A DNA stretch of 64,000 bases from Sulfurimonas sediminis (GTDB taxonomy: Bacteria; Campylobacterota; Campylobacteria; Campylobacterales; Sulfurimonadaceae), in assembly GCF_014905115.1 (NCBI RefSeq), contig NZ_CP041235.1, positions 620,001 to 684,000 of the forward strand, read 5' to 3'. Under the pieces are notes generated by a model that was not told the origin of the DNA, did not search any database, and saw only the letters and a list, made by a program, of their open reading frames with translations. The position numbers were made by a program, and so were the translations under genes. Below are positions 1 through 64,000 of this stretch, one piece after another. How positions within the stretch are numbered: position 1 is the stretch's first letter; each line of letters begins with the position of its first letter.

Positions 1-2768
1 TCATCATAGCCATAAGTGCAATTTACACCCATTTGCAAAACAGTCAAAAGTATGAAACATACAGCATCATCGTTGATCTGGATCAAAAAATTTCCAAAGT
101 TGTGCATGAGACACAAAAAGAGCGGGGTGCAACTGCCGGGTTTTTAGGCTCAAAAGGGAAAAAGTTTGCACAAAAACTCTCTTCGCAAAAAGAAGAGACG
201 GACAAAAAAATTCAAGAACTGCAAAGCTATCTGCAAGACGGAAATGTCATCAGTCTGTTGGACAAAGATGTCAAAGCATACCTTGAAAAAGCACTGCAGG
301 ATCTCTCACGGATAGACAACATTCGTTCTCAGGTGACGGCACAGAGTATAGGAGCAAAGGAAGCGATTGCCTACTACACACAAATGAATGCTAAATTTTT
401 AAATTTTATAGCAAAAGCTTCTTTGCAGGCAGCAGATGCACAGCTCAGTGCCGAGACATTGGCGTATTATGATTTTTTACAGTCCAAAGAGAGAGCCGGC
501 ATAGAGCGTGCAGTCGGAAGTGCCACTTTTGCAAATGACAAATTTATCAAAGGGGCAAAAACAAAACTTGCAGGACTGATCTCTGAACAAGAGGCATTTA
601 TGAGCAGCTTTGAGACCCTTGCCTCAAAAAAAGATATCGCATATAAGAGAGAGATTCTGCAGGGGAAGGTGATTGAGGAAGTCAAACGGATGGAAACCAT
701 TTTACTGACAGCCAAAGAGATTGGCGGGTTTGGTGTGGATGCCACCTACTGGTTTGATACGATTACAAAAAAAATAAACAGACTCAAAAAAGTGCAGGAG
801 AAGATAGAAACAGGATTGACAGCCAGTGATAAAAGAAGCGAAGAACTCTTTAAACTTGCCATAGATATCGCAAACTTTGTACATGAAACACAAAAAGAGA
901 GAGGTGCTACAGCAGGGTATATAGGTTCAAATGCCAAAAAATTCGTTACAAGACTTCCGGCACAGAGAGTTGCAAGTGATAAAAAACTGGTAAGACTCAA
1001 AGAGGACATCAGAAGTTTTCATTTTCAAAACTATCCACATGAATTACGAAAATGGGTCAATCAGTTTGTGCAAAAGATTCAAAAGTTACAGAGTGTAAGA
1101 AAACGGGTGACATCACTGGATATGGATGCTAAAACCGCTATTGGCTATTATACTGCTACAAATGCTTCCATGCTTGATACGATTGCCTACATGACACATT
1201 TGGCAAGAGATATAAAAAGCGGAAGAAAGCTTATTGCCTATTACAGTTTTTTGATGGCAAAAGAGAGAGCGGGCATAGAGCGGGCAGTACTTTCAAATGC
1301 CTTTGCCAGAAATAAATTTCTGCCTGGTATGAAAGACAAATTTGTAAAACTTATAACAGAACAAAAAAGCTTTTTACGAGTATTTCACTCTGTAGCTCCT
1401 TCCTATCTGGTGGCATATTATACAAAGCAGATGGCTATACCGGCAGTGCAGGAGGTTGAAAAGATGCGAAAAATTGCGCTTGAGGCCAATACCATAGGCG
1501 GATTTGGTGTGGATGCTTCTTACTGGTTTGATACTATCACGCAAAAAATCAATCTTTTGAAGAAAGTAGATGACCACCTGAGCCAGAATCTTACCCGCTT
1601 GGCACATGAAAAATATGAGAATGAAAAAAATGCGCTCTATCTGTATCTTTTTGTCATGCTCTTTATTATTTTGTTTACGGCAGTGCTTTCGTGGCTTATC
1701 AGCAAAAATATCACACACTCCGTTGCCAAAATAAGTAAAGGGATGGAACAGTTTCTGGAGTTTTTAAACAGAAAACACAATGTAATCGAGAAGATTGACC
1801 TGCATGGCAGTGATGAACTTGCCCGTGTTGCAAAAATGGTCAACGAACAGACAGATACGATTAATGAGGGAATTGAAAATGATATGCTGTGTGTCGGAGA
1901 GTCAATTCTTACACTTAACAAAGTACAGCAGGGCTCTTTTAAGTGCAGAGTCAATTCCGAGGCAACTAACTCGCAAATCCAGACTTTGGCAAATACAATC
2001 AATAAAATGCTTGATACCCAGGAAAAAGTGATGGACAACATACTCGAAGGTCTTGAGAAGTATGCAAACTATAACTACCTGGATAAGATTGTTCTTGATA
2101 AAAAAATTACAGGAGAGACAAAAGCGGTTGTAGAGAGAGTCAATGACCTGGGCGATGCCATCACAAAACTTTTGAACGATTCCTACAACAATGCCAATGC
2201 ACTGCTTGAGCGGGCGGATATGCTTGAGTCAAAAATGCAAGAGTTAAACAAATCGACAGCCTCACAGGCAAAAGAGTTGAGTGGGACGACACAGGCGGTC
2301 AATACTATAGCCCAGACCATAGAAGAGACCTCGCAAAAAGCAAATGAAGTGGTCAGTCAGTCACAGGATATTAAAAATGTTATGCAGGTTATCAGTGACA
2401 TTGCAGATCAGACAAATCTTCTGGCACTCAATGCTGCGATTGAAGCGGCACGTGCGGGTGAGCACGGACGCGGATTTGCCGTTGTTGCCGATGAGGTCAG
2501 AAAGCTTGCAGAAGGAACACAAAAATCACTGGCTGAAATCAATACAACAGTGAGTATTCTCACACAGTCCATTACTGATGTTGAAGCCAATATTTCTGAA
2601 CAGAGCGAGAGTGCAAATTCTATCAACAAAGCCGTTGATGAGGTAAATGCCATGACAGAGCTCAATGCACAGACTGCGGCTGAAGTCAATAAAGTGGCAG
2701 GAGATGTAAAAGAGATGTCTCTCAGAGCCTTGAGTGAAATAGAAAAAAATAAATTTAACAAAGTGTAA
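1..2768 (+). CDS. Methyl-accepting chemotaxis protein with two tandem NIT-like sensor domains (5' partial)
   Basis: Membrane chemoreceptor that should signal to CheA/CheW. The reading frame is open to the window edge and reads hydrophobic residues (IIAISAIY) before the first possible start (TTG at 33), so the N-terminal membrane helix and true start lie upstream. Two copies of a nitrate/nitrite-sensor-type (NIT) domain follow. [12 protein letters not shown] occurs at residues 25 and 284 (counted from the TTG at 33), and IGGFGVDA at 230 and 488, a period of about 259 residues. A second membrane helix lies near 537-560, then a HAMP-like stretch and the conserved signalling hairpin ([16 protein letters not shown] and [11 protein letters not shown], near 800-825). 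Ligand identity is inferred from the family only. The duplicated sensor is unusual. Confidence 0.9.
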
Positions 2769-2776
2769 AGTTTTGA

Positions 2777-2782
2777 TATAAT
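2777..2782 (+). promoter_or_regulatory. -10 element of the greA operon
   Basis: TATAAT preceded by TTTTGA lies 37 bases before the greA start, in the short gap after the chemoreceptor gene. No clear -35 box is visible, which is common for Campylobacterota vegetative promoters. It would drive the long greA-to-pepP gene run. Confidence 0.5.
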
Positions 2783-2818
2783 CATACAACTAAAAAAATT
2801 TAATAAAGAGAATAGATT

Positions 2819-3322
2819 ATGCAAAACAACATAGAACCGATGACACTTTTTGGCTACGAGAAGTTACAGGCCGAAGTAAAAGATTTAAAAGAGGTAAAAC
2901 GCCCGGGTGTTGTCAAAGCGATTGAAGAAGCGCTTGAACACGGAGATTTAAAAGAAAATGCGGAATACCATGCGGCAAAAGAGCAGCAAAAAAGTATAGA
3001 CAACCGCCTTGCAGAACTGCAGGAGATTTTGGGAAATGCCCAGATTGTTGATCCCAAAGAGCTGCAGCACACCAAGGTAAGCTTTGGCTCAACGGTTGTT
3101 ATGACAAATATGGATACAGACGAAGAGGTAACCTACACGATAGTAGGCGGGTGTGAGAGCAATCCTGACATCGGGCTCATCTCTTTTAACTCTCCTCTGG
3201 CAAAACAGCTTCTTGGCAAAGAAGAGGGTGATGAGGTCAAAGTCCGTCTTCCCGGGGGTGAAAAAGAGTTTGAGATAGACGAGGTGAAATACCAGGATAT
3301 TGTTTTTGAGTGTAAAGAGTAA
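2819..3322 (+). CDS. greA: Transcription elongation factor GreA
   Basis: Binds the RNA polymerase secondary channel and stimulates cleavage of backtracked transcripts. The 167-residue protein has the GreA N-terminal coiled coil with the family-typical stretch HGDLKENAEYHAAKEQQ (acidic tip near residues 41-57) and a C-terminal FKBP-like domain ending in GGEKEFEIDEVKY. The ATG at 2819 follows AAAGAGAATAG. The stop and the argC start share one base (TAATG), indicating translational coupling. First gene of a run of 11 co-directional genes. Confidence 0.96.
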   Translation: MQNNIEPMTLFGYEKLQAEVKDLKEVKRPGVVKAIEEALEHGDLKENAEYHAAKEQQKSIDNRLAELQEILGNAQIVDPKELQHTKVSFGSTVVMTNMDTDEEVTYTIVGGCESNPDIGLISFNSPLAKQLLGKEEGDEVKVRLPGGEKEFEIDEVKYQDIVFECKE

Positions 3323-4335
3323 TGCAAAACAAGAGTAAAATAAATGTAGGCGTAGTCGGTGCAACAGGCTACACAGGTCTTGAACTTGTAAAAATGCTCA
3401 TAAAGCATCCTTTTTTTCATTTGACATATATTGCAAATTCTGAAGGAGGCACGACGATAAACAAACTGCATCCTTCTTTGAACGGTGTGTGTGAAGATGT
3501 TGTGCAAAAAGCAGATATTGATACAATGGCGCTTACATGTAAGCTTGTCTTTTTGGCACTGCCGCATAAAACAGCAATGGCTTATGTCAAGCCGTTGTTG
3601 GAAAAAGGCGTCAAGGTTGTTGACCTCTCGGCTGATTACAGATTGCCGCAGGATATTTACGAGGCATTTTACTGTCCGCACACAGATGCAAAAAACCTGG
3701 AGCATGTTGTCTACGGACTCCCTGAACTCAACCGTGAAGCGATAAAGTCTGCAAAACTGGTTGCAAATCCGGGATGTTTTCCGACATCTGCCATTTTGGG
3801 GCTTCTCCCTTTTATGGACAAACGCATAGAAAATACGCCGATTATTATAGATGCAAAAACAGGGGTGAGCGGAGCAGGCAAAAAACTCAGTGAAGTGACG
3901 CATTTTGTCAATGTCAATGACAATCTTTTTGCCTACAACCCTCTGCTCCACCGTCATGCTCCCGAAATTGCAGACAAACTGAATGTCTCTTTTGACGAAG
4001 TCAGTTTTGTGCCGCATCTGGTCCCTGTGAACCGGGGTATGATAAGTTCGATTTACATACAGGTCAGCGGTGATTTTGATGCCTTGGACGTTGTAAAGGA
4101 ATTTTATAAAAATGATGTACATGTAAGGGTGAGTGCTTCTCCGGTTGACATGAAGAATGTTGCCGGAACAAATTTCTGTGACATCTATGCCCAGAGAAAA
4201 GGCAAGATGCTTTTTATATCTTCAAGCATAGACAACCTGATGAGAGGGGCATCTTCTCAGGCCGTTGTCAACGCCAATCTGATGATGGGATTTGATGAAA
4301 CAACGGCGATCCCAGATATAGCCTATGTCCCCTAA
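3322..4335 (+). CDS. argC: N-acetyl-gamma-glutamyl-phosphate reductase
   Basis: NADPH-dependent reduction of N-acetylglutamyl phosphate to the semialdehyde in arginine biosynthesis. The 337-residue protein has the Rossmann motif GATGYTGLELV near the N-terminus and the catalytic cysteine in NPGCFPTSA (Cys152). HRHAPEI and PHLVPVNRGM are typical of the family. It overlaps greA by one base and the next gene by 11 bases (ATGTCCCCTAA). Confidence 0.96.
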   Translation: MQNKSKINVGVVGATGYTGLELVKMLIKHPFFHLTYIANSEGGTTINKLHPSLNGVCEDVVQKADIDTMALTCKLVFLALPHKTAMAYVKPLLEKGVKVVDLSADYRLPQDIYEAFYCPHTDAKNLEHVVYGLPELNREAIKSAKLVANPGCFPTSAILGLLPFMDKRIENTPIIIDAKTGVSGAGKKLSEVTHFVNVNDNLFAYNPLLHRHAPEIADKLNVSFDEVSFVPHLVPVNRGMISSIYIQVSGDFDALDVVKEFYKNDVHVRVSASPVDMKNVAGTNFCDIYAQRKGKMLFISSSIDNLMRGASSQAVVNANLMMGFDETTAIPDIAYVP

Positions 4336-5065
4336 ACCGGTTATTATCCAAGAGGGTGCGTTCATTGTTTCTGATGCGCACTATTCACACCTGCGTCCGG
4401 AACTTTTATACTTTTTGCGAGAAATTCACAGTAAAAATATGGCAGTACCCCAGCTTATCCTGATGGGAGATATCTTTGACGCACTGTTTGGGTCTATAGA
4501 CTTTACATGTAAGCAGAACAAAGAGGTCATAGCGCTTATCAATGATATTTCCAAAGATACGGAAGTTGTCTATTTGGAGGGAAACCATGATTTTAATATA
4601 AAAAATGTTTTTCCAAAGGCAAAGGTTTTTTCGATTAAAAACCAGCCGGTAGAAGCGTTGTATCAAAAGAAAAAAGTCTATCTGGCACATGGAGACTTTG
4701 ATGGAGACAGACTTTACAAACTCTACACATCTTTGATACGAAGCCCTTTTGTCCTTTTTGTTTTAAAGTATATAGATATATTTTCCAAACATGCGATTTT
4801 GAAAAATCTTGACAGCTATCTGAGCAAAAAAAATGACTGTAAAAAATTTACGGGTTTTAGAGAGTTTGTACAAAAGCGTTTGGCAGAAAAATATACCTGC
4901 GACTACTTTATAGAGGGACATTATCATCAAAACACTTCTTTTGGCACAGACGGCTTTTACTATATAAATCTGGGTGCTTTTGCTTGCAATCAAAGATACT
5001 TTATTGTAAAATCAGCTCAAGACATAGAGTTGTTGGAAGAAAAAAAATACTCTAGGGAGATATAA
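4325..5065 (+). CDS. UDP-2,3-diacylglucosamine diphosphatase-type metallophosphoesterase (LpxH-like)
   Basis: Probable lipid A pathway enzyme cleaving UDP-2,3-diacylglucosamine to lipid X. The 246 residues carry the calcineurin-like metal motifs in order: SDAHYSH, MGDIFD, EGNHDF, AHGDFDGD and GHYHQN. Its length matches E. coli LpxH (about 240). Function within the LpxH-like group is inferred, since other UDP-sugar phosphodiesterases share these motifs. It starts inside argC with an 11-base overlap and is followed after 3 bases by cheV. Confidence 0.8.
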   Translation: MSPKPVIIQEGAFIVSDAHYSHLRPELLYFLREIHSKNMAVPQLILMGDIFDALFGSIDFTCKQNKEVIALINDISKDTEVVYLEGNHDFNIKNVFPKAKVFSIKNQPVEALYQKKKVYLAHGDFDGDRLYKLYTSLIRSPFVLFVLKYIDIFSKHAILKNLDSYLSKKNDCKKFTGFREFVQKRLAEKYTCDYFIEGHYHQNTSFGTDGFYYINLGAFACNQRYFIVKSAQDIELLEEKKYSREI

Positions 5066-5068
5066 AAG

Positions 5069-6010
5069 ATGGATGAAAAGTCTTTAAAAGTTGGTTCCAA
5101 TGAGATGGAACTTGTTGATTTTCGCATATTTAAACAGGAAAAAGACAAGGTTTATGAAGGTATTTACGGTATCAATGTCTCTAAGGTCAGAGAAATTATA
5201 CGTTTGCCAAAACTGACAGAGCTGCCAAGTACACCGGAATTTATAGAGGGAATATTTGATTTGCGTGAAGTGGTCATTCCTGTTGTCAACCTGGCAAAAT
5301 GGATGGGTGTTACTGAACCGGAAGATGCAAAGAAAAATGCCCGCGTCATTATTACAGAGTTTAACAATGTACTGATAGGGTTTATAGTCCATGAAGCAAA
5401 ACGCATCAGAAGAATCAGCTGGAGTGATATAGAACCGGCAAGTTTTATGAGCAGTTCCTCAGGACTTGAGAGCAATAAGATCACAGGGGTAACCAAGATA
5501 GAAGGTGATAATGTCCTTTTGATCCTCGACCTTGAGAGTGTAGTACAGGATTTGGGACTGTATGAACCTGAAACAGATTCTGCACCTGAAAAAATAGAAA
5601 AATTTTCAGGTTTGGCAATGGTGCTTGATGACAGTGCAACAGCTCGAAAAATTGTTAAAGAAGCACTTATTAAAATGGGCTTTCATGTTGTAGAAGCGAT
5701 GGATGGAGAAGAGGGGCTTAATAAGCTGAACGATTTATATGAAACATATAAAGGTAATTTGGCAGATAATTTAAAAATTATTATTTCAGATGTTGAAATG
5801 CCAAGAATGGACGGTTTCCATTTTGCGGCAAAAGTCAAAGAAGATGAAAGGTTCAGCGATATTCCTATAGTCTTTAACTCCTCAATCAGTGATCATTTTA
5901 GTGAAGCACGAGGGGAAGAAGCCGGTGGAGAAGCTTATTTGGTTAAGTTTCAGGCAAGTTCATTTTTTGATGAAGTATCACGTATAGTACGTGCACATAT
6001 GAAGAAATAG
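5069..6010 (+). CDS. cheV: Chemotaxis coupling protein CheV
   Basis: Scaffold linking chemoreceptors to CheA, with a phosphorylatable receiver. Residues about 15-165 form a CheW-like domain (YGINVSKVREIIRLP, PSTPEFIEGIFDLREVVIPV). Residues about 185-310 form a response-regulator receiver with the acidic pair in LDDSATARK and the phospho-acceptor Asp in ISDVEMPRMDGF. An SD-like AGGGAGAT precedes the ATG. The first gene of the cheV-cheA-cheW trio, an arrangement typical of Campylobacterota. Confidence 0.95.
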   Translation: MDEKSLKVGSNEMELVDFRIFKQEKDKVYEGIYGINVSKVREIIRLPKLTELPSTPEFIEGIFDLREVVIPVVNLAKWMGVTEPEDAKKNARVIITEFNNVLIGFIVHEAKRIRRISWSDIEPASFMSSSSGLESNKITGVTKIEGDNVLLILDLESVVQDLGLYEPETDSAPEKIEKFSGLAMVLDDSATARKIVKEALIKMGFHVVEAMDGEEGLNKLNDLYETYKGNLADNLKIIISDVEMPRMDGFHFAAKVKEDERFSDIPIVFNSSISDHFSEARGEEAGGEAYLVKFQASSFFDEVSRIVRAHMKK

Positions 6011-6021
6011 GGAGTGTAAAT

Positions 6022-8466
6022 ATGGATGAATTTCAAGAGATACTGCAAGATTTTTTAGTTGAATCGTTTGAACTTGTTGAAAAGCTTGACGAAGATTTGG
6101 TCGAATTAGAATCTCGTCCCGATGATTTAGAACTGTTAAACGGAATATTTCGTGTTGCACACACTGTTAAAGGGGCTTCATCATTTTTAAATTTTGATAC
6201 ATTGACACATTTAACGCATCATATGGAAGATGTCCTCAATAAAGCCCGTCACGGAGAGTTGAGTATAACACCGGATGTTATGGATGTTATTTTAGAATCA
6301 ATTGACCTCATGAAAGCATTGTTGGAAAAAATTCGTGATACAAGCAGTGATGACGGCATAGATGTAGCCGCCTGTGTCGCAAGACTTGACAAAATAAGCA
6401 ACGGTGATCTTTCAGGGCTTGCTGATGCCACAGCAGCACAAGCAGAAGAAGATAAAAAAGCAGAAGAGGAAGAGGCAAAAGTCGAAGAAGCTACTGGAAC
6501 TGAAGAAGAGACTGTAGAAGAAGAAATTGATTATGATAACATGGACCCTGACGAGATAGAGGCTGAAATAGAAAGACTTTTGGCGCAACGCCAGGCCGAA
6601 GACAAAGCCAAAAGAGAAGCAAAAATAGCTGCGGGTGAAGAAGTGCCTGTGATGCCACCGGAACCGAGTGAAGAAGAGCCGAAAAAAGAAGAAAAACAAG
6701 AAAAAAAAGAAAAAAAAGAAGAAGCTCCAAAGGCACCGACTCCGGCGCCTGTTTCACAAAATAAAAAAGCATCGCAAAATGCTTCTGCTGAGGATCCAAA
6801 GGCGGCAGCACCGGCAAAACGTGCACCTGCCACAGTTGAGCAGACGATTCGTGTTGATGTAAAAAGACTTGACCATCTTATGAATCTAATCGGTGAACTT
6901 GTTTTGGCAAAAAACAGACTGATTAAAATCAATGATGATGTTGAAGAGCGTTATGAGGGAGAAGAGTTCTTAGAAGAGCTCAATCAGGTTGTTTCCATTG
7001 TTTCTCTTGTAACGACTGATTTGCAAATTGCGGTTATGAAAACCCGTATGTTGCCAATCGGAAAGGTTTTTAACAAATTCCCTAGAATGATTCGAGATCT
7101 TTCCCGCGAACTTAACAAAAAGATTGAACTTGTTATTTCAGGGGAAGATACAGAGCTTGACAAATCAATTGTGGAAGAGATTGGGGATCCGCTTGTGCAT
7201 ATTATCCGTAACTCCTGTGATCACGGCATAGAAACCCCGGAAGAGCGTCTTGCAAAAGGAAAACCGGAAGAGGGTACGATTACACTCAAAGCCTATAATG
7301 AGGGTAACCAGATTGTTATTCAGATAGATGATGACGGAAAAGGGCTTGATCCGGAGATGCTCAAACAAAAGTCTCTTGAAAAAGGCATCATCACTGAAAA
7401 AGAAGCTCAGCAGATGAGTGACAAAGAAGCTTACACGCTCATCTTTAAACCGGGTTTTTCAACAGCTGCGGCTGTGACAAGTGTATCCGGACGTGGTGTC
7501 GGGATGGATGTTGTCAAAACGAACATCGAAAAACTCAACGGTATCATAGATATTGACAGTGAAATAGACAAAGGTACTTCTATAAAACTGAAAATTCCAT
7601 TGACTCTGGCGATCATCCAGGCACTTCTTGTGGGTGTTCAAGAAGAGCATTATGCCATTCCTTTAGCCTCTGTGCTTGAAACGGTCAGAATTTCAAAAGA
7701 TGAAATATACACAGTAGAGGGACGTTCTGTCATGCGATTGCGTGATGATGTTCTTTCTTTGGTGCATATAGGGGATATTTTTGAAGTTGAGCGTATTTTG
7801 GATGCAAGTGAACATGCCTATGTCGTTGTTTTGGGACTCGGAACAAGCAAACTGGGCCTTATTGTAGATATTTTGGTAGGACAGGAAGAGATTGTTATCA
7901 AATCTCTCGGTGAATATCTCAAAGGCATTGAAGGGATTGCGGGAGCTACCATCCGTGGAGACGGAGGTGTGACACTTATCGTTGATGTCGTGGCACTTAT
8001 GGATATGGCCAAAGAGACAAAATCAACACAAATAACAGCAAGTGCCGAATCTGTTGTGACAGAAAAAACAAAGGCGAGTGACTATACTATCATGATCGTT
8101 GATGATTCAAAAACAGACAGAACCATTATGCGAAAAGCACTTGAACCTATGGGGGTTACCATTGTTGAAGCAAGCGACGGACAAGAGGCCCTCAATCTTT
8201 TAAAATCAGGCGATCACAATATTGATGCAATGCTCATTGATATTGAAATGCCAAGAATGGACGGATATACACTTGCCTCAGAGATCAAAAAATACAACAG
8301 ATATAAAAACCTGCCGCTTATAGCCGTCACATCAAGAACAAGTAAATCTGACCGTATGCGCGGGGTTGAGTCCGGTATGGTTGAGTATATCACAAAACCT
8401 TATTCTTCCGACTATTTGGCAAGTGTTGTACAGAGAAATGTTAACTTTAAACCGGAGTTTTTATAA
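6022..8466 (+). CDS. cheA: Chemotaxis histidine kinase CheA with C-terminal receiver domain
   Basis: Central chemotaxis kinase. Domains in order: HPt with phospho-acceptor His47 in VAHTVKGASSF, a long low-complexity Glu/Lys/Ala/Pro linker (about 135-275) where the CheY-binding P2 domain would be expected, dimerisation domain (LDHLMNLIGELVLAKNRL), HATPase (IIRNSCDHGIETPEER, DDDGKGLD, GRGVGMDVVK), CheW-like regulatory domain, and a receiver (IMIVDDSKTDR, LIDIEMPRMDGYT). The receiver fusion (CheAY) is known from Helicobacter and Campylobacter and probably acts as a phosphate sink. The stop overlaps the cheW start by one base. Confidence 0.97.
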   Translation: MDEFQEILQDFLVESFELVEKLDEDLVELESRPDDLELLNGIFRVAHTVKGASSFLNFDTLTHLTHHMEDVLNKARHGELSITPDVMDVILESIDLMKALLEKIRDTSSDDGIDVAACVARLDKISNGDLSGLADATAAQAEEDKKAEEEEAKVEEATGTEEETVEEEIDYDNMDPDEIEAEIERLLAQRQAEDKAKREAKIAAGEEVPVMPPEPSEEEPKKEEKQEKKEKKEEAPKAPTPAPVSQNKKASQNASAEDPKAAAPAKRAPATVEQTIRVDVKRLDHLMNLIGELVLAKNRLIKINDDVEERYEGEEFLEELNQVVSIVSLVTTDLQIAVMKTRMLPIGKVFNKFPRMIRDLSRELNKKIELVISGEDTELDKSIVEEIGDPLVHIIRNSCDHGIETPEERLAKGKPEEGTITLKAYNEGNQIVIQIDDDGKGLDPEMLKQKSLEKGIITEKEAQQMSDKEAYTLIFKPGFSTAAAVTSVSGRGVGMDVVKTNIEKLNGIIDIDSEIDKGTSIKLKIPLTLAIIQALLVGVQEEHYAIPLASVLETVRISKDEIYTVEGRSVMRLRDDVLSLVHIGDIFEVERILDASEHAYVVVLGLGTSKLGLIVDILVGQEEIVIKSLGEYLKGIEGIAGATIRGDGGVTLIVDVVALMDMAKETKSTQITASAESVVTEKTKASDYTIMIVDDSKTDRTIMRKALEPMGVTIVEASDGQEALNLLKSGDHNIDAMLIDIEMPRMDGYTLASEIKKYNRYKNLPLIAVTSRTSKSDRMRGVESGMVEYITKPYSSDYLASVVQRNVNFKPEFL

Positions 8467-8960
8467 TGAGTGATAAATTAAAAGAGATTATTAACAAACA
8501 GGCTGAACAAAGTGACAGTGTTGTTGACCAGCTCGATGATGTGGTACAGCTTGTCGGATTTGTCATAGGGGATGAAGAGTATGCGGTGCCTATTCTTTCC
8601 ATTCAGGAGATTATTAAACCTTTTCCATGGACAAGAGTTCCTCAGGTTCCAAAATATGTTTTGGGTGTGTTTAATCTTCGCGGTTCTGTTATTCCGCTTA
8701 TAGATCTGCGTACAAAATTTGGACTGCCTCCTAAAAAACAGAGCGAAGATACACGCTTTATTGTGATGCGTAACGGTTCTGATGTGGCAGGATTTGTGAT
8801 AGACAGACTTACAATGGCAATCCGTATTAAAAAAGAAAATGTGGGACCGCCGCCTGATACTGTCAACGGTGATGATACTATTATAGACGGTGTGGGAAAG
8901 CAGGCAGATAAAATCATTACTATTTTAAAAGTAAACAAACTTTTAGAAAGAGATTTTTAG
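8466..8960 (+). CDS. cheW: Chemotaxis coupling protein CheW
   Basis: Adapter bridging receptors and CheA. A single CheW domain spans nearly all 164 residues (VGFVIGDEEYAVPILSIQEI, PKYVLGVFNLRGSVIPLIDL). Start overlaps the cheA stop (TAATG), consistent with coupled translation. The mlaE-like gene starts 12 bases downstream, joining chemotaxis and lipid-transport genes in one transcription unit. Confidence 0.96.
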   Translation: MSDKLKEIINKQAEQSDSVVDQLDDVVQLVGFVIGDEEYAVPILSIQEIIKPFPWTRVPQVPKYVLGVFNLRGSVIPLIDLRTKFGLPPKKQSEDTRFIVMRNGSDVAGFVIDRLTMAIRIKKENVGPPPDTVNGDDTIIDGVGKQADKIITILKVNKLLERDF

Positions 8961-8972
8961 CACTTTTATCTC

Positions 8973-10079
8973 ATGCCTGAAAACCTACTGTGCACTACCA
9001 TTGACAAAGAGAGTATTTCCCTTGAGTTTTCGGGGGAATTGACACTCTACAATCTTCATCAAGCCCAAGAATCTATTGCAAAAATCGGGCTCTCAAATTT
9101 TAAAAAAATTACTGTTGATTTAAGAGATGCCTCTTATCTTGATACCGCTTTTGCTCTTTTTTTGGCTGACCTGCAAGAAGAGTACCATGCATACATAGAG
9201 TCTGCAAATACAAACTTTTTGCATACACTTGCATTGACCAGAGAACATAAAAAAAATCTCGATAAAAAATACAAACCTCCAAAAGAGAATATATTGGAGC
9301 ATATGGGAAAAACCTTTTATCGATCCTACCTTTCATTTATCTCTTTTATGGAGTTTGTCGGGAAGGTCTTCATCTCTTTTTTACTCTATTTTAAAAGTGT
9401 CAAAAATATTCGTTTTAAAGAGATTGCATTTGAAATCAATGAAAGTGCACTGCGTGCTCTTGGCATTGTAGCATTGACAAGCTTTCTGATTGGTTTGGTG
9501 ACAGCCTATCAGGCAGCTTACCAGCTGCAGCGATACGGCGGCAATATTTTTATAGTGGATATGATGGGCATTTCTATATTCAGAGAACTTGCTCCCTTGA
9601 TTACGGCAATAGTCATCGCAGGCAGAAGCGGTTCAGCTTATACGGCACAGATAGGGGCGATGAAAATCACACAGGAAATTGATGCTATGCGGACTATGGG
9701 CTTTGACCCCTATGCATTTTTGGTCTTGCCAAGAATTGTAGCGCTTGTTGTCATGCTGCCGATACTCATTTTTGTAGCAGATATTATGGCTATGCTCGGA
9801 GGTATTATCGTTGCTGATTTGAGTCTGGATCTGCCACCGGCACTTTTCATCGACAGGCTGCAAGAGGTAGTGGCGATGAAACATTTTTATGTGGGACTGA
9901 TCAAAGGACCGTTTTTTGCATTTTTGATTGCTTCTATCGGTATCTACAGAGGCTTAATCGTCAAAGATGATACACAAAGCATAGGATACAATACTACAAA
10001 AAGTGTTGTCGAGTCACTCTTTGCCGTCATTGTATGTGATGCGGTTTTTTCTATAGCCTTTACAAATCTGGGGATATGA
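8973..10079 (+). CDS. mlaE: MlaE-family ABC permease with N-terminal STAS domain
   Basis: Inner-membrane permease of an MCE/Mla lipid transporter that moves phospholipids between inner and outer membranes. Residues 1 to about 95 look like a STAS domain (VDLRDASYLDTAFALFLADL). The rest is the MlaE permease with about five membrane helices and family motifs RELAPLITAIVIAGRSGSAY, AQIGAMKITQEIDAM and GFDPYAFLVLPR. In E. coli the STAS function is a separate protein (MlaB), so here it is fused. The next gene overlaps by 4 bases (ATGA). Confidence 0.92.
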   Translation: MPENLLCTTIDKESISLEFSGELTLYNLHQAQESIAKIGLSNFKKITVDLRDASYLDTAFALFLADLQEEYHAYIESANTNFLHTLALTREHKKNLDKKYKPPKENILEHMGKTFYRSYLSFISFMEFVGKVFISFLLYFKSVKNIRFKEIAFEINESALRALGIVALTSFLIGLVTAYQAAYQLQRYGGNIFIVDMMGISIFRELAPLITAIVIAGRSGSAYTAQIGAMKITQEIDAMRTMGFDPYAFLVLPRIVALVVMLPILIFVADIMAMLGGIIVADLSLDLPPALFIDRLQEVVAMKHFYVGLIKGPFFAFLIASIGIYRGLIVKDDTQSIGYNTTKSVVESLFAVIVCDAVFSIAFTNLGI

Positions 10080-10813
10080 TGGAACTGATTAAAGTAAGCG
10101 GTGTCAAAACAGTTTTTGGTGACAAAGTAGTGCATGATGGGCTCAATTTACATGTAAACGAAGGTGAAATTTACGGGCTTTTGGGACCAAGCGGCTGCGG
10201 AAAAACAACACTGCTGCGTGAAATGGTGATGCTGCAGGAGTTTCAGGGTGGAAGTATTGAAATTTTGGGACAAAAAATTGAGCGTATCAGTGAAAGCCAG
10301 GCACAGGAACTCAGGCGAAAATGGGGTGTGCTGTTTCAGTTTGGTGCGCTTTTTTCTTCTTTGACCTTGGCGGAAAATATTGCGTTGCCTTTGCAGGAAT
10401 ATGCAACACTTTCTGAAAAAATGATAGAAGATATAGTAGCATTTAAACTTGATTTGGTAGGATTGAAACCAAGTGATGCTTTTTTGTATCCTTCGCAGAT
10501 AAGCGGAGGTATGCGAAAAAAAGCAGGGATTGCCAGAGCCTTGGCGATGGATCCCAAACTGCTTTTTTTGGATGAGCCTACAAGCGGGCTTGATCCGATT
10601 TCTGCCAGAGAGTTCGATGAACTTATTCTGCAGTTGCGCTCCATGCTCGGACTTACTATGGTAATTGTCACACATGATTTACATTCTATATATAATACTT
10701 TGGATAGAATGGCTATAATTGATAATAAAAAAATTGCCTATGAGGGCAGTTTAAAAGAGGTTACTTCTGTAAAGAATGATTTTATACAAACTTTTTTTAG
10801 AGATGGAATATAA
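10076..10813 (+). CDS. mlaF: MlaF-family ABC transporter ATP-binding protein
   Basis: ATPase partner of the upstream permease. Walker A GPSGCGKTTL, Q-loop near GVLFQFGALFSS, signature ISGGMRKKAGIARAL, Walker B LLFLDEPTSGLD and switch His in VTHDLHS are all present in 245 residues. The 4-base overlap with mlaE and the immediately following MCE protein identify it as the Mla ATPase. Confidence 0.94.
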   Translation: MMELIKVSGVKTVFGDKVVHDGLNLHVNEGEIYGLLGPSGCGKTTLLREMVMLQEFQGGSIEILGQKIERISESQAQELRRKWGVLFQFGALFSSLTLAENIALPLQEYATLSEKMIEDIVAFKLDLVGLKPSDAFLYPSQISGGMRKKAGIARALAMDPKLLFLDEPTSGLDPISAREFDELILQLRSMLGLTMVIVTHDLHSIYNTLDRMAIIDNKKIAYEGSLKEVTSVKNDFIQTFFRDGI

Positions 10814-10814
10814 T

Positions 10815-11777
10815 ATGAATAATAAAGTAAATTATACATTGGTAGGGTTTGTCGTTTTGTTGGGAATGCTCAGCATACTCGGCTTTGTTTACTGGATGCT
10901 CAAACCTCAAAAAGCAGAGGCGACGCAGAACTACATTATATATTTTAATGAATCGGTGTTGGGACTCAATCTTGATGCACCTGTGAAATACAAGGGTATA
11001 AAAGTAGGTAAAGTAATACGCTTGCGTATAAATCCGAAAAACACCGAACAGGTGGAAGTGACAGTCAGTATGCTAAAAACGACACCCGTAAAAGAAGATA
11101 CGGTGGCGAAGCTTACCGCACAGGGCATTACCGGACTGAGTTATATAAATCTGACAGAGGGAAGCAATAATGCACCGCCGCTTAAAGCAAAAAAAGGAGA
11201 AATCTATCCTGTAATCAAGTCAGCTCCTTCTTTTTTCGCAAATGTGGAACAGTCACTGGATTCGGTCTCTGAACTGTTGCTTATGACGCTCGACAGAACC
11301 AATGAGCTGCTGAGTGAAAAAAACCAGGAACAGTTTTCTAGATTTTTGCATGAAAGTGCTATGGTTATGACAAAAATTGATACAATACTTGATGAAAAAA
11401 CCATTGCACACCTGCAATCGAGTGCGAAAAATATGGAACATATCACAGCCCAGATTGATAAAAGTATTCCCAATATGAATAAATTAGTCGCACACAGCAT
11501 TGCATGGGAAAAGAAAATCAATGACTCTTTTTCTAGTATCAAACAAACATATCTGGAAATGGGACAGATTATGCATGATATGGCAAAATCTTTTTCTGAT
11601 GTACAGAATAATGTTGAAGATATCACAGTGCAGTCAGTACCGTTGATTAACAGCACAATGACACAAATGCAACAGACATTGATAAATTTAGATGAACTGT
11701 TGGAACATTATGACCGCAGTCCGAGTGATATTTTGTATAAAAAAGAAACAGAGAAAAGGGGACCTGGTGAAAAATAG
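10815..11777 (+). CDS. mlaD: MlaD/MCE-domain lipid-binding protein
   Basis: Membrane-anchored periplasmic lipid-binding subunit of the Mla transporter. An N-terminal anchor (residues about 7-27, YTLVGFVVLLGMLSILGFVY) is followed by one MCE domain (residues about 38-115; VLGLNLDAPVKYKGIKVGKV, ITGLSYINLTEG) and a long helical C-terminal region. I chose the ATG at 10815, one base after the mlaF stop and 6 bases after GATGGA. An in-frame ATG at 10803 would overlap mlaF. Protein about 320 residues. Confidence 0.9.
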   Translation: MNNKVNYTLVGFVVLLGMLSILGFVYWMLKPQKAEATQNYIIYFNESVLGLNLDAPVKYKGIKVGKVIRLRINPKNTEQVEVTVSMLKTTPVKEDTVAKLTAQGITGLSYINLTEGSNNAPPLKAKKGEIYPVIKSAPSFFANVEQSLDSVSELLLMTLDRTNELLSEKNQEQFSRFLHESAMVMTKIDTILDEKTIAHLQSSAKNMEHITAQIDKSIPNMNKLVAHSIAWEKKINDSFSSIKQTYLEMGQIMHDMAKSFSDVQNNVEDITVQSVPLINSTMTQMQQTLINLDELLEHYDRSPSDILYKKETEKRGPGEK

Positions 11778-12384
11778 ACTATTAATTATATGGCTTACAT
11801 GTATCGCGGTAATAACAATTACCGGATGTACATCGCCGACACCGGCGCAGAATCAGTACAGACTCAACCTACAGACAAAAGCAGTAAAAGCAGAGACAGG
11901 CAAATGTCGACAAAAAACACTCAAAGTAGAGCGCTCTTTTGGTGACAAACTCTATATGTCCTTGAAAATGTACTATGTAGAGGGAAAATATGCACAATAC
12001 TCTTATGCTCAATCAAGATGGGCACAGACGCCAAATGATGCTCTAACATATGCTGTTACAGAGTATTTGCGAGCTATGAATCTTTTTAAGAGTGTGCAAA
12101 GTGCAGATTCAAAAACAAAAAATGACTACAGACTGGAAATAAATATAGAAGATTTTATGCAGTATTTTGATGAAAACGAAAAGAATTCTTTTGTCAATGT
12201 CGTCATTACATGTAATCTGGTTGATGAAGCAAGTCATAAAACAGTAGCGACAAAAACTTTTCATTTCAAACAAAAAACTTTGTCAGATGATGCAAAAGGC
12301 GGGGTTATTGCACTCAGCAATGCCCTAGATGAAATTTTAAAAGAGTGCGGCTTATGGCTGCAGGGAGTATGTCTTGATAAGTGA
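11767..12384 (+). CDS. ABC-type transport auxiliary lipoprotein (PqiC/YmbA-like)
   Basis: Predicted outer-membrane lipoprotein working with the MCE system. Starting at GTG 11767 (SD AGGGGAC just upstream), the protein has a lipoprotein signal (KNRLLIIWLTCIAVITITGC, lipobox ITGC). Its body resembles the ABC_trans_aux family in periodicity and in YAVTEYLRAMNLFKSV and YRLEINIEDFMQYF. It overlaps mlaD by 11 bases and pepP by 11 bases. Family assignment is by resemblance and position next to mlaEFD. Confidence 0.75.
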   Translation: MKNRLLIIWLTCIAVITITGCTSPTPAQNQYRLNLQTKAVKAETGKCRQKTLKVERSFGDKLYMSLKMYYVEGKYAQYSYAQSRWAQTPNDALTYAVTEYLRAMNLFKSVQSADSKTKNDYRLEINIEDFMQYFDENEKNSFVNVVITCNLVDEASHKTVATKTFHFKQKTLSDDAKGGVIALSNALDEILKECGLWLQGVCLDK

Positions 12385-13660
12385 AAAAGAGTATAAACAA
12401 AGAAGAGTACGCCTGGGACGTCAACTGAAACCTTTTAGTGTGGCTGTCTTGTTTAGTGCAGAGCCAAAAACGCGTTCCAATGACACACAATATCCATACC
12501 GACAAAACAGTAATTTTTACTATATGAGCGGTTTTACAGAAGATAATTCTGCTTTGGTTATTGTCAAAGGTGCAAAAAAATTTCACACTTTTTTGTTTGT
12601 TGCCAAAAAAGACAAAACGCAGGAACTCTGGCATGGAAAAAGGCTGGGAAAAGAGAAAGCCAAAGAGCTTTTCATGGTGGATGATGTTTTTGAAATTGAT
12701 GAGTTTGAAGTAAAACTCAAAGAGTATGTACAAAACAAGGCACATATTTATCATGATTTTAAGCTTGAATATGCAAAAGTCAAAGTTTTAAAACGACACG
12801 CTAAAAGCATACAAAGTTATGAAAATCTGGCGACATATATTGAAAAAATGCGTCTCATAAAGTCAAAATCTGAGATTAAGCTCATCAAAAAAGCTATAAA
12901 TATTACAAAAAAAGCACACCATAAAGCGATGAAATTGAGTGCGAAACTGCATTATGAGTATGAACTGCAGGCAAATTTAGAGTATATTTTCAAAAAAAAT
13001 GGTGCCTACAGTGATGCTTATACATCTATTGTAGCCTGTGGAAACTCTGCCAATACGCTGCATTATGTAAACAATGATAAAAAACTGATGCAAGGGGATC
13101 TGATACTTATAGATGCCGGATGTGAATACCGGTATTATGCAAGTGATATAACGCGAACAATCCCAGTGAGTGGAAGTTATACAAAAGCACAAAGAGAACT
13201 CTATGACATGGTTTTACATGTACAAAAAGAGATTATAAAGATGATTTCTCCGGGCGTGTTTAAAAGTGCACTGCAGAAAAAATCAGAAGAGTTGCTGTGT
13301 CAGGGAATGATAGATTTGGGAATATTGCATGGAGAACTCAAAACACTGCTAAAAGAAAAAGCACACAAAAAATACTATCCGCACGGTATCGGACACTGGA
13401 TGGGACTTGATGTGCATGATGAATGTCCCTATAAAAAACCAAACGGCAAAGAGATTCCTTTGCAACCTGGTATGGTTATGACCATAGAACCCGGCATTTA
13501 CCTTGATGCAGCGGATGTAACTATTCCTAAAAAATACAGAGGTACAGGCATAAGAATCGAAGACAATATTTTAGTTACAAAAAAGGGCTGTGAAAATCTC
13601 TCTTCACATATAGCAAAAGAGATAAATGAAATTACTCGTAAGAGTAACTCCAGCCGGTAA
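12374..13660 (+). CDS. pepP: Xaa-Pro aminopeptidase (M24B)
   Basis: Cytosolic metallopeptidase removing an N-terminal residue before proline. The N-terminal AMP_N domain (residues about 5-135, NSNFYYMSGFTEDNSALVIV) precedes the pita-bread catalytic domain. The latter has metal ligands in LIDAGCEYRYYASDITRTIP, HGIGHWMGLDVHD, MTIEPGIY and GTGIRIEDNILV. Length 428, close to E. coli PepP. Start is TTG with GGAG 8 bases upstream. The 3' end overlaps a convergent gene by 29 bases. Confidence 0.93.
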   Translation: MISEKEYKQRRVRLGRQLKPFSVAVLFSAEPKTRSNDTQYPYRQNSNFYYMSGFTEDNSALVIVKGAKKFHTFLFVAKKDKTQELWHGKRLGKEKAKELFMVDDVFEIDEFEVKLKEYVQNKAHIYHDFKLEYAKVKVLKRHAKSIQSYENLATYIEKMRLIKSKSEIKLIKKAINITKKAHHKAMKLSAKLHYEYELQANLEYIFKKNGAYSDAYTSIVACGNSANTLHYVNNDKKLMQGDLILIDAGCEYRYYASDITRTIPVSGSYTKAQRELYDMVLHVQKEIIKMISPGVFKSALQKKSEELLCQGMIDLGILHGELKTLLKEKAHKKYYPHGIGHWMGLDVHDECPYKKPNGKEIPLQPGMVMTIEPGIYLDAADVTIPKKYRGTGIRIEDNILVTKKGCENLSSHIAKEINEITRKSNSSR

Positions 13661-14063
13661 GATTCTCTTTTTTGGCTTCATCAAAGGCATCTGAATCTGC
13701 CAAGAAATCCATGACATGCATGACTGTATAGGGAATACTTTTTTGATCTTCCGGCTTTACCAGTAACATAGGCATAGGAGTATCTTGAGCCTTGCTGAGT
13801 GCAAAACCCACAGGCATAAGCTGACTCATAAGTTCTGCAGGTTTGCCTATTTTATGTTCCTGTAAAAACTTTTTTAGTACGGCATCCTGAATATCTTTTG
13901 GCAGTGATTCTTCTGTATTTAAAAAGATTGTAAAGTGTATGGGTGTCTGTTTGAAATGATCCGGTGCCGGTGCCGCCATAATGATGTACTCTACATTTTT
14001 CAAATGTTCTTTTATCTGTTGTTGGTTGAGATATTTGTCTGTTTTGATTGCCTGGGCTTTCAT
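13632..14063 (-). CDS. Conserved-looking hypothetical protein, 143 residues
   Basis: I do not recognise this protein. It has no signal peptide or membrane helix and mixes helical charged segments (NQQQIKEHLKNVEYIIM, DIQDAVLKKFLQEH) with a Pro/Met-rich middle (KAQDTPMPMLLVKPEDQ). The frame is intact and uses codons like its neighbours. It is convergent with pepP, and the two coding ends overlap by 29 bases, so neither has room for a terminator between them. Confidence 0.6.
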   Translation of the reverse strand: MKAQAIKTDKYLNQQQIKEHLKNVEYIIMAAPAPDHFKQTPIHFTIFLNTEESLPKDIQDAVLKKFLQEHKIGKPAELMSQLMPVGFALSKAQDTPMPMLLVKPEDQKSIPYTVMHVMDFLADSDAFDEAKKENLTGWSYSYE

Positions 14064-14180
14064 ATTGCTCTTTTTTTATGACAAAATGTCAGTTTTTTAA
14101 ATTTGTTTAGAATTTTAACATAAAAAAGTTTGAAGATGGTACAAAATATGCTTAATTATTTGTATCAAAGAAGGACATTT

Positions 14181-15416
14181 ATGCAGTTTATCGAAGCACT
14201 TAAACTTAGAAGCAAGCTTTTTTTTCTTTTTCTTTTGATTACTGTCGGGCTGTTTGCTCTTGGATTCATAGGAACAAACTACGTTAATGCAATGAAAAAA
14301 AATATGGATTCTTTGTACTTTGGTTCTTTGATACCTGTAACAGAATTAAACGAGATAGTCAAAACATACAGTTATGACCTGGCGGCTACCGTTTACAAGG
14401 TGCGAAGAGGTGAAATCAGCCCCAGTGAGGCAGCTTTTAAAATAGAAACATCTCTGGAATATATCAATAAAAAATGGCAAAGTTATAAGTCTCATTTTAA
14501 GACAGAGGAGGAATTGTATTATCTGGAATATGCTGATTTGGAGATTAATCGTGCCAATAATTATTTTTCCAAAGTGCTAAAAGCCGTGAAAGCTTCCAAA
14601 AATTTAGCGCATATATCAATTACAACACTTGAAAAAAAAGTTGAGACAATTCATAATGTTTTAGAAAAGCTGATCAATTATGAAGTAAATATGGCAAATT
14701 ATGAGAGAAAGAAGTTTTTATATACCTATGATTCAATTTTACTGAAAATCGGTACTTCACTCGGACTTATTATTGTAGGGCTACTGATCATTCTTGTTTA
14801 TGTGTTTGAGAGTATCCAAAAAGATCAGACAAGACTTGAAATAGCAGCGAAGAAACTCAAACTTGTCAATAAAAAGCTTGAAAATGCCTCTTATACAGAT
14901 TCTTTGACAAATCTTCATAACAGAAGATATTTTAATTTCATCTATGAGAGAGAAGTCAAACGCGCAAAACGAAACAAAGCCTATATTACATTTATGATGC
15001 TCGATATTGACTATTTTAAACAATATAATGATACATATGGACATCTAGCAGGAGATGAAGCGCTTAAGAGCGTAGCAAAGGTTTTTAAAGAGAGACTTAA
15101 GCGTCCTGGAGATTATGTCTTTAGACTCGGTGGTGAAGAGTTTGGTGTCCTTTTAAGTGATACAAGTGAGACAAACAGTGCAAATATCGCTCGTGAAATC
15201 TGCACTGCTGTAAAAGGGCTTGAAATAAAACATGAAGCTTCAAAAGTGAGTCATCTACTTACTATATCTATTGGTGTAGTTTGCTGTATAGCAGATGATG
15301 CACTCGATGAAGATGCATTGATTTTCAGAGCAGATGAGATGTTGTATGAAGCAAAAGAGTCGGGAAGAGATAGATATGCTATAACATCAAATGCCTCAAA
15401 GACAAAAATTGCCTAG
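14181..15416 (+). CDS. Membrane-bound diguanylate cyclase (GGDEF)
   Basis: Predicted to make cyclic-di-GMP in response to a periplasmic signal. The first helix (about 11-33), a four-helix-bundle-like periplasmic region (about 34-185) and a second helix (about 193-213) precede a GGDEF domain with DSLTNLHNRRYF, MLDIDYFKQYND and active site GGEEF. A complete active site implies real cyclase activity. ATG at 14181 was chosen because AAGGAC lies 5 bases upstream; upstream in-frame ATGs lack such a site. No product-inhibition RxxD motif is evident. Confidence 0.88.
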   Translation: MQFIEALKLRSKLFFLFLLITVGLFALGFIGTNYVNAMKKNMDSLYFGSLIPVTELNEIVKTYSYDLAATVYKVRRGEISPSEAAFKIETSLEYINKKWQSYKSHFKTEEELYYLEYADLEINRANNYFSKVLKAVKASKNLAHISITTLEKKVETIHNVLEKLINYEVNMANYERKKFLYTYDSILLKIGTSLGLIIVGLLIILVYVFESIQKDQTRLEIAAKKLKLVNKKLENASYTDSLTNLHNRRYFNFIYEREVKRAKRNKAYITFMMLDIDYFKQYNDTYGHLAGDEALKSVAKVFKERLKRPGDYVFRLGGEEFGVLLSDTSETNSANIAREICTAVKGLEIKHEASKVSHLLTISIGVVCCIADDALDEDALIFRADEMLYEAKESGRDRYAITSNASKTKIA

Positions 15417-15504
15417 AATTTCGAAAAAGTTTTCCATCTTCATTTTTTTTTTCATTAAACTATAGTACTCTTTTGTAAACTAAAATTTTGTGAGGGGGTT
15501 TGTT

Positions 15505-16698
15505 ATGAAATATGAGACACAAAAGAGTCTACTGTTCTCAAAAGAGTCGCAGTTAAATACAAATAAGGGAGAGGTTTTTTATAAAAATCTTTATCGTCAT
15601 TGTGAAGATCGTCTTATAAAACTAAGAAAAAAAGTCTCTTTTTCAGATGAAGATGTTACAACTGTCTTAGCTGAAGAGGGGTATGAGCGTCGAGATTTTA
15701 TGAAGTGGGTGAGTGCAACAACAGCCGCACTTATGCTTCCTGCTTTTTTCGAACCTTTAGTTGCTCAAACTATAGAAGTGCTTAATAGAGTACCGGTTAT
15801 TTGGGTAAATCTGCAAGACTGTGCAGGAAACTCTGAAGCACTACTTCGTGCAGATGGTCCTACTGTTGACGAACTAATTCTCGACATAATTTCATTAGAA
15901 TTTCATGAACTCTTAATGGCACCATCAGGCGAAGCTGCAGAGATTCAGCTTGAGGATGCTATGACTACTTTTAAAGGGGAGTACCTCCTCTTTGTCGAGG
16001 GGTCCATTCCTACTGCAGACGGAGGTATCTATGGTACTATTGGTACAAGTGGAGAAAAATATGTTGATCATATAAAGCGTGTGGCTGTAGATGCTGCGGG
16101 GATAGTTGCAGTAGGTACATGTGCTACTTATGGCGGTGTTTCAGCTGCCTATCCAAATCCTACAGGGGCATGTGGTGTTATGGATATTATAAAAGATAAG
16201 CCGATAGTAAATATTCCTGCATGTCCTGCAAATCCTGCAAATATGCTTGGTGTTATCCTTATGTATGCTATGACAGGGGAGCTTCCTGAACTTGATACAC
16301 TGTTGAGACCAAAATTTGCTTTTGGAACGCGTATTCATGATACTTGTGAGCGTCGTGTTCATTTTGATGCGGGTGAATATGTTGAAGAGTGGGGTGATGC
16401 TGCAGCACAGGCGGGACATTGTCTTTATAAAATGGGCTGTAAAGGGCCTATGACTTTTAATAACTGCCCAACTGTAAAATTTAATCGAGGTGAGAGTTGG
16501 CCGGTAGCTGCAGGACATGGCTGTATAGGGTGTTCTGAACCTGGCTTTTTTGATAAGTTTAACCACTTTGAAGCACCGACACCATACGATAAAACATATA
16601 ATCCTGCTGCGGATTTGACGACAATTACAGAAGGTGTTGTTGTCTTAACAGCCTTTAGTCAATTTTTAAACAAAGAGGAGTACAACAATGGCAACTAA
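15505..16698 (+). CDS. [NiFe] hydrogenase small subunit, Tat-exported, with variant proximal-cluster motif
   Basis: Iron-sulfur electron-transfer subunit of a periplasmic uptake hydrogenase. From ATG 15505 (SD GAGGGGG) the 397-residue protein carries a twin-arginine signal ERRDFMKWVSATTAALMLPA at 61-80, after an unusually long leader of about 60 residues. The later cluster ligands are present: GTCATYGG, PACPANPA, IHDTCERR, GHCLYKMGCKGP, NNCP and GHGCIGCSEP. The first proximal motif reads DCAGNSEA (Cys106, Asn109), where the family normally has CxxC. No C-terminal membrane anchor is seen. Overlaps the large subunit by 11 bases. Confidence 0.93.
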   Translation: MKYETQKSLLFSKESQLNTNKGEVFYKNLYRHCEDRLIKLRKKVSFSDEDVTTVLAEEGYERRDFMKWVSATTAALMLPAFFEPLVAQTIEVLNRVPVIWVNLQDCAGNSEALLRADGPTVDELILDIISLEFHELLMAPSGEAAEIQLEDAMTTFKGEYLLFVEGSIPTADGGIYGTIGTSGEKYVDHIKRVAVDAAGIVAVGTCATYGGVSAAYPNPTGACGVMDIIKDKPIVNIPACPANPANMLGVILMYAMTGELPELDTLLRPKFAFGTRIHDTCERRVHFDAGEYVEEWGDAAAQAGHCLYKMGCKGPMTFNNCPTVKFNRGESWPVAAGHGCIGCSEPGFFDKFNHFEAPTPYDKTYNPAADLTTITEGVVVLTAFSQFLNKEEYNNGN

Positions 16699-18424
16699 AC
16701 ATATTGTAATTGATCCAATTACCCGTATTGAAGGACACATGCGTATAGAAGTTGTTGTAGATGAAACAACGAATGAAGTTGTAGATGCTTTTTGCTCATC
16801 AAATATGTTTCGAGGAATTGAGACAATTTTAAAAGATAGAGACCCTAGAGATTGTGGACTTATGGCGATGCGAATTTGTGGTGTCTGTACGGTTACACAT
16901 TATCAAAGAAGTATTGAAGCAGTCGAGAATGCTTTTAATGTGCAGGTTCCAAAGAATGCTCGTTTGATGAGAAATATCATTCAAGGTTCTCTTTTTATGC
17001 ATGACCACCTTGTGCATTATTATCATTTGCATTCGCTTGATTGGGTAGATGTTCTCTCTGCTCTTGAAGCTGATCCTGCAGATGCTGTTGTAGAAGCACA
17101 AAAGTGGGCAGATGTTGCCGGTGAGGTGCCATGGAATAATGATGTTGCTACTTATACAGATATAAAAGATAAGTTGACAAAATTTGTTGCAAGAAGAAGA
17201 TTAGGGATTTTTGGTAATGGATACTGGGGGAATAGAAGTTATAAACTTACTCCAGCACAAAATCTTCTTGCAATGACACACTATTTTCAAGCACTTGAAA
17301 TTCAAAGAGATTTAGGGCAGATGATGGCTGTTTTTGGTGGAAAAGATCCGCACCCTCAAAGTTTTGTAGTAGGGGGCGTTACTTCTATTGTAAACATGAA
17401 AGACCCAGCTAAGATAGAGCTTTTTCGTACACTTGCACTGAGAGTACGACAGTTCTTAAAAGGTGCTTACATGCTTGACATGTATATGCTTGCTGATGCA
17501 TATAAAGATGAGATGCTTGCTGGTGTAGGAGGAGGGTTAAAAAGCTTCTTGGTATATGGTGGATTTCCTTTAGAAGATGTGCCGATAGAGAGTGCAAGAA
17601 AACTTTTTCCAGGTGGTGTCGTTTATAACGGAGATTTAAATAATGTTATTGATTTTGATTCTACTTTAGTGACAGAAGACGCAACACATGCTTGGTATGC
17701 CGCAACAACACCAGAACACCCATATGAAGGTACAACGACACCAGAATATACAGATTTTAAATTGATTGAAAATGGTGTTGCTTATCTTGATACTGATGGA
17801 AAATATTCATGGATTAAGTCACCACTTTATGATGATAAAAGAGTAGAAGTTGGACCTTTGGCTCGAATGGTTGTTGGCTATGCAAGAGGAGATACTCTTA
17901 TAAAACAATATGTAGATAATTTTCTTTCACGCGCGAATATGTCACTTGAAAACTTATATTCATCAACAGGGCGAACTATAGCACGAGCGATTGAGTCTGA
18001 GCTTATAGCTGATGTTATTACAGATTGGCTTGATGAACTAGATACGAATATTCAAGGTGGTGATACAACAAGCTGGACGAAGTTTGATTTTGCAAATGTG
18101 AGTGCAAATGCACAAGGACGGGGGCTTGAAGAGGCACCAAGAGGGGCACTTGGACACTGGGTGAAGATAGCTAATGGAAAAGTCTTAAATTATCAGGCTG
18201 TGGTACCATCTACATGGAATGCAGGACCAAGAGATCACTTGGGCAGACTTGGTGCATATGAAGAGAGTATAAAAGGTTTAGTTTTAAGCAATATTGATGA
18301 ACCTTTGGAAATTTTAAGAACAGTGCATAGTTTTGATCCTTGTATTGCTTGTGCGGTACATGTAATCAATACACAAGGTAAAGAGCTTAGCTCTTTTAAA
18401 GTCAGTGCAACATGTACGGCATAA
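16688..18424 (+). CDS. [NiFe] hydrogenase large (catalytic) subunit
   Basis: Carries the Ni-Fe active site that splits H2. Both metal-binding motifs are intact: RICGVCTVTH (Cys64, Cys67) and DPCIACAVH (Cys552, Cys555). The 20 residues after His558 form the C-terminal peptide that a maturation protease normally removes, so processing is expected, but no such protease or hyp gene is in the window. Length 578 is normal for the periplasmic group 1 type. The next gene, a multiheme cytochrome, starts 14 bases downstream. Confidence 0.96.
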   Translation: MATKHIVIDPITRIEGHMRIEVVVDETTNEVVDAFCSSNMFRGIETILKDRDPRDCGLMAMRICGVCTVTHYQRSIEAVENAFNVQVPKNARLMRNIIQGSLFMHDHLVHYYHLHSLDWVDVLSALEADPADAVVEAQKWADVAGEVPWNNDVATYTDIKDKLTKFVARRRLGIFGNGYWGNRSYKLTPAQNLLAMTHYFQALEIQRDLGQMMAVFGGKDPHPQSFVVGGVTSIVNMKDPAKIELFRTLALRVRQFLKGAYMLDMYMLADAYKDEMLAGVGGGLKSFLVYGGFPLEDVPIESARKLFPGGVVYNGDLNNVIDFDSTLVTEDATHAWYAATTPEHPYEGTTTPEYTDFKLIENGVAYLDTDGKYSWIKSPLYDDKRVEVGPLARMVVGYARGDTLIKQYVDNFLSRANMSLENLYSSTGRTIARAIESELIADVITDWLDELDTNIQGGDTTSWTKFDFANVSANAQGRGLEEAPRGALGHWVKIANGKVLNYQAVVPSTWNAGPRDHLGRLGAYEESIKGLVLSNIDEPLEILRTVHSFDPCIACAVHVINTQGKELSSFKVSATCTA

Positions 18425-18438
18425 CAGAGGAGTAAAAA

Positions 18439-19575
18439 ATGTATCGTATAACAAAATATATATTTTTAAGTTTTTTAGTAATATTTTTATCTGCTTGTGG
18501 TACTACGGAAGATGACACACAATCTGTTACAGTATCTTCTGAATCCAGTTCTAGCAGTGATGACAATTATGATTATTATACACCAACACAACCTCCAGTA
18601 GTATCACCACCTTTGATGCAACCTGCAAGTGTTACAACTGGGCTGAATGATTGGAGAAAACCAAGAGTTTACGCAAAAACAAAAATACTAGATTCATGTA
18701 ACGGCGAGAGCGTCTTCTCATTGCGTCCACATAAAAATACATTAGAAGCGATATTTGTTGATTATACTATGCCAACAATTTATCCAGATGGATATAGCCT
18801 TATAGCTGTACAGACAAGAGACACAACATTTTCTATTCCATTACAGTACAATAGTGCAACACATAAGTGGAGTAAAGAGTGTGCTACTGTAAAATATGTA
18901 GATAAAAATGACATCTATCCGACATATTTAATACGAGCAGTTAATGATGCAAACGGGAGCATTGTTACTGAGGAGAAGGTGGTGATGTTTGATGGTGGAA
19001 CAGAAAATTGTAAGGCGTGTCATGCATCTAATTCTGCTTATCCTTTGGCATATCCAAGTTCTGGAGCAGTAAATCTTGCTGATGCTGAAGCAGATTATAA
19101 AACAAATATTTTAGCATTGCATGATCAAAAACATCCAAATGCAGTATCTGGTTTACTGAGTTTATTAGAAGCAAAAGGCAAAATGTATGATACTGCTGGG
19201 CTTGTAGCAACATCACAAAGTACGCGAGTTACTTGTACAGATTGTCATGGAATTAATGCTGTACAAGCGAGTGGCTTTAAAAATGTACCAGCTTTGACAA
19301 ATGCTATTCATGATGTGCATGCAAACCTAAGTGAGCCAAACATTACAGGACCAAATAACTGTTTAACTTGTCACCCAGGAGAGACAATTACAAAAACATT
19401 TAACGGAAAGATAGTTCACCCGTTTACTGATGCATGGAAGGATGAAGATGGGCATGGTGAATGGAGTGAAAATAATGGTGTTTCTAGTTGTACTTTATGT
19501 CACGGTATGGATTTAAGAGGCACAAAAATATCTAACAATGTGAGTTGTTACAAATGTCATGGTAAAGAGTGGTAG
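18439..19575 (+). CDS. Pentaheme cytochrome c lipoprotein of the hydrogenase operon
   Basis: Likely electron acceptor for the hydrogenase. A lipoprotein signal (FLVIFLSAC, Cys at about residue 20) is followed by a Ser/Asp-rich linker, a domain of about 120 residues without hemes, and five CxxCH heme sites: CKACH, CTDCH, CLTCH, CTLCH and CYKCH. The last lies nearly at the C-terminus. Group 1 hydrogenases usually pair with a membrane cytochrome b, which is absent here. Partnership is inferred from the 14-base gap and shared orientation; I cannot name a family. Confidence 0.85.
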   Translation: MYRITKYIFLSFLVIFLSACGTTEDDTQSVTVSSESSSSSDDNYDYYTPTQPPVVSPPLMQPASVTTGLNDWRKPRVYAKTKILDSCNGESVFSLRPHKNTLEAIFVDYTMPTIYPDGYSLIAVQTRDTTFSIPLQYNSATHKWSKECATVKYVDKNDIYPTYLIRAVNDANGSIVTEEKVVMFDGGTENCKACHASNSAYPLAYPSSGAVNLADAEADYKTNILALHDQKHPNAVSGLLSLLEAKGKMYDTAGLVATSQSTRVTCTDCHGINAVQASGFKNVPALTNAIHDVHANLSEPNITGPNNCLTCHPGETITKTFNGKIVHPFTDAWKDEDGHGEWSENNGVSSCTLCHGMDLRGTKISNNVSCYKCHGKEW

Positions 19576-19581
19576 TAAAGT

Positions 19582-19604
19582 AAAAAAAGAGGGCTTAATG
19601 CCCT
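19582..19604 (-). terminator. Intrinsic terminator for the minus-strand yciH unit
   Basis: On the minus strand a GGGC/GCCC stem with a short ATTAA loop is followed by TCTTTTTTT. The stem spans the yciH stop codon. The same hairpin lies 15 bases after the cytochrome stop and may also help end plus-strand transcription, but without a T-run in that direction. Confidence 0.6.
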
Positions 19605-19939
19605 TGTTTAAAGCGAAACCCCTCTTTTTTTAGAAGTGGACGAAGTCTCTCTTTGACTTCTCCTTGAAATTCCATCTGAGTGTTTTTGATGGCTCCTCCA
19701 CATCCGAGCTGTTTTTTAAACTGCTTGAGGAGTTTTTCAACTTCCTCTTTTGGTCTATAAAATTCTCCAACAAGTGTGACACTCTTTCCTCTGCGTTTCT
19801 CTTTTTTAAATACCAAAAAATGTTTGTCAGGCTCTTGTATTTCATGTACATTTTTTTGTTCTGATCGATTTTCTACTTCTGCCCACTCATCAGTAATATT
19901 TGCACCAATGAAAAGATCTAGTTTCTTTCCTCTGCTCAT
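19595..19939 (-). CDS. SUI1/YciH-family translation factor-like protein
   Basis: The 114-residue protein carries an eIF1/SUI1-like domain in its C-terminal two thirds (KRRGKSVTLVGEFY, KQLGCGGAIKN, IQ-like MEFQGEVKERL, KEGFRFKQGH). Bacterial YciH proteins are thought to influence start-site selection fidelity. The start codon directly follows the stop of the upstream gene (TAAATG), so the two are probably cotranslated. Confidence 0.85.
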   Translation of the reverse strand: MSRGKKLDLFIGANITDEWAEVENRSEQKNVHEIQEPDKHFLVFKKEKRRGKSVTLVGEFYRPKEEVEKLLKQFKKQLGCGGAIKNTQMEFQGEVKERLRPLLKKEGFRFKQGH

Positions 19940-20788
19940 TTATTCTACTCTTTGTGCTAAAATACTCATCTGCTCTTTTGTGTAATTATTGTCATGAATT
20001 GTATCCATAATATTTTGCAAAGAGTATCTTTTATGATTATAAAGGACAACAAATATTTCATCCCCTTTTTGTAAAAAAGTTTTTTCACCATAAGAGGTAT
20101 AGCGTGTCGCTCCTATGCTGATGATAGCATTGGTCGGATTGTTACATCTATTAATATAGGCTTTTATATTTTCTAATGGTCCAAAATCCTCTTGTGTGTT
20201 TAGTTGATTTTGAATCCATTTGGTCAGTTTGTCGTAAAAGTAGCTGTATCCATTGAGTTCTACATTTTCACCGTAAGTGTGTAGTTTATTTTCTCGACGA
20301 AGAAAACTACAAATGCTGAAATTATCCATAATGCCACCCTCACAAAAGCTGTCTATTTTTAGTAGTGTTGGGGCAATACCTTTGGAGTTTGCTCCCCAGT
20401 TTTTTTTATCACTAATTTTTTTAGCACCACTGATTCGAATTGAACAGTCGTTATATGCAGCGAAATATTTTGGAGTAACAGCAGTGATTTGTCCATTAGT
20501 ATAGCTAAGCTCACATAGCAGTCCCACTTCAGGTTCTATCTGTACACGAAGATTTTTTGCAGGAAGTGTTATTTTTTGAGATGAAAGAGGATAGGTAAAG
20601 AGTACTTCATGCGGGCGGGAACTCTTACTCTCTTTTTTACAAGGTAAATAGAAAGGAAAAATCCCTTTAGGTGCTGCTTCATCTTGTGTAATGATATTTT
20701 TAAAATCCTCAAGCTCTCCTGCCTGTGCAAGGTGCAGGGCAAAATTGCCGGCAATTCCAATGCCCAAATACTCTTCGTATTTTTTCAT
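19940..20788 (-). CDS. Conserved protein of unknown function (DUF5718-like)
   Basis: A soluble 282-residue protein without signal or membrane segment. It resembles, from memory, the DUF5718 proteins of Campylobacterota. The stretches EPEVGLLCELSY, ISGAKKISDKKNWG and FLQKGDEIFVVLYNH recall the fumarylacetoacetate-hydrolase fold, but I cannot confirm this. It lies 2 bases after the ABC-F gene and abuts the SUI1-like gene, so all three form one minus-strand unit. Confidence 0.7.
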   Translation of the reverse strand: MKKYEEYLGIGIAGNFALHLAQAGELEDFKNIITQDEAAPKGIFPFYLPCKKESKSSRPHEVLFTYPLSSQKITLPAKNLRVQIEPEVGLLCELSYTNGQITAVTPKYFAAYNDCSIRISGAKKISDKKNWGANSKGIAPTLLKIDSFCEGGIMDNFSICSFLRRENKLHTYGENVELNGYSYFYDKLTKWIQNQLNTQEDFGPLENIKAYINRCNNPTNAIISIGATRYTSYGEKTFLQKGDEIFVVLYNHKRYSLQNIMDTIHDNNYTKEQMSILAQRVE

Positions 20789-20790
20789 TT

Positions 20791-22398
20791 TCAGAGTGTT
20801 CCGGCTTCTTTGGCAGCAGCAAACTCTTCATAGCTTCCTTGAAAGTCTGTATAGGTATGATCATCATGCAATTCTATGATGCGTGTGGCAAAAGCGTCAA
20901 GGAGTTCACGGTCATGCGAGACACAGATAACATTGCCCTTAAACTCATGCAGTGCTTCACCAAGGGCAACAATCGCTTCAAGGTCAAGGTGATTGGTCGG
21001 CTCATCAAGTACTAGGAAGTTTCCACCCTCAAGCATCATTTTACTGAGCATCATTCGGTGTTTTTCTCCTCCTGAAATCGCTTCGACATTTTTCTCCTGC
21101 TGTTCTCCATTAAAAAGCATTCTTCCAAGGCAGTTTCTTATCTCTGATATTTCACGCTTTGGATCAAATGCACGCAACCAGTCATAGAGTGTACCATCAC
21201 CTTTGATAATGTCCGCTGTATCTTGTGGAAAATAAGAAGACTCAATTGTTGCTCCCCATGTTACACTGCCACCACAGCTTGGTTTGAGCTCTTCCATAAT
21301 GATTTTGATCAGTGTAGTCTTTCCTACACCGTTTCCACCGATAATGGCGATTTTTTCACCAGGGTTTACTTTAAAAGTGACATCTTTTAAGACTTCATTG
21401 TCTCCGTATGCATGGCAGATATGCTCAACATTTAAGGCTTCATCTCCCATGACTCTTTTTGGTTTGAAAACGATAGACGGGTCACGGCGGGATGATGGCT
21501 TAATCTCTTCTATATTTAATTTTTCAAGTTGTTTTTGTCTTGATGTTGCCTGTTTTGCTTTTGATGCATTCGCGCTAAAACGACGAACAAAGGCTTCGAG
21601 TTGCTCTTTTTCTTTGAGTTTTTTTGCATTGTCGAGTTCCATCTGTTTTGCCATGACATTGGCCGCAATATACCAGTCATCATAGGTACCGGTAAATTCA
21701 CGGATTTTTTGATAATCTACATCAAGAATATTTGTGACTACTGCATTGAGAAAGTGTCTGTCATGTGAGATGACAACCATTGTACCTTCATGTCTTTTGA
21801 GTTCATTTTCGAGCCAGCTGATTGTTTCAATATCGAGATTATTGGTAGGTTCATCTAAAAATAAGACATCAGGTTTTGGGTATAAAACCTGTGCTAAAAG
21901 TACTTTGAATTTGTCTGCAGAATCAAGTGTACTCATAAGTTCATTGTGCTTCTCAGCAGGAATGCCTACATTTTCTAGGATTTTTGCAATGTTTACATCG
22001 TACTCATAGGTCGGATCCTCTTCCACACAGATAGTTTCAAGTTCAGCAAGACGGTTATTAACAGCATCGTCTTCAAAATCACCAGACATGTATATCTCTT
22101 CTTTCTCTTTGATAGCATCATACAAGCGTCTGTTTCCGTACAAAACAGCATCCATAATTGTAAAGTCTTCATAAGCATATTGATTTTGTCCTAAAACGCC
22201 GACTTTGTTTTGTTTTGGGATGATGACTTCACCCTCATACTCATTGATTTGACCTGAAAGAATTTTTAAAAATGTTGTTTTTCCGGCACCGTTTGCACCG
22301 ATAAGACCATATCTTTTATGACGGTCAAGTTTTAAGTTTATATCTTGAAAAAGCACTCTGTTTCCAAAGCGCATCGTTAAATTTTGTACTGTTACCAT
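20791..22398 (-). CDS. ABC-F family ATPase (YbiT-like)
   Basis: Soluble tandem-ATPase protein that likely acts on the ribosome. It has two ABC domains: Walker A GANGAGKTT and GGNGVGKTT, Walker B VLFLDEPTNNLD and FLVLDEPTNHLD. A charged linker of about 80 residues lies between them. No membrane segments. The 535-residue length and MVTVQNLTMRFGNRVLF start match the YbiT branch rather than EttA or Uup. First gene of the minus-strand trio. Confidence 0.9.
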   Translation of the reverse strand: MVTVQNLTMRFGNRVLFQDINLKLDRHKRYGLIGANGAGKTTFLKILSGQINEYEGEVIIPKQNKVGVLGQNQYAYEDFTIMDAVLYGNRRLYDAIKEKEEIYMSGDFEDDAVNNRLAELETICVEEDPTYEYDVNIAKILENVGIPAEKHNELMSTLDSADKFKVLLAQVLYPKPDVLFLDEPTNNLDIETISWLENELKRHEGTMVVISHDRHFLNAVVTNILDVDYQKIREFTGTYDDWYIAANVMAKQMELDNAKKLKEKEQLEAFVRRFSANASKAKQATSRQKQLEKLNIEEIKPSSRRDPSIVFKPKRVMGDEALNVEHICHAYGDNEVLKDVTFKVNPGEKIAIIGGNGVGKTTLIKIIMEELKPSCGGSVTWGATIESSYFPQDTADIIKGDGTLYDWLRAFDPKREISEIRNCLGRMLFNGEQQEKNVEAISGGEKHRMMLSKMMLEGGNFLVLDEPTNHLDLEAIVALGEALHEFKGNVICVSHDRELLDAFATRIIELHDDHTYTDFQGSYEEFAAAKEAGTL

Positions 22399-22445
22399 AT
22401 TGTTTAGCCTATATAATATTTTTCGCGATTATATCTAAAATATGG

Positions 22446-23717
22446 TTAAAAACAGACTACTTGATTTCGTCCATTTGCTTTTGCCTCGTATAAAGCCTGA
22501 TCAACGCGTTTTAAGAGTGATGTCTCCTTTTCTGTGTTTATGTACTCTGTAACGCCAATACTTACTGTAATTTTTTCTACATGTTCAAAAGAATGTTCTT
22601 CTACCCTTTTACGTATTTTTTGGGCAAGTTCCATGGCCTGCTCAGCATTTGTATGGGGAGCCAGCAGCATAAACTCTTCACCGCCCCATCGTCCGAAACT
22701 GTCCGTTTTTCTTATGGTTTGCAAAACAATACGACTCAACTCCTGCAAAACATAATCGCCTACATCATGTCCATAGGTGTCATTGACATGCTTAAATTTG
22801 TCTATGTCAAGCATAAGCAGGCTGAAAACTTCACCGTATCGTTTTGTTCTTTTTATTTCATCTTCTATAAGCGTTGACATTTTATAACGATTATACAAGC
22901 CTGTAAGCGCATCTTTGGTTGCAAGTTTTTGAAGTTCTTTTTCCAGGGCAACCCTTTGTGTTATATCACGGCTTGTAGAGACAAAGTAGCGCACTTTTCC
23001 GTTTTTATCTTTTATGGGAGAGATGATTTTTTCATCATAGTACAGACTTCCGTCTTTTCTTTTGTTGATTAAAGTATTTTGGTAGGTTTTCCCGTCCAGG
23101 ACAGTTTTCCATAAATTGTCATAAAATTTTTTTGAATGTTCTCCTGATTTGAGTATACGGTTGCTTTTTCCTATAAGCTCACTCTCTTCATATTGTGTAT
23201 TCTCGGTTGCAGCAGGATTTACATAAATGATTTTTCCGTCAACATCTGTAATTTGTACCATTTCATGCATCTGTTCTACAGCCTGCGAAAGAAGTTTCAG
23301 CTTCTCTTCGCTCTTTTTGAGCTGCTGTGCTGCTCTTTCATTTTGTATGCGTTGTATAAGGGTTTCTAATTTTTCATTAACAGCATCCAAATCTACCGGT
23401 TTGAGAATGTAGCCGTCTATTCCAAGGTTAATGGCTTTGTGTAAAAATTCACTGTCATTGTGAGCGGTTATAAGCATAATAAGTTGGGAAGGATTGATTT
23501 TTTTGATGGCTTCAACCATCTCAAGCCCACTCATTTTTGGCATACGGATATCTGAAATAACAATATCAGGATGGTGTTTTTTGTACAAAGAGAGACCCTC
23601 TTCTCCATCTTTTGCAATATAAATCTTCGTGCAAAAACGCTGTAAAAAGCGTGAGAGCATCTCTCTTACATGTACTTCATCTTCCACATACAGTATAGTA
23701 ATATCATTCTTACTCAT
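22446..23717 (-). CDS. Response regulator diguanylate cyclase (REC-PAS-GGDEF)
   Basis: Output protein of the adjacent histidine kinase. It has a receiver with phospho-acceptor Asp56 (ISDIRMPKMSG), a PAS domain (about 145-260; IIYVNPAATENTQYEESEL, PAC-like KDKNGKVRYFVSTSRDIT) and a GGDEF domain with DALTGLYNRYK and intact GGEEF. It should make cyclic-di-GMP when phosphorylated. ATG at 23717 gives an 8-base overlap with the kinase gene; a TTG one codon upstream is possible. Confidence 0.9.
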   Translation of the reverse strand: MSKNDITILYVEDEVHVREMLSRFLQRFCTKIYIAKDGEEGLSLYKKHHPDIVISDIRMPKMSGLEMVEAIKKINPSQLIMLITAHNDSEFLHKAINLGIDGYILKPVDLDAVNEKLETLIQRIQNERAAQQLKKSEEKLKLLSQAVEQMHEMVQITDVDGKIIYVNPAATENTQYEESELIGKSNRILKSGEHSKKFYDNLWKTVLDGKTYQNTLINKRKDGSLYYDEKIISPIKDKNGKVRYFVSTSRDITQRVALEKELQKLATKDALTGLYNRYKMSTLIEDEIKRTKRYGEVFSLLMLDIDKFKHVNDTYGHDVGDYVLQELSRIVLQTIRKTDSFGRWGGEEFMLLAPHTNAEQAMELAQKIRKRVEEHSFEHVEKITVSIGVTEYINTEKETSLLKRVDQALYEAKANGRNQVVCF

Positions 23718-25662
23718 CAAAGTCTATCCTAAATTCTGCACCTTCGTTGGTGTTTTTTACGCTCAGTTTTGCGTTCATATTTTCTTCAATCATCATTTTA
23801 GACATATAAAGACCCATTCCTGTTCCTTTGCCCTGTTCTTTTGTCGTAAAGTAGGGCTCAAAAACCCTGTCTATAACCTCTGGAGTGATTCCACCACCAT
23901 TATCACGTACTATTACTGTATGATTCTTTAAAACAATTGTAATTTTAGCGTCACTGATATTTCTTTCAAGCAAAACATCTTTTGCATTGTTGATAAGATT
24001 TAAAATAACCTGCTGCAGTTCATTTTTGTATCCGACTACTTCAAAATCTTCACCAAGCAGCGTAACTTTTATATTGTTGTTTTGCAATTGGGCCTTTTGA
24101 ATAGAGAGCACTCTTTGTATCGCCTCTTTTACACTGAATCGTTCCTGTGTTTTGTCAACCCGGTAAAAATTTCTAAAATCATCAATAGTATCGGACATAA
24201 ACTGAATCACTTTTTTTGTTGATTTTATAAAGTCATCAAGATACTCTTTTGTAATTAATCCGTCTTCATAGTCATATTTGAGATTTTGAACGGCTATGCT
24301 TATCTCATTAAGCGGTTGTCTCCACTGATGGGCAATGGCGCCTATCATCTCTCCCATGGATGCAAGTTTACTCTGCTGTTGGAGTGTTTCAAGCTGTCTG
24401 ATATTTTCATTTGTTTTTTCTTTTACGAGTTCTTCGAGTGTTTCATTGAGTTTGTTAAGCTCTTCTGTGCGCTCTTTGACTTTTTTCTCGACATCTTTTT
24501 TTGACTCCTCTAACTTTTGAAGCATAATCTGCAGAGAGTCTGCCAACTCTTCTATTTCATCATGTGTATGAATAGTATTGAAGTCAATGTTGTTTTTTGA
24601 AGTATCATTGGCAATGGCTTTTGCGGCCTGGGTGATTTTACTCAGCGGTGTAATAAGTCGACGGACAAGTATAAGAGATACCAAAGCAATAAGCAGGGAG
24701 ACCAACAAACTGTAAAGAGCAAGTGAGCGAATAAAATTTTCATAGTCTTTTTGTAAAAAACTGCTTGTAGATGTAAGTGCAATGTATATAAATTTATCTT
24801 TTGTATAGTGAAGTGTTGTATAGGTAAACAATATATCATCTTTATAGTAACTCTGTTTACTCAGATCAAAATCATAATCAAGTCTGTACTCTTTGTGTCC
24901 AAACACATATCCGAATGTTTTGCTTTGGTCCTTATTGTAAATATAGTATTTGTTTTTGTCCGCAAGATAGATATTTTTAGGGCTGTTTTTGTCATCATAT
25001 TGTTTAATCACCCGAAAAAGTTTATTGATATTTGCATTAATGATGAGCATACCAAAGAGTTTTTTATCAATATATATTGGTAAAGAGATGCGAATAGTCG
25101 GCGTAAGCGGATAGGAAAGCTGTCCATACTCTTTATTGAGTGTTATATCTGAGACAGAAACCTCTTTTGGGTAGAGTTTTATTGTTTCTTGAAAGTATTT
25201 TTTTGCTGCTTTATCCTGTAAGAGACTCTTCTTTTGAATATGTACTCCCTGTTTGTCTTTATAGGTGACAAGGAGTTCCCAACCAGTTTTATATAAAAGA
25301 CGGATATTGAAATAGGCATCGTTATGTGATAAAAGAGCGATAAAGTTTTTTTCAAGAGAAGACTGTATCCCTTCCAAGGTTCTGTTTGTTTTTTTATCAT
25401 AATTGTAAGGATTGTAAAATGCCCGTGTATATGCTATAACATCTTCATTTTTTGAGAGAACTTTTGCATCATATATAACCTGTTTGATGTCATTGTAAAT
25501 ACTTTCTTTGTTTTGTTTGAGTTCAAAGTTGAGATGTTCAAGGGAGTTCTCTTTTGAATACTGCATCATAAGAGAAAAAGATAAAAAGACAATCACAAGT
25601 ATTCCGACAGTGGCAATGATAAAAATGCTGATGGCAACCTTTGTTGAGAGACTAATGCGCAT
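23710..25662 (-). CDS. Cache-domain sensor histidine kinase
   Basis: Membrane sensor kinase of 650 residues: helix at about 8-32, a large periplasmic dCache-like domain (about 35-310; SYPLTPTIRISLPIYIDKKL, FGMLIINANINKLF), second helix near 325-345, HAMP, coiled coil (about 395-435), then the phospho-acceptor His445 in GAIAHQWRQPLNEISI and an HATPase with NLINNAKDVL, VRDNGGGI and GKGTGMGLYMS. The ATG at 25662 overlaps the upstream repeat-protein gene by 11 bases (ATGCGCATTAG); a TTG 30 bases earlier is less likely. It is coupled on both sides, so the repeat protein, kinase and cyclase are probably one system. Confidence 0.9.
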   Translation of the reverse strand: MRISLSTKVAISIFIIATVGILVIVFLSFSLMMQYSKENSLEHLNFELKQNKESIYNDIKQVIYDAKVLSKNEDVIAYTRAFYNPYNYDKKTNRTLEGIQSSLEKNFIALLSHNDAYFNIRLLYKTGWELLVTYKDKQGVHIQKKSLLQDKAAKKYFQETIKLYPKEVSVSDITLNKEYGQLSYPLTPTIRISLPIYIDKKLFGMLIINANINKLFRVIKQYDDKNSPKNIYLADKNKYYIYNKDQSKTFGYVFGHKEYRLDYDFDLSKQSYYKDDILFTYTTLHYTKDKFIYIALTSTSSFLQKDYENFIRSLALYSLLVSLLIALVSLILVRRLITPLSKITQAAKAIANDTSKNNIDFNTIHTHDEIEELADSLQIMLQKLEESKKDVEKKVKERTEELNKLNETLEELVKEKTNENIRQLETLQQQSKLASMGEMIGAIAHQWRQPLNEISIAVQNLKYDYEDGLITKEYLDDFIKSTKKVIQFMSDTIDDFRNFYRVDKTQERFSVKEAIQRVLSIQKAQLQNNNIKVTLLGEDFEVVGYKNELQQVILNLINNAKDVLLERNISDAKITIVLKNHTVIVRDNGGGITPEVIDRVFEPYFTTKEQGKGTGMGLYMSKMMIEENMNAKLSVKNTNEGAEFRIDFDE

Positions 25663-27424
25663 AGGTACTGTCTCTGAGAATTTGTTGTGCAAGTTTATTT
25701 GTTGCCTCTAAGACACTGAAAACATCTGAGGGTGTTTTGTTCTTTGGTGTTTTTTGTGAAAGCGCAGTTGTATGCTCTTGTATATTATAGTAAACGCGCA
25801 GTTCTGAAACAGTTCCGCTGATGAGGCGTAAGGCATTATATACAGAGTTCGGTGTGATGATTTTGTCACGCGGAATAGTCAGTGTTGCCGAGTTGAGATT
25901 GCCTCTTTTTTTGATTTTTGTAAGTGTCTGCATCAGTTGTAAACTTTGCATAAAGACATCAGCGGGAGCTTTTGATTCATACTTCAGTAAAGGAATAAGC
26001 ATCTGTTTTTGCGTCAAATGATAAGTGACAATCTGGATGTTTTTATAGAGTTTGACAGCAAGAATATAGGTCTCATTCGGAGTATACTCCTGATTTAAAA
26101 TTGTGTCAAGTTCATACGATATTTTCCATAAGAGATTATAAACATCAGAAGGTGTTTTGTCCTGGTAGATTTTTTTCTCGAGGTAATTTCTGTAGGAGAT
26201 AAAATTATAATTATATTTTTTTGTATTGTAAACAAGGTTGATTTCATCATCAAGTCGTAAAATGAGTTCATATACCTCACTTGGTGTTATTTTTGTATTT
26301 GGTGCATCAGGGATTTGTGAAGGATAAAATCCTTCGAGTGATTTTAGTTTTGCTGTTTTTTCCAAATCTTCAAGACCCTTTACATAGACATAAATAGGCT
26401 CAAGTCCATATACATACGGTACTTTTTTTGCTTTGAGCTGGATGCCTCTTCTCTCTTTGATTCGCATAATTTTATGCAAAATATATTCGCTGAGTGCATA
26501 CACTTCATTCGGTGTTTTGATAAGTGATTTTTGTGGATATTGATTGAGCGGATGAGAAAAATCAAAAGTAGGCAGCAGGGCTTTTGCATATTCAAGATTT
26601 TGGACGACATCCGAAGGTGTCTTTTTTGTTTGGAGTTTTTTTGGTGGAAAACTTCTTTCTATTCCCAAACGGCGAGAGAGTCTGTTAAGCTCTGCTTTGA
26701 CGGTTTGGAGCGAATCATACACTTCTGTGGGAGAGATGACTTTGTGCTTGGCTTTTGGGACAGGTACGGGTGTCATCCAGAGTTTTTTTTCAACTTCACT
26801 TATCTTTTTTATCAAATCTATTGAGGCATAAAGTGCATGATTTGGATGAAGGTTTGGTCGTTTTGGCGGCATTTTTACATCACTGTACTCTCTTTGTGAA
26901 GAGCGTAAAAACTCAATACGCTCAAGAATCTGCTGTGATTGGATATAAACATCACTCGGGGTAAATCCCTGTCCCAGCAACTCATCGAAACCAAGAGAAA
27001 CTGTCCAGAGTACTTGGTAAACATCACTCGGTGTTTTGTCTTTGTACTGTTTGTAAGCAAAGTACTTTTTTTGGTTTTTGAGCAGGTAGTGAATCTCTTC
27101 TTTGAGTCGTATGACATTGTTGTATACATCCTGCGGGGTAATTTTTCTTGGAGGAACAGGCGGAATGGCAATAGGACCAAAGTTATGTATTTCTCTGTAT
27201 TTGTTTACTTTTGTCAATACCTCAAGTGTTTTTTGAATAACATGCCGCGGCAGTTTGTTATGTTGCTGTTCAACCTCTTTGAGCGGTTTTGTGATGCCGT
27301 TTTCTTTGCGCAGTTCTTCAACCATCTGTTTGAGTACAATAGACTGCGAATAGACATCAGAAGGTGTCTTTACCGAAGCATATAAAAATATCCCAAAGAG
27401 TAAAAAAAGCTGTATAAATTTCAT
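25652..27424 (-). CDS. Exported protein with about 16 TPSDVY-type repeats, unknown function
   Basis: I do not recognise this 590-residue protein. Residues 1-16 are a signal peptide (FIQLFLLFGIFLYAS). The rest is built of units of roughly 24-40 residues, each opening with a motif like KTPSDVY or ITPSEVY, followed by an amphipathic helix. Clear copies begin near 19, 95, 130, 154, 231, 268, 302, 381, 422, 446, 481, 521 and 563; weaker ones near 57, 196 and 343. A larger block (about 94-290) is repeated at about 380-585, with the same order and tell-tale spacing (KDKTPSDVYQVLW versus QDKTPSDVYNLLW). It is probably periplasmic and may present a signal to the Cache kinase encoded next. Confidence 0.85.
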   Translation of the reverse strand: MKFIQLFLLFGIFLYASVKTPSDVYSQSIVLKQMVEELRKENGITKPLKEVEQQHNKLPRHVIQKTLEVLTKVNKYREIHNFGPIAIPPVPPRKITPQDVYNNVIRLKEEIHYLLKNQKKYFAYKQYKDKTPSDVYQVLWTVSLGFDELLGQGFTPSDVYIQSQQILERIEFLRSSQREYSDVKMPPKRPNLHPNHALYASIDLIKKISEVEKKLWMTPVPVPKAKHKVISPTEVYDSLQTVKAELNRLSRRLGIERSFPPKKLQTKKTPSDVVQNLEYAKALLPTFDFSHPLNQYPQKSLIKTPNEVYALSEYILHKIMRIKERRGIQLKAKKVPYVYGLEPIYVYVKGLEDLEKTAKLKSLEGFYPSQIPDAPNTKITPSEVYELILRLDDEINLVYNTKKYNYNFISYRNYLEKKIYQDKTPSDVYNLLWKISYELDTILNQEYTPNETYILAVKLYKNIQIVTYHLTQKQMLIPLLKYESKAPADVFMQSLQLMQTLTKIKKRGNLNSATLTIPRDKIITPNSVYNALRLISGTVSELRVYYNIQEHTTALSQKTPKNKTPSDVFSVLEATNKLAQQILRDSTYAH

Positions 27425-27513
27425 ATTCTTCCCGTTTTCTTTTCATTATAAAACAAAAAACTTTTGTATCTTCTTAAACCCAAGCTTCTAAGTTTATGTG
27501 CTACAATAACATT

Positions 27514-27879
27514 ATGCAAATAAGAGAAATGACACTCAAAGAACTTTACCCCGTGTATGACCTGGTAAAACAGCTTTACACAGAGCTGAGCTACGATGAA
27601 TTTGAAGACCTTGTCTACGATATGCGACACATGGAATATAAGATGTTCGGTATCCTTGAACGCGGTGAACTGGTATGCTACGGAGGTGCAGCGGTGCAGA
27701 CAAGCCTCTGCCATAAAAGACATCTTTATGTTTTTGATTTGGTCACGGATGAAAAACATCGTGAAAAAGGCTATGCCAAAATGATGCTGGAGTATCTGCA
27801 GGATTATGCCAAAACTGCCGCCTGCGAAAAACTTGTACTCTCCTTCAAATGGCAAGGAAAAAATGTTATCCAAGTGTAA
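27514..27879 (+). CDS. GNAT acetyltransferase, apparently shortened at the C-terminus
   Basis: Acetyl-CoA-dependent N-acetyltransferase of unknown substrate. The N-terminal strands and helices and the acetyl-CoA motif (VTDEKHREKGYAKMMLEYL) are present. The protein ends after KLVLSFKWQGKNVIQV, at about 121 residues, before the last strand-helix with the usual aromatic FYEKxGF. The stop lies 8 bases before a hairpin-repeat array, so the 3' end may have been replaced by the array. ATG 27514 fits the family start (MQIREMT). Possibly inactive. Confidence 0.65.
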   Translation: MQIREMTLKELYPVYDLVKQLYTELSYDEFEDLVYDMRHMEYKMFGILERGELVCYGGAAVQTSLCHKRHLYVFDLVTDEKHREKGYAKMMLEYLQDYAKTAACEKLVLSFKWQGKNVIQV

Positions 27880-27886
27880 AAATTGA

Positions 27887-28044
27887 GTTTTTCACAAGTC
27901 ATGCTGTAGTATAGGAAAGTACGGGTTCCTTTACACTCCGGAATCGGTACTTCAGTGCCGACTGTTTGTTGCGTTCCTGCCACTCTCAGCCCACCCTAAA
28001 GGATGGGTTCCTTTTGTGTTTCGGAATCGGTACTTCAGTGCCGA
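27887..28044. repeat. REP-like hairpin array, left copy
   Basis: Contains short stem-loops with a shared design, a 7-base G+C-rich stem around a 4-base loop. TCGGTAC-TTCA-GTGCCGA occurs at 27944-27961 and 28027-28044, and CCCACCC-TAAA-GGATGGG at 27990-28007. The AAGTCATGCT segment near 27897 recurs in the right array at 28543. Most of the array matches the right copy as an inverted repeat. Confidence 0.75.
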
Positions 28045-28087
28045 CTTTGTGTCTTAACTGTGTAAAACCTGCATAACAAACAAATAT

Positions 28088-28432
28088 TCAGCCACAGCAC
28101 TTTTTGTATTTTTTGCCACTTCCGCAGGGACAGCTGATATTTCGCTCTATTTTGGAGTTGTAAAGCGTTCCGTCTTTATATTTCCATTGGCCGTCTTCCT
28201 GCACAAAAAAACTTTTTTCATGCAGTACATGTAAGGTGTCGTTTTCTTTGTAATAGGCTTTAAACTCGACCGTGTCTGCTGTTACATGTAACACATCCAG
28301 TCTCAGCCATTCCAATTCAGGCGTTTGCTGTAACTCTTCAACTGTTTGTGAAACAGAAGTCTGCGCCAAATATTCCCAGTCTTTTTTTACAAATGCCTCG
28401 TATCTGCTTATCATTAACTCTTTTGGTGTCAT
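28088..28432 (-). CDS. YchJ-like protein with C-terminal SEC-C zinc motif
   Basis: Small 114-residue protein. Residues about 1-90 look like an NTF2-like YchJ domain (SRYEAFVKKDWEYLAQT, VEFKAYYKENDTLHVLHEKSFF), and the tail CPCGSGKKYKKCCG is a canonical SEC-C zinc-binding motif. YchJ proteins often also have an N-terminal SEC-C; this one has only the C-terminal one. It sits alone between two inverted hairpin arrays, an unusual setting. Function unknown. Confidence 0.85.
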   Translation of the reverse strand: MTPKELMISRYEAFVKKDWEYLAQTSVSQTVEELQQTPELEWLRLDVLHVTADTVEFKAYYKENDTLHVLHEKSFFVQEDGQWKYKDGTLYNSKIERNISCPCGSGKKYKKCCG

Positions 28433-28500
28433 AAAAGTTCCGTTTTTTAGATAGAATTATACTGTATATCCAACTGTTTTTTAGATTCAGGCTTTTGCAG

Positions 28501-28708
28501 CCTAAAGGTCGGCACTACAGAAAAAAATTTAGTTTTTCTCTCAAGTCATGCTTTAGCATAGAAAGTACCGATTCCGAAATACAGAGGAACCCGTACTTCA
28601 GTGCGGGCAAGCGTGGCAGGAACGCAACAACAGTCGGCACTAAAGTACCGATTCCGAAGTATGGAGGAACCCATCCTTCAGGGTGGGCTGGTATGGCTTC
28701 AAAGCCGA
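28501..28708. repeat. REP-like hairpin array, right copy (inverted relative to the left)
   Basis: Hairpins of the same design as the left array: CCCGTAC-TTCA-GTGCGGG at 28590-28607, TCGGCAC-TAAA-GTACCGA at 28634-28651, CCCATCC-TTCA-GGGTGGG at 28670-28687 and a weaker GGCTT-AAGCC near 28695-28707. A first unit starting GTCGGCAC at 28509 is split by about 50 bases containing the AAGTCATGCT segment. A short open frame runs through the array but is repeat-derived. Confidence 0.75.
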
Positions 28709-28737
28709 GATGGCAAGGTTACAAAAAAAGGTAGAAA

Positions 28738-30822
28738 ATGAAGATAAAATCACTCTATATCGCCGCACAGGAAAAAAATGCCGGGACACTCTTTGTTTCC
28801 ATGGGGATGATGGAAATACTCAAGCGTAAACTGCATCGTGTCGCTTTTTTTCGCCCGATAATCTTTGATAAAAACATACGTGACGGCGATATAGACTTTA
28901 TTTTACAGCGTTATAGTCTCGATATAGACTATGCAGCGTGTTACGGTTTTGACATTAAAGAGGTCGAAGAGATGATCTCCAAAAAAGAGGATAATCTGCT
29001 GATTACGCAACTCTTGGATAAGTTTAAAAAGCTTGAACGTGAGTATGATTTTGTACTGTGTGAAGGGATTCGGCGCTCTTTTTTAACCTCGACCATCAGT
29101 TATGATTTAAATGTCAAAATCGCCCAAAATTTTGCCGCACCCGTGATAACCGTCATCAAAGCCGACAGTGCCACAACAAAAGAGATATATGAAAATGTTT
29201 TGATTGAAAATGAGTATCTGACTTCTGAGGGATGTACCCATTTCGCCACATTTGTCAACAGAGTCCATGAAGAACAGTATCAAGAGTTGCAAAAAATGTT
29301 TGAAAAAGTGCCTTATACTGTTTACTTCTTAAAAGAGGTGAGGGAGCTGAATCTGCCTACGATAGAGGATGTGATGGAAACACTTGGTGCAAAAAAGATC
29401 CTGCTTGGGAGCTATGATCATACCAGAGTGATCAAAAATGTCAAAGTTGCAGCGCTGACACTCGATAATTTTTTAGAACATATCGAAGAAGAAGATCTCG
29501 TCATTGTCCCGGCTGACAGATCTGACATTATTTTAGGGCTGTTTGGCGCCTTGCACTCTTCAAGTTATCCGAATATTGCTGCGATTATTTTTCCTTTTAG
29601 CATGAAGCTCAATAAAAATATTCAAAAGCTCATAGAAGGGCTCAACAGCTTCAAAGTGCCGATACTCTGCGTGGATACTGATACTTTTGAAACAGCAAGA
29701 GATGTCATGAAAGTGCACTCAAGACTGCGTGCTCATTCTGAGCGAAAAATTGCACTTGCTTTGGGACTTTTTAACAGCAGTGTGGATATAAAAAGTATAG
29801 AAGCAAAGATAGCAACAACCTACAGTGATATTATGACGCCGCAGATGTTTGAATACAAACTTTTTTACATGGCGTCGCAAAACAAAAAAAGAATTGTGTT
29901 GCCCGAATCAAGTGATGAACGCATTTTAAGAGCAGCGGAAATAATTTTAAGAAGAGGGGTTGCGGAGATTATTTTTATAGGTGATGAAGTAGAACTCAAA
30001 GGGCGTTATCTGCGTTTGGGTCTTGATTTGTCCTTGGCAACTATAGTCAATCATCTCTCATCCCCGTTGATAGAAAAGTTTACGGATGTTTTTTATGAGC
30101 TGAGAAAGCACAAAGGTCTGACAAAAGAGGCAGCCAAAGATGCAATGTTACATGTAAACTACTTTGCCACAATGATGGTACAACTCGGCTATGCCGACGG
30201 TATGGTAAGCGGTGCCATTCATGCAACGGCAGACACCATTCGTCCCGCTTTGCAGATTATAAAAACAAAACCGGAGTTTTCTGTTGTTTCAAGTGTCTTT
30301 TTTATGTGTCTCAAAACAAAAGTGCTTGTCTACGGGGATTGTGCCATTAATCAAGATCCCGATGCACAGACACTGGCCGAAATTGCCATTGCGTCGGCGC
30401 AAAGTGCTAAAATGTTCGGTATTGAACCAAAAATTGCCATGCTTTCATACTCGACGGGAGAGAGCGGGCATGGCTTAGATGTTGACAAAGTAAGAACTGC
30501 CACACAAATTGTACGCCAAAAACGACCGGATTTACTTGTCGAAGGGCCTATTCAGTATGATGCAGCCATAGACAAAGCAGTCGCAAAAATCAAACTGCCA
30601 CATTCAAAAGTGGCAGGGGAAGCGACGGTATTTATCTTTCCGGATTTAAACACAGGCAACAATACCTATAAAGCCGTGCAACGCTCAAGCGGAGCCATCG
30701 CCATCGGCCCTGTGTTGCAGGGTTTAAACAAGCCTGTCAATGATTTAAGTCGAGGCTGTCTGGTAGAAGACATTGTCAATACCGTAGCCATTACAGCCAT
30801 TCAGGCGGGAGAAAACGAATGA
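28738..30822 (+). CDS. pta: Phosphate acetyltransferase
   Basis: Interconverts acetyl-CoA and acetyl phosphate. Long-form Pta of 694 residues: an N-terminal P-loop-like/BioD-like domain (KSLYIAAQEKNAGTLFVSMG; a degenerate P-loop), a DRTGG domain (about 215-325) and the C-terminal catalytic PTA_PTB domain (RIVLPESSDERILRAAEII, YADGMVSGAIHATADTIRPA, LNTGNNTYKAVQRSSGAIAIGP). ATG follows AAAGGTAGAAA. Overlaps ackA by 4 bases (ATGA), so acetate activation is one operon. Confidence 0.96.
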   Translation: MKIKSLYIAAQEKNAGTLFVSMGMMEILKRKLHRVAFFRPIIFDKNIRDGDIDFILQRYSLDIDYAACYGFDIKEVEEMISKKEDNLLITQLLDKFKKLEREYDFVLCEGIRRSFLTSTISYDLNVKIAQNFAAPVITVIKADSATTKEIYENVLIENEYLTSEGCTHFATFVNRVHEEQYQELQKMFEKVPYTVYFLKEVRELNLPTIEDVMETLGAKKILLGSYDHTRVIKNVKVAALTLDNFLEHIEEEDLVIVPADRSDIILGLFGALHSSSYPNIAAIIFPFSMKLNKNIQKLIEGLNSFKVPILCVDTDTFETARDVMKVHSRLRAHSERKIALALGLFNSSVDIKSIEAKIATTYSDIMTPQMFEYKLFYMASQNKKRIVLPESSDERILRAAEIILRRGVAEIIFIGDEVELKGRYLRLGLDLSLATIVNHLSSPLIEKFTDVFYELRKHKGLTKEAAKDAMLHVNYFATMMVQLGYADGMVSGAIHATADTIRPALQIIKTKPEFSVVSSVFFMCLKTKVLVYGDCAINQDPDAQTLAEIAIASAQSAKMFGIEPKIAMLSYSTGESGHGLDVDKVRTATQIVRQKRPDLLVEGPIQYDAAIDKAVAKIKLPHSKVAGEATVFIFPDLNTGNNTYKAVQRSSGAIAIGPVLQGLNKPVNDLSRGCLVEDIVNTVAITAIQAGENE

Positions 30823-31853
30823 AAATAGCCGTCATAAACTGTGGAAGTTCTTCACTGAAATTTAAACTTTTTGAGATGCCGGGTGCCAAGGTGTTACGCA
30901 GTGAACTTGTCGAGCATATCGGTGAGCCAAATTCATCTGTTGCCAACCATTTTGAGGCGATAGAGTCTTTACATGTAAACTTTAGTGAGATTGATGCGGT
31001 AGGACACAGAGTCGTACACGGCGGTGAAAAGTTCAGAGGTTCTGTTTTGATAGATGATGCAGTGGTACAAACAATCAGAAAACTGATTCCTTTGGCACCT
31101 TTGCATAATCCGGCGAATCTCGAAGGCATAGAAGTTGTTCGTCAAAAAGCATCGAATATCCCTCAAATAGCTGTTTTTGACACGGCATTTCACACAACAC
31201 TCAAAAAAGAGGCCTTTGTGTATGCCCTGTCGTATGCTTTATATGAAAAACATGACATCCGCCGTTACGGTTTTCACGGCACTTCGCATGCCTGTTTACT
31301 GCATAAAGCAGCAGCACTGCTTGGAAAAAAAGTACAAGAGACAAACATTATTACCCTGCATCTTGGCAACGGGGCAAGTGCCTGTGCGATAAAAAAGGGA
31401 AAAAGTTGTGATACTTCCATGGGATTTACCCCGCTTGAAGGGCTTGTAATGGGCTCGCGTTGCGGTGACATCGACCCGGCTATAGTTTTGTATCTGCAAA
31501 AGTCTTTACATGTAAACGCAGAGGAAATAGATGAAATGCTAAACAAAAAGTCCGGACTGCTCGGGCTGTGTGGTGAAAATGATGTACGAAACATTGAAAA
31601 ACGCACAGATGAGGCGGCAAAAATGGCAATGGATATAATGGTGCGACGGATTCAAAAGTATATAGGTGCGTATATGGTCCTGCTTGAGGATGTTGATGCC
31701 ATAGTATTTAGCGGCGGTATAGGAGAAAATTCTTCTTATGTACGAGAAAGGGTTATGAATAATAAAATACTTAAAAATATAAAATCGTTAGTGATAAAAA
31801 CAGATGAAGAGTTGCAAATAGTAAATGAGTGTTTGGAAGTTTTAAAAAAATAG
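30819..31853 (+). CDS. ackA: Acetate kinase, short form
   Basis: Converts acetate and ATP to acetyl phosphate, supplying Pta. Family motifs are clear: VINCGSSSLKFKLF, VGHRVVHGGEKF, RRYGFHGTSHA, TLHLGNGASACAI and FSGGIGENSSYVRERV. At 344 residues it is roughly 50 shorter than the usual 395-400; the missing part is near residues 30-60, after the first strands. Active-site segments are retained, so it is probably functional. Confidence 0.94.
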   Translation: MKIAVINCGSSSLKFKLFEMPGAKVLRSELVEHIGEPNSSVANHFEAIESLHVNFSEIDAVGHRVVHGGEKFRGSVLIDDAVVQTIRKLIPLAPLHNPANLEGIEVVRQKASNIPQIAVFDTAFHTTLKKEAFVYALSYALYEKHDIRRYGFHGTSHACLLHKAAALLGKKVQETNIITLHLGNGASACAIKKGKSCDTSMGFTPLEGLVMGSRCGDIDPAIVLYLQKSLHVNAEEIDEMLNKKSGLLGLCGENDVRNIEKRTDEAAKMAMDIMVRRIQKYIGAYMVLLEDVDAIVFSGGIGENSSYVRERVMNNKILKNIKSLVIKTDEELQIVNECLEVLKK

Positions 31854-31902
31854 AAAGTTTATACAGGCATAAAAGCCTGCATAAGATGTGTGAAGTTAAC
31901 TA

Positions 31903-32121
31903 CTAAAGAGGAGTTACGTTCTCAGCCTGTGGGCCTTTTTGACCTTCACCAACTTCGAAAGTTACTCTTTGACCTTCTTCAAGTGAAACACGTCCACCAC
32001 CATTGTTGTTCACTTGACGGAAATGTACGAATACATCTTTTCCACCATTGTCTTGTTCTATGAAACCATAACCTTTTTCGTCGTTAAACCATTTAACTTT
32101 ACCGTCTTGTAATTCTGCCAT
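31903..32121 (-). CDS. cspA: Cold-shock domain protein
   Basis: Single OB-fold RNA/DNA-binding protein of 72 residues with RNP1 KGYGFIEQ and RNP2 VFVHF, acting as an RNA chaperone. An AAGG lies 10 bases before the ATG. Convergent with ackA. A long leader with a stable hairpin lies upstream (see the adjacent entry), as often seen for cold-shock genes. Confidence 0.96.
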
Positions 32122-32244
32122 TGTCTAGCCTTGTATATTTATTTTGTCAAAAAATTGGGAGAGTCTTTAGGAGGTTTTAACACATAGATCAAAAAACACA
32201 CTAAAGATGAATTCACGCCTCATCTTTCACTTGGCAACAGTATA
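32122..32244 (-). promoter_or_regulatory. cspA promoter and long 5' leader with hairpin
   Basis: On the minus strand a -10 box TATACT (32239-32244) would start a leader of about 110 bases. It contains a perfect 8-bp stem AAAGATGA/TCATCTTT (32203-32210 with 32220-32227) around a 9-base loop, and a CCTCC stretch (plus-strand GGAGG near 32170) that could pair with a ribosome-binding site. Thermo-responsive control is inferred from the family habit. Confidence 0.45.
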
Positions 32245-32303
32245 TCAGCTTTTTTTTAAATAACCAAGAAAATTTGTAGATTTCAATAAATTCTTTTTAT
32301 ATT

Positions 32304-32331
32304 TAAGGTTTTTTTATCAAAAACCGATATT
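32304..32331 (+). promoter_or_regulatory. Sigma28 (FliA)-type promoter
   Basis: TAAGGTTT (32304-32311), a 12-base spacer and CCGATATT (32324-32331) closely match the flagellar sigma28 consensus used in Campylobacterota (TAAAGTTT, about 11-12 bases, CCGATAT/A). The predicted RNA start is about 30 bases before the next gene. The match is by eye. Confidence 0.55.
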
Positions 32332-32368
32332 ACAAATGTAGAAAAAAATTATTGAGAGGGCAATATTT

Positions 32369-32683
32369 ATGGAGATATCTTCAAGCAGTGCAATTCAAAA
32401 TCTATACACAAAAAAACTCTCTGCTGATGATGTCAAAGCGATTAAAAAAGAGATAGCGCAAAATATGAAAGAGATAGCCTTACATGTAAACGAAAAGCCA
32501 AACAGCGTAGATGAGACAATCAATAAAATAGTTTCCAATTTCCAGGATTTTCAAAGTTTTTTAGAGAGTGTAGGCTATGACGGTAAAAAATCCGTAGCCG
32601 ATTTGTCAAAGGAAGAGGGCGAACGTATGCTTCAAAAGATGTTTGAAAAGGCAGATTTTCAAAAGCTTGACATAAAAGTATAA
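32369..32683 (+). CDS. Small protein of unknown function with a sigma28-type promoter
   Basis: A 104-residue soluble protein I do not recognise. It is mostly helical (LSADDVKAIKKEIAQNMKEI, VDETINKIVSNFQDFQSFL) with charged C-terminal helices (SKEEGERMLQKMFEKADF). The ATG follows GAGAGGGCAATATTT. The sigma28-like promoter directly upstream suggests a late flagellar or motility-associated role. It lacks recognisable FlaG or FlgM motifs, so the role is inference only. Confidence 0.65.
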   Translation: MEISSSSAIQNLYTKKLSADDVKAIKKEIAQNMKEIALHVNEKPNSVDETINKIVSNFQDFQSFLESVGYDGKKSVADLSKEEGERMLQKMFEKADFQKLDIKV

Positions 32684-32750
32684 ACGAAAAAAGTAATATT
32701 TAATGAATATTTATGTAAAATCTCTGTAATAATTTTACAAGGCTGAACAA

Positions 32751-34109
32751 TTGAGCATCTACAGAGAATACGACATACGCGGAATATACGAAAAAGAGTT
32801 AAACGAAGAGAGTGTGACAAAAATAGGCTATGCGCTTGCATCTAAAATCAACGGTGAATATGTGGCGGTGGGGTATGATGCCAGAAGTCACTCGCCGATT
32901 CTTTTTGAGTATCTGGTGGCAGGGCTCAATGCAGGCGGGAAAAAAGTCCTTGACATGGGGCTTGTGCCGACACCGGTAAACTACTTTACAAATTATCAGG
33001 AGTGGGATGGCATCGTGCCTGCGGCTTCTGTGATGATAACAGGCTCTCATAATCCGAGTGAATACAACGGTTTTAAGATTACGGTAGACAAAGCGCCGTT
33101 TTTTGGGGAAGATATTTATGCACTTGGGCGTGAGTGCGAGACGATGCAAATGCCGCCAAAAGTCCAAAGAGATGTTAAAAAAATAGAGGCGAAAGAGCGT
33201 TATATTGACTTCATGGTCAATGAATTTCAACACCTTAAAGGTATGCAAACAAAGATAGTCTATGATTGCGGTAACGGTGTGGCAGGTGTCGTGCTGCCTG
33301 AAATCTTTGAAAAACTGGGCTTACATGTAAAGGGTATATATGTAGAGCCTGACGGAACTTTTCCAAATCATCATCCGGATCCTTCGGTAGAAGAAAATCT
33401 CAAAGATGTCAAAGCTCTGCTTGAAAAAGAAGGGGATATTGCTTTTGCGTATGACGGAGATGCAGACCGTATAGCGGTGCTTACACACAAAAACAATATC
33501 AAAGGCGATATGATGGCACTTTTATATGCCATGAAGATGGATAAGCCGACAGTTGTGGGTGAAGTGAAATGCTCACAGGTAATGTATGATGAGTTGGAGC
33601 GCCGCGGGGCAAAGGCGGTGATGTATAAAACAGGGCATTCCAACCTCAAAGTAAAAATGAAAGAGATCAATGCGGATCTGGCATGTGAAGTGAGCGGACA
33701 TGTCTTTTTTAAAAATCGTTATTTCGGCTATGATGATGCGATTTATGCAACACTCAGAATGTTGGAACTCATCAATGACGGTATAGATTTAGATGCAGAA
33801 CTTGCAAAACTGCCTAAAGTGTATTCTACTGAGGAGATTAAAGTAGAGACGACAGAAGCCCAAAAATTTAAAATCATAGAGAAAGTAAAAGAACTGCTGC
33901 AAAATCCGCCTGCCGATTTTCCTCGTATCAAAGATATGATAGATGTGGACGGCGTACGCATAAACTTTGAAAAAGGCTGGGGTTTGGTCCGTGCAAGTAA
34001 CACAACACCGGTTTTGGTAACACGTTTTGAATCCACAGACAAAGAAGAAGCAAAACGTTATGAAACTGCCATCAATGATTTGATAAGCAAAGCAAAAGAA
34101 AGTTTATAA
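32751..34109 (+). CDS. Phosphomannomutase/phosphoglucomutase
   Basis: Alpha-D-phosphohexomutase moving phosphate between C6 and C1 of mannose or glucose, feeding cell-surface polysaccharide synthesis. All four signature loops are present: IYREYDIRGIYE at the start, catalytic Ser in ITGSHNPSEYNGFK, metal loop AYDGDADRIAV, and substrate loop CEVSGHVFFKNRYFGYDDA. The C-terminal phosphate loop reads LVRASNTTPVLVTRFE. Start is TTG with AAGG 8 bases upstream. Length 452 is typical for the AlgC/ManB type. Confidence 0.92.
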   Translation: MSIYREYDIRGIYEKELNEESVTKIGYALASKINGEYVAVGYDARSHSPILFEYLVAGLNAGGKKVLDMGLVPTPVNYFTNYQEWDGIVPAASVMITGSHNPSEYNGFKITVDKAPFFGEDIYALGRECETMQMPPKVQRDVKKIEAKERYIDFMVNEFQHLKGMQTKIVYDCGNGVAGVVLPEIFEKLGLHVKGIYVEPDGTFPNHHPDPSVEENLKDVKALLEKEGDIAFAYDGDADRIAVLTHKNNIKGDMMALLYAMKMDKPTVVGEVKCSQVMYDELERRGAKAVMYKTGHSNLKVKMKEINADLACEVSGHVFFKNRYFGYDDAIYATLRMLELINDGIDLDAELAKLPKVYSTEEIKVETTEAQKFKIIEKVKELLQNPPADFPRIKDMIDVDGVRINFEKGWGLVRASNTTPVLVTRFESTDKEEAKRYETAINDLISKAKESL

Positions 34110-34179
34110 TTTATAAATATAATAAAGATTAGTTAAACTTAATTAGGTAGAATTCCTGTAAAAATACGGAGTTTTGCCA

Positions 34180-34494
34180 ATGCTTTACTATACAATGCTT
34201 TTTCTTGCCTTTTTCTACTTTAAAATCGCCCGCGTTTACAAAAAAGAGGAAAAAGCCAATCTCAATATGAATATTCAAAACACGCTTGTTTTTATTGCAA
34301 TCGTGGCTTTGCTTGTGTATGGTTTTACCCATAAAACATGGTATACAGTTTTACTTGTTTCTTGGCTTTTTCTTATTCTCGCTTCACTTATGGTCTCTGC
34401 TGTGCAGGTCGGTGTTTTTATAGAAGGAAAACCTTTTGTAAAGCTCAGTCATTTATATAAGTTTTTGGCACCTGTAGGCATGCTTCTTTGGTAG
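34180..34494 (+). CDS. Small membrane protein, C-terminus cut by an insertion sequence
   Basis: An unknown 104-residue protein with about three or four hydrophobic segments (LYYTMLFLAFFYF, TLVFIAIVALLVYGF, TVLLVSWLFLILASLMVSAV). ATG 34180 is preceded by CGGAG at proper spacing. The stop TAG is the first three bases of the insertion sequence. Joining the sequence across the insertion restores the frame: after MLLW it would continue FSDVYLWGI and stop at 35837-35839. So only nine residues were lost and the product may still work. Confidence 0.7.
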   Translation: MLYYTMLFLAFFYFKIARVYKKEEKANLNMNIQNTLVFIAIVALLVYGFTHKTWYTVLLVSWLFLILASLMVSAVQVGVFIEGKPFVKLSHLYKFLAPVGMLLW

Positions 34495-35800
34495 GTAAAT
34501 CCCACGAAAAATAAAATAAATCTTAATCAATAGATTCAAAAGAACTGGAAGAAATATTGCTTAGACTCCTAAAACAAGGAGTTTACCATCAAATTAACAC
34601 GCACAAAAGCCTTACTTGAATCGCTAAAAAGTATCCCAGACTATAGAGTAGATACAGGGAAGATAGAATATCCATTGCACGAAGTTCTTTTCATGACACT
34701 TTTTGCACTTATCAAAGGAAATACAACTTTTAAGGATATATTTTCATGGATGATATATAACAAAGACAATGCAATACTCAAAGAGATTTTTGATAAAGAA
34801 GAGATAACGATTCCTTCCAAATCAACATATCATCGTTTATTGATAAACACAGATAATAATGCTTTGGAAAAAGTATTTAGAGAGTTCTTTTTTCCATTCA
34901 TTGCACAAGAAAATATTGCTATTGACGGGAAGTGGCTGAGAGGTAGCGACGTGAATGGTCAATACACACAGGAAAGACATAAAGCAATACTAAATATCTT
35001 GGATAAAGATATAAAAATAGTGTTTGCTCACAAGTTTTTAGATAAAAATAAGAGTAGCGAAATTACTGCACTCAAAGAGGTTTTAAACGATAATATTTTT
35101 AGCAATGAAGGACAGATATTTTCCTTTGATGCACTGCTTACTCAATCAGAGATTCTCAACACTATTGATGAGCAAGGTAACAGATATATAGCAAAACTCA
35201 AAGATAACCAGAAACACCTCAAAGAGAAAGCTATAAAGACCATAGAAGAGTTTAATCAGCCTACAGATAGAGTTGATGATGAAGATAGCTATTTAACTGA
35301 AAACAACAAAAGAGTCTCTCGAAAAGTAGAAGTTTTTCAAAATAAAAGTGCTGATTTAGTTATGTATCATGAGAACTTTCAAAATATTCAATCACTCATT
35401 AAAGTGACGAAAACATTAACAAATGCACAGACTGGTGAAGTTACAATTTCAACTCAATATTTAATGGCTAACTTTAAAACAACTGCAAAAGAGTTTCTTC
35501 AAAAGATACTGCAACATTGGAGAGTGGAAACATATCACTATCACTTAGATATGCTTACTGAAGAAGATGACCATATAGCATATAAAGAGCCTTTCTCTAT
35601 AGCTATTCTTAGAAGTTTTACTGTTAATCTTTATCAGTTGTTTTTAAATGAGAACAAAGATAAAAAGGTACTCCTAACCGGTAAAACTACAATGGCAGAT
35701 ATTAAAAGAAATGCTCTTTATCGTGATGATTTTAGTGTTCAATTGATTGAATCAAACTATATTGATTAAGATTTGTTTTATTTTTCGTGGGATTTACCTA
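34492..35800 (+). mobile_element. ISAs1-type insertion sequence, complete
   Basis: About 1309 bp with terminal inverted repeats of 40 bases differing at one position. They begin TAGGTAAATCCCACG; the left repeat is 34492-34531 and the right repeat 35761-35800. A 9-bp duplication CTTCTTTGG flanks it (34483-34491 and 35801-35809). If the ends are drawn one base further out, the duplication reads as 7 bp; 9 fits the family better. It encodes one transposase. Near-identical ends indicate a recent insertion. Confidence 0.9.
34588..35769 (+). CDS. ISAs1-family transposase with apparent ATC start
   Basis: DDE transposase. Family hallmarks: AIDGKWLRGS, HKAILNILD, FSFDALLTQSEIL, YIAKLKDNQKHL and a C-terminal block with HWRVETYHYHLD and the late catalytic Glu region. 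The first ordinary start (TTG 34675) would drop the conserved N-terminal helices. In frame upstream, IKLTRTKALLESLKSIPDY follows a perfect AAGGAG (34576-34581), and the codon six bases after it is ATC (34588). So translation probably starts at ATC, or an ATG was lost by mutation. From ATC the protein is 393 residues. The stop lies in the right inverted repeat. Confidence 0.85.
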   Translation: MKLTRTKALLESLKSIPDYRVDTGKIEYPLHEVLFMTLFALIKGNTTFKDIFSWMIYNKDNAILKEIFDKEEITIPSKSTYHRLLINTDNNALEKVFREFFFPFIAQENIAIDGKWLRGSDVNGQYTQERHKAILNILDKDIKIVFAHKFLDKNKSSEITALKEVLNDNIFSNEGQIFSFDALLTQSEILNTIDEQGNRYIAKLKDNQKHLKEKAIKTIEEFNQPTDRVDDEDSYLTENNKRVSRKVEVFQNKSADLVMYHENFQNIQSLIKVTKTLTNAQTGEVTISTQYLMANFKTTAKEFLQKILQHWRVETYHYHLDMLTEEDDHIAYKEPFSIAILRSFTVNLYQLFLNENKDKKVLLTGKTTMADIKRNALYRDDFSVQLIESNYID

Positions 35801-35851
35801 CTTCTTTGGTTTAGCGATGTATATTTATGGGGCATTTAACCGCGAATTTGT

Positions 35852-35857
35852 TATAAT
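35852..35857 (+). promoter_or_regulatory. Extended -10 promoter of pyrC
   Basis: TGTTATAAT (TATAAT at 35852-35857, preceded by TG one base upstream) lies 30 bases before the pyrC start and 52 bases after the insertion sequence. It is likely the native promoter, untouched by the insertion. Confidence 0.55.
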
Positions 35858-35887
35858 ATTTGTATTGATAAATTTAAGGAAATTTTT

Positions 35888-36895
35888 ATGAAAACCCATA
35901 CACTTTTAATGCCTCTGGATATGCACCTGCACCTTCGTGACGGCGTTATGCTTGAAAATGTAGCGCCCTTGAGTGCATACAGTTACAGCGGGGCTATAAT
36001 AATGCCCAATCTTGTGCCTCCTGTTGCAACAAGAGAAGATCTTTTAGCATACAGAGAACGGATTATGGCAGCGGTTCCAAATGATTATTTTGAACCCTAT
36101 ATGACACTGTTTTATAAAAACTATGATAAAGCTTTTTTAGAAAGCATAGTGGATGAAATAACAGCGATTAAACTCTATCCTGCAGGAATTACTACAAATT
36201 CAGAGGGTGGTGTCAGCTCTTTTGATATTGAAGAGATGCGTACTACTTTGGAGACTATGAGCAGCTTGGGTATTCCTTTGTGCGTGCACGGCGAGACGGA
36301 TGGCTTTGTAATGGACAGAGAAGCGGAATTTATGAGTATTTATGAGCTTTTGGCACAGAATTTTCCTGATTTGAAAATTATAATGGAACATATTACAACC
36401 AAAGAAGCGGTTGCCATGTTGGACAAATATCCGAATTTGTATGCGACGATTACCGTGCATCACTTGCTCTTAACACTGGATGATGTCATCGGCGGATTGA
36501 TGCGGCCGCACCTTTTTTGCAAACCGATTGCCAAAAGACCCGAAGATTTGGATGCACTCCTAAGTGTAGCGCTTGAAGCACATCCAAAAGTAATGTTCGG
36601 ATCAGATTCTGCGCCGCATCCTCAGCATAAAAAAGAGTCCTGTGGCTGTGCGGCGGGCATTTTTACCGCGCCTATCTCACTACAGCTTTTAACAGAAATA
36701 TTTGACCAGTTTGACAAACTTGACAATTTGCAGGCATTTGTAAGTGATAATGCACAAAATATTTATGGAATTTGCCCTGAATTCAAAGAAGTGATTTTGG
36801 AAAAACGACCGTTTTTGGTACCTGAAAATTATTCGGGTGTTGTACCAATGTTTGCCGGTGAAAAAATCGGATGGGCTATAGAGAGTGTCGATTAA
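35888..36895 (+). CDS. pyrC: Dihydroorotase (class II)
   Basis: Cyclises carbamoyl aspartate to dihydroorotate in pyrimidine synthesis. Zinc ligands appear in MHLHLRDG, the carbamylated-Lys segment [22 protein letters not shown] and GSDSAPHP. Length 335 is normal. SD AAGGAAATTTTT precedes the ATG. It shares 11 bases (GTGTCGATTAA) with the downstream response-regulator gene. Confidence 0.96.
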
Positions 36896-37544
36896 AATAC
36901 TGCTGCTTGAAGATGACCTTCTTTTTGGAGAGACCCTTGTGGACTTACTCGAGGAAGAGGGGTATGAAGTGCTTCATTATCCAAACGGGCAGGATGCTCT
37001 TGATGCCACCTATGATACAAAGTTTGATATTTATCTTTTAGATATCAATGTGCCTCTTATAGACGGCATTTCACTGCTTGGTGATTTACGCTCTGCCCAG
37101 GATGAAACACCTGCCATTTTTCTCACTTCGCATAAAGAGAAAGAGATGCTTCATCGTGGTTTTGTAAGCGGTTGTGATGACTTTTTGACAAAACCTTTTG
37201 ATAATGCGGAACTTTTATTTCGTATACAGGCACTTATGAAAAGAACCAAGACCAAAGAAGCGGAATGTATCGGGGAACTGTGTCATGACAAGCTGCATAA
37301 ATGTATCTATTATAATAAAACGGCTTTGGAACTTTCAAAAAAAGAGTATGAACTTTTAGTGTTGCTGATGAATCATGTCAACTCTCCTGTACCAAAAGAG
37401 CTGATATATGAAGAATTATGGACAACGGCTGACGGAGGAGGAAGTGATGGAGCTATACGCGTTTATATAAACAGGCTCAAGCAATTACTGCCTACTATGT
37501 GCATAGAAAATATTCGCGGCATCGGATACAAACTTGTTTCGTAA
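36885..37544 (+). CDS. OmpR-family response regulator
   Basis: Two-component transcription regulator of 219 residues: receiver with acidic pocket LLEDD and phospho-acceptor in [11 protein letters not shown], followed by a winged-helix domain ([43 protein letters not shown]). Start is GTG inside pyrC. It overlaps its cognate kinase by 11 bases. Target genes are unknown; the adjacent exbB/exbD are candidates only by position. Confidence 0.9.
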
Positions 37545-38376
37545 TCTTCGAATCATTATCTTTGTTTATTACTTTTTTACTGTAGCAGGTTTTTTACTGC
37601 TTGGATATTATTTTATCAACGTGTTACATGTAGAGAATCTTTATATGTTTGCTTTTATTGTTCTTTGTATTGTTATACTCTCAGGCGTATTTATATCCAA
37701 ACTTGCAGTTGATCCTTTGGCTGAGTATGTTCAAGAGTTGCAAAACCTTTCAAAAGAGACCCTCCATGAGCTTAATCTGCCTATCAGCACCATTACCACA
37801 ACGACACAGCTTTTAGGCAAAAACTGCCATGATGAGAAAATACTCAAGCGCATCGGACGTATAAATACAGCCTGTATGATGCTTAAAGAGCGTTATAATG
37901 AGTTGGATTATCTGATTAAGATGCAGACAAATCAAAAGATAAAAGAGATGTTTTTTGCTGATGCGTTAGTCAAACAGAGAGTTGACTTTGTAAAAAAAAT
38001 ATATCCTCAAATGAAATTTAATCTTGTGCTGGAAAAAATGCCTGTATTGAGCGATCAAAAAGGTTTGGGCAAAGTAATTGACAATATTATTGATAATGGG
38101 GTAAAATACTCAGGCACTTCAAGAAATATAGATATTGAGGTAAAAAACAACAGTATAAAAATAAAAGATTACGGAATAGGGATGGATGAGGTTGAACTTG
38201 TTCGTATCTTTGACAACTATTACCAGTCAAACAAAAATATGCAGGGTTTTGGCATAGGATTAAATCTTGTCAAAAGATTTTGTGAAAGAAACAATATAGA
38301 ACTGCTGTTGCAGTCATCAAAAAATATTGGAACAACAGTAGAATTAAAATTTAAACAGGAATATGAATGCAAATAA
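37534..38376 (+). CDS. Sensor histidine kinase, short form
   Basis: Partner of the preceding regulator, 280 residues. Two N-terminal helices (about 5-25 and 32-52) leave almost no periplasmic loop, so it likely senses within or near the membrane. The phospho-acceptor His is in ETLHELNLPISTITT. The ATPase domain has NIIDNGVKYS, IKDYGIGMD and GFGIGLNLVK. Start is TTG (TTGTTTCGTAA overlap). It overlaps exbB by 10 bases. Confidence 0.88.
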   Translation: MFRNLRIIIFVYYFFTVAGFLLLGYYFINVLHVENLYMFAFIVLCIVILSGVFISKLAVDPLAEYVQELQNLSKETLHELNLPISTITTTTQLLGKNCHDEKILKRIGRINTACMMLKERYNELDYLIKMQTNQKIKEMFFADALVKQRVDFVKKIYPQMKFNLVLEKMPVLSDQKGLGKVIDNIIDNGVKYSGTSRNIDIEVKNNSIKIKDYGIGMDEVELVRIFDNYYQSNKNMQGFGIGLNLVKRFCERNNIELLLQSSKNIGTTVELKFKQEYECK

Positions 38377-38813
38377 CAAATGATATAATGACATATGCAG
38401 AACAGGCCCTTGATTATGGTGTTATGGGGACTTTGATACTTATGAGTATTGTCACTTTGTGGCTTTTTATTGAAAGAATGATGTTTTACAAGAGTGTACG
38501 CATAGAAGATTATAAACACAGAGACAATTTGGAACTTGACTTAACGGACAATATCAATGTCATAAGTGCAATAGGAACAAATGCACCCTATGTCGGTCTG
38601 CTGGGAACGGTCATCGGCATCATGATCACTTTTTATACTTTGGGTGATTTGGGTGCTGTGGATGCCAAAAAAATCATGATAGGACTTGCCCTTGCACTTA
38701 AAGCTACGGCGATGGGACTTGTTGTGGCAATGCCGGCTATTGTCGCCTATACCATTCTTCTTCGTAAAGTTGAAAGAATTTTAACAAAGTTTGATGTGGC
38801 CCATGAAGTGTAA
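38367..38813 (+). CDS. exbB: ExbB/TolQ-family proton channel protein
   Basis: Inner-membrane proton channel energising TonB. The 148 residues have three membrane helices and the family segment APYVGLLGTVIGIMITFYTL followed by GLALALKATAMGLVVAMPAI. Short form typical of the ExbB2 type. Coupled to the kinase gene upstream and exbD downstream by small overlaps. The only tonB in the window is 20 kb away. Confidence 0.9.
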   Translation: MQITNDIMTYAEQALDYGVMGTLILMSIVTLWLFIERMMFYKSVRIEDYKHRDNLELDLTDNINVISAIGTNAPYVGLLGTVIGIMITFYTLGDLGAVDAKKIMIGLALALKATAMGLVVAMPAIVAYTILLRKVERILTKFDVAHEV

Positions 38814-39192
38814 AAAACAGTTTAAAAAGTTTGACCAGATCAATGTCATTCCTTTTATAGATATTATGCTTGTTCTGCTTGTCATGGTACTGACAACAGC
38901 TACTTTTATAAAGCAGGGCGTTATTCCCGTGAATTTGCCAGAAGCAAAAGCGACAGAAAAAGAAGATACAAAAAAAGAGGTCACAGTCTATGTGAATGCA
39001 AAAAGTGAGATATTTTTTGACAAAGAGAAAGTAAACCTCAAAGAGTTACAGCAAAAACTTTCTGCTGTTTCCAAAGACCAGACGGTAGTGCTTCGAAGTG
39101 ACAAAGAGTCCAAGTTTCAGGACTTTGTAAATGTGATGGATATTTTAAAGAAACTCGGACATGAACAGTTGTATATAGTTACGAAAGAGTAG
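38803..39192 (+). CDS. exbD: ExbD/TolR-family protein
   Basis: Periplasmic partner of ExbB with one N-terminal helix carrying the essential Asp (INVIPFIDIMLVLLVMVLTT) and a periplasmic domain (YVNAKSEIFFDKEKVNLKEL, VVLRSDKESKFQDFVNVMD). ATG 38803 gives an 11-base overlap with exbB (ATGAAGTGTAA). Slightly earlier TTG and ATG codons are possible. About 129 residues. Confidence 0.9.
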   Translation: MKCKKQFKKFDQINVIPFIDIMLVLLVMVLTTATFIKQGVIPVNLPEAKATEKEDTKKEVTVYVNAKSEIFFDKEKVNLKELQQKLSAVSKDQTVVLRSDKESKFQDFVNVMDILKKLGHEQLYIVTKE

Positions 39193-39213
39193 TTTTACAG
39201 TTAGAGGTGCCCT

Positions 39214-39453
39214 TTAGTAATTTGTCTGCAGCAGTTTAAACTTTTTTTCTTTTATAGATGTTTTTTTGTTTGCAGCCTGTGGCTTTTTTAATTCAGGTGC
39301 TTTTGTATTGAAACTCTTTTTTTCTATTTTTTTTGTATCTTCTTGAAAGAGTGTTGAAGCAAAGAAAAATAAAATCATTATTATGACAACACTGGCATAA
39401 AGTAAAATATAGTTTTTTATATGCCCTGACTCAAACGGGTTTTCAATCTTCAT
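39214..39453 (-). CDS. Small single-helix membrane protein, unknown
   Basis: A 79-residue protein with one hydrophobic helix (about 14-36, YILLYASVVIIMILFFFAST) and a Lys-rich tail (KKIEKKSFNTKAPELKKPQ). It starts directly after the stop of the upstream gene on the minus strand and is convergent with exbD. No family recognised. Confidence 0.55.
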   Translation of the reverse strand: MKIENPFESGHIKNYILLYASVVIIMILFFFASTLFQEDTKKIEKKSFNTKAPELKKPQAANKKTSIKEKKFKLLQTNY

Positions 39454-39903
39454 CTAAACAAAAACCTTCATTGATTTTAATTTTTCATTTTCAATGCTTG
39501 TCTGTTCTATCTGTGAGATTAATTCTTTATCCATGAAAGCGGCTGTGTGCTTTTGCACCAAAGAAACCAGTGTGGCATAGGAGCTCAAATCGACTGTTCT
39601 TTTTCGTAAGGCAGAGTGTGTGACAAAGTTTAATATATCTTCATCTTTGAGCAAAGGGATGTTTTTGAGAATGTTTTTTGTCATCAACTCATTAAGAGCG
39701 TCATCATGAAGAAGTGCATTGTCAACGTTTGTTTTTGCGATTTTTTTGTCAAGACCATGTTCAAAAAGTTTTTTGCTGACTTTTGCTCTAAAACTGTGTG
39801 TGCTTTTTGTGTGAATGGTTCCCTGCAGATCTGTTTTTGGTAGAACACCACCAAATGCAATATTTCCTATAAAGACTGTTATTATAAAAATTTTATTACT
39901 CAT
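39454..39903 (-). CDS. Exported protein of unknown function
   Basis: About 149 residues with an N-terminal signal-like segment (SNKIFIITVFIGNIAFGG). The rest is helical and charged (VSKKLFEHGLDKKIAKTNVDNAL, LISQIEQTSIENEKLKSM). ATG 39903 was chosen because AAGGA lies 6 bases upstream. Paired with the downstream small membrane protein. Function unknown. Confidence 0.6.
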   Translation of the reverse strand: MSNKIFIITVFIGNIAFGGVLPKTDLQGTIHTKSTHSFRAKVSKKLFEHGLDKKIAKTNVDNALLHDDALNELMTKNILKNIPLLKDEDILNFVTHSALRKRTVDLSSYATLVSLVQKHTAAFMDKELISQIEQTSIENEKLKSMKVFV

Positions 39904-39973
39904 CTGTTTTCCTTGTATGTTATGTATTGCCATCCCATAGCAAACTTAAGTATAGTCATTATAAGACAATAAA

Positions 39974-40828
39974 TTATAAATCAGTTCTTTTTTTGCATAA
40001 ATTATAACCATATGCTATCAATTCTTCCGCTTTGTCAAAGTCAAAAGTGTTGCATAAGTTTCTGGGTATATCTATTTCTATATCAGAAGGGTACGCTGCA
40101 AGTTTCATACGGGCGAGTGCTCCCTGGAGTGTTTCAAAAGATTTGTTTGCAATGCCGTACATATTGTCTTCTTTGATAAATGTATCGGGTAATGAGAGAG
40201 TCTTGAGATAGTGTTGCAGTTTTTGCCGTATTGGAGTGTCACTCTTTTTACGCTTTTTTATTGGCATATCAGGAGCAGCTTCAGCACCCAGATTTACCGA
40301 AATAGTGAGGTCTGTGTCATCATGAAATGTCGGAGCAATCGGAACAGGATTGAGTACCCCACCATCAACAAGTTTTTTTCCTGATGGTGTGATAAAAGGA
40401 GTGAAAAAAAGAGGTAGAGAGATGGATGCTCTAATGGCACTCAGCAAAGAACCACTGTTAATCCATACTTCTTTTTCAGCTTCTATATCTGTACAGACAG
40501 CTGTAAATTTTATATCTAAAGATTCGATGAGGTGGTCACCCAGAAGGTCTTGAAGTTTTTGCATCAATTTGTTGCCTGAAACAATGCCACCGGAACCTTT
40601 AAAGTCAAGTAGTTTTAGCATTTCAAGGGTGTCTATCTGTTTGAGCCACTCTTCGTAGGTATGTAACACTCCGGCTGCATGAAACCCACCGACAAGCGCA
40701 CCGATAGAACATCCTGAAATAGATTTTATTTCGTAATCGTTTTCTTCGAGGTATCTGATGATGCCAATGTGGGCTAGACCACGGGCACCACCACTTCCAA
40801 GAACCAAGGAGACAGTTTTTTTACTCAC
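39974..40828 (-). CDS. Patatin-like phospholipase (RssA-type)
   Basis: Predicted serine lipid acyl hydrolase, 284 residues. Oxyanion motif GSGGARGLAHIG, nucleophile GCSIGALVGG and catalytic Asp in LVDGGVLNPVP give a complete Ser-Asp dyad. No signal peptide, so cytoplasmic. It starts 6 bases after groEL and is probably cotranscribed with the chaperonin genes, which is unusual company. Confidence 0.9.
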   Translation of the reverse strand: MSKKTVSLVLGSGGARGLAHIGIIRYLEENDYEIKSISGCSIGALVGGFHAAGVLHTYEEWLKQIDTLEMLKLLDFKGSGGIVSGNKLMQKLQDLLGDHLIESLDIKFTAVCTDIEAEKEVWINSGSLLSAIRASISLPLFFTPFITPSGKKLVDGGVLNPVPIAPTFHDDTDLTISVNLGAEAAPDMPIKKRKKSDTPIRQKLQHYLKTLSLPDTFIKEDNMYGIANKSFETLQGALARMKLAAYPSDIEIDIPRNLCNTFDFDKAEELIAYGYNLCKKRTDL

Positions 40829-40834
40829 TGCTTC

Positions 40835-42478
40835 TTACATCATTCCCGGCATTCCCATTTGTGGAGGCATTCCTCCGCCCATATCTGCTGCAGGAGCTTC
40901 TTCTTTTGGAATTTCAAAAATCGCTGCTTCTGTAGTAAGGAGCAGGCTTGAAACGGAAGTCGCATTAGTAAGTGCAACACGCTCAACTTTAAACGGATCG
41001 ATAATACCCGCTTCAAACATATCTACATATTCACCTGTTGCCGCATTGAAACCAATATTTTCATTCTCTGCATTTTGAATTGCATTGACAACAACACCGG
41101 TGTCAAATCCTGCATTTTGCGCGATCTGTTTTATAGGAGCTTTGACCGCACGTAATATAATCTCAGCACCGATTTTTTGATCACCTTCAAGGTCATCAAT
41201 ATTTACTTTTGCAGCAGCATGAACAAGTGCTGCTCCACCACCGATGACTATACCTTCTTCAACAGCTGCTTTTGTAGCCGAAAGCGCATCATCAACGCGG
41301 TCTTTTTTCTCTTTCATTTCAGTCTCAGTTGCAGCACCGACTTTTATAACTGCTACTCCGCCGCTGAGTTTTGCAAGACGTTCTTGCAGTTTTTCTTTGT
41401 CATATTCACTCGACGTTGCTTCAATTTGTGTTTTTATTTCAGAAATACGAGCTTTGACAGCTTCTTCACTTCCTGCTCCGTCAACGATGACAGTATTGTC
41501 TTTGTCTATGACAACACGAGATGCCTGACCAAGCATAGAAATTTCTGCACCTTCAAGCGTATAACCTGTCTCTTCAGAAATAACGGTACCGCCTGTCAAT
41601 GTTGCAATATCTTGCAGCATTGCTTTTCTTCTGTCTCCAAAACCAGGTGCTTTTACAGCGGAAATGTTGAGTACACCACGAAGTTTGTTTACAACAAGAG
41701 TTGAAAGTGCTTCACCCTCTACATCCTCAGCAATGATAAGTAGCGGACGGCTTGTTTTTTGTACCTGCTCTAAAACAGGAAGCAGATCTTTAAGCGATGT
41801 GATTTTACTGTCAACCAGTAAGATATAAGGATTTTCGATTTCTGCTGTCATTTTTTCAGTATTTGTAATGAAATACGGGCTTAGATATCCACGGTCAAAC
41901 TGCATACCCTCAACAACATCAAGCTCATCTACTATACCTTTTGCCTCTTCAACAGTAATTACACCGTCTTGACCGACTTTTTCCATCGCTTCGGCTATCA
42001 TATTTCCGATTTTTGCATCTGAGTTTGCCGAAATAGTTGCTACCTGTGCAATTTCATTTTTGTCTTTGATAGATTTAGAAGCTGCTTTTAAGTGCTCTAA
42101 AATAGAATCACAGGCTTTGTCCATCCCGCGTTTGACTTCAACAGGGTTTGCACCTGCCGTGATGTTTCTAAGCCCTTCGCTAAAAATCGCATTTGCAAGC
42201 ACTGTTGCTGTTGTTGTTCCGTCTCCGGCTTCATCCGCAGTATTTGAAGCAACTTCTTTGACTAGTTGTGCTCCCATGTTTTCCAGGTTGTCCTGTAACT
42301 CAATTTCACGGGCAACGGATACACCGTCTTTTGTGATACTAGGCGCACCATAGCTTTTTTGGATCAAAACATTACGACCGCGAGGCCCCATTGTCACTTT
42401 TACCGCATCTGTGAGTTTTTCAACTCCGCGTGCCAGTTTGTTTCTTGCGTTATCTGAAAATATTATCTCTTTTGCCAT
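40835..42478 (-). CDS. groEL: Chaperonin GroEL
   Basis: 60-kDa folding chamber, 547 residues. Diagnostic stretches include [45 protein letters not shown] and the C-terminal Gly-Met tail ([14 protein letters not shown]). Cotranscribed with groES, 36 bases upstream. Confidence 0.99.
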
Positions 42479-42514
42479 TTGTTAAACTCCTTATATTTTT
42501 TAAATTTTTTTTAC

Positions 42515-42775
42515 TTAACCAATGATTCCGAAAATATCATCAACATCTATTACTATATATAAATCACCATCAAGTGTAACTTCATTTCCGGAGTATTTAC
42601 CAAAAATAACTTCATCACCTTTTTTTAGCTCACTCACTTCTGAACTTACTGCTACTATTTCCCCTCGAGAAGGCTTCTCTTTTGCATTATCAGGGATAAT
42701 AATACCTGAACTCGTAGTATTAGCCTCTTCAACACGTTTAACCAATACTCTTTTTCCTAAAGGTGTAAAATTCAT
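42515..42775 (-). CDS. groES: Co-chaperonin GroES
   Basis: 10-kDa lid of GroEL, 86 residues. Typical start [28 protein letters not shown] with the mobile loop, and [25 protein letters not shown] lies 6 bases before the ATG. First gene of the groES-groEL unit behind a strong promoter. Confidence 0.99.
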
Positions 42776-42812
42776 TATATCTCCTTACAAATATGATTAA
42801 TTTATGAGAAGA

Positions 42813-42863
42813 ATATTACAAGAAAAAAGTAAAAATGTCAATACCTTTAGTCATATTGACTAA
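42813..42863 (-). promoter_or_regulatory. groES promoter with palindromic operator-like site
   Basis: On the minus strand TTGACA (42836-42841), exactly 17 bases, then TATT-type -10 TAATAT (42813-42818) form a near-consensus vegetative promoter. Five bases upstream of the -35 is a perfect palindrome TTAGTCATATTGACTAA (42847-42863, 7-3-7). It does not match the CIRCE element or the HspR HAIR consensus, so it could be a different heat-shock operator. Confidence 0.7.
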
Positions 42864-42989
42864 GCTTGTCTTATTTTTACATGTAAAGTTCTTTGACAGA
42901 TTGCTGTATGTGTCCAAATTACTCAATTAAAAGCCTGTTTTAGTAAAAATAAAGTTTAATATATGTATAATTCCACCCTCTTAAACGAT

Positions 42990-43066
42990 GTCAGGGTAGC
43001 TCAGCTGGTTAGAGCACTGGTCTCATAAGCCGGGGGTCGGGGGTTCAAGTCCCCCCTCTGACACCA
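42990..43066 (+). tRNA. tRNA-Met (anticodon CAT)
   Basis: 77 bases ending in encoded CCA. The acceptor stem GTCAGGG pairs with CTCTGAC, the D-arm contains AGCTCAGCTGGTTAGAGC, the anticodon CAT is at 43024-43026 and the T-arm has GGTTCAA. A G1-C72 pair argues against initiator tRNA. A CAT anticodon could also be tRNA-Ile2, which cannot be excluded by eye. Confidence 0.93.
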
Positions 43067-43087
43067 TTTTAAGACACTTCTTTATAT

Positions 43088-43162
43088 TCCGGATTAGCTC
43101 AGCGGTAGAGTAGGTGACTGTTAATCACTTGGTCACTGGTTCGAATCCAGTATCCGGAGCCA
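43088..43162 (+). tRNA. tRNA-Asn (anticodon GTT)
   Basis: 75 bases with encoded CCA. Acceptor TCCGGAT pairs with ATCCGGA, anticodon GTT at 43120-43122 in loop CTGTTAA, T-arm GGTTCGAATCC. It lies 21 bases after tRNA-Met and is likely cotranscribed. Confidence 0.95.
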
Positions 43163-43240
43163 TTTCTTTTTAAACCCCTAAAATACGATATTTAAAGAGA
43201 TTTTTCCTATCCACTGTACCCATATTGTGCCAAAGTGTAA

Positions 43241-43395
43241 CTACCAAATATTTCCCGCCCATTCAATACCCAAGTGCGACAATTTCATTTCGATAATAGC
43301 TTCAAATGGTTTTAACGAAGCAGTAGTACTTTTGCTATAATGTTGAGATACATCAGGATTTTTAGAGATGCCTTTATATAAGAGGGAAGGAGGGT
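43241..43395 (-). other. Possible gene fragment beside tRNA-Asn
   Basis: The roughly 240 bases between tRNA-Asn and sixA hold no full gene. On the minus strand an open frame of about 50 codons ends at 43241 and reads protein-like sequence (KNPDVSQHYSKSTTASLKPF, then EAIIEMKLSHLGIEWAG) with no start or upstream part. It could be the 3' remnant of a mobile or island gene at a tRNA, or chance. Confidence 0.25.
43336..43341 (+). promoter_or_regulatory. Extended -10 promoter of sixA
   Basis: TGCTATAAT, with TATAAT at 43336-43341 and an upstream TG, lies about 60 bases before the inferred sixA start. No clear -35. Confidence 0.5.
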
Positions 43396-43401
43396 AGTGT
43401 T

Positions 43402-43884
43402 ATTAAAATTCTATACATCATAAGACATGCCAAGTCCAGTTGGAAAGATTTGGATTTGGATGATTTTGACAGGCCTTTAAATAAACAAGGCAAAAGAGAT
43501 GCTCCTGTTATGGGCGAGAGACTTGCAAAAAATCAAATCATACCTGATATTATTTTGTCCAGCCCTGCAAAAAGAGCGAAGATGACTGCAAAAATCATTG
43601 CAGACAAAGTTCATTACGATAAAAAAATTATTTTTTTACAGCAGATTTATGAAGCGGACAAGCAAAGCCTGCAAAAAATTGTCAATAATATTGATGACAG
43701 ATTCAGTACGGCATTTCTTGTCGGACATAATCCGGGTTTGAATGAACTAGCTGAGCATTATGTTAATTATGAAGAGAATTTGCCTACATGTGGAATTATT
43801 GGCATTGTCTTTACATGTAACCACTGGAAAGAGAGTAATGCTGAGAATGCAAGGTTGCTGTTTGTTGATTATCCGAAAAAATAA
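43402..43884 (+). CDS. sixA: Phosphohistidine phosphatase SixA-like, apparent ATT start
   Basis: Histidine-phosphatase-fold protein that removes phosphate from phosphohistidine (in E. coli from HPt or PTS proteins). The catalytic motif YIIRHAKSSWKD lies upstream of the first conventional start (TTG 43450), so that start would delete the active site. No ATG, GTG or TTG occurs in frame between the motif and the upstream stop. An AAGGAGG (43387-43393) sits 8 bases before ATT at 43402, giving a family-like N-terminus KILYIIRHAKSSW. I therefore place the start at ATT. Second catalytic His in LVGHNPGLNELAEHY. About 160 residues. Confidence 0.8.
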   Translation: MKILYIIRHAKSSWKDLDLDDFDRPLNKQGKRDAPVMGERLAKNQIIPDIILSSPAKRAKMTAKIIADKVHYDKKIIFLQQIYEADKQSLQKIVNNIDDRFSTAFLVGHNPGLNELAEHYVNYEENLPTCGIIGIVFTCNHWKESNAENARLLFVDYPKK

Positions 43885-43935
43885 AAAAACTTTTATAAAC
43901 AACAATTACTTTTCGAAAAGTAAGCTTCTTTTGCA

Positions 43936-43941
43936 TATAAT
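43936..43941 (+). promoter_or_regulatory. -10 element before the Cys-rich small gene
   Basis: TATAAT preceded by TTTTGCA lies about 40 bases before the ATG at 43982, with TAAGGAAAGAG as ribosome-binding site. Confidence 0.45.
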
Positions 43942-43981
43942 CACTATACTTAGTTCATTGATAGTATAAAGGAAAGAGTTT

Positions 43982-44317
43982 ATGTATACAGTACAAATGG
44001 AAAAAGAGTGTGAGTGTTTTAAAAAAAGTGAATACGAAAATAATGTTACATTTCAAACACAGCAAGAAGCATATAAATATGCAAATATAGTAGCTGAACT
44101 TATGAATGAAGAGTTCTGTGGGAAACACACTTTTGATGCACAGTTAGCCGAAGGTGATATGTTTGTAATAAGAGTGGCTTTGAATGCTACAGCGGTTTCT
44201 GGTTGCAGCACAGGTGTGAGTTGTGATGCTGGCTGTGAATCTACGGATGACTGGTCTCTTGAATCAACAGAGAAGTCCAATGGCGGCAGCTGTGGTAGTG
44301 GATGTGGTTGCGCTTAA
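43982..44317 (+). CDS. Small protein with a Cys/Gly-rich tail, unknown
   Basis: A 111-residue protein with no recognised family. Residues 1-75 form a compact-looking domain with CEC near the start (EKECECFKK). The C-terminal 40 residues hold eight cysteines in the arrangement CSTGVSCDAGC and CGSGCGCA, suggesting metal or cluster binding. No signal peptide. It has its own -10 box and is followed by a pseudopilin 22 bases downstream. Confidence 0.65.
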   Translation: MYTVQMEKECECFKKSEYENNVTFQTQQEAYKYANIVAELMNEEFCGKHTFDAQLAEGDMFVIRVALNATAVSGCSTGVSCDAGCESTDDWSLESTEKSNGGSCGSGCGCA

Positions 44318-44339
44318 GTAAAAAAAAAGAGAGATTATA

Positions 44340-44885
44340 ATGAAAAAAGCATTTACATTACTTGAACTGGTATTTGTAATAGCCGTGATTGGGATACTGG
44401 CTGCCGTTATTCTCCCCAGAGTAAAAACAAACCCGGTTGCCGAAGCAGCTGTTTATTTACTTTCACAAATCAGATATACACAGCACTTGGCAATTATAGA
44501 TGACAAGTTTACCCAAAATAACACTTGGTACAAAGACCGGTGGCAGATTGTTTTGAATGGAAACAGTTTTTCCATAGTGAGTGATAATAACACAAGATTT
44601 GCAAAAGATCCGCAAACTAACAGTAATATAAATAGTGTAGTTTTAAAAGGGGTAACTTCAGTTACAACTTCTGGCGGCTGTGCCAATCAGTCTATAATCA
44701 GTTTCGATCATTTAGGCAGACCTCTTGTCGGAAGTCTTGCCGCTACAACGGCTGCATACACTGCAGCAGGTAATAATGGTGCACTTTTAACAATTGACTG
44801 TAATCTTACACTTGCAAACGGCAGTGATGAAAATGTTACTATAACCATCAGACCGGAAACAGGATATGCAAGTATTGAACCGTGA
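44340..44885 (+). CDS. Type II secretion/type IV pilus-like pseudopilin
   Basis: 181 residues with a class III prepilin signal: short basic leader MKKA, then FTLLELVFVIAVIGILAAVI with Glu at position 5 of the mature part. The C-terminal domain contains two cysteines (GGCAN, TIDCNLTL) and looks like a minor pseudopilin. A solitary gene here; its assembly machinery is elsewhere. Confidence 0.88.
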   Translation: MKKAFTLLELVFVIAVIGILAAVILPRVKTNPVAEAAVYLLSQIRYTQHLAIIDDKFTQNNTWYKDRWQIVLNGNSFSIVSDNNTRFAKDPQTNSNINSVVLKGVTSVTTSGGCANQSIISFDHLGRPLVGSLAATTAAYTAAGNNGALLTIDCNLTLANGSDENVTITIRPETGYASIEP

Positions 44886-44892
44886 AGCGTAC

Positions 44893-45183
44893 TTACGCTC
44901 CACCGCCAATTTCGGCATGCAGGTCAAGATAATGTTTGTCATTCCGGGGCATGGTATCACTCATATCACGGGCTTCTTCAAGTGCTTTGATAACTTCATC
45001 GAGTTTTTCATAAGGCAAATGTACTTTCCAGTCATGGTCATCATCCCCTTCAAGTGAAATTCCTATACTTACGACGGGACTGCTGAAGTCACCATACGGT
45101 TGTTCAATATGAGCAACGCTTATCTCTCCATACCTTGAATTCGGCAACTGTATTGTAGCTATTGATAATGCTGATTTAGGCAT
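44893..45183 (-). CDS. Small conserved-looking protein of unknown function
   Basis: About 96 residues, starting at ATG 45183 behind AAGGAG. Acidic, soluble, with DDDHDWKVHLPYEKLDEVIKAL and HYLDLHAEIGGGA. Not recognised. Convergent with the pseudopilin gene, with 7 bases between stops. A Fur-box-like sequence lies about 200 bases upstream. Confidence 0.6.
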   Translation of the reverse strand: MPKSALSIATIQLPNSRYGEISVAHIEQPYGDFSSPVVSIGISLEGDDDHDWKVHLPYEKLDEVIKALEEARDMSDTMPRNDKHYLDLHAEIGGGA

Positions 45184-45380
45184 CTCTTCTCCTTGATTAT
45201 AAGAGCACATAATAATCATAAAAAGTTATTCTTTCTGATTCAAATGGCTTGTGTAAAATCTTATCAAATAAGACTGAAAATCTTTTCTTAAATAATATTT
45301 AATTATTTAAGTACAGTAAAATAAACCGGAGATTATAAATAATTATATATCAGATTTTATTATATTATAAGGATTTAAAC

Positions 45381-45399
45381 AATTATGATAATCATTCAT
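45381..45399. promoter_or_regulatory. Fur-box-like palindrome in a 337-base gap
   Basis: AATTATGATAATCATTCAT matches the 19-base E. coli Fur consensus at 14 positions, including the continuous core ATGATAATCATT. The gap 45184-45520 is very A+T-rich and holds no convincing gene; only a 10-codon open frame overlaps the box. Which transcript it would control is unclear. Confidence 0.4.
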
Positions 45400-45520
45400 A
45401 TAAAAAAGAAGATCTAAAGTCAGTCAGTATGCCTCTGCACGCAGTATATATAAAAAAAGAATCTATAAGCATGATTTTATTTGAAGAAACAAAATTAGAT
45501 TGTTTTTTTAAATTTTAGAA

Positions 45521-47155
45521 TTAGTTTAATTTCAGTATGTTGTACATAGACTTTGAAAAACTCTTTACTGAGTGCATGTCATTGATTGCCATAGTCGTCA
45601 CATCAGATTTGATACTATGGTTTCTTGCAATATCTTTTATAATGAGGGTGCTTTTTCTGTAAGCATCCGCAATTCTTTTATAAATTTCATCCATCTCTTT
45701 AATGGAGTCTTCGTCTCCCTGGATAGCTTTGTTAAAAGCCTGAATATTTTTGAGTATTTGATAGCGTATGTTTTTATAAAACTGCTGTTCTTCCTTTGTA
45801 TGTGCATTATAAAAATAATCCAAATCATACAGCATGTCTTTTATGACTTTAGCGGCAGTGGCAAGATAATTGACTTCTTTTATGAGTCTGTTTAGTTTAT
45901 CATTGTACTCTTCATCATTATTGACAGCAGAAAGTTCAGAGGCATAACGGTATATTTCACCTTCTAAAAGACGTATCTTTTCATATACTTTTTCAAATTC
46001 TACATTAAAACTGTGGGTGTACTTATCTAAAATTTTATCTATCGCCATATGCTCGTCAAGCACTTTTGAGGGAGGCACATTGATGGCAAGCAGGGCAAAC
46101 TCCTGAACTTTTTTCAAAAGATGTTCTATCTCTTTTTTGAGTGCTTCTATAGCGATTTGCGGAACTTCTGTAGATACATTACATATAAACTTTGTAACTT
46201 TGTCCTGTGCCTGGTGAAAGTATTTTTGTGTAAGAGTCGTCAAAAATGATATGAAGGGGTACCATAGAAGAACGCCTAAAATATTAAACAAGGTATGAAA
46301 AATTGCAATTTTAATGACACCGTCTGCATGCGGAAATGCAAAGTTTACCAAACTAATCAATTGATATAAAAAGAGTAAACTGATAACTCCGGTTGAGACA
46401 TTGAAAAGCAAATGGGCCAGTGCCACTCTTTTTTTATCCGCAATACCACCAATACTGCCAAGTAAAGCTGTTACGGTTGTTCCTATATTTGTTCCAACAA
46501 CAAAAGCAGCCGCAGCCTCAAAACCGATTACATGTGTATAAAGTGCACTTTGTGCAATGGCTATGGAAGCAGAACTCGATTGAATGAGGGCGGTTAAAGC
46601 GAGTCCTATTAAAGCATACCAGTAAGGTGTCGAAAACTGATATGCGGTCATATCAAAATTTTGGGCACTGTCACTAAAACTCTCTTTCATTCCCTCAAGC
46701 CCTAAAAATATAAGACCAAACCCAACCAAAACACCAAAATAGTTTTTCCATTTGGATGTGTCAGAACTTAAAACCTGTCCCATGCCTCCTATCCCTATAA
46801 CAGCATAGGAAAGCAATTTTATATCCATGTTAAAGCCGATAACAGCAACAATCCATGCGGTGACAGTTGTCCCGATATTGCTGCCGAGTATAATGGCTAT
46901 ACTGCTTTGTAAACTCATAAGTTGTGCTCCGACAAGCGAAAGAGCCATAAGCGTCACTACGGAAGAGCTTTGAAATACAGCTGTAGAAAAGATTCCGGTA
47001 AGCAAGCTTTTAAAATGTGTTTTTGTCGCATTTTGCACAAGTGTTTTAAATGCTCGTCCTGCGGAAGATTTTATTTGTTCTTCAAGATAAAGCATTCCGA
47101 AAAGGAAAAGTCCCAAACCGGAAAAGGCTTCAATCCAAATCTTATAATGCTCCAT
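45521..47155 (-). CDS. Na+/phosphate cotransporter family protein with PhoU-like tail
   Basis: 544 residues. The N-terminal two thirds hold about eight membrane helices with the paired Na/Pi motifs (GIFSTAVFQSSSVVTLMAL, GSNIGTTVTAW; ALTALIQSSSASIAIAQ, GTNIGTTVTALLGS). The C-terminal about 190 residues are helical and PhoU-like. Probably phosphate or another anion uptake. Next gene on this strand starts directly upstream of it. A paralog is at 59687-61282. Confidence 0.88.
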   Translation of the reverse strand: MEHYKIWIEAFSGLGLFLFGMLYLEEQIKSSAGRAFKTLVQNATKTHFKSLLTGIFSTAVFQSSSVVTLMALSLVGAQLMSLQSSIAIILGSNIGTTVTAWIVAVIGFNMDIKLLSYAVIGIGGMGQVLSSDTSKWKNYFGVLVGFGLIFLGLEGMKESFSDSAQNFDMTAYQFSTPYWYALIGLALTALIQSSSASIAIAQSALYTHVIGFEAAAAFVVGTNIGTTVTALLGSIGGIADKKRVALAHLLFNVSTGVISLLFLYQLISLVNFAFPHADGVIKIAIFHTLFNILGVLLWYPFISFLTTLTQKYFHQAQDKVTKFICNVSTEVPQIAIEALKKEIEHLLKKVQEFALLAINVPPSKVLDEHMAIDKILDKYTHSFNVEFEKVYEKIRLLEGEIYRYASELSAVNNDEEYNDKLNRLIKEVNYLATAAKVIKDMLYDLDYFYNAHTKEEQQFYKNIRYQILKNIQAFNKAIQGDEDSIKEMDEIYKRIADAYRKSTLIIKDIARNHSIKSDVTTMAINDMHSVKSFSKSMYNILKLN

Positions 47156-48112
47156 CTAGTGTCCGTTGCTATGGTGACGCTTTCTTTTCAGATTGTCGGT
47201 TGGAACATAAAATTCTAAATTTCCGACCTTTTTAACCGTTACCGCATTACATGTAAGCAAATTGTTCAGATTCTCTCTGCTTTTTTCATCAAAAAGCAGA
47301 GCAATATCCTCCGGAGTCAAAGGACGCTTGTCCAAAGTGTTGAGCACCTCTTCTTTTGTATAACGGGAGTTGTTTGGCTCTGCATGGAGTCGCGAAGCTA
47401 TGTGGATGGGCAAATCGGCATCGAACATAAGGGCTATGGTATGCAGTTCTTTGTAGCTTATTCCTGTCACAGGGTAGGCCGGAGGTCTGTCTATCGTGCC
47501 GATATCTACTCTCTGACATTTTATTTTATGCAAAACTTCATTTAGTTTTTGTATCTCCTCTTGTGTATCATTTATGCCATGTACAAAGAGAATCTCTATA
47601 AAAAGTTTTCCTCTGTATTTTTGAGAAAAATCTATGACTTTTTGGACAACATTTTCTATTTTGATGGAAGGATGGGGTCTGTCTATCTTTTTGAAAATGT
47701 CATGGCTTACAGCATCCAAAGAGAGTTTTACCTGATCAAGTTTTAAAAGAGAAGAAAAAACTTTTTCATTGACAAGCGTGGCACTGTTTGTCAGGATTAA
47801 TGTCTGGGTATCTTTTTTGATTTTATTTATTGCATCAATCAGTCTGTCCAGATGAGGGTAGAGTGTAGGTTCACCGTTTGCAGTCAGTGTTATGACATCT
47901 ATTTTATCATGAAGATGTTTACGCAGCTGGGTGATGATTTCATCGACTGAGACGACAAATGTCTGTTCTTTTACGGCCGCACTTGGAGCAAGTTCACAAT
48001 AGAGACAGTCAAAATTACACTGCTTGGCTGAGGGTGAGAGGTCGATACCCAAACTCATACCGAAACGGCGTGAGTTGACAGGACCGAAAATAATATTATT
48101 TTTTGCTGACAC
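47156..48112 (-). CDS. Radical SAM protein of unknown substrate
   Basis: About 318 residues with the radical-SAM cluster motif CNFDCLYC preceded by [16 protein letters not shown], then [13 protein letters not shown] and [12 protein letters not shown]. The C-terminus resembles a small wing-like domain. It falls in a group of uncharacterised radical SAM proteins common in Campylobacterota and archaea. GTG at 48112 was chosen, overlapping hemE by 17 bases; ATG codons further upstream would lie deeper in hemE. Confidence 0.85.
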
Positions 48113-49136
48113 GGTGGCACTCTTGTATGAAGTGCTTCGCATTTTCAACAGGCACATCCGGTAAAATTCCGTGACCCAGGTTGAATATATGACGTTTCCC
48201 CTGCATAATATTTTGAATATCTTCTACAGCCTGTGTCGTTGCCTCTTTTGAGTATAGACGACATGGCTCCATATTACCCTGAAGAACATATTTGCTGCCA
48301 AGTTTTTCTTTTGCCAACTCCATCGGCGTAGACCAGTCGACACCGAAAACATCAAAGTTTCCATATATTTTATCCAAAAATGCAGGAATACCTTTGGGAA
48401 ACATAATGATGGGAATATGCGGATACTTTTCTTTGAGGTATTCGGCAATCTCAACCATATATTTCCAGGAAAATTCGTCATATTTGTTTGGCTCAATAGC
48501 TGCTGCCCAAGAGTCAAAAATCTGGACGACATCTATGCCTGCTTCTATCTGCTTTTGCATGTAAAGTTTAACAACTTCAGTCACTTTTGCCAGAATTTTA
48601 TGCAGGAGTTCAGGGTTTGCATACATCATTTTTTTACATACATTGTATGTTTTTGTTCCCTGTCCTTCTATCATATAGGTTGCTAATGTCCAGGGAGAAC
48701 CTGTAAAGCCTATGAGGGCTTTGTCCTCTGCCAGTTTTGTTTTGATGAGTTTAATTGTATCATATACATATGTCAGTTTATTGGCCGCTTCTTCACCGCC
48801 TGCGAGTCTGTCGATATCCTCTTCATTTTTAATCGGGTCAGAAAATTTCGGACCTTCTCCTTTGACAAAGGACAAATCCATACCCATTTCATCAGGAATT
48901 ACAAGGATGTCGCTAAAGAGTATGGCCGCATCAACACCAACTATGTCTACAGGCTGCAGAGTGACTTCACAGGCCATTTCCGGATTGTGACAAAGATTTA
49001 AAAAATCTCCTGCTTTGGCACGCACTGCCATATACTCCGGCAGATAACGCCCTGCCTGTCTCATCATCCATACAGGAGTGTATGGTGTCTCTTTTCCAAA
49101 ACATGCATCTACGAATATTTTATTTTTTATTCCCAT
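48096..49136 (-). CDS. hemE: Uroporphyrinogen decarboxylase
   Basis: Decarboxylates uroporphyrinogen III to coproporphyrinogen III in heme synthesis. Family motifs: [56 protein letters not shown], and [13 protein letters not shown]. 346 residues, standard length. Overlaps the radical SAM gene at its 3' end. Confidence 0.97.
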
Positions 49137-49145
49137 TTTTTTTCC

Positions 49146-49664
49146 TTAGTGATTGTGTCCAACTTTACTTAAAAAATACAAACCGACAGCAACGGCAGTA
49201 ATAGAAAGGGCTAAATAGAGTAATTCCAGCGGTGTCTGGTAGCTTGCCAGTCCCACTTTTTTAAAGAAGCCCACAACAAGAACCATGACAATTACTTTGG
49301 ATATTTTGTCTTTAAGCTGGTCAAGTGAGTGAATAGATAAAATTTTGTTTTCTCTTGTAGCATCTTCTCTTGCCGCATCAATATCCGAGATAAACAATTC
49401 ATACAATCCGAAAGAAAACAACAGCATAACAACGCCGATAAGATATAAATCCACGGCACCTATAATTCCACCGACAACCAGTTCATGAAAGTGTTCCGGG
49501 TGATGATGGTTGACATAGGTGTTTATTACAAGTTTAGCGGTATCATAGATGTCAAAACTGGCAACAATAAAAAGTGCGACAGCACCGATAAGACCGAAAA
49601 TAACAGCCATTAAAACCATAAAGCGTGAACTCCAGAGCCCGCTTTCAAAGATTTTTTCAATCAT
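49146..49664 (-). CDS. YqhA/UPF0114-family membrane protein
   Basis: 172 residues with about four membrane helices (FMVLMAVIFGLIGAVALFIV, GAVDLYLIGVVMLLFSFGLY, near the ends VIVMVLVVGFF and LYLALSITAVAVGLYFL) and the family core FELFISDID-like segment ELFISDIDAARED. Function unknown. Its start adjoins the asd stop. Confidence 0.87.
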   Translation of the reverse strand: MIEKIFESGLWSSRFMVLMAVIFGLIGAVALFIVASFDIYDTAKLVINTYVNHHHPEHFHELVVGGIIGAVDLYLIGVVMLLFSFGLYELFISDIDAAREDATRENKILSIHSLDQLKDKISKVIVMVLVVGFFKKVGLASYQTPLELLYLALSITAVAVGLYFLSKVGHNH

Positions 49665-50696
49665 TTATAAGCCTTCTTCCATTTCTATCCATTTTTGGGC
49701 AATTCTTACCGCATTTGTAGCAGCGCCTACTCTTAAATTGTCAGCAACAACAAACATATGGAGCATATTGTTTGAAAAGAGATCTTTTCGAATACGTCCG
49801 ACAAATGTTTCATTTTTGTCTATACATGTAGCCGGCATAGGGTAGAGTGCTTCATCAGGATTGTCTAAAACCACTATGTTTGGTGCTTTACGAAGTATTT
49901 CTCTTGCCTCGTTTGCATTTATTTCCGAATCAAAAGTCATAGTTACCGCTTCTGCATGCCCTCTCAGTGTCGGAACGCGTACACATGTAGCACTGAGTGC
50001 AATCTCTTTATGCATGATTTTTGTTGTCTCGTTGACCATTTTCATCTCTTCTTTTGTATAGCCGTTGTCTGTGAAAACATCAATCTGCGGAATGACATTG
50101 AGGGCTATCTGCTGGTTAAATGCTTTATGCTCAGCTTCATCAAGTTTAAAGGCAAAAAATGCCTGCATTTGACTGACCAGCTCTTCCATAGCGGTTTTTC
50201 CTGCACCGCTGGTTGCCTGGTATGTATCAACATCCACACGAACCAGGTCATATGCTTCATCCAGTGGTTTGAGTGCCTGTACCATCTGTATGGTTGAACA
50301 GTTTGGGTTGGCTATGATGCCTGTTTCTTTCCATTGTGCAATATCATGGGGATTGACCTCAGGAACAACAAGAGGGACATTCGGATCCATTCTGAAGTGA
50401 GAGGTGTTGTCAATGACAACGGCACCTGCTGCAACTGCGGAAGGGGCAAATTCTGCGCTGACACTGCCTCCCGCACTAAAAAGGGCAATATCTACCTCTT
50501 CTTTTTCAAAGACATCATGTGTCAGTTCTATAATATCAAAGCTTTCATTGTTAAACTCTACCTGTTTGCCGACACTTCTTGCACTTGCAAGCGGTACCAG
50601 TTTCTTAAGAGGAAAATCAATCTCTTCCAATACTCTTAAAATCTCTTCACCGACAGCACCGTTTGCACCGACAACAGCTACGTTATATTTTTTCAT
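49665..50696 (-). CDS. asd: Aspartate-semialdehyde dehydrogenase
   Basis: NADPH-dependent reduction of aspartyl phosphate, leading to lysine, threonine, methionine and diaminopimelate. Rossmann motif GANGAVGEEILRVL, catalytic Cys in IANPNCSTIQM, TYQATSGAGKTAMEEL and VPTLRGHAEAV. 343 residues. Part of the asd-flgR-flgQ-flgP-gyrA block. Confidence 0.97.
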   Translation of the reverse strand: MKKYNVAVVGANGAVGEEILRVLEEIDFPLKKLVPLASARSVGKQVEFNNESFDIIELTHDVFEKEEVDIALFSAGGSVSAEFAPSAVAAGAVVIDNTSHFRMDPNVPLVVPEVNPHDIAQWKETGIIANPNCSTIQMVQALKPLDEAYDLVRVDVDTYQATSGAGKTAMEELVSQMQAFFAFKLDEAEHKAFNQQIALNVIPQIDVFTDNGYTKEEMKMVNETTKIMHKEIALSATCVRVPTLRGHAEAVTMTFDSEINANEAREILRKAPNIVVLDNPDEALYPMPATCIDKNETFVGRIRKDLFSNNMLHMFVVADNLRVGAATNAVRIAQKWIEMEEGL

Positions 50697-50712
50697 TTAA
50701 TTTTCTCCTGTT

Positions 50713-51852
50713 CTATTTTCTGTTATTTAAAAAAAGTTCGTCTTTTTGAATTTCATTGGTTTCACTGAGTATGACAGAACGTTCCACTACTGAAAGCAAC
50801 TCTCGAATATTTCCGGGCCAGGCATATGATAAAAGTTCACTTTCTGCCTCGGCAGAGAGCCTTTTTGTATCAAAACCGTACTTTTGACAGTTGTGTGCAA
50901 TCATCTTTTGTGCAATTTCCAATATTTCGTCTTTTCTTTCTCTCAAAGGTGGAATATGGAGAGGAATTGTATTGAGTCTGTAATACAGGTCCTCTCTGAA
51001 TTCTCCTTTTTCTATCTTCTCGTTTAAATTTGCATTTGTTGCCGAAACGACGCGTATATCTATTTTAATGGCTTTTGCAGAGCCAAGTCTGCGCACCTCT
51101 TTTTCCTGCAGGGCCCGAAGCAGTTTTGCCTGAACACCATAGGGCATCTCTCCTATCTCATCCAAAAAGAGTGTCCCTCCGTTTGCCAGTTCAAACTGTC
51201 CCGCTTTAGCTTCGGTCGCATCGGTAAATGCCCCTTTTTCAAAGCCAAAAAGCTCACTTTCTATCAAGTTTTCAGGAATCGCCGCCATGTTGATAGCAAC
51301 AAAGGGTTTTTTCGCTCTTGGAGAGTTTTTGTGTATATAAGAAGCAAAAACTTCTTTACCGACACCGCTTTCTCCCAAAAGTAAAATACTTGCATCTGTT
51401 TTGGAAGCCTTTTGGGCAATGCCTAAAACTTTTGTAAGTGCTTCAGACGAGCCTAAGAAATCATTCGTCGTTTTTTTGCTTTTTTGCACTGATTTTTTTA
51501 CTTTTTGGACAACTGCCTCGCGTTTAATCGCATCGACAAGTGTGTCTATATCAAAAGGTTTGAGTAAAAAATCTTTGACACCCAGATGGATAGAGTCAAT
51601 AGCCCGACCAAGCGTTGCATTCCCTGTCATGATAATAACTTCGTATCTGCCGCCCAGTGCTTTGACAAATTCTATGCCGTCCATACCGGGCATATTGATA
51701 TCGGTAATGACCAGATCAAAACTGTCATCAAGAACTTTGAGTGCATCTTTGGCATTTTTAAATGTTTTTACTGTAAACTCTTTGTAATCGCCCATAGCAA
51801 TTTCAAGAGATTTACGCATATTGATATCATCTTCGACTATGGCTATTTTCAC
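50713..51852 (-). CDS. flgR: Flagellar sigma54 response regulator FlgR, no DNA-binding domain
   Basis: Activates sigma54-dependent flagellar genes. Receiver with Asp51 in [12 protein letters not shown], then an AAA+ domain with Walker A GESGVGKE, the sigma54-contact loop GAFTDA (usual GAFTGA), Walker [14 protein letters not shown] and the arginine-finger region. It ends about 15 residues after the AAA+ domain ([16 protein letters not shown]), so the Fis-type helix-turn-helix is missing, as I recall for Helicobacter FlgR. 379 residues. Confidence 0.93.
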
Positions 51853-51874
51853 AAAAAGTCCTGTTTTTATTCGG

Positions 51875-52285
51875 CTATTTTAAAGCTGATATTCTAACAA
51901 AATTATCATTAAAATCGACTTTGAAGCATGTTGTTTTTAGAGTAATAATCGTAGTTGAGGTGTTTTGAAAATTTATTGTGCTTGCGTAATGTTGTACATT
52001 CAGACCAATTTTTTGGATATAGTTGATGAATTTTTCATTATTGCGTGCAATGATTTTTTTTAAATCTTTACTGTTGTCTGATTCGAGAATGAGTGTATTT
52101 GAAGAAAATCCTTTGCACCTGTGCATTGAATGAGATATTTCGAGTTCCTGATTATAAAGTAAAGCATCTTTTACGACATATCTGTAGGAAATAAGATATT
52201 CACTTGCAGAGAGTGCAAGTGAATGAAAAAGTATTATTGCACAAATTGAGAGTGAGAAAGTGTGATTTCCATCTCTACTTCGCAT
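51875..52285 (-). CDS. flgQ: FlgQ-like exported motility protein
   Basis: 136 residues with a signal peptide (FSLSICAIILFHSLALSASEYL) and no further helix. Sequence alone is not diagnostic; the call rests on position between flgP and flgR, the order in C. jejuni as I recall it. It overlaps flgP by 52 bases in another frame, the longest overlap in the window. Confidence 0.65.
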   Translation of the reverse strand: MRSRDGNHTFSLSICAIILFHSLALSASEYLISYRYVVKDALLYNQELEISHSMHRCKGFSSNTLILESDNSKDLKKIIARNNEKFINYIQKIGLNVQHYASTINFQNTSTTIITLKTTCFKVDFNDNFVRISALK

Positions 52286-52713
52286 AAACCCTCTTTGAAT
52301 GTTGTTTCCACTATATTTGCATTTCTTACCATTGCATCTACGGATGTTCGTACACTGGAACGTTTGACCATCATGTTTTTAATCAAGTCTTTTCCGTCTA
52401 CTCTGACACCCTTTACTTTTTCAGCTATAAGTCTGTATGCATCAGCAATGGCAGCACGTTTTGCCAAAGCATATGCTTGTGCGGGAGATGTTGTATTCAT
52501 AGGTGCAACACCTTGCCCGACGACACTGATAAGAAGAGGTCTTTTCTCTGAAAGCACTTCGCTTTGCAAAGGTTGTTGCATCTTGTGAGCAGGGCAAGGT
52601 GCCACTACTGTTTTAGCAGTTTGGGTAGGAATAGCTGTTACTACAGTCTTAGCAGGTTGTGCTGCAAAAGATACAACACTAAGTAATGTTAGTAATACTA
52701 GAGAGTATTTCAT
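52234..52713 (-). CDS. flgP: FlgP-like LPP20-family protein
   Basis: 159 residues: signal peptide (YSLVLLTLLSVVSFAAQ), a Thr/Ala/Val spacer, then an LPP20-type domain (AQAYALAKRAAIADAYRLIAEKVKGVRV, SVRTSVDAMVRNANIVETTF). Campylobacter FlgP builds an outer-membrane-associated disk around the flagellar motor. No cysteine at a lipobox, so likely not lipidated. A GGAGTC/GACTCC hairpin (52731-52747) lies just upstream of the ribosome-binding site. Confidence 0.82.
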   Translation of the reverse strand: MKYSLVLLTLLSVVSFAAQPAKTVVTAIPTQTAKTVVAPCPAHKMQQPLQSEVLSEKRPLLISVVGQGVAPMNTTSPAQAYALAKRAAIADAYRLIAEKVKGVRVDGKDLIKNMMVKRSSVRTSVDAMVRNANIVETTFKEGLCEVEMEITLSHSQFVQ

Positions 52714-52776
52714 AGAATATCCTTAAAGGAGGAGTCTGTATGACTCCAGGTTTTATATTTTAGTTATTAGCAATTA

Positions 52777-55260
52777 CTATTCCAAGTCTAAAGAAGGAGA
52801 TGTGTCTTCTTCTTCATCATCTTCGCTTTTTTCCTCTTTCGGACAGCGTGAAATACTGACAACTTCATCCCCTTTTACTATATAGACACCGGAAGTGTTT
52901 CTGCTTGATTTGGAGATTGTCTGCATATCAACACGTATCATTTTACCGGCTTTTGTGAGCGCCATCATATCCATGCCCTCATCTACCATGAGACAGCCGA
53001 CAATATGCTTGCCTGTTTTTGCAGTCATCTTCATCGCAATAACACCTGAACCGCCACGGTTTGTGAGTCTGTATTCTCCGGCATCAGTACGTTTTCCTAT
53101 TCCTTTTTCAGCGACAATCAGAATCTCCTGATCATCACTTGCTATAATGTTTGCATCAACGACCTCATCACCCTTATGTTTAAACTTAATTCCTCTTACT
53201 CCACGTGTACTTCGTCCCTGTTCACGGGTTTTTTCAATTTCAAATTTGATGCACTGTGCGAGTTTTGTTACTATAAAGAGGTATTTAATGCTTTTGTCCG
53301 CAATTTTTGCTGTAATGAGCGCATCATCTTCATCAAGAACAATGGCTCTGACGCCGTTGCTTCTGATGTTGCTGAATTCGCTTAAATTTGTTCGTTTGAC
53401 AATGCCGTTTTTCGTAAAGAAAACCAAAGATTTCTCTTCGCTGAAATCAGTTGTCGGAATAATAGACTGAATCTGTTCATCCGCCATTAAATTAAGTAAA
53501 TTGACAACAGCTTTTCCTTTGGCTGTACGACTTCCCTCAGGGATACGATAGACTTTTAACCAGTGGAGTTGTCCTCTGTCGGTCACAAAAAGGAGCGTAT
53601 CGTGCGTATTACATGTAAAGAAGTTTTCTATAAAGTCATCTTCATAGGTTGTGACAGCAGTTTTTCCTTTGCCTCCGCGTTTTTGCTTTTCATAGCTTGC
53701 AAGCGGTACACGCTTGATGTATCCTCTGTGTGTGATTGTGACAACCATTGGTTCGTTGGGAATCAAGTCTTCTATGTCTATATCATCATAGTCATCTTCG
53801 ATGTCAGTTCTTCGTTTTGTGGTATATGTTTGTAAAATTTCATCAAATTCATCACCTATTATACCGTGCAGCACTTTTTCACTTTGTAGAATTGACTCAA
53901 GAAACTCAATTTGTTTCATAAGTTCTGCCAATTCATTTTCAATTTTTTCAATTTCAAGTCCTGTAAGACGACCAAGACGCATTGCAACAATGCTTGCAGC
54001 CTGGATTTCTGAAAAATCAAATTCTGTTACCAGGTTTTCTTTCGCTTCTTCCTCATTTGTGGATGCACGGATAGTACGAATGACTTTATCAATAATATCT
54101 ATCGCTTTTTTCAAACCTTCCAAAATATGTGCACGCGCTTTTGCTTTTTCCAAATCAAAAATTGTACGACGGATAATAATAGTTTTTCGGTGATTGATAA
54201 AATGTTTGAGTATGTCAATAAGACCAAAAATTCTTGGTTCCTGGTTTAAAATGGAGAGCATTATGATACCGAAGGTTGTCTGCATTGCAGTTTGTTTAAA
54301 TAAATTATTTAAAACAATTTCACTGATTGTGTCACGCTTGAGCTCAATGACAACACGCATACCGTCCCGGTCGGACTCGTCTCTGATTTCGCTCACCCCG
54401 TCTATCATTTTGTCTTTAACCAAATTGGCAACGTTTTCAATAAGACGGGCTTTGTTTACCTGATAAGGAAGTTCATCAATGACAATGACGTCTTTGTTTC
54501 CTTTTTTCTCAATATGTGTTTTAGCACGTACTTTTATACGGCCACGCCCTGTTTCATAAGCATCCATAATCCCTTTTTTACCAAATATAATGCCGCCTGT
54601 CGGAAAATCAGGCGCTTTGATATGTTCCATGATTTCAGTAAGTGTGATATTGGGATTTTCCAGGAGTGCTTTGAGTCCGTTCATAATTTCAGTAGGGTTG
54701 TGGGGAGGAATGTTTGTTGCCATACCGACCGCAATCCCTGAAGAACCGTTTATCAAAAGGTTCGGTACACGTGTCGGCATTACATCCGGTTCTTTTGTTG
54801 TACCGTCATAGTTGTCTATCATATTGACAGTGTTTTTTTCCAAATCTTTTAAAAGTTCACCTGCATATTTTGTCATACGGGCTTCCGTGTAACGCATCGC
54901 AGCAGCCGAGTCACCGTCAACCGAACCAAAGTTTCCCTGTCCGTCTACAAGTTCCATTCGCATGGAAAAATCCTGCGCCATTCGCACGAGTGCATCATAA
55001 ACGGCTGTATCTCCGTGAGGGTGGTATTGACCGATAACATCACCGACGATACGTGCTGATTTTTTATACTTTGCACCAAATGAGAGATTGAGTTTGTCCA
55101 TTGCATAAAGAATTCTTCTATGTACAGGTTTAAGTCCGTCTCTTACATCAGGCAGAGCACGACCGACAATAACACTCATAGAGTAATCAAGATAGCTGTT
55201 TTGAAGAGTTTCTTCTATATTTATACTTTGTATATCACCATTGTTTAACAAGTTGCTCAT
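52777..55260 (-). CDS. gyrA: DNA gyrase subunit A
   Basis: Breaks and rejoins DNA in the gyrase reaction. The 827-residue protein has the catalytic Tyr in [10 protein letters not shown], the quinolone-resistance region [20 protein letters not shown] (Thr where E. coli has Ser83, as in wild-type Campylobacter), the GyrA box near KQKRGGKGK, six beta-pinwheel blades and an acidic tail. Divergent from amt across about 198 bases. Confidence 0.99.
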
Positions 55261-55420
55261 TGAAACACCTAAAATTTAAATTTATATATATTAGCTAATT
55301 GTCGCTTAATAAAATGTTTAAAACTGATGAACTTTTGCGCAATTGCATAAAAAATGAAGGAATTGTAAAAGCTGCTTAAAAATTAATCAGTTTAAGCTGA
55401 AAAAAAAGATGTAATTATTC

Positions 55421-55426
55421 TATACT
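55421..55426 (+). promoter_or_regulatory. -10 element of the first amt gene
   Basis: TATACT lies 32 bases before the ATG, in the divergent gap shared with gyrA. No clear -35. Confidence 0.4.
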
Positions 55427-55458
55427 TTGCTTTGAAAATATTCAACAAAAGGATTCAC

Positions 55459-56769
55459 ATGAAGAAATGGTTATTAGCATTCTTATTTGCTTTACCAACA
55501 TTCGTATTTGCGGAGGATACAGCAACACTCGATACAGGTGATACAGCATGGATGATGATGTCAACTGCATTGGTATTACTTATGACACCTGCAGGTCTTG
55601 CACTGTTTTATGCAGGTATGACAAGAAGTAAAAATGTACTCAATACATATGCAATGGTATTTGGAGCGTTTGTCGTTGCATTTGTTGTTTGGATTGCTGC
55701 CGGTTATTCGATAGCATTTGGTACGGCAGATTCTGCTGCTGTTCAAAATGTGATGGGTGGATTTTCAAATGTATTCCTAAATGGAATCAGCTGGCACGAT
55801 TTAAGCGGAACATACCCTACTTATGTATTTGTGGCGTTTCAGGGTACATTTGCCGCTATTACCGTAGCTATTGCTGCAGGTTCGGTTATAGAGCGTATTA
55901 AATTCTCTACATGGCTGGTATTTGTGGCGCTTTGGGGACTTGTAGTGTACGCTCCTGTTGCTCATATGGTTTGGGGCGGAGACGGTGCCTATCTCTTTGA
56001 TTTAGGTGCTTTAGACTTTGCCGGTGGTACAGTTGTACATATGAATGGTGGTCTGGCCGGTTTGGTTCTTGCTGTTCTTGTTGGCAAGCGTGTCGGATAT
56101 CCTAAGTCTGCAATGAAACCTGCTACAGTGCTTTTGACAGCGCTTGGTGCGGCTCTTTTATGGTTTGGCTGGTACGGATTCAATGCAGGGTCTGCATTTG
56201 GAGCGAACGCCATTGCCGGTGTAGCACTCCTGACTACAACGATAGCAACTGCCGCAGCTGCTATTACATGGATGCTTGCTGAGTGGGTTATCTATAAAAA
56301 GCCTACATTACTGGGACTTGCTACAGGTGCTGTTTCCGGGCTTGTTGCTATTACGCCTGCTGCCGGATTTGTTGGTGTGGGTGGTGCTTTTATCGTTGGT
56401 ATCGTCGGAACACTATTCGCTTTTTGGGGTGTGACTGTGCTTAAAAAGAAACTTGGTTATGATGACTCTTTGGATGCATTCGGTGTTCACTTTTTAGCTG
56501 GTTTGTTTGGTGCACTTGCAACCGGTCTTTTGGCTTTAAAAGACAATGACCTGTTATGGGACGGACCGCTGAAAGAATCAGGTGACAGAATGGGACAGTT
56601 TATTGTTCAAGTTGAATCTGTTGTGATCGTTGGACTGTTCACGCTTATCGGTACTGTTGTTGTTTACTATGTTGCTACTGCATTGACTGGTGGTTCACGA
56701 GTAAGTGAAGATGAAGAAACAATGGGGCTGGATGAATCTGTTCAAGGGGAAAGATACATGAATAACTAA
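55459..56769 (+). CDS. amt: Ammonium transporter with signal peptide
   Basis: 436 residues with a cleavable N-terminal signal (KKWLLAFLFALPTFVFAE) and 11 helices. Family motifs: GLALFYAGMTRSKNVLNT, SWHDLSG-like segment, the twin-His pore (VVHMNGGLAGLVL and FGVHFLAGLFGALATG). ATG 55459 behind AAGGA was chosen over an in-frame ATG-like codon at 55432. Followed by its own promoter-driven glnK. Confidence 0.95.
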   Translation: MKKWLLAFLFALPTFVFAEDTATLDTGDTAWMMMSTALVLLMTPAGLALFYAGMTRSKNVLNTYAMVFGAFVVAFVVWIAAGYSIAFGTADSAAVQNVMGGFSNVFLNGISWHDLSGTYPTYVFVAFQGTFAAITVAIAAGSVIERIKFSTWLVFVALWGLVVYAPVAHMVWGGDGAYLFDLGALDFAGGTVVHMNGGLAGLVLAVLVGKRVGYPKSAMKPATVLLTALGAALLWFGWYGFNAGSAFGANAIAGVALLTTTIATAAAAITWMLAEWVIYKKPTLLGLATGAVSGLVAITPAAGFVGVGGAFIVGIVGTLFAFWGVTVLKKKLGYDDSLDAFGVHFLAGLFGALATGLLALKDNDLLWDGPLKESGDRMGQFIVQVESVVIVGLFTLIGTVVVYYVATALTGGSRVSEDEETMGLDESVQGERYMNN

Positions 56770-56786
56770 TCTCTTTTTGGGATTAG
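56766..56786 (+). terminator. Hairpin at the amt stop
   Basis: CTAATCTC/GGGATTAG 8-bp stem with a TTTTT loop begins at the stop codon. The following bases are only partly T-rich, so it may be a weak terminator or attenuator ahead of glnK. Confidence 0.35.
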
Positions 56787-56790
56787 TGTA

Positions 56791-56819
56791 TTGATTTTGT
56801 AATCAAAAATGGTTACAAT
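56791..56819 (+). promoter_or_regulatory. glnK promoter with inverted repeat over the -35
   Basis: TTGATT (56791-56796), 17 bases, TACAAT (56814-56819). The -35 is one arm of a perfect inverted repeat TTGATT-TTGT-AATCAA (56791-56806), a possible operator. It lets glnK be transcribed apart from the upstream amt. Confidence 0.5.
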
Positions 56820-56832
56820 TGATAAATAATAA

Positions 56833-57189
<357 letters not shown>

Positions 57190-57195
57190 ACAATA

Positions 57196-57300
57196 ATGCC
57201 AAAGGAACTTGCCCCTTTCTTTGGCTTCTCTAACCGTTATGGCACTTAAGCCAACTCCTTTACAAGGAGTAAAAAATCCACATATTGACTTCTTTGGCAT
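57196..57300 (+). other. Structured intergenic segment after glnK
   Basis: Part of a 290-base gap without genes. ATGCCAAAG (57196-57204) can pair either with CTTTGGC (57219-57225) or with CTTTGGCAT (57292-57300). Inside lies ACTCCTT-TAC-AAGGAGT (57254-57270) and a small GGC/GCC hairpin. These are mutually exclusive foldings, as in attenuators, but no T-run follows. Confidence 0.4.
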
Positions 57301-57367
57301 TTAAAAATAATGATTTAATTTTTAAAATATAAATATTTTGCTACACTCAGCTTTTAAGTTCAATTTA

Positions 57368-57468
57368 AACCCGGATTATACAATAGAAAACAATAAGTAG
57401 GTTCTATGCTTGTGCCTTGGGTGCAATGATAAAGACTTTCTTGAGTTTTTTATTGTATAATCCGGGTT
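57368..57468. repeat. Perfect 18-bp inverted repeat with 65-base loop upstream of the second amt
   Basis: AACCCGGATTATACAATA (57368-57385) is exactly complementary to 57451-57468. The right arm contains TATAAT on the plus strand, 18 bases before the amt start at 57480. Could be a MITE-like remnant, a structured RNA or a regulatory hairpin masking a promoter. Confidence 0.7.
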
Positions 57469-57479
57469 AAAGGTTTATA

Positions 57480-58655
57480 ATGTCTGAAGCTGATTTCAAA
57501 TACATACTGGATACTTTCTTTACACTTTTTTCTATGGTTTTGATTATTTTAATGGTCCCAGGTTTTGCTATGCTTGAAGCCGGACTTGTAAGAACAAAAA
57601 ATGTCTCTTCTGTTTTAACGGTAAATACCATGATATATGCGGTAGCATCTATGGCATTTTTACTTGTCGGTTACTCTCTTGCGTTTGGCTCCTGGGAAAA
57701 CTCTTCTATGAGTATATGGGCGGCATTTTTGTTTCAGATGGCATTTGTCGGTAAAACTATAAATATCATGAGTGGTGGAGTGAGTGAGCGTGTAAAAATT
57801 ATACCGCTGATGATATTTACGGTTGTTATGGGTGCTGTTATCTATCCTTTGATTGTCAATGTAAGCTGGGGTGCTGATCTTCTTGCGGGAACAGTGTTGG
57901 ATATTGACATGTATGATTTGGCAGGTTCAACTGTTATTCACTCCACCGGAGGCTGGGCATTGCTGGCTGCGATTTTGATTATGGGACCAAGAAAAGACAG
58001 ATACAAAGACGGCAAAATAAAAGTGATACCTGCATCAAATGTACCGCTTGTAGTTCTTGGCGCACTTCTTCTATGGATAGGATGGTTCGGATTTAACGGT
58101 GGCAGTGTCGGTTCTATTTCGAGTGTCGAAAATGCTGATACGGTTGCAAAAACGATTATGAATACAAATACGGCAGGTTTGGCGGGTGCAATCATTGCAG
58201 CCGTTATCATGTATGCACGGTATAAGCTTTTAGATATTACAATGATATTAAACGGTGCATTGGGAGGGCTTGTCGCAATTACTGCAGGACCTGATTTGTA
58301 TGACATGTATACACCAATCCTGATTGGTGCCATTGGCGGTGCGCTTGTTGTTTTTGCTGTACCGATGTTTGACAAATTAAAACTAGATGATCCTGTGGGT
58401 GCACTTTCTGTTCACCTTGTCAACGGTATTTGGGGCACACTCGCTGTGGGTGTTTTTGTTGATAAAGTGTCACTGGTTTCACAACTCAAAGGGATTGTAG
58501 TCATCGGAGCTTTTGCATTTGTAAGTTCCTATATTGTTATATACATTATCAACAAGATTGTTGCATTCAGAGCAGAGGATGATATTCAGGTAGAGGGGCT
58601 TGATGTTAATGAGGTTGGTGTTGAATCCTATCCTGAATTTAAACGCGCCATTTAA
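57480..58655 (+). CDS. amt: Second ammonium transporter, without signal peptide
   Basis: 391 residues, 11 helices, starting straight into the first helix region. Motifs: GFAMLEAGLVRTKN, STVIHSTGGWALLAA (first pore His) and ALSVHLVNGIWGTLAVG (second pore His). Diverged from the first Amt, closer to the Amt type with MLEAGL. TonB follows 8 bases downstream. Confidence 0.94.
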   Translation: MSEADFKYILDTFFTLFSMVLIILMVPGFAMLEAGLVRTKNVSSVLTVNTMIYAVASMAFLLVGYSLAFGSWENSSMSIWAAFLFQMAFVGKTINIMSGGVSERVKIIPLMIFTVVMGAVIYPLIVNVSWGADLLAGTVLDIDMYDLAGSTVIHSTGGWALLAAILIMGPRKDRYKDGKIKVIPASNVPLVVLGALLLWIGWFGFNGGSVGSISSVENADTVAKTIMNTNTAGLAGAIIAAVIMYARYKLLDITMILNGALGGLVAITAGPDLYDMYTPILIGAIGGALVVFAVPMFDKLKLDDPVGALSVHLVNGIWGTLAVGVFVDKVSLVSQLKGIVVIGAFAFVSSYIVIYIINKIVAFRAEDDIQVEGLDVNEVGVESYPEFKRAI

Positions 58656-58663
58656 AATGATGT

Positions 58664-59470
58664 ATGCTTAATCACTCAAAATCTCTTTTTCTCTCTTTGC
58701 TCGTTCATGCGCTTATTCTGCTGAGCCTGCTGGGCATTTATAAGTATGCAGTTTCACCTGCTGCATTTGTTGAAGAAGAAAAAAGAGTGTGTGTAAATTT
58801 GAGATGTGTAAAACAACAGACTGAAGAAACACATAAAAAGCAAAAAGAGAGAAAAAAAGTCATTTCTGAAAAAAAAGCAAAAAAAATCCCGCAACATAAA
58901 AAAGTTATTCCTCCAAAAAAACAAAAAACCCAAGAAAAACCCAAGAAAATAAAGAAAAAAATTCCTTTAAAAAAAGAGATTAAAAAGAAAAAAGAAACAA
59001 TAAAAGAGACAAAGACTGAAGAAAAGACAAAACCGGAAAAAAGAATAGAAAAACCATCAGAAGAAAAACCGGCAGAAGAAAAACCAGAAAAAAAAGTAGA
59101 AGAAGTGGTGAAAAACATGCCTGTTGCAGAAGAAAATCTTCGCAGGGAAAAGAGTATAAAAAAAAGTGCTGAAAAAAAGGTGAGTGAGAAAGAAGCGTAT
59201 TTGCAGGAAAATCTGGCACAGATTGCCCAATTGATAAAAGAAAACCTCTACTACCCGAGAATGGCACGTAAACGAGGCATACAGGGTTCTGTTACCGTTC
59301 GCTTTATGCTGCTGAAAGATGCTACTGTTGTACAAATCACAACAATATCTTCAAGCAGCGGTATCTTGACGCGTGCGGCGATTAAAACAATCGCTGAGCT
59401 TTCAGGAAAGTTTCCAAAGCCAAAAACAGACATGATGCTAAGTGTACCGATTCGATACTCTTTGCAATAG
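58664..59470 (+). CDS. tonB: TonB energy-transducing protein
   Basis: Links ExbB/ExbD to outer-membrane receptors. 268 residues: N-terminal anchor (about 6-24), a very long Lys/Glu/Pro-rich periplasm-spanning segment (about 50-165) and a C-terminal TonB domain (YYPRMARKRGIQGSVTVRFML, GILTRAAIKTIAELSGKFPKP). Tandem to amt with an 8-base gap, an odd pairing; exbB/exbD are at 38.4 kb. Confidence 0.92.
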   Translation: MLNHSKSLFLSLLVHALILLSLLGIYKYAVSPAAFVEEEKRVCVNLRCVKQQTEETHKKQKERKKVISEKKAKKIPQHKKVIPPKKQKTQEKPKKIKKKIPLKKEIKKKKETIKETKTEEKTKPEKRIEKPSEEKPAEEKPEKKVEEVVKNMPVAEENLRREKSIKKSAEKKVSEKEAYLQENLAQIAQLIKENLYYPRMARKRGIQGSVTVRFMLLKDATVVQITTISSSSGILTRAAIKTIAELSGKFPKPKTDMMLSVPIRYSLQ

Positions 59471-59477
59471 CAGAGTT

Positions 59478-59648
59478 TTACTCAACAGGCTTGAAATACT
59501 CTTTTTCGGCACCGCAACCCGGACATTTCCAATTGTCAGGAAGATCTTCAAAAGCTGTTCCTGGAGGAATACCACTTTTTCCATCACCGATTTGCGGGTC
59601 ATAAATATGACCGCAAAATACACATTTGTATTTTTGTAATTTATCCAT
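59478..59648 (-). CDS. Rubredoxin
   Basis: Small one-iron electron carrier of 56 residues, [10 protein letters not shown] and [11 protein letters not shown] giving the four Cys ligands. AAAGGAG precedes the ATG at 59648; longer readings upstream lack a site. Convergent with tonB. Confidence 0.96.
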
Positions 59649-59686
59649 AACTGACTCCTTTATTCTTGTCAGGCACTTATTATATC

Positions 59687-61282
59687 TTATTTTCCTGCAC
59701 TGAGCAGTGCCTGCTGAAGATGATATGCAATGCGTGTAATGTGTACTGATGAGCGTTGCAGCCACCGGACTGCTTCCAAGTGGTAGGTGCCCTCGTCTAT
59801 GCTAACAGTCCCGTCGGCCATTAACAGTGTTATTTCTTCTCTCTTTTGTTCTGTTTTCTTCTCAATTTCATTGTTGTTTTGCTGCGTATAATTGGCCAGT
59901 TCCTGTAAAGATGTTTGTTCAAGGAGCTGCAGGCTTGTTTGAATAAGCTCAATAAATTGCTTTTTTTCTAATACCAACAAGGGTGATGACTGAAGAAACA
60001 GTGCTTTGTGCTCATCTTCACGACATCGGTCAAATAGCCGTTGCAGATGGTCAATAACATGAATGAGACTGATAAGCCGTTGCCAGTTTGCATCCTGTGT
60101 ATTTTTTAAATGAATTTTGTCTAAGAAAGTCTGTGTTTCATCTAAGAGCTTGTCAAAAGCATGCAGATTGATTTTGTGTGCATTTTTTTTCGCCCCAAGC
60201 AAATAGAGCATATACCGCAATAATGTTTTGAATTCATTTTCAAGAGATTTTTGCACAACACTCAAAGCCAAAGGGATATTTTCAAGTAATGCAGGATCAA
60301 AATCCTGTATATACTTTTGTTTTGGTTCGGGTATGATTTTTTCCATAAGATGCGCAAAAGGTGTTGTAAAAGGTATAATTGCAATGACACCTAAAAAGTT
60401 GAAAAAAGTATGAAACAGTACTAAGACAATTTCAGCCTGTTGCATTAAAAAACCGGGCGCGAAAGATTCAAAGAACATAGTGTAGGGTGCGATTAAAAAA
60501 AGTGCGGCAATACCGGTAAATATATTGTATACAACATGTGAAAAGCCGGTCCTTTTTACTTCTGTAGAACCACCTATGGTTGCCAAAGCCGCTGTGACTG
60601 TTGTACCTACATCCATGCCGACTACTAAGGCTGCTCCCTGCTCAAAACTGATGGCACCTCCGTAAATCATTGTGAGTGTCGCGGCAACACCTGCGCTTGA
60701 TGACTGTGTGATAATTGTAACAAGAATTCCAAGCAAGAAGAGCTCAAATCGGCCAATAAAAGAGTCTCCCTCAAAGTATTCAGGTGAAATGATGTCTTTA
60801 TAGACAGACATGCCCTCTTGCATAAAACCGATACCGACAAAAATCAGACCGAATCCGGCAATGGCAAAACCGATATCCGCTGCTTTTCCTTTTGAAAAAA
60901 GTTTTAAACTTGATCCTACAAGTATAAAAGGCAAAACTATAGTGCCCAGCTTGAGTTTAAATCCGAGAAGGGCTACCATCCATCCTGTAATAGTGGTACC
61001 GATATTTGCACCAAAGATGATACCGAGTGCCTGGGGAAATGTTAATAATCCTGCGGATACAAACCCCACAGCGGCAACTGTTGTAGCACTTGATGACTGT
61101 AAAACAGCAGTACTGATGGCTCCTGTTATAACTCCGGTAGTGGGTGTTTTTGTAAAACGGATTAAAGCGTTTCTGATAGCATCTCCGGCAAGAGCATGTA
61201 ACCCCTGAGTCATGATAATCATACCAAGTATAAAAATACCGATGCCCCCAACTGCCTGGGAAAGTGTAATCCATGAATGCAT
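59687..61282 (-). CDS. Na+/phosphate cotransporter family protein (second copy)
   Basis: 531 residues with the same plan as the protein at 45521-47155: paired motifs [35 protein letters not shown] and [35 protein letters not shown], then a helical PhoU-like tail of about 200 residues. Sequence divergence implies an old duplication. Rubredoxin lies 38 bases downstream. Confidence 0.88.
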
Positions 61283-61359
61283 AACTATTCTATTCCCTCT
61301 TTATAGGATAATGTTATTATGACATAAATTTCTAATGATTGTTTGAAAGTGAGAAAAGT

Positions 61360-61434
61360 TGGTGACCCCGAGGAGAATCGAACTCCTGTAACATGGATGA
61401 AAACCATGGATCCTAACCGCTAGACGACGGGGCC
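61360..61434 (-). tRNA. tRNA-Glu (anticodon TTC)
   Basis: 75 bases with encoded CCA on the minus strand. Acceptor GGCCCCG pairs with CGGGGTC, anticodon TTC (plus-strand GAA at 61399-61401), T-arm GAGTTCGATTCTC. Confidence 0.95.
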
Positions 61435-61532
61435 ACTTTTTGTAGTTGTTTTTTGATTAGTTGTGCTGAAGTTTCAAGTGAATCGTATATAAGATACGCA
61501 AGCTTTAAACTTTAGTGCAAATAACAAAAAAA

Positions 61533-61608
61533 TGGTGTCCTGTGATGGATTCGAACCATCGGCCACATCATTAAAAGTGACGTGCTCTACCAGCTGAGCT
61601 AACAGGAC
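61533..61608 (-). tRNA. tRNA-Lys (anticodon TTT)
   Basis: 76 bases with encoded CCA on the minus strand. Acceptor GTCCTGT pairs with ACAGGAC, D-arm TAGCTCAGCTGGTAGAGC, anticodon TTT in loop CTTTTAA (61573-61575), T-arm GGTTCGAATCC. Confidence 0.95.
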
Positions 61609-61762
61609 TCTTGCCTCTTATTGTTAAGAGGTCGAAATTATAGACAAATACAATTGATATGTCAAGAAAAAAGAGTGAAAATTTATAAATTTTATAAGAA
61701 AGCATAGATTTATTTACAATTAAATGCTTTTTAACTACAATTGTTTCACAAAGAGGAGTTTT

Positions 61763-62764
61763 ATGAAAAATATTATAAATGCATTAATGGCTTTTTTTAT
61801 TGTTTTTGTGAGCGGATGTTCTCAAAAAGTTGTTATTCAGGCACTTGAACCTGCAGAGGTTGATAGAATGTCACAAACAAAAGTGATAGCTGTAACAGAT
61901 TTCACACATGACAGAGTAGGGCTTTCAAGAAAAATAGAGGCAAAGCTTTCTAATTTTGAGATAAACAATAAAAAATATTTTACTGTTGTCAGCAGAAATG
62001 ATATTAATAAAGTTATAGCAGAGCAAAAACTGCAAAACAGTGGCCTTGTCAATGATGAAAAGATTGTTCAGGTTGGAGAGCTGATAGGCGCGCAGGCTAT
62101 AATTTCGGGAAATGTAAGCCCTGTTACCAAGGAAGACAGCTATTTTTATGAGCCTCGTGTCCGTTGTGCAAATAGAAAATGTACAGAACTCGAAACATAC
62201 CGTGTGCGCTGTATGAAACGGCTCATAGGCCTTTCTGCAGAAGTGAGAATAGTGGATGTTGCCAAAGGCGATATCATTTATGCGGATACTTTAGGCAGAA
62301 CAAGTTCATTTAAACACTGTGCTGATGATTCGCGGGCAATCCCGTCAAAAATGATGGTGGCACAAAAGCTTGCCGATGATATAGCAGATACATTTATTTA
62401 TAAGCTTACTCCGCATTATAGAAAATTTCGTGTAAAACTACTTGAAGATCCTGATTTGGATTATACGGATGAACAGGAGAGACTGCTGAAAGTCTCTTTA
62501 AAATATATAGAGCAGGGGCGTTATGACAAAGCAGAACGCTTTTTAAAAGAGTTGATTGATGCGACAAATATGAAAAGCTATGTGGCATTTTATGATTTGG
62601 GTGTGATAAAAGAGGCACAGGGGAAATATGAAGAGGCAAAAGAGTATTATGAATATGCGGATAATTTGATGATAGAGCCGGTTGAGGAGATTAATGAGGC
62701 TGTGATTCGAATAAACTCTCTTATCTCCAAAAGAAAAAAAACACTTGAGCAGTTAAACAGATGA
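61763..62764 (+). CDS. CsgG-like outer-membrane lipoprotein with TPR tail
   Basis: 333 residues from ATG 61763 (AAGAGGAG upstream). Lipoprotein signal with lipobox VSGC, then a CsgG-type domain (VIAVTDFTHDRVGLSRKIEAKL, FTVVSRNDINKVIAEQKLQ, LIGAQAIISGNVSP) and a C-terminal TPR-like pair (GRYDKAERFLKELI, GKYEEAKEYYEYADNL). Four cysteines lie in the middle (RCANRKCTELE). The role may be export or envelope assembly. Overlaps the next gene by 4 bases. Confidence 0.8.
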   Translation: MKNIINALMAFFIVFVSGCSQKVVIQALEPAEVDRMSQTKVIAVTDFTHDRVGLSRKIEAKLSNFEINNKKYFTVVSRNDINKVIAEQKLQNSGLVNDEKIVQVGELIGAQAIISGNVSPVTKEDSYFYEPRVRCANRKCTELETYRVRCMKRLIGLSAEVRIVDVAKGDIIYADTLGRTSSFKHCADDSRAIPSKMMVAQKLADDIADTFIYKLTPHYRKFRVKLLEDPDLDYTDEQERLLKVSLKYIEQGRYDKAERFLKELIDATNMKSYVAFYDLGVIKEAQGKYEEAKEYYEYADNLMIEPVEEINEAVIRINSLISKRKKTLEQLNR

Positions 62765-63753
62765 ATAAATTAAGCATATTATTTCTTGTTACAGGGCTGC
62801 TTTTAGGCGGTTGTGTTGCAAAACAAAGAGTTGTTGTTGCAAAAAAAGAGCTTCCCTCGTGGTATCTGCAACCTCCACAGTCTAACAGTTCTACGCTTTA
62901 TGCACTGGGAGAAGGTGAAAATCAGCAAGATGCCATTACGAATGCCTTGAGCTTTGCAGCCTCGACATTACATGTAACGGTTTCATCAAATTTTCGTGCA
63001 AAAACAGTTGTAAAAGAGGGAAGCCTTAACAGCTCCGAGGCAACATATATCAATGAAACACAAAGCAGTGTTGAAAAAATAAAAATAAGCGAATATGAAA
63101 TACTTCATGTAAAAAAACTCGGCTTTAAAAGATATGCGGCGCTTATAAAGGTCGATAAACAAAAGTTATTTCAAGGTTTAAAAAATGAACTAGACCAAAA
63201 ACTACAAATATACAGAAGTAAAGTCAAAAATTTACAAAAACGTGACGCACTCAAACGTCTGGTATATTATAAAAAGATGAAAAAATCATTTACATATATA
63301 CAGAATGCTCTGATAGTGATGAAAGTACTGCATAAAGGCTTTGATGATACAAAATATATAACATGGATGAATAAAGTAAATGAAGAGTATGATTATCTTC
63401 AAAAACATATAAGTTTTTGGGTAAATTCCAATGTGAAAAGTCTGGCTGAACCACTCAGAAGTGCCCTGACTAAAAAAAAGTTTATCATAAAAAATGTGAA
63501 ATCAACCATGCACTACACTGTTTTTATAAAAGCAAAAATTCAAAAAGCGACTGCCTACGGTTTTACGCTTGCCCGCAGTGAAATATCTTTTGTAACGAAA
63601 AACTATAAAGGAGAAGTGTTGGGGGAAAATGTCATACATGTAACCGGACAGTCCTCCCAGGGCTATGAAATAGCCAGGCAGAATCTTGTCAAAAAGCTTC
63701 ATTCGCTCATACAAAAAGAGGGCATTTCAAAAGTGTTAAATATTGATATTTAG
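62761..63753 (+). CDS. LPP20-like lipoprotein
   Basis: 330 residues with lipoprotein signal (LFLVTGLLLGGC), then an LPP20-type domain (PSWYLQPPQSNSSTLYALGEGENQQDAI, NALSFAASTLHVTVSS) and a long, Lys-rich helical region. Starts with ATGA overlap with the CsgG-like gene; FlgP in this window belongs to the same broad family. Function unknown. Confidence 0.78.
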   Translation: MNKLSILFLVTGLLLGGCVAKQRVVVAKKELPSWYLQPPQSNSSTLYALGEGENQQDAITNALSFAASTLHVTVSSNFRAKTVVKEGSLNSSEATYINETQSSVEKIKISEYEILHVKKLGFKRYAALIKVDKQKLFQGLKNELDQKLQIYRSKVKNLQKRDALKRLVYYKKMKKSFTYIQNALIVMKVLHKGFDDTKYITWMNKVNEEYDYLQKHISFWVNSNVKSLAEPLRSALTKKKFIIKNVKSTMHYTVFIKAKIQKATAYGFTLARSEISFVTKNYKGEVLGENVIHVTGQSSQGYEIARQNLVKKLHSLIQKEGISKVLNIDI

Positions 63754-63822
63754 TAACCGTTTACTTCTTAGGAATATACTTACATTAATAATAAAAAGAA
63801 ATATTAATATGAGGTATAAATT

Positions 63823-64000
63823 ATGATTAATAAAATAGAAGAGGTAAAAAAAGAAGTCGCAAAAGTAGTCGTGGGACAAGAAAAAATGATAGATTCATTG
63901 CTCATCGCATTGCTGTGTGAAGGGCATATTCTTATAGAAGGTGTTCCGGGACTGGCAAAAACAACAACGGTCAATGCACTTTCAAAAGCTCTGGGGCTTG
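63823..64000 (+). CDS. MoxR-family AAA+ ATPase (3' partial)
   Basis: First 59 codons before the window ends: INKIEEVKKEVAKVVVGQEK, then LLCEGHILIEGVPGLAKT containing Walker A GVPGLAKTT. The VVGQ and HILIEGVPG stretches are diagnostic of MoxR ATPases, which act as chaperones for metal insertion or surface complexes. GAGG lies about 10 bases before the ATG. Confidence 0.88.
   Translation, partial: MINKIEEVKKEVAKVVVGQEKMIDSLLIALLCEGHILIEGVPGLAKTTTVNALSKALGL

Follow-up and report, generated by a model that had tools for sequence, protein, structure and literature searches.

The locus lies in the genome of Sulfurimonas sediminis, a single contig of 2.32 Mb, inside the window G000:C1:620001-684000 (the whole stretch of DNA that was analyzed, 64,000 nucleotides). 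Three genes follow one another on the minus strand: one for an exported helical repeat protein, here termed REP, the only REP gene of this genome, then one for a histidine kinase of the PF21623 sensor type, and then one for a REC-PAS-GGDEF regulator (Table 1). The ORF coordinates of all three genes bear out the overlaps of 11 and 8 bases described in an earlier, sequence-only reading of this DNA; with the alternative kinase start, a TTG at 25692, the overlap with REP would be 41 bases instead of 11. An 11-base overlap between REP and its receptor is seen again in 11 of 54 REP-receptor pairs, the window pair not counted. Where the earlier reading held that the overlaps imply coupled production, we would say that the conserved overlap fits coupled production of REP and receptor. 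Elsewhere in the window, at 16688-19575 on the plus strand, an ORF resembling the large subunit of a NiFe hydrogenase precedes a second one that begins like a lipoprotein and contains five CxxCH motifs.

Table 1. Genes, overlaps and domains of the three-gene module, in window coordinates.
Feature	Position	Strand	Detail	Basis
REP, exported helical repeat protein	25652..27424	-	590 aa	ORF, motif count, AlphaFold model
REP signal peptide, Sec-type	27377..27424	-	residues 1-16, MKFIQLFLLFGIFLYA, no lipobox	translation; cleavage site by eye
REP N-domain, eight helical units	26522..27376	-	starts at residues 20, 58, 96, 131, 155, 193, 231, 269	
REP C-domain, eight helical units	25655..26521	-	starts at residues 304, 342, 380, 424, 448, 486, 524, 564	
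Overlap, REP stop / kinase ATG	25652..25662	-	11 bases	ORF coordinates
Histidine kinase	23710..25662	-	650 aa from ATG at 25662, two TM segments	ORF + Pfam + TM prediction
Kinase periplasmic sensor domain	24721..25581	-	residues 28-314; PF21623 match 100-264	Pfam + TM segments
Kinase HAMP domain	24505..24669	-	residues 332-386	Pfam
Kinase HisKA + HATPase_c	23716..24357	-	residues 436-649	Pfam
Overlap, kinase stop / regulator ATG	23710..23717	-	8 bases	ORF coordinates
REC-PAS-GGDEF response regulator	22446..23717	-	423 aa	ORF + Pfam

The TM segments of the kinase span residues 9-27 and 315-333. In Pfam the protein is a member of PF21623, HK_sensor_dom_bact (70.2 bits, cut-off 27); HAMP and HATPase_c likewise pass their cut-offs, and HisKA, at 25.8 bits, falls slightly below its cut-off of 26.9. 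Its earlier description as a Cache kinase holds through PF21623 only, as dCache_1 (PF02743) finds no match in the window kinase at E<=1 in the Pfam scan; in relatives of the kinase, dCache_1 matches the same sensor region below the cut-off. In the regulator, REC (93.3 bits), GGDEF (155.8 bits) and PAS are all above their Pfam cut-offs, and with REC and GGDEF so placed the protein is a predicted response-regulator diguanylate cyclase. Because GGEEF is retained in its translation and RKTD stands five residues upstream of it, we take the regulator, from the roles of these motifs, to be a probably active and product-inhibited cyclase.

A hydrophobic N-terminus is present in 65 of 68 REP ORFs (same-locus duplicates counted), beyond which REP has no TM segment. 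None of the 68 carries a surface anchor or a lipobox, and none therefore qualifies as a lipoprotein of the QseG type. The strict motif [TS]P[SNTQ][DE][VT][YFV] occurs in 11 copies in REP, against a mean of 0.0027 and a maximum of 1 in 10,000 shuffles, and a loose version in 13 copies (shuffles: mean 0.41, maximum 5). Adding three degenerate units at 38-residue spacing, PRHV, HPNHAL and EPIYVY, gives a total of 16 units of about 38 residues, eight in each half of the protein. The AlphaFold model confirms the roughly 16 units claimed earlier, with 16 long helices at the unit positions. Structure prediction of the repeat array alone, which the sequence-only reading had proposed as a check, was confident and all-helical, with a mean pLDDT of 90.5 and a pTM of 0.89 for whole REP (alignment of 24 sequences) and a pLDDT of 92.7 for the isolated N-domain. 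In the model the helix starts coincide with the TPxDVY motifs, and we therefore interpret the motif as a helix N-cap, not as a signature of binding.

The two halves of REP share 29% identity over 277 columns (BLASTP E 1e-40 in a two-sequence comparison) and are aligned by hhalign at a probability of 100%; as judged from its sequence, REP is a tandem duplication of an eight-helix domain of about 285 aa. In a tree of 64 single domains, 21 N-domains form one group (100/100) and 20 C-domains another (82/76), and this separation points to one old duplication as the origin of the 600-aa form. The N-domain is the more conserved of the two, with 43 of 286 positions invariant versus 9 of 288 in the C-domain, counted over 24 sequences with the truncated L094 excluded. 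The polar positions kept across partner classes, K65, E68, K72, R106, S143 and D147, sit on units 2, 3 and 4; of 63 domains drawn from every partner class, 62 keep K72, 60 S143, 59 D147, 56 K65 and 55 E68.

REP had been called unlike any known family, a view that our searches uphold. No Pfam or NCBIfam model exceeds its cut-off for REP, and the profile searches, which could have placed the protein in a characterized family and so undone the earlier claim, put it in no known one. PF22748, the PexRD54 WY domain, reaches 26.2 bits with a cut-off of 27 and no single stretch passing, and NCBIfam dltC (E 0.012) stays far under its cut-off; both were discarded as short chance matches. DUF5496 in Pfam gives E 0.063. 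Helical repeat families such as TPR, HEAT and similar provide no Pfam repeat model matching REP at E<=1, and no periplasmic-binding-protein domain of the LuxP type is detected by Pfam or NCBIfam, the model being all-helical. A sequence search of the PDB returned nothing at E<=0.001, the only matches being two T-cell receptor chains at E 0.13. Foldseek against the PDB was equally empty at E<=0.001 (best E 0.28 for whole REP and 1.4 for a single domain), as was the viral structure library BFVD (best E 0.99). The fold was compared with PDB and viral structures, so that relatives among predicted cellular structures may have gone unnoticed.

VIA-align gave best Z-scores of 5.3 over 102 residues (rmsd 3.2) for whole REP and 5.2 over 99 residues for the domain, scores to be read with its own caveat that helical bundles with Z below ~13 may share only a common arrangement. 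Its top rows, at Z of ~5, are bundles of the aspartase/argininosuccinate lyase superfamily, and we took them as common helix packing. This weak resemblance of part of the bundle, together with the conserved charged residues, would be what a periplasmic enzyme making or removing the signal for the adjoining receptor might display. However, Z-scores of this size may reflect the common arrangement, Foldseek yields nothing at E<=0.001 and neither Pfam nor NCBIfam holds a lyase model for REP, and we hence judge an enzymatic role very improbable. Our literature search, whose coverage excluded most subscription journals and bioRxiv, found nothing on the REP family, and within the same coverage TPSDVY, TPSEVY, TPNDVY and TPTDVY appear in the text of 0 papers. 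Within the searches made, the family, its apparent fold and the breadth of its outputs look undescribed.

Relatives of REP, 300 or 600 aa in length, are scattered in Campylobacterota, Gammaproteobacteria and Planctomycetota. At E<=0.001, and with each count including its centre genome, the window REP as query matched 24 of 200 genomes of its family, a 300-aa relative 12 of 397 genomes of the phylum, and a 600-aa profile 19 of 298 genomes of the order. For an oceanospirillaceal genome, REP matches were found in 8 of 116 members of its family and in 16 of 369 members of its class, and two genome sets centred on a Candidatus Anammoxibacter genome yielded 2 of 62 and 3 of 199. Searching genome contigs with REP as a single protein recovered no relative, and an alignment-based search recovered 24 loci, from Sulfurimonas, Hydrogenimonas, Neptuniibacter, Marinobacterium, Candidatus Anammoxibacter and other genera; plasmids searched by tblastn with REP gave no match. 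One contig filed under a Persephonella MAG (Aquificota; L092) clusters within Campylobacterales in both trees, and misbinning is the probable cause.

The main sample comprised 62 distinct REP genes, same-locus duplicates removed; G273 (L076, E 5.5e-4) and a contig-end piece of G002 (L048), where local profiles find no REP ORF, were excluded from the counts. After 54 of the 62, the next same-strand gene encodes a protein with two TM segments 220-360 residues apart, as compared to 10 of 462 other genes of the same loci. By hand count, a PF21623-type kinase, plain or hybrid, comes after 29 REP genes of the 600-aa type, a large PF21623-HAMP-GAF hybrid kinase after 15 genes of the 300-aa type, and a truncated or split PF21623 receptor after three more. 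At L070:2880-6532, the protein encoded after REP is of the PF21623-HAMP-GAF type but terminates in a SpoIIE phosphatase and lacks a kinase domain. Chemoreceptor-type proteins follow at seven loci (L155-L161), with MCPsignal in all four scanned, and at L075 two REP genes are each followed by a PAS/GGDEF(-EAL) protein. In an anammox genome (L151:2606-7303), the genes after REP encode first a Peripla_BP_5 protein and next a dCache_1 kinase, an arrangement in which one kinase might have two periplasmic partners. No receptor adjoins REP at three of the 62 (L131, L133 and L152, a fragment), and one more, L162, is truncated at a contig end. Where a genome has more than one REP gene, a receptor adjoins each (2/2 in G155, 3/3 in G762).

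L131:5075-6784 encodes a REP of the 600-aa type with no visible signal peptide, beside an Omp85 gene. L075:856-11266, from a metagenome assembly, places its two 300-aa REP genes amid PAS-GGDEF-EAL genes, and one of the partners looks interrupted.

At 23 of the 29 kinase loci of the 600-aa type, REC and GGDEF are found in the adjoining gene or genes, which lie upstream in one of the 23 (L035); three loci end at a contig edge, and the other three show REC-SpoIIE (L071), REC alone (L090) or a second kinase (L098). Where the gene after the hybrid kinase is visible at loci of the 300-aa type, it is CheB-CheR-like in 14 of 15. A CheB-CheR fusion adjoins the hybrid kinase at L036, L038-L047, L135, L222 and L223, in an operon without chemoreceptor. 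Other neighbors shared between loci (rRNA dimethylase, RNase J, GTP cyclohydrolase, sigma-54, TsaE and others) vary by lineage and were set aside as giving no functional hint.

A later sample of 21 new loci from Gammaproteobacteria and Planctomycetota provided 20 REP genes, L271 being without a REP ORF, and the same topology rule placed a receptor next in 14 of the 20. Inspection of each revealed kinases in eight cases and chemoreceptors in six, with a split chemoreceptor at L272, a HAMP-GGDEF receptor at L273 and a 4HB-PAS receptor at L276; at L278 a chemoreceptor lies two genes upstream of REP, and L262 and L268 have no receptor neighbor. The periplasmic regions of chemoreceptors beside REP (L155-L161, L258-L261, L264, L267) measure mostly 265-295 residues, with no Pfam assignment or weak ones only (4HB, HBM). 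As several chemoreceptor partners thus have Pfam-unassigned or 4HB-like periplasmic regions, REP is not bound to PF21623. Outputs are exchanged while REP is kept, with SpoIIE at L070, HAMP-GGDEF at L273 and chemoreceptors at L155, L156, L158, L161, L261, L264 and L267.

The sequence-only reading had suggested looking for a conserved neighborhood, and would have been contradicted by REP occurring mostly without its partners; a receptor gene is found beside REP across phyla. The proposed link to a kinase and cyclic-di-GMP agrees with the window module but is specific to neither, given the chemoreceptors, the diguanylate cyclase receptor and the SpoIIE-phosphatase receptor. Adjacency could also be an ordinary operon accident, a linked block having been spread by lateral transfer, with which the patchy occurrence (for instance in the 24/200 family genomes and 16/369 class genomes above) is in agreement. 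Yet one transfer does not give varied sensor domains, here the unrelated-looking PF21623 and 4HB-like or unassigned regions, together with five kinds of output, and we therefore regard such block transfer as extremely improbable.

PF21623, the sensor family of the window kinase, is common in the genus, where a census of 90 genomes detected 63 receptors in 47 of them. Of the 22 that carry HAMP, 18 have REP next to them, as compared to 0 of the 41 without detected HAMP, which are mostly PAS-GGDEF types and include four fragments showing the sensor only, one of them at a contig edge. Among the four HAMP receptors that lack REP, L224 sits at a contig edge and L221, L225 and L192 are truly without it; no convincing REP remnant was found beside these three, the sole tblastn match (E 0.003) lying inside the L192 receptor gene. 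L221 is a type-B kinase without REP. At L225 (G835:C196, 3396-7112), the genes for GNAT, kinase and REC-PAS-GGDEF regulator match those of the window but REP is missing, which looks like natural REP loss. Since L225, an intact close relative of the window kinase and regulator, has no REP, and neither do L221 and L192, the receptor can also occur alone. In a tree built from 77 sensor domains, REP-linked rows fall in two supported groups (20/23 and 13/14) separated by a six-row group without REP, and the REP label changes 6 times, versus a shuffled mean of 25.1, with 0 of 500 shuffles as low. Sixteen of the 77 rows were added for being REP-linked, and the genus census rather than the tree is therefore the unbiased figure.

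Taken together, we propose that REP is a soluble periplasmic co-receptor controlling the receptor encoded beside it, here leading to cyclic-di-GMP, a reading to which we assign a probability of roughly 0.6. REP would be exported by the Sec route, fold into two eight-helix domains and, being made together with the receptor from overlapping genes, dock on the periplasmic sensor domain of the adjoining receptor. It would report a periplasmic cue, either a ligand held by the conserved polar residues or the state of the envelope, and thereby shift the kinase between its activities; the kinase would then phosphorylate the receiver of the REC-PAS-GGDEF protein, which would make cyclic-di-GMP. At other loci, the REP module would be coupled to hybrid kinases, to chemoreceptors, to a membrane diguanylate cyclase and to a SpoIIE-type phosphatase. 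The best-supported steps are the export of REP and its functional tie to the adjoining receptor, and REP probably reads an outside signal and hands it to the receptor. Binding of REP to the receptor, the ligand and its existence, the direction of control and phosphotransfer to the regulator are steps that we infer.

The poorly conserved C-domain counts against the co-receptor, as do the receptors that occur without REP and the REP genes with no receptor directly after them (L131, L133, L151, L152, L262, L268 and L278), and adjacency to the receptor would also fit a co-regulated effector. Repeat proteins are often scaffolds, and REP might belong to the envelope as an output or structural component (a scaffold, an adhesin subunit, or a tether to peptidoglycan or the outer membrane) that is merely co-expressed, as the receptor-less REP of L131, located beside Omp85 and other envelope-type genes, could indicate. 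In contrast, REP stays directly upstream while receptors and outputs vary, the 300-aa form is common, and neither lipobox nor surface anchor appears in the 68 ORFs, rendering an envelope role quite improbable.

CpxP, a modulator of CpxA, is the model for another explanation, according to which REP is a ligand-independent stoichiometric modulator (an activator, inhibitor or stabilizer) that reports the envelope state or its own abundance. The overlapping genes and tight spacing suggest a fixed stoichiometry; in addition, QseG is reported to activate QseE through concentration-dependent binding (PMC12691602) and DbfQ to move DbfS to phosphatase activity (PMC12714742). The buried-type polar positions kept across partners nevertheless suggest, from the sequences, more than an interaction surface, and we deem a pure modulator unlikely.

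The co-receptor reading of REP has its closest counterparts in the same kinds of systems. LuxP has the fold of a periplasmic binding protein. LuxP is periplasmic and reads the ligand for the histidine kinase LuxQ, which has a tandem PAS-like (Cache-type) domain as its sensor (PMC8534201). REP differs in being all-helical, in having no periplasmic-binding-protein match in Pfam and in serving several kinds of receptor. QseG is described as an outer-membrane lipoprotein encoded between the kinase and regulator genes (PMC12691602), and as an operon accessory protein with a conserved neighbor that binds the kinase QseE periplasmically and sets its activity, as we suppose for REP; unlike QseG, REP has no lipobox, lies upstream of its receptor and matches no QseG-like family in Pfam or NCBIfam. 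The mode of control of DbfQ-DbfS resembles the one suggested for REP, but DbfQ is a small protein and REP a helical repeat protein of 300 or 600 aa (PMC12714742).

Periplasmic partners of sensor kinases are thus an arrangement already known, and of the new sensory arrangement announced by the sequence-only reading it is the family and its breadth that look new, not the principle. From its sequence context, the cyclic-di-GMP module of the window looks like one instance of a wider family of periplasmic receptor partners. More tentatively, and at somewhat less than even odds in our estimation, REP could be the first known representative of a whole class of periplasmic co-receptors, with one undescribed helical-repeat fold that, in at least three phyla, combines with transmembrane receptors whatever their output and supplies their ligand specificity. 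The signal is unidentified for a large share of bacterial receptors. If REP reads the signal, ligand screens on isolated sensor domains would miss it, and REP, as a small soluble protein, would if this is true become a handle for finding the signal, with the natural output swaps behind it allowing assays by kinase activity, chemotaxis or cyclic-di-GMP.
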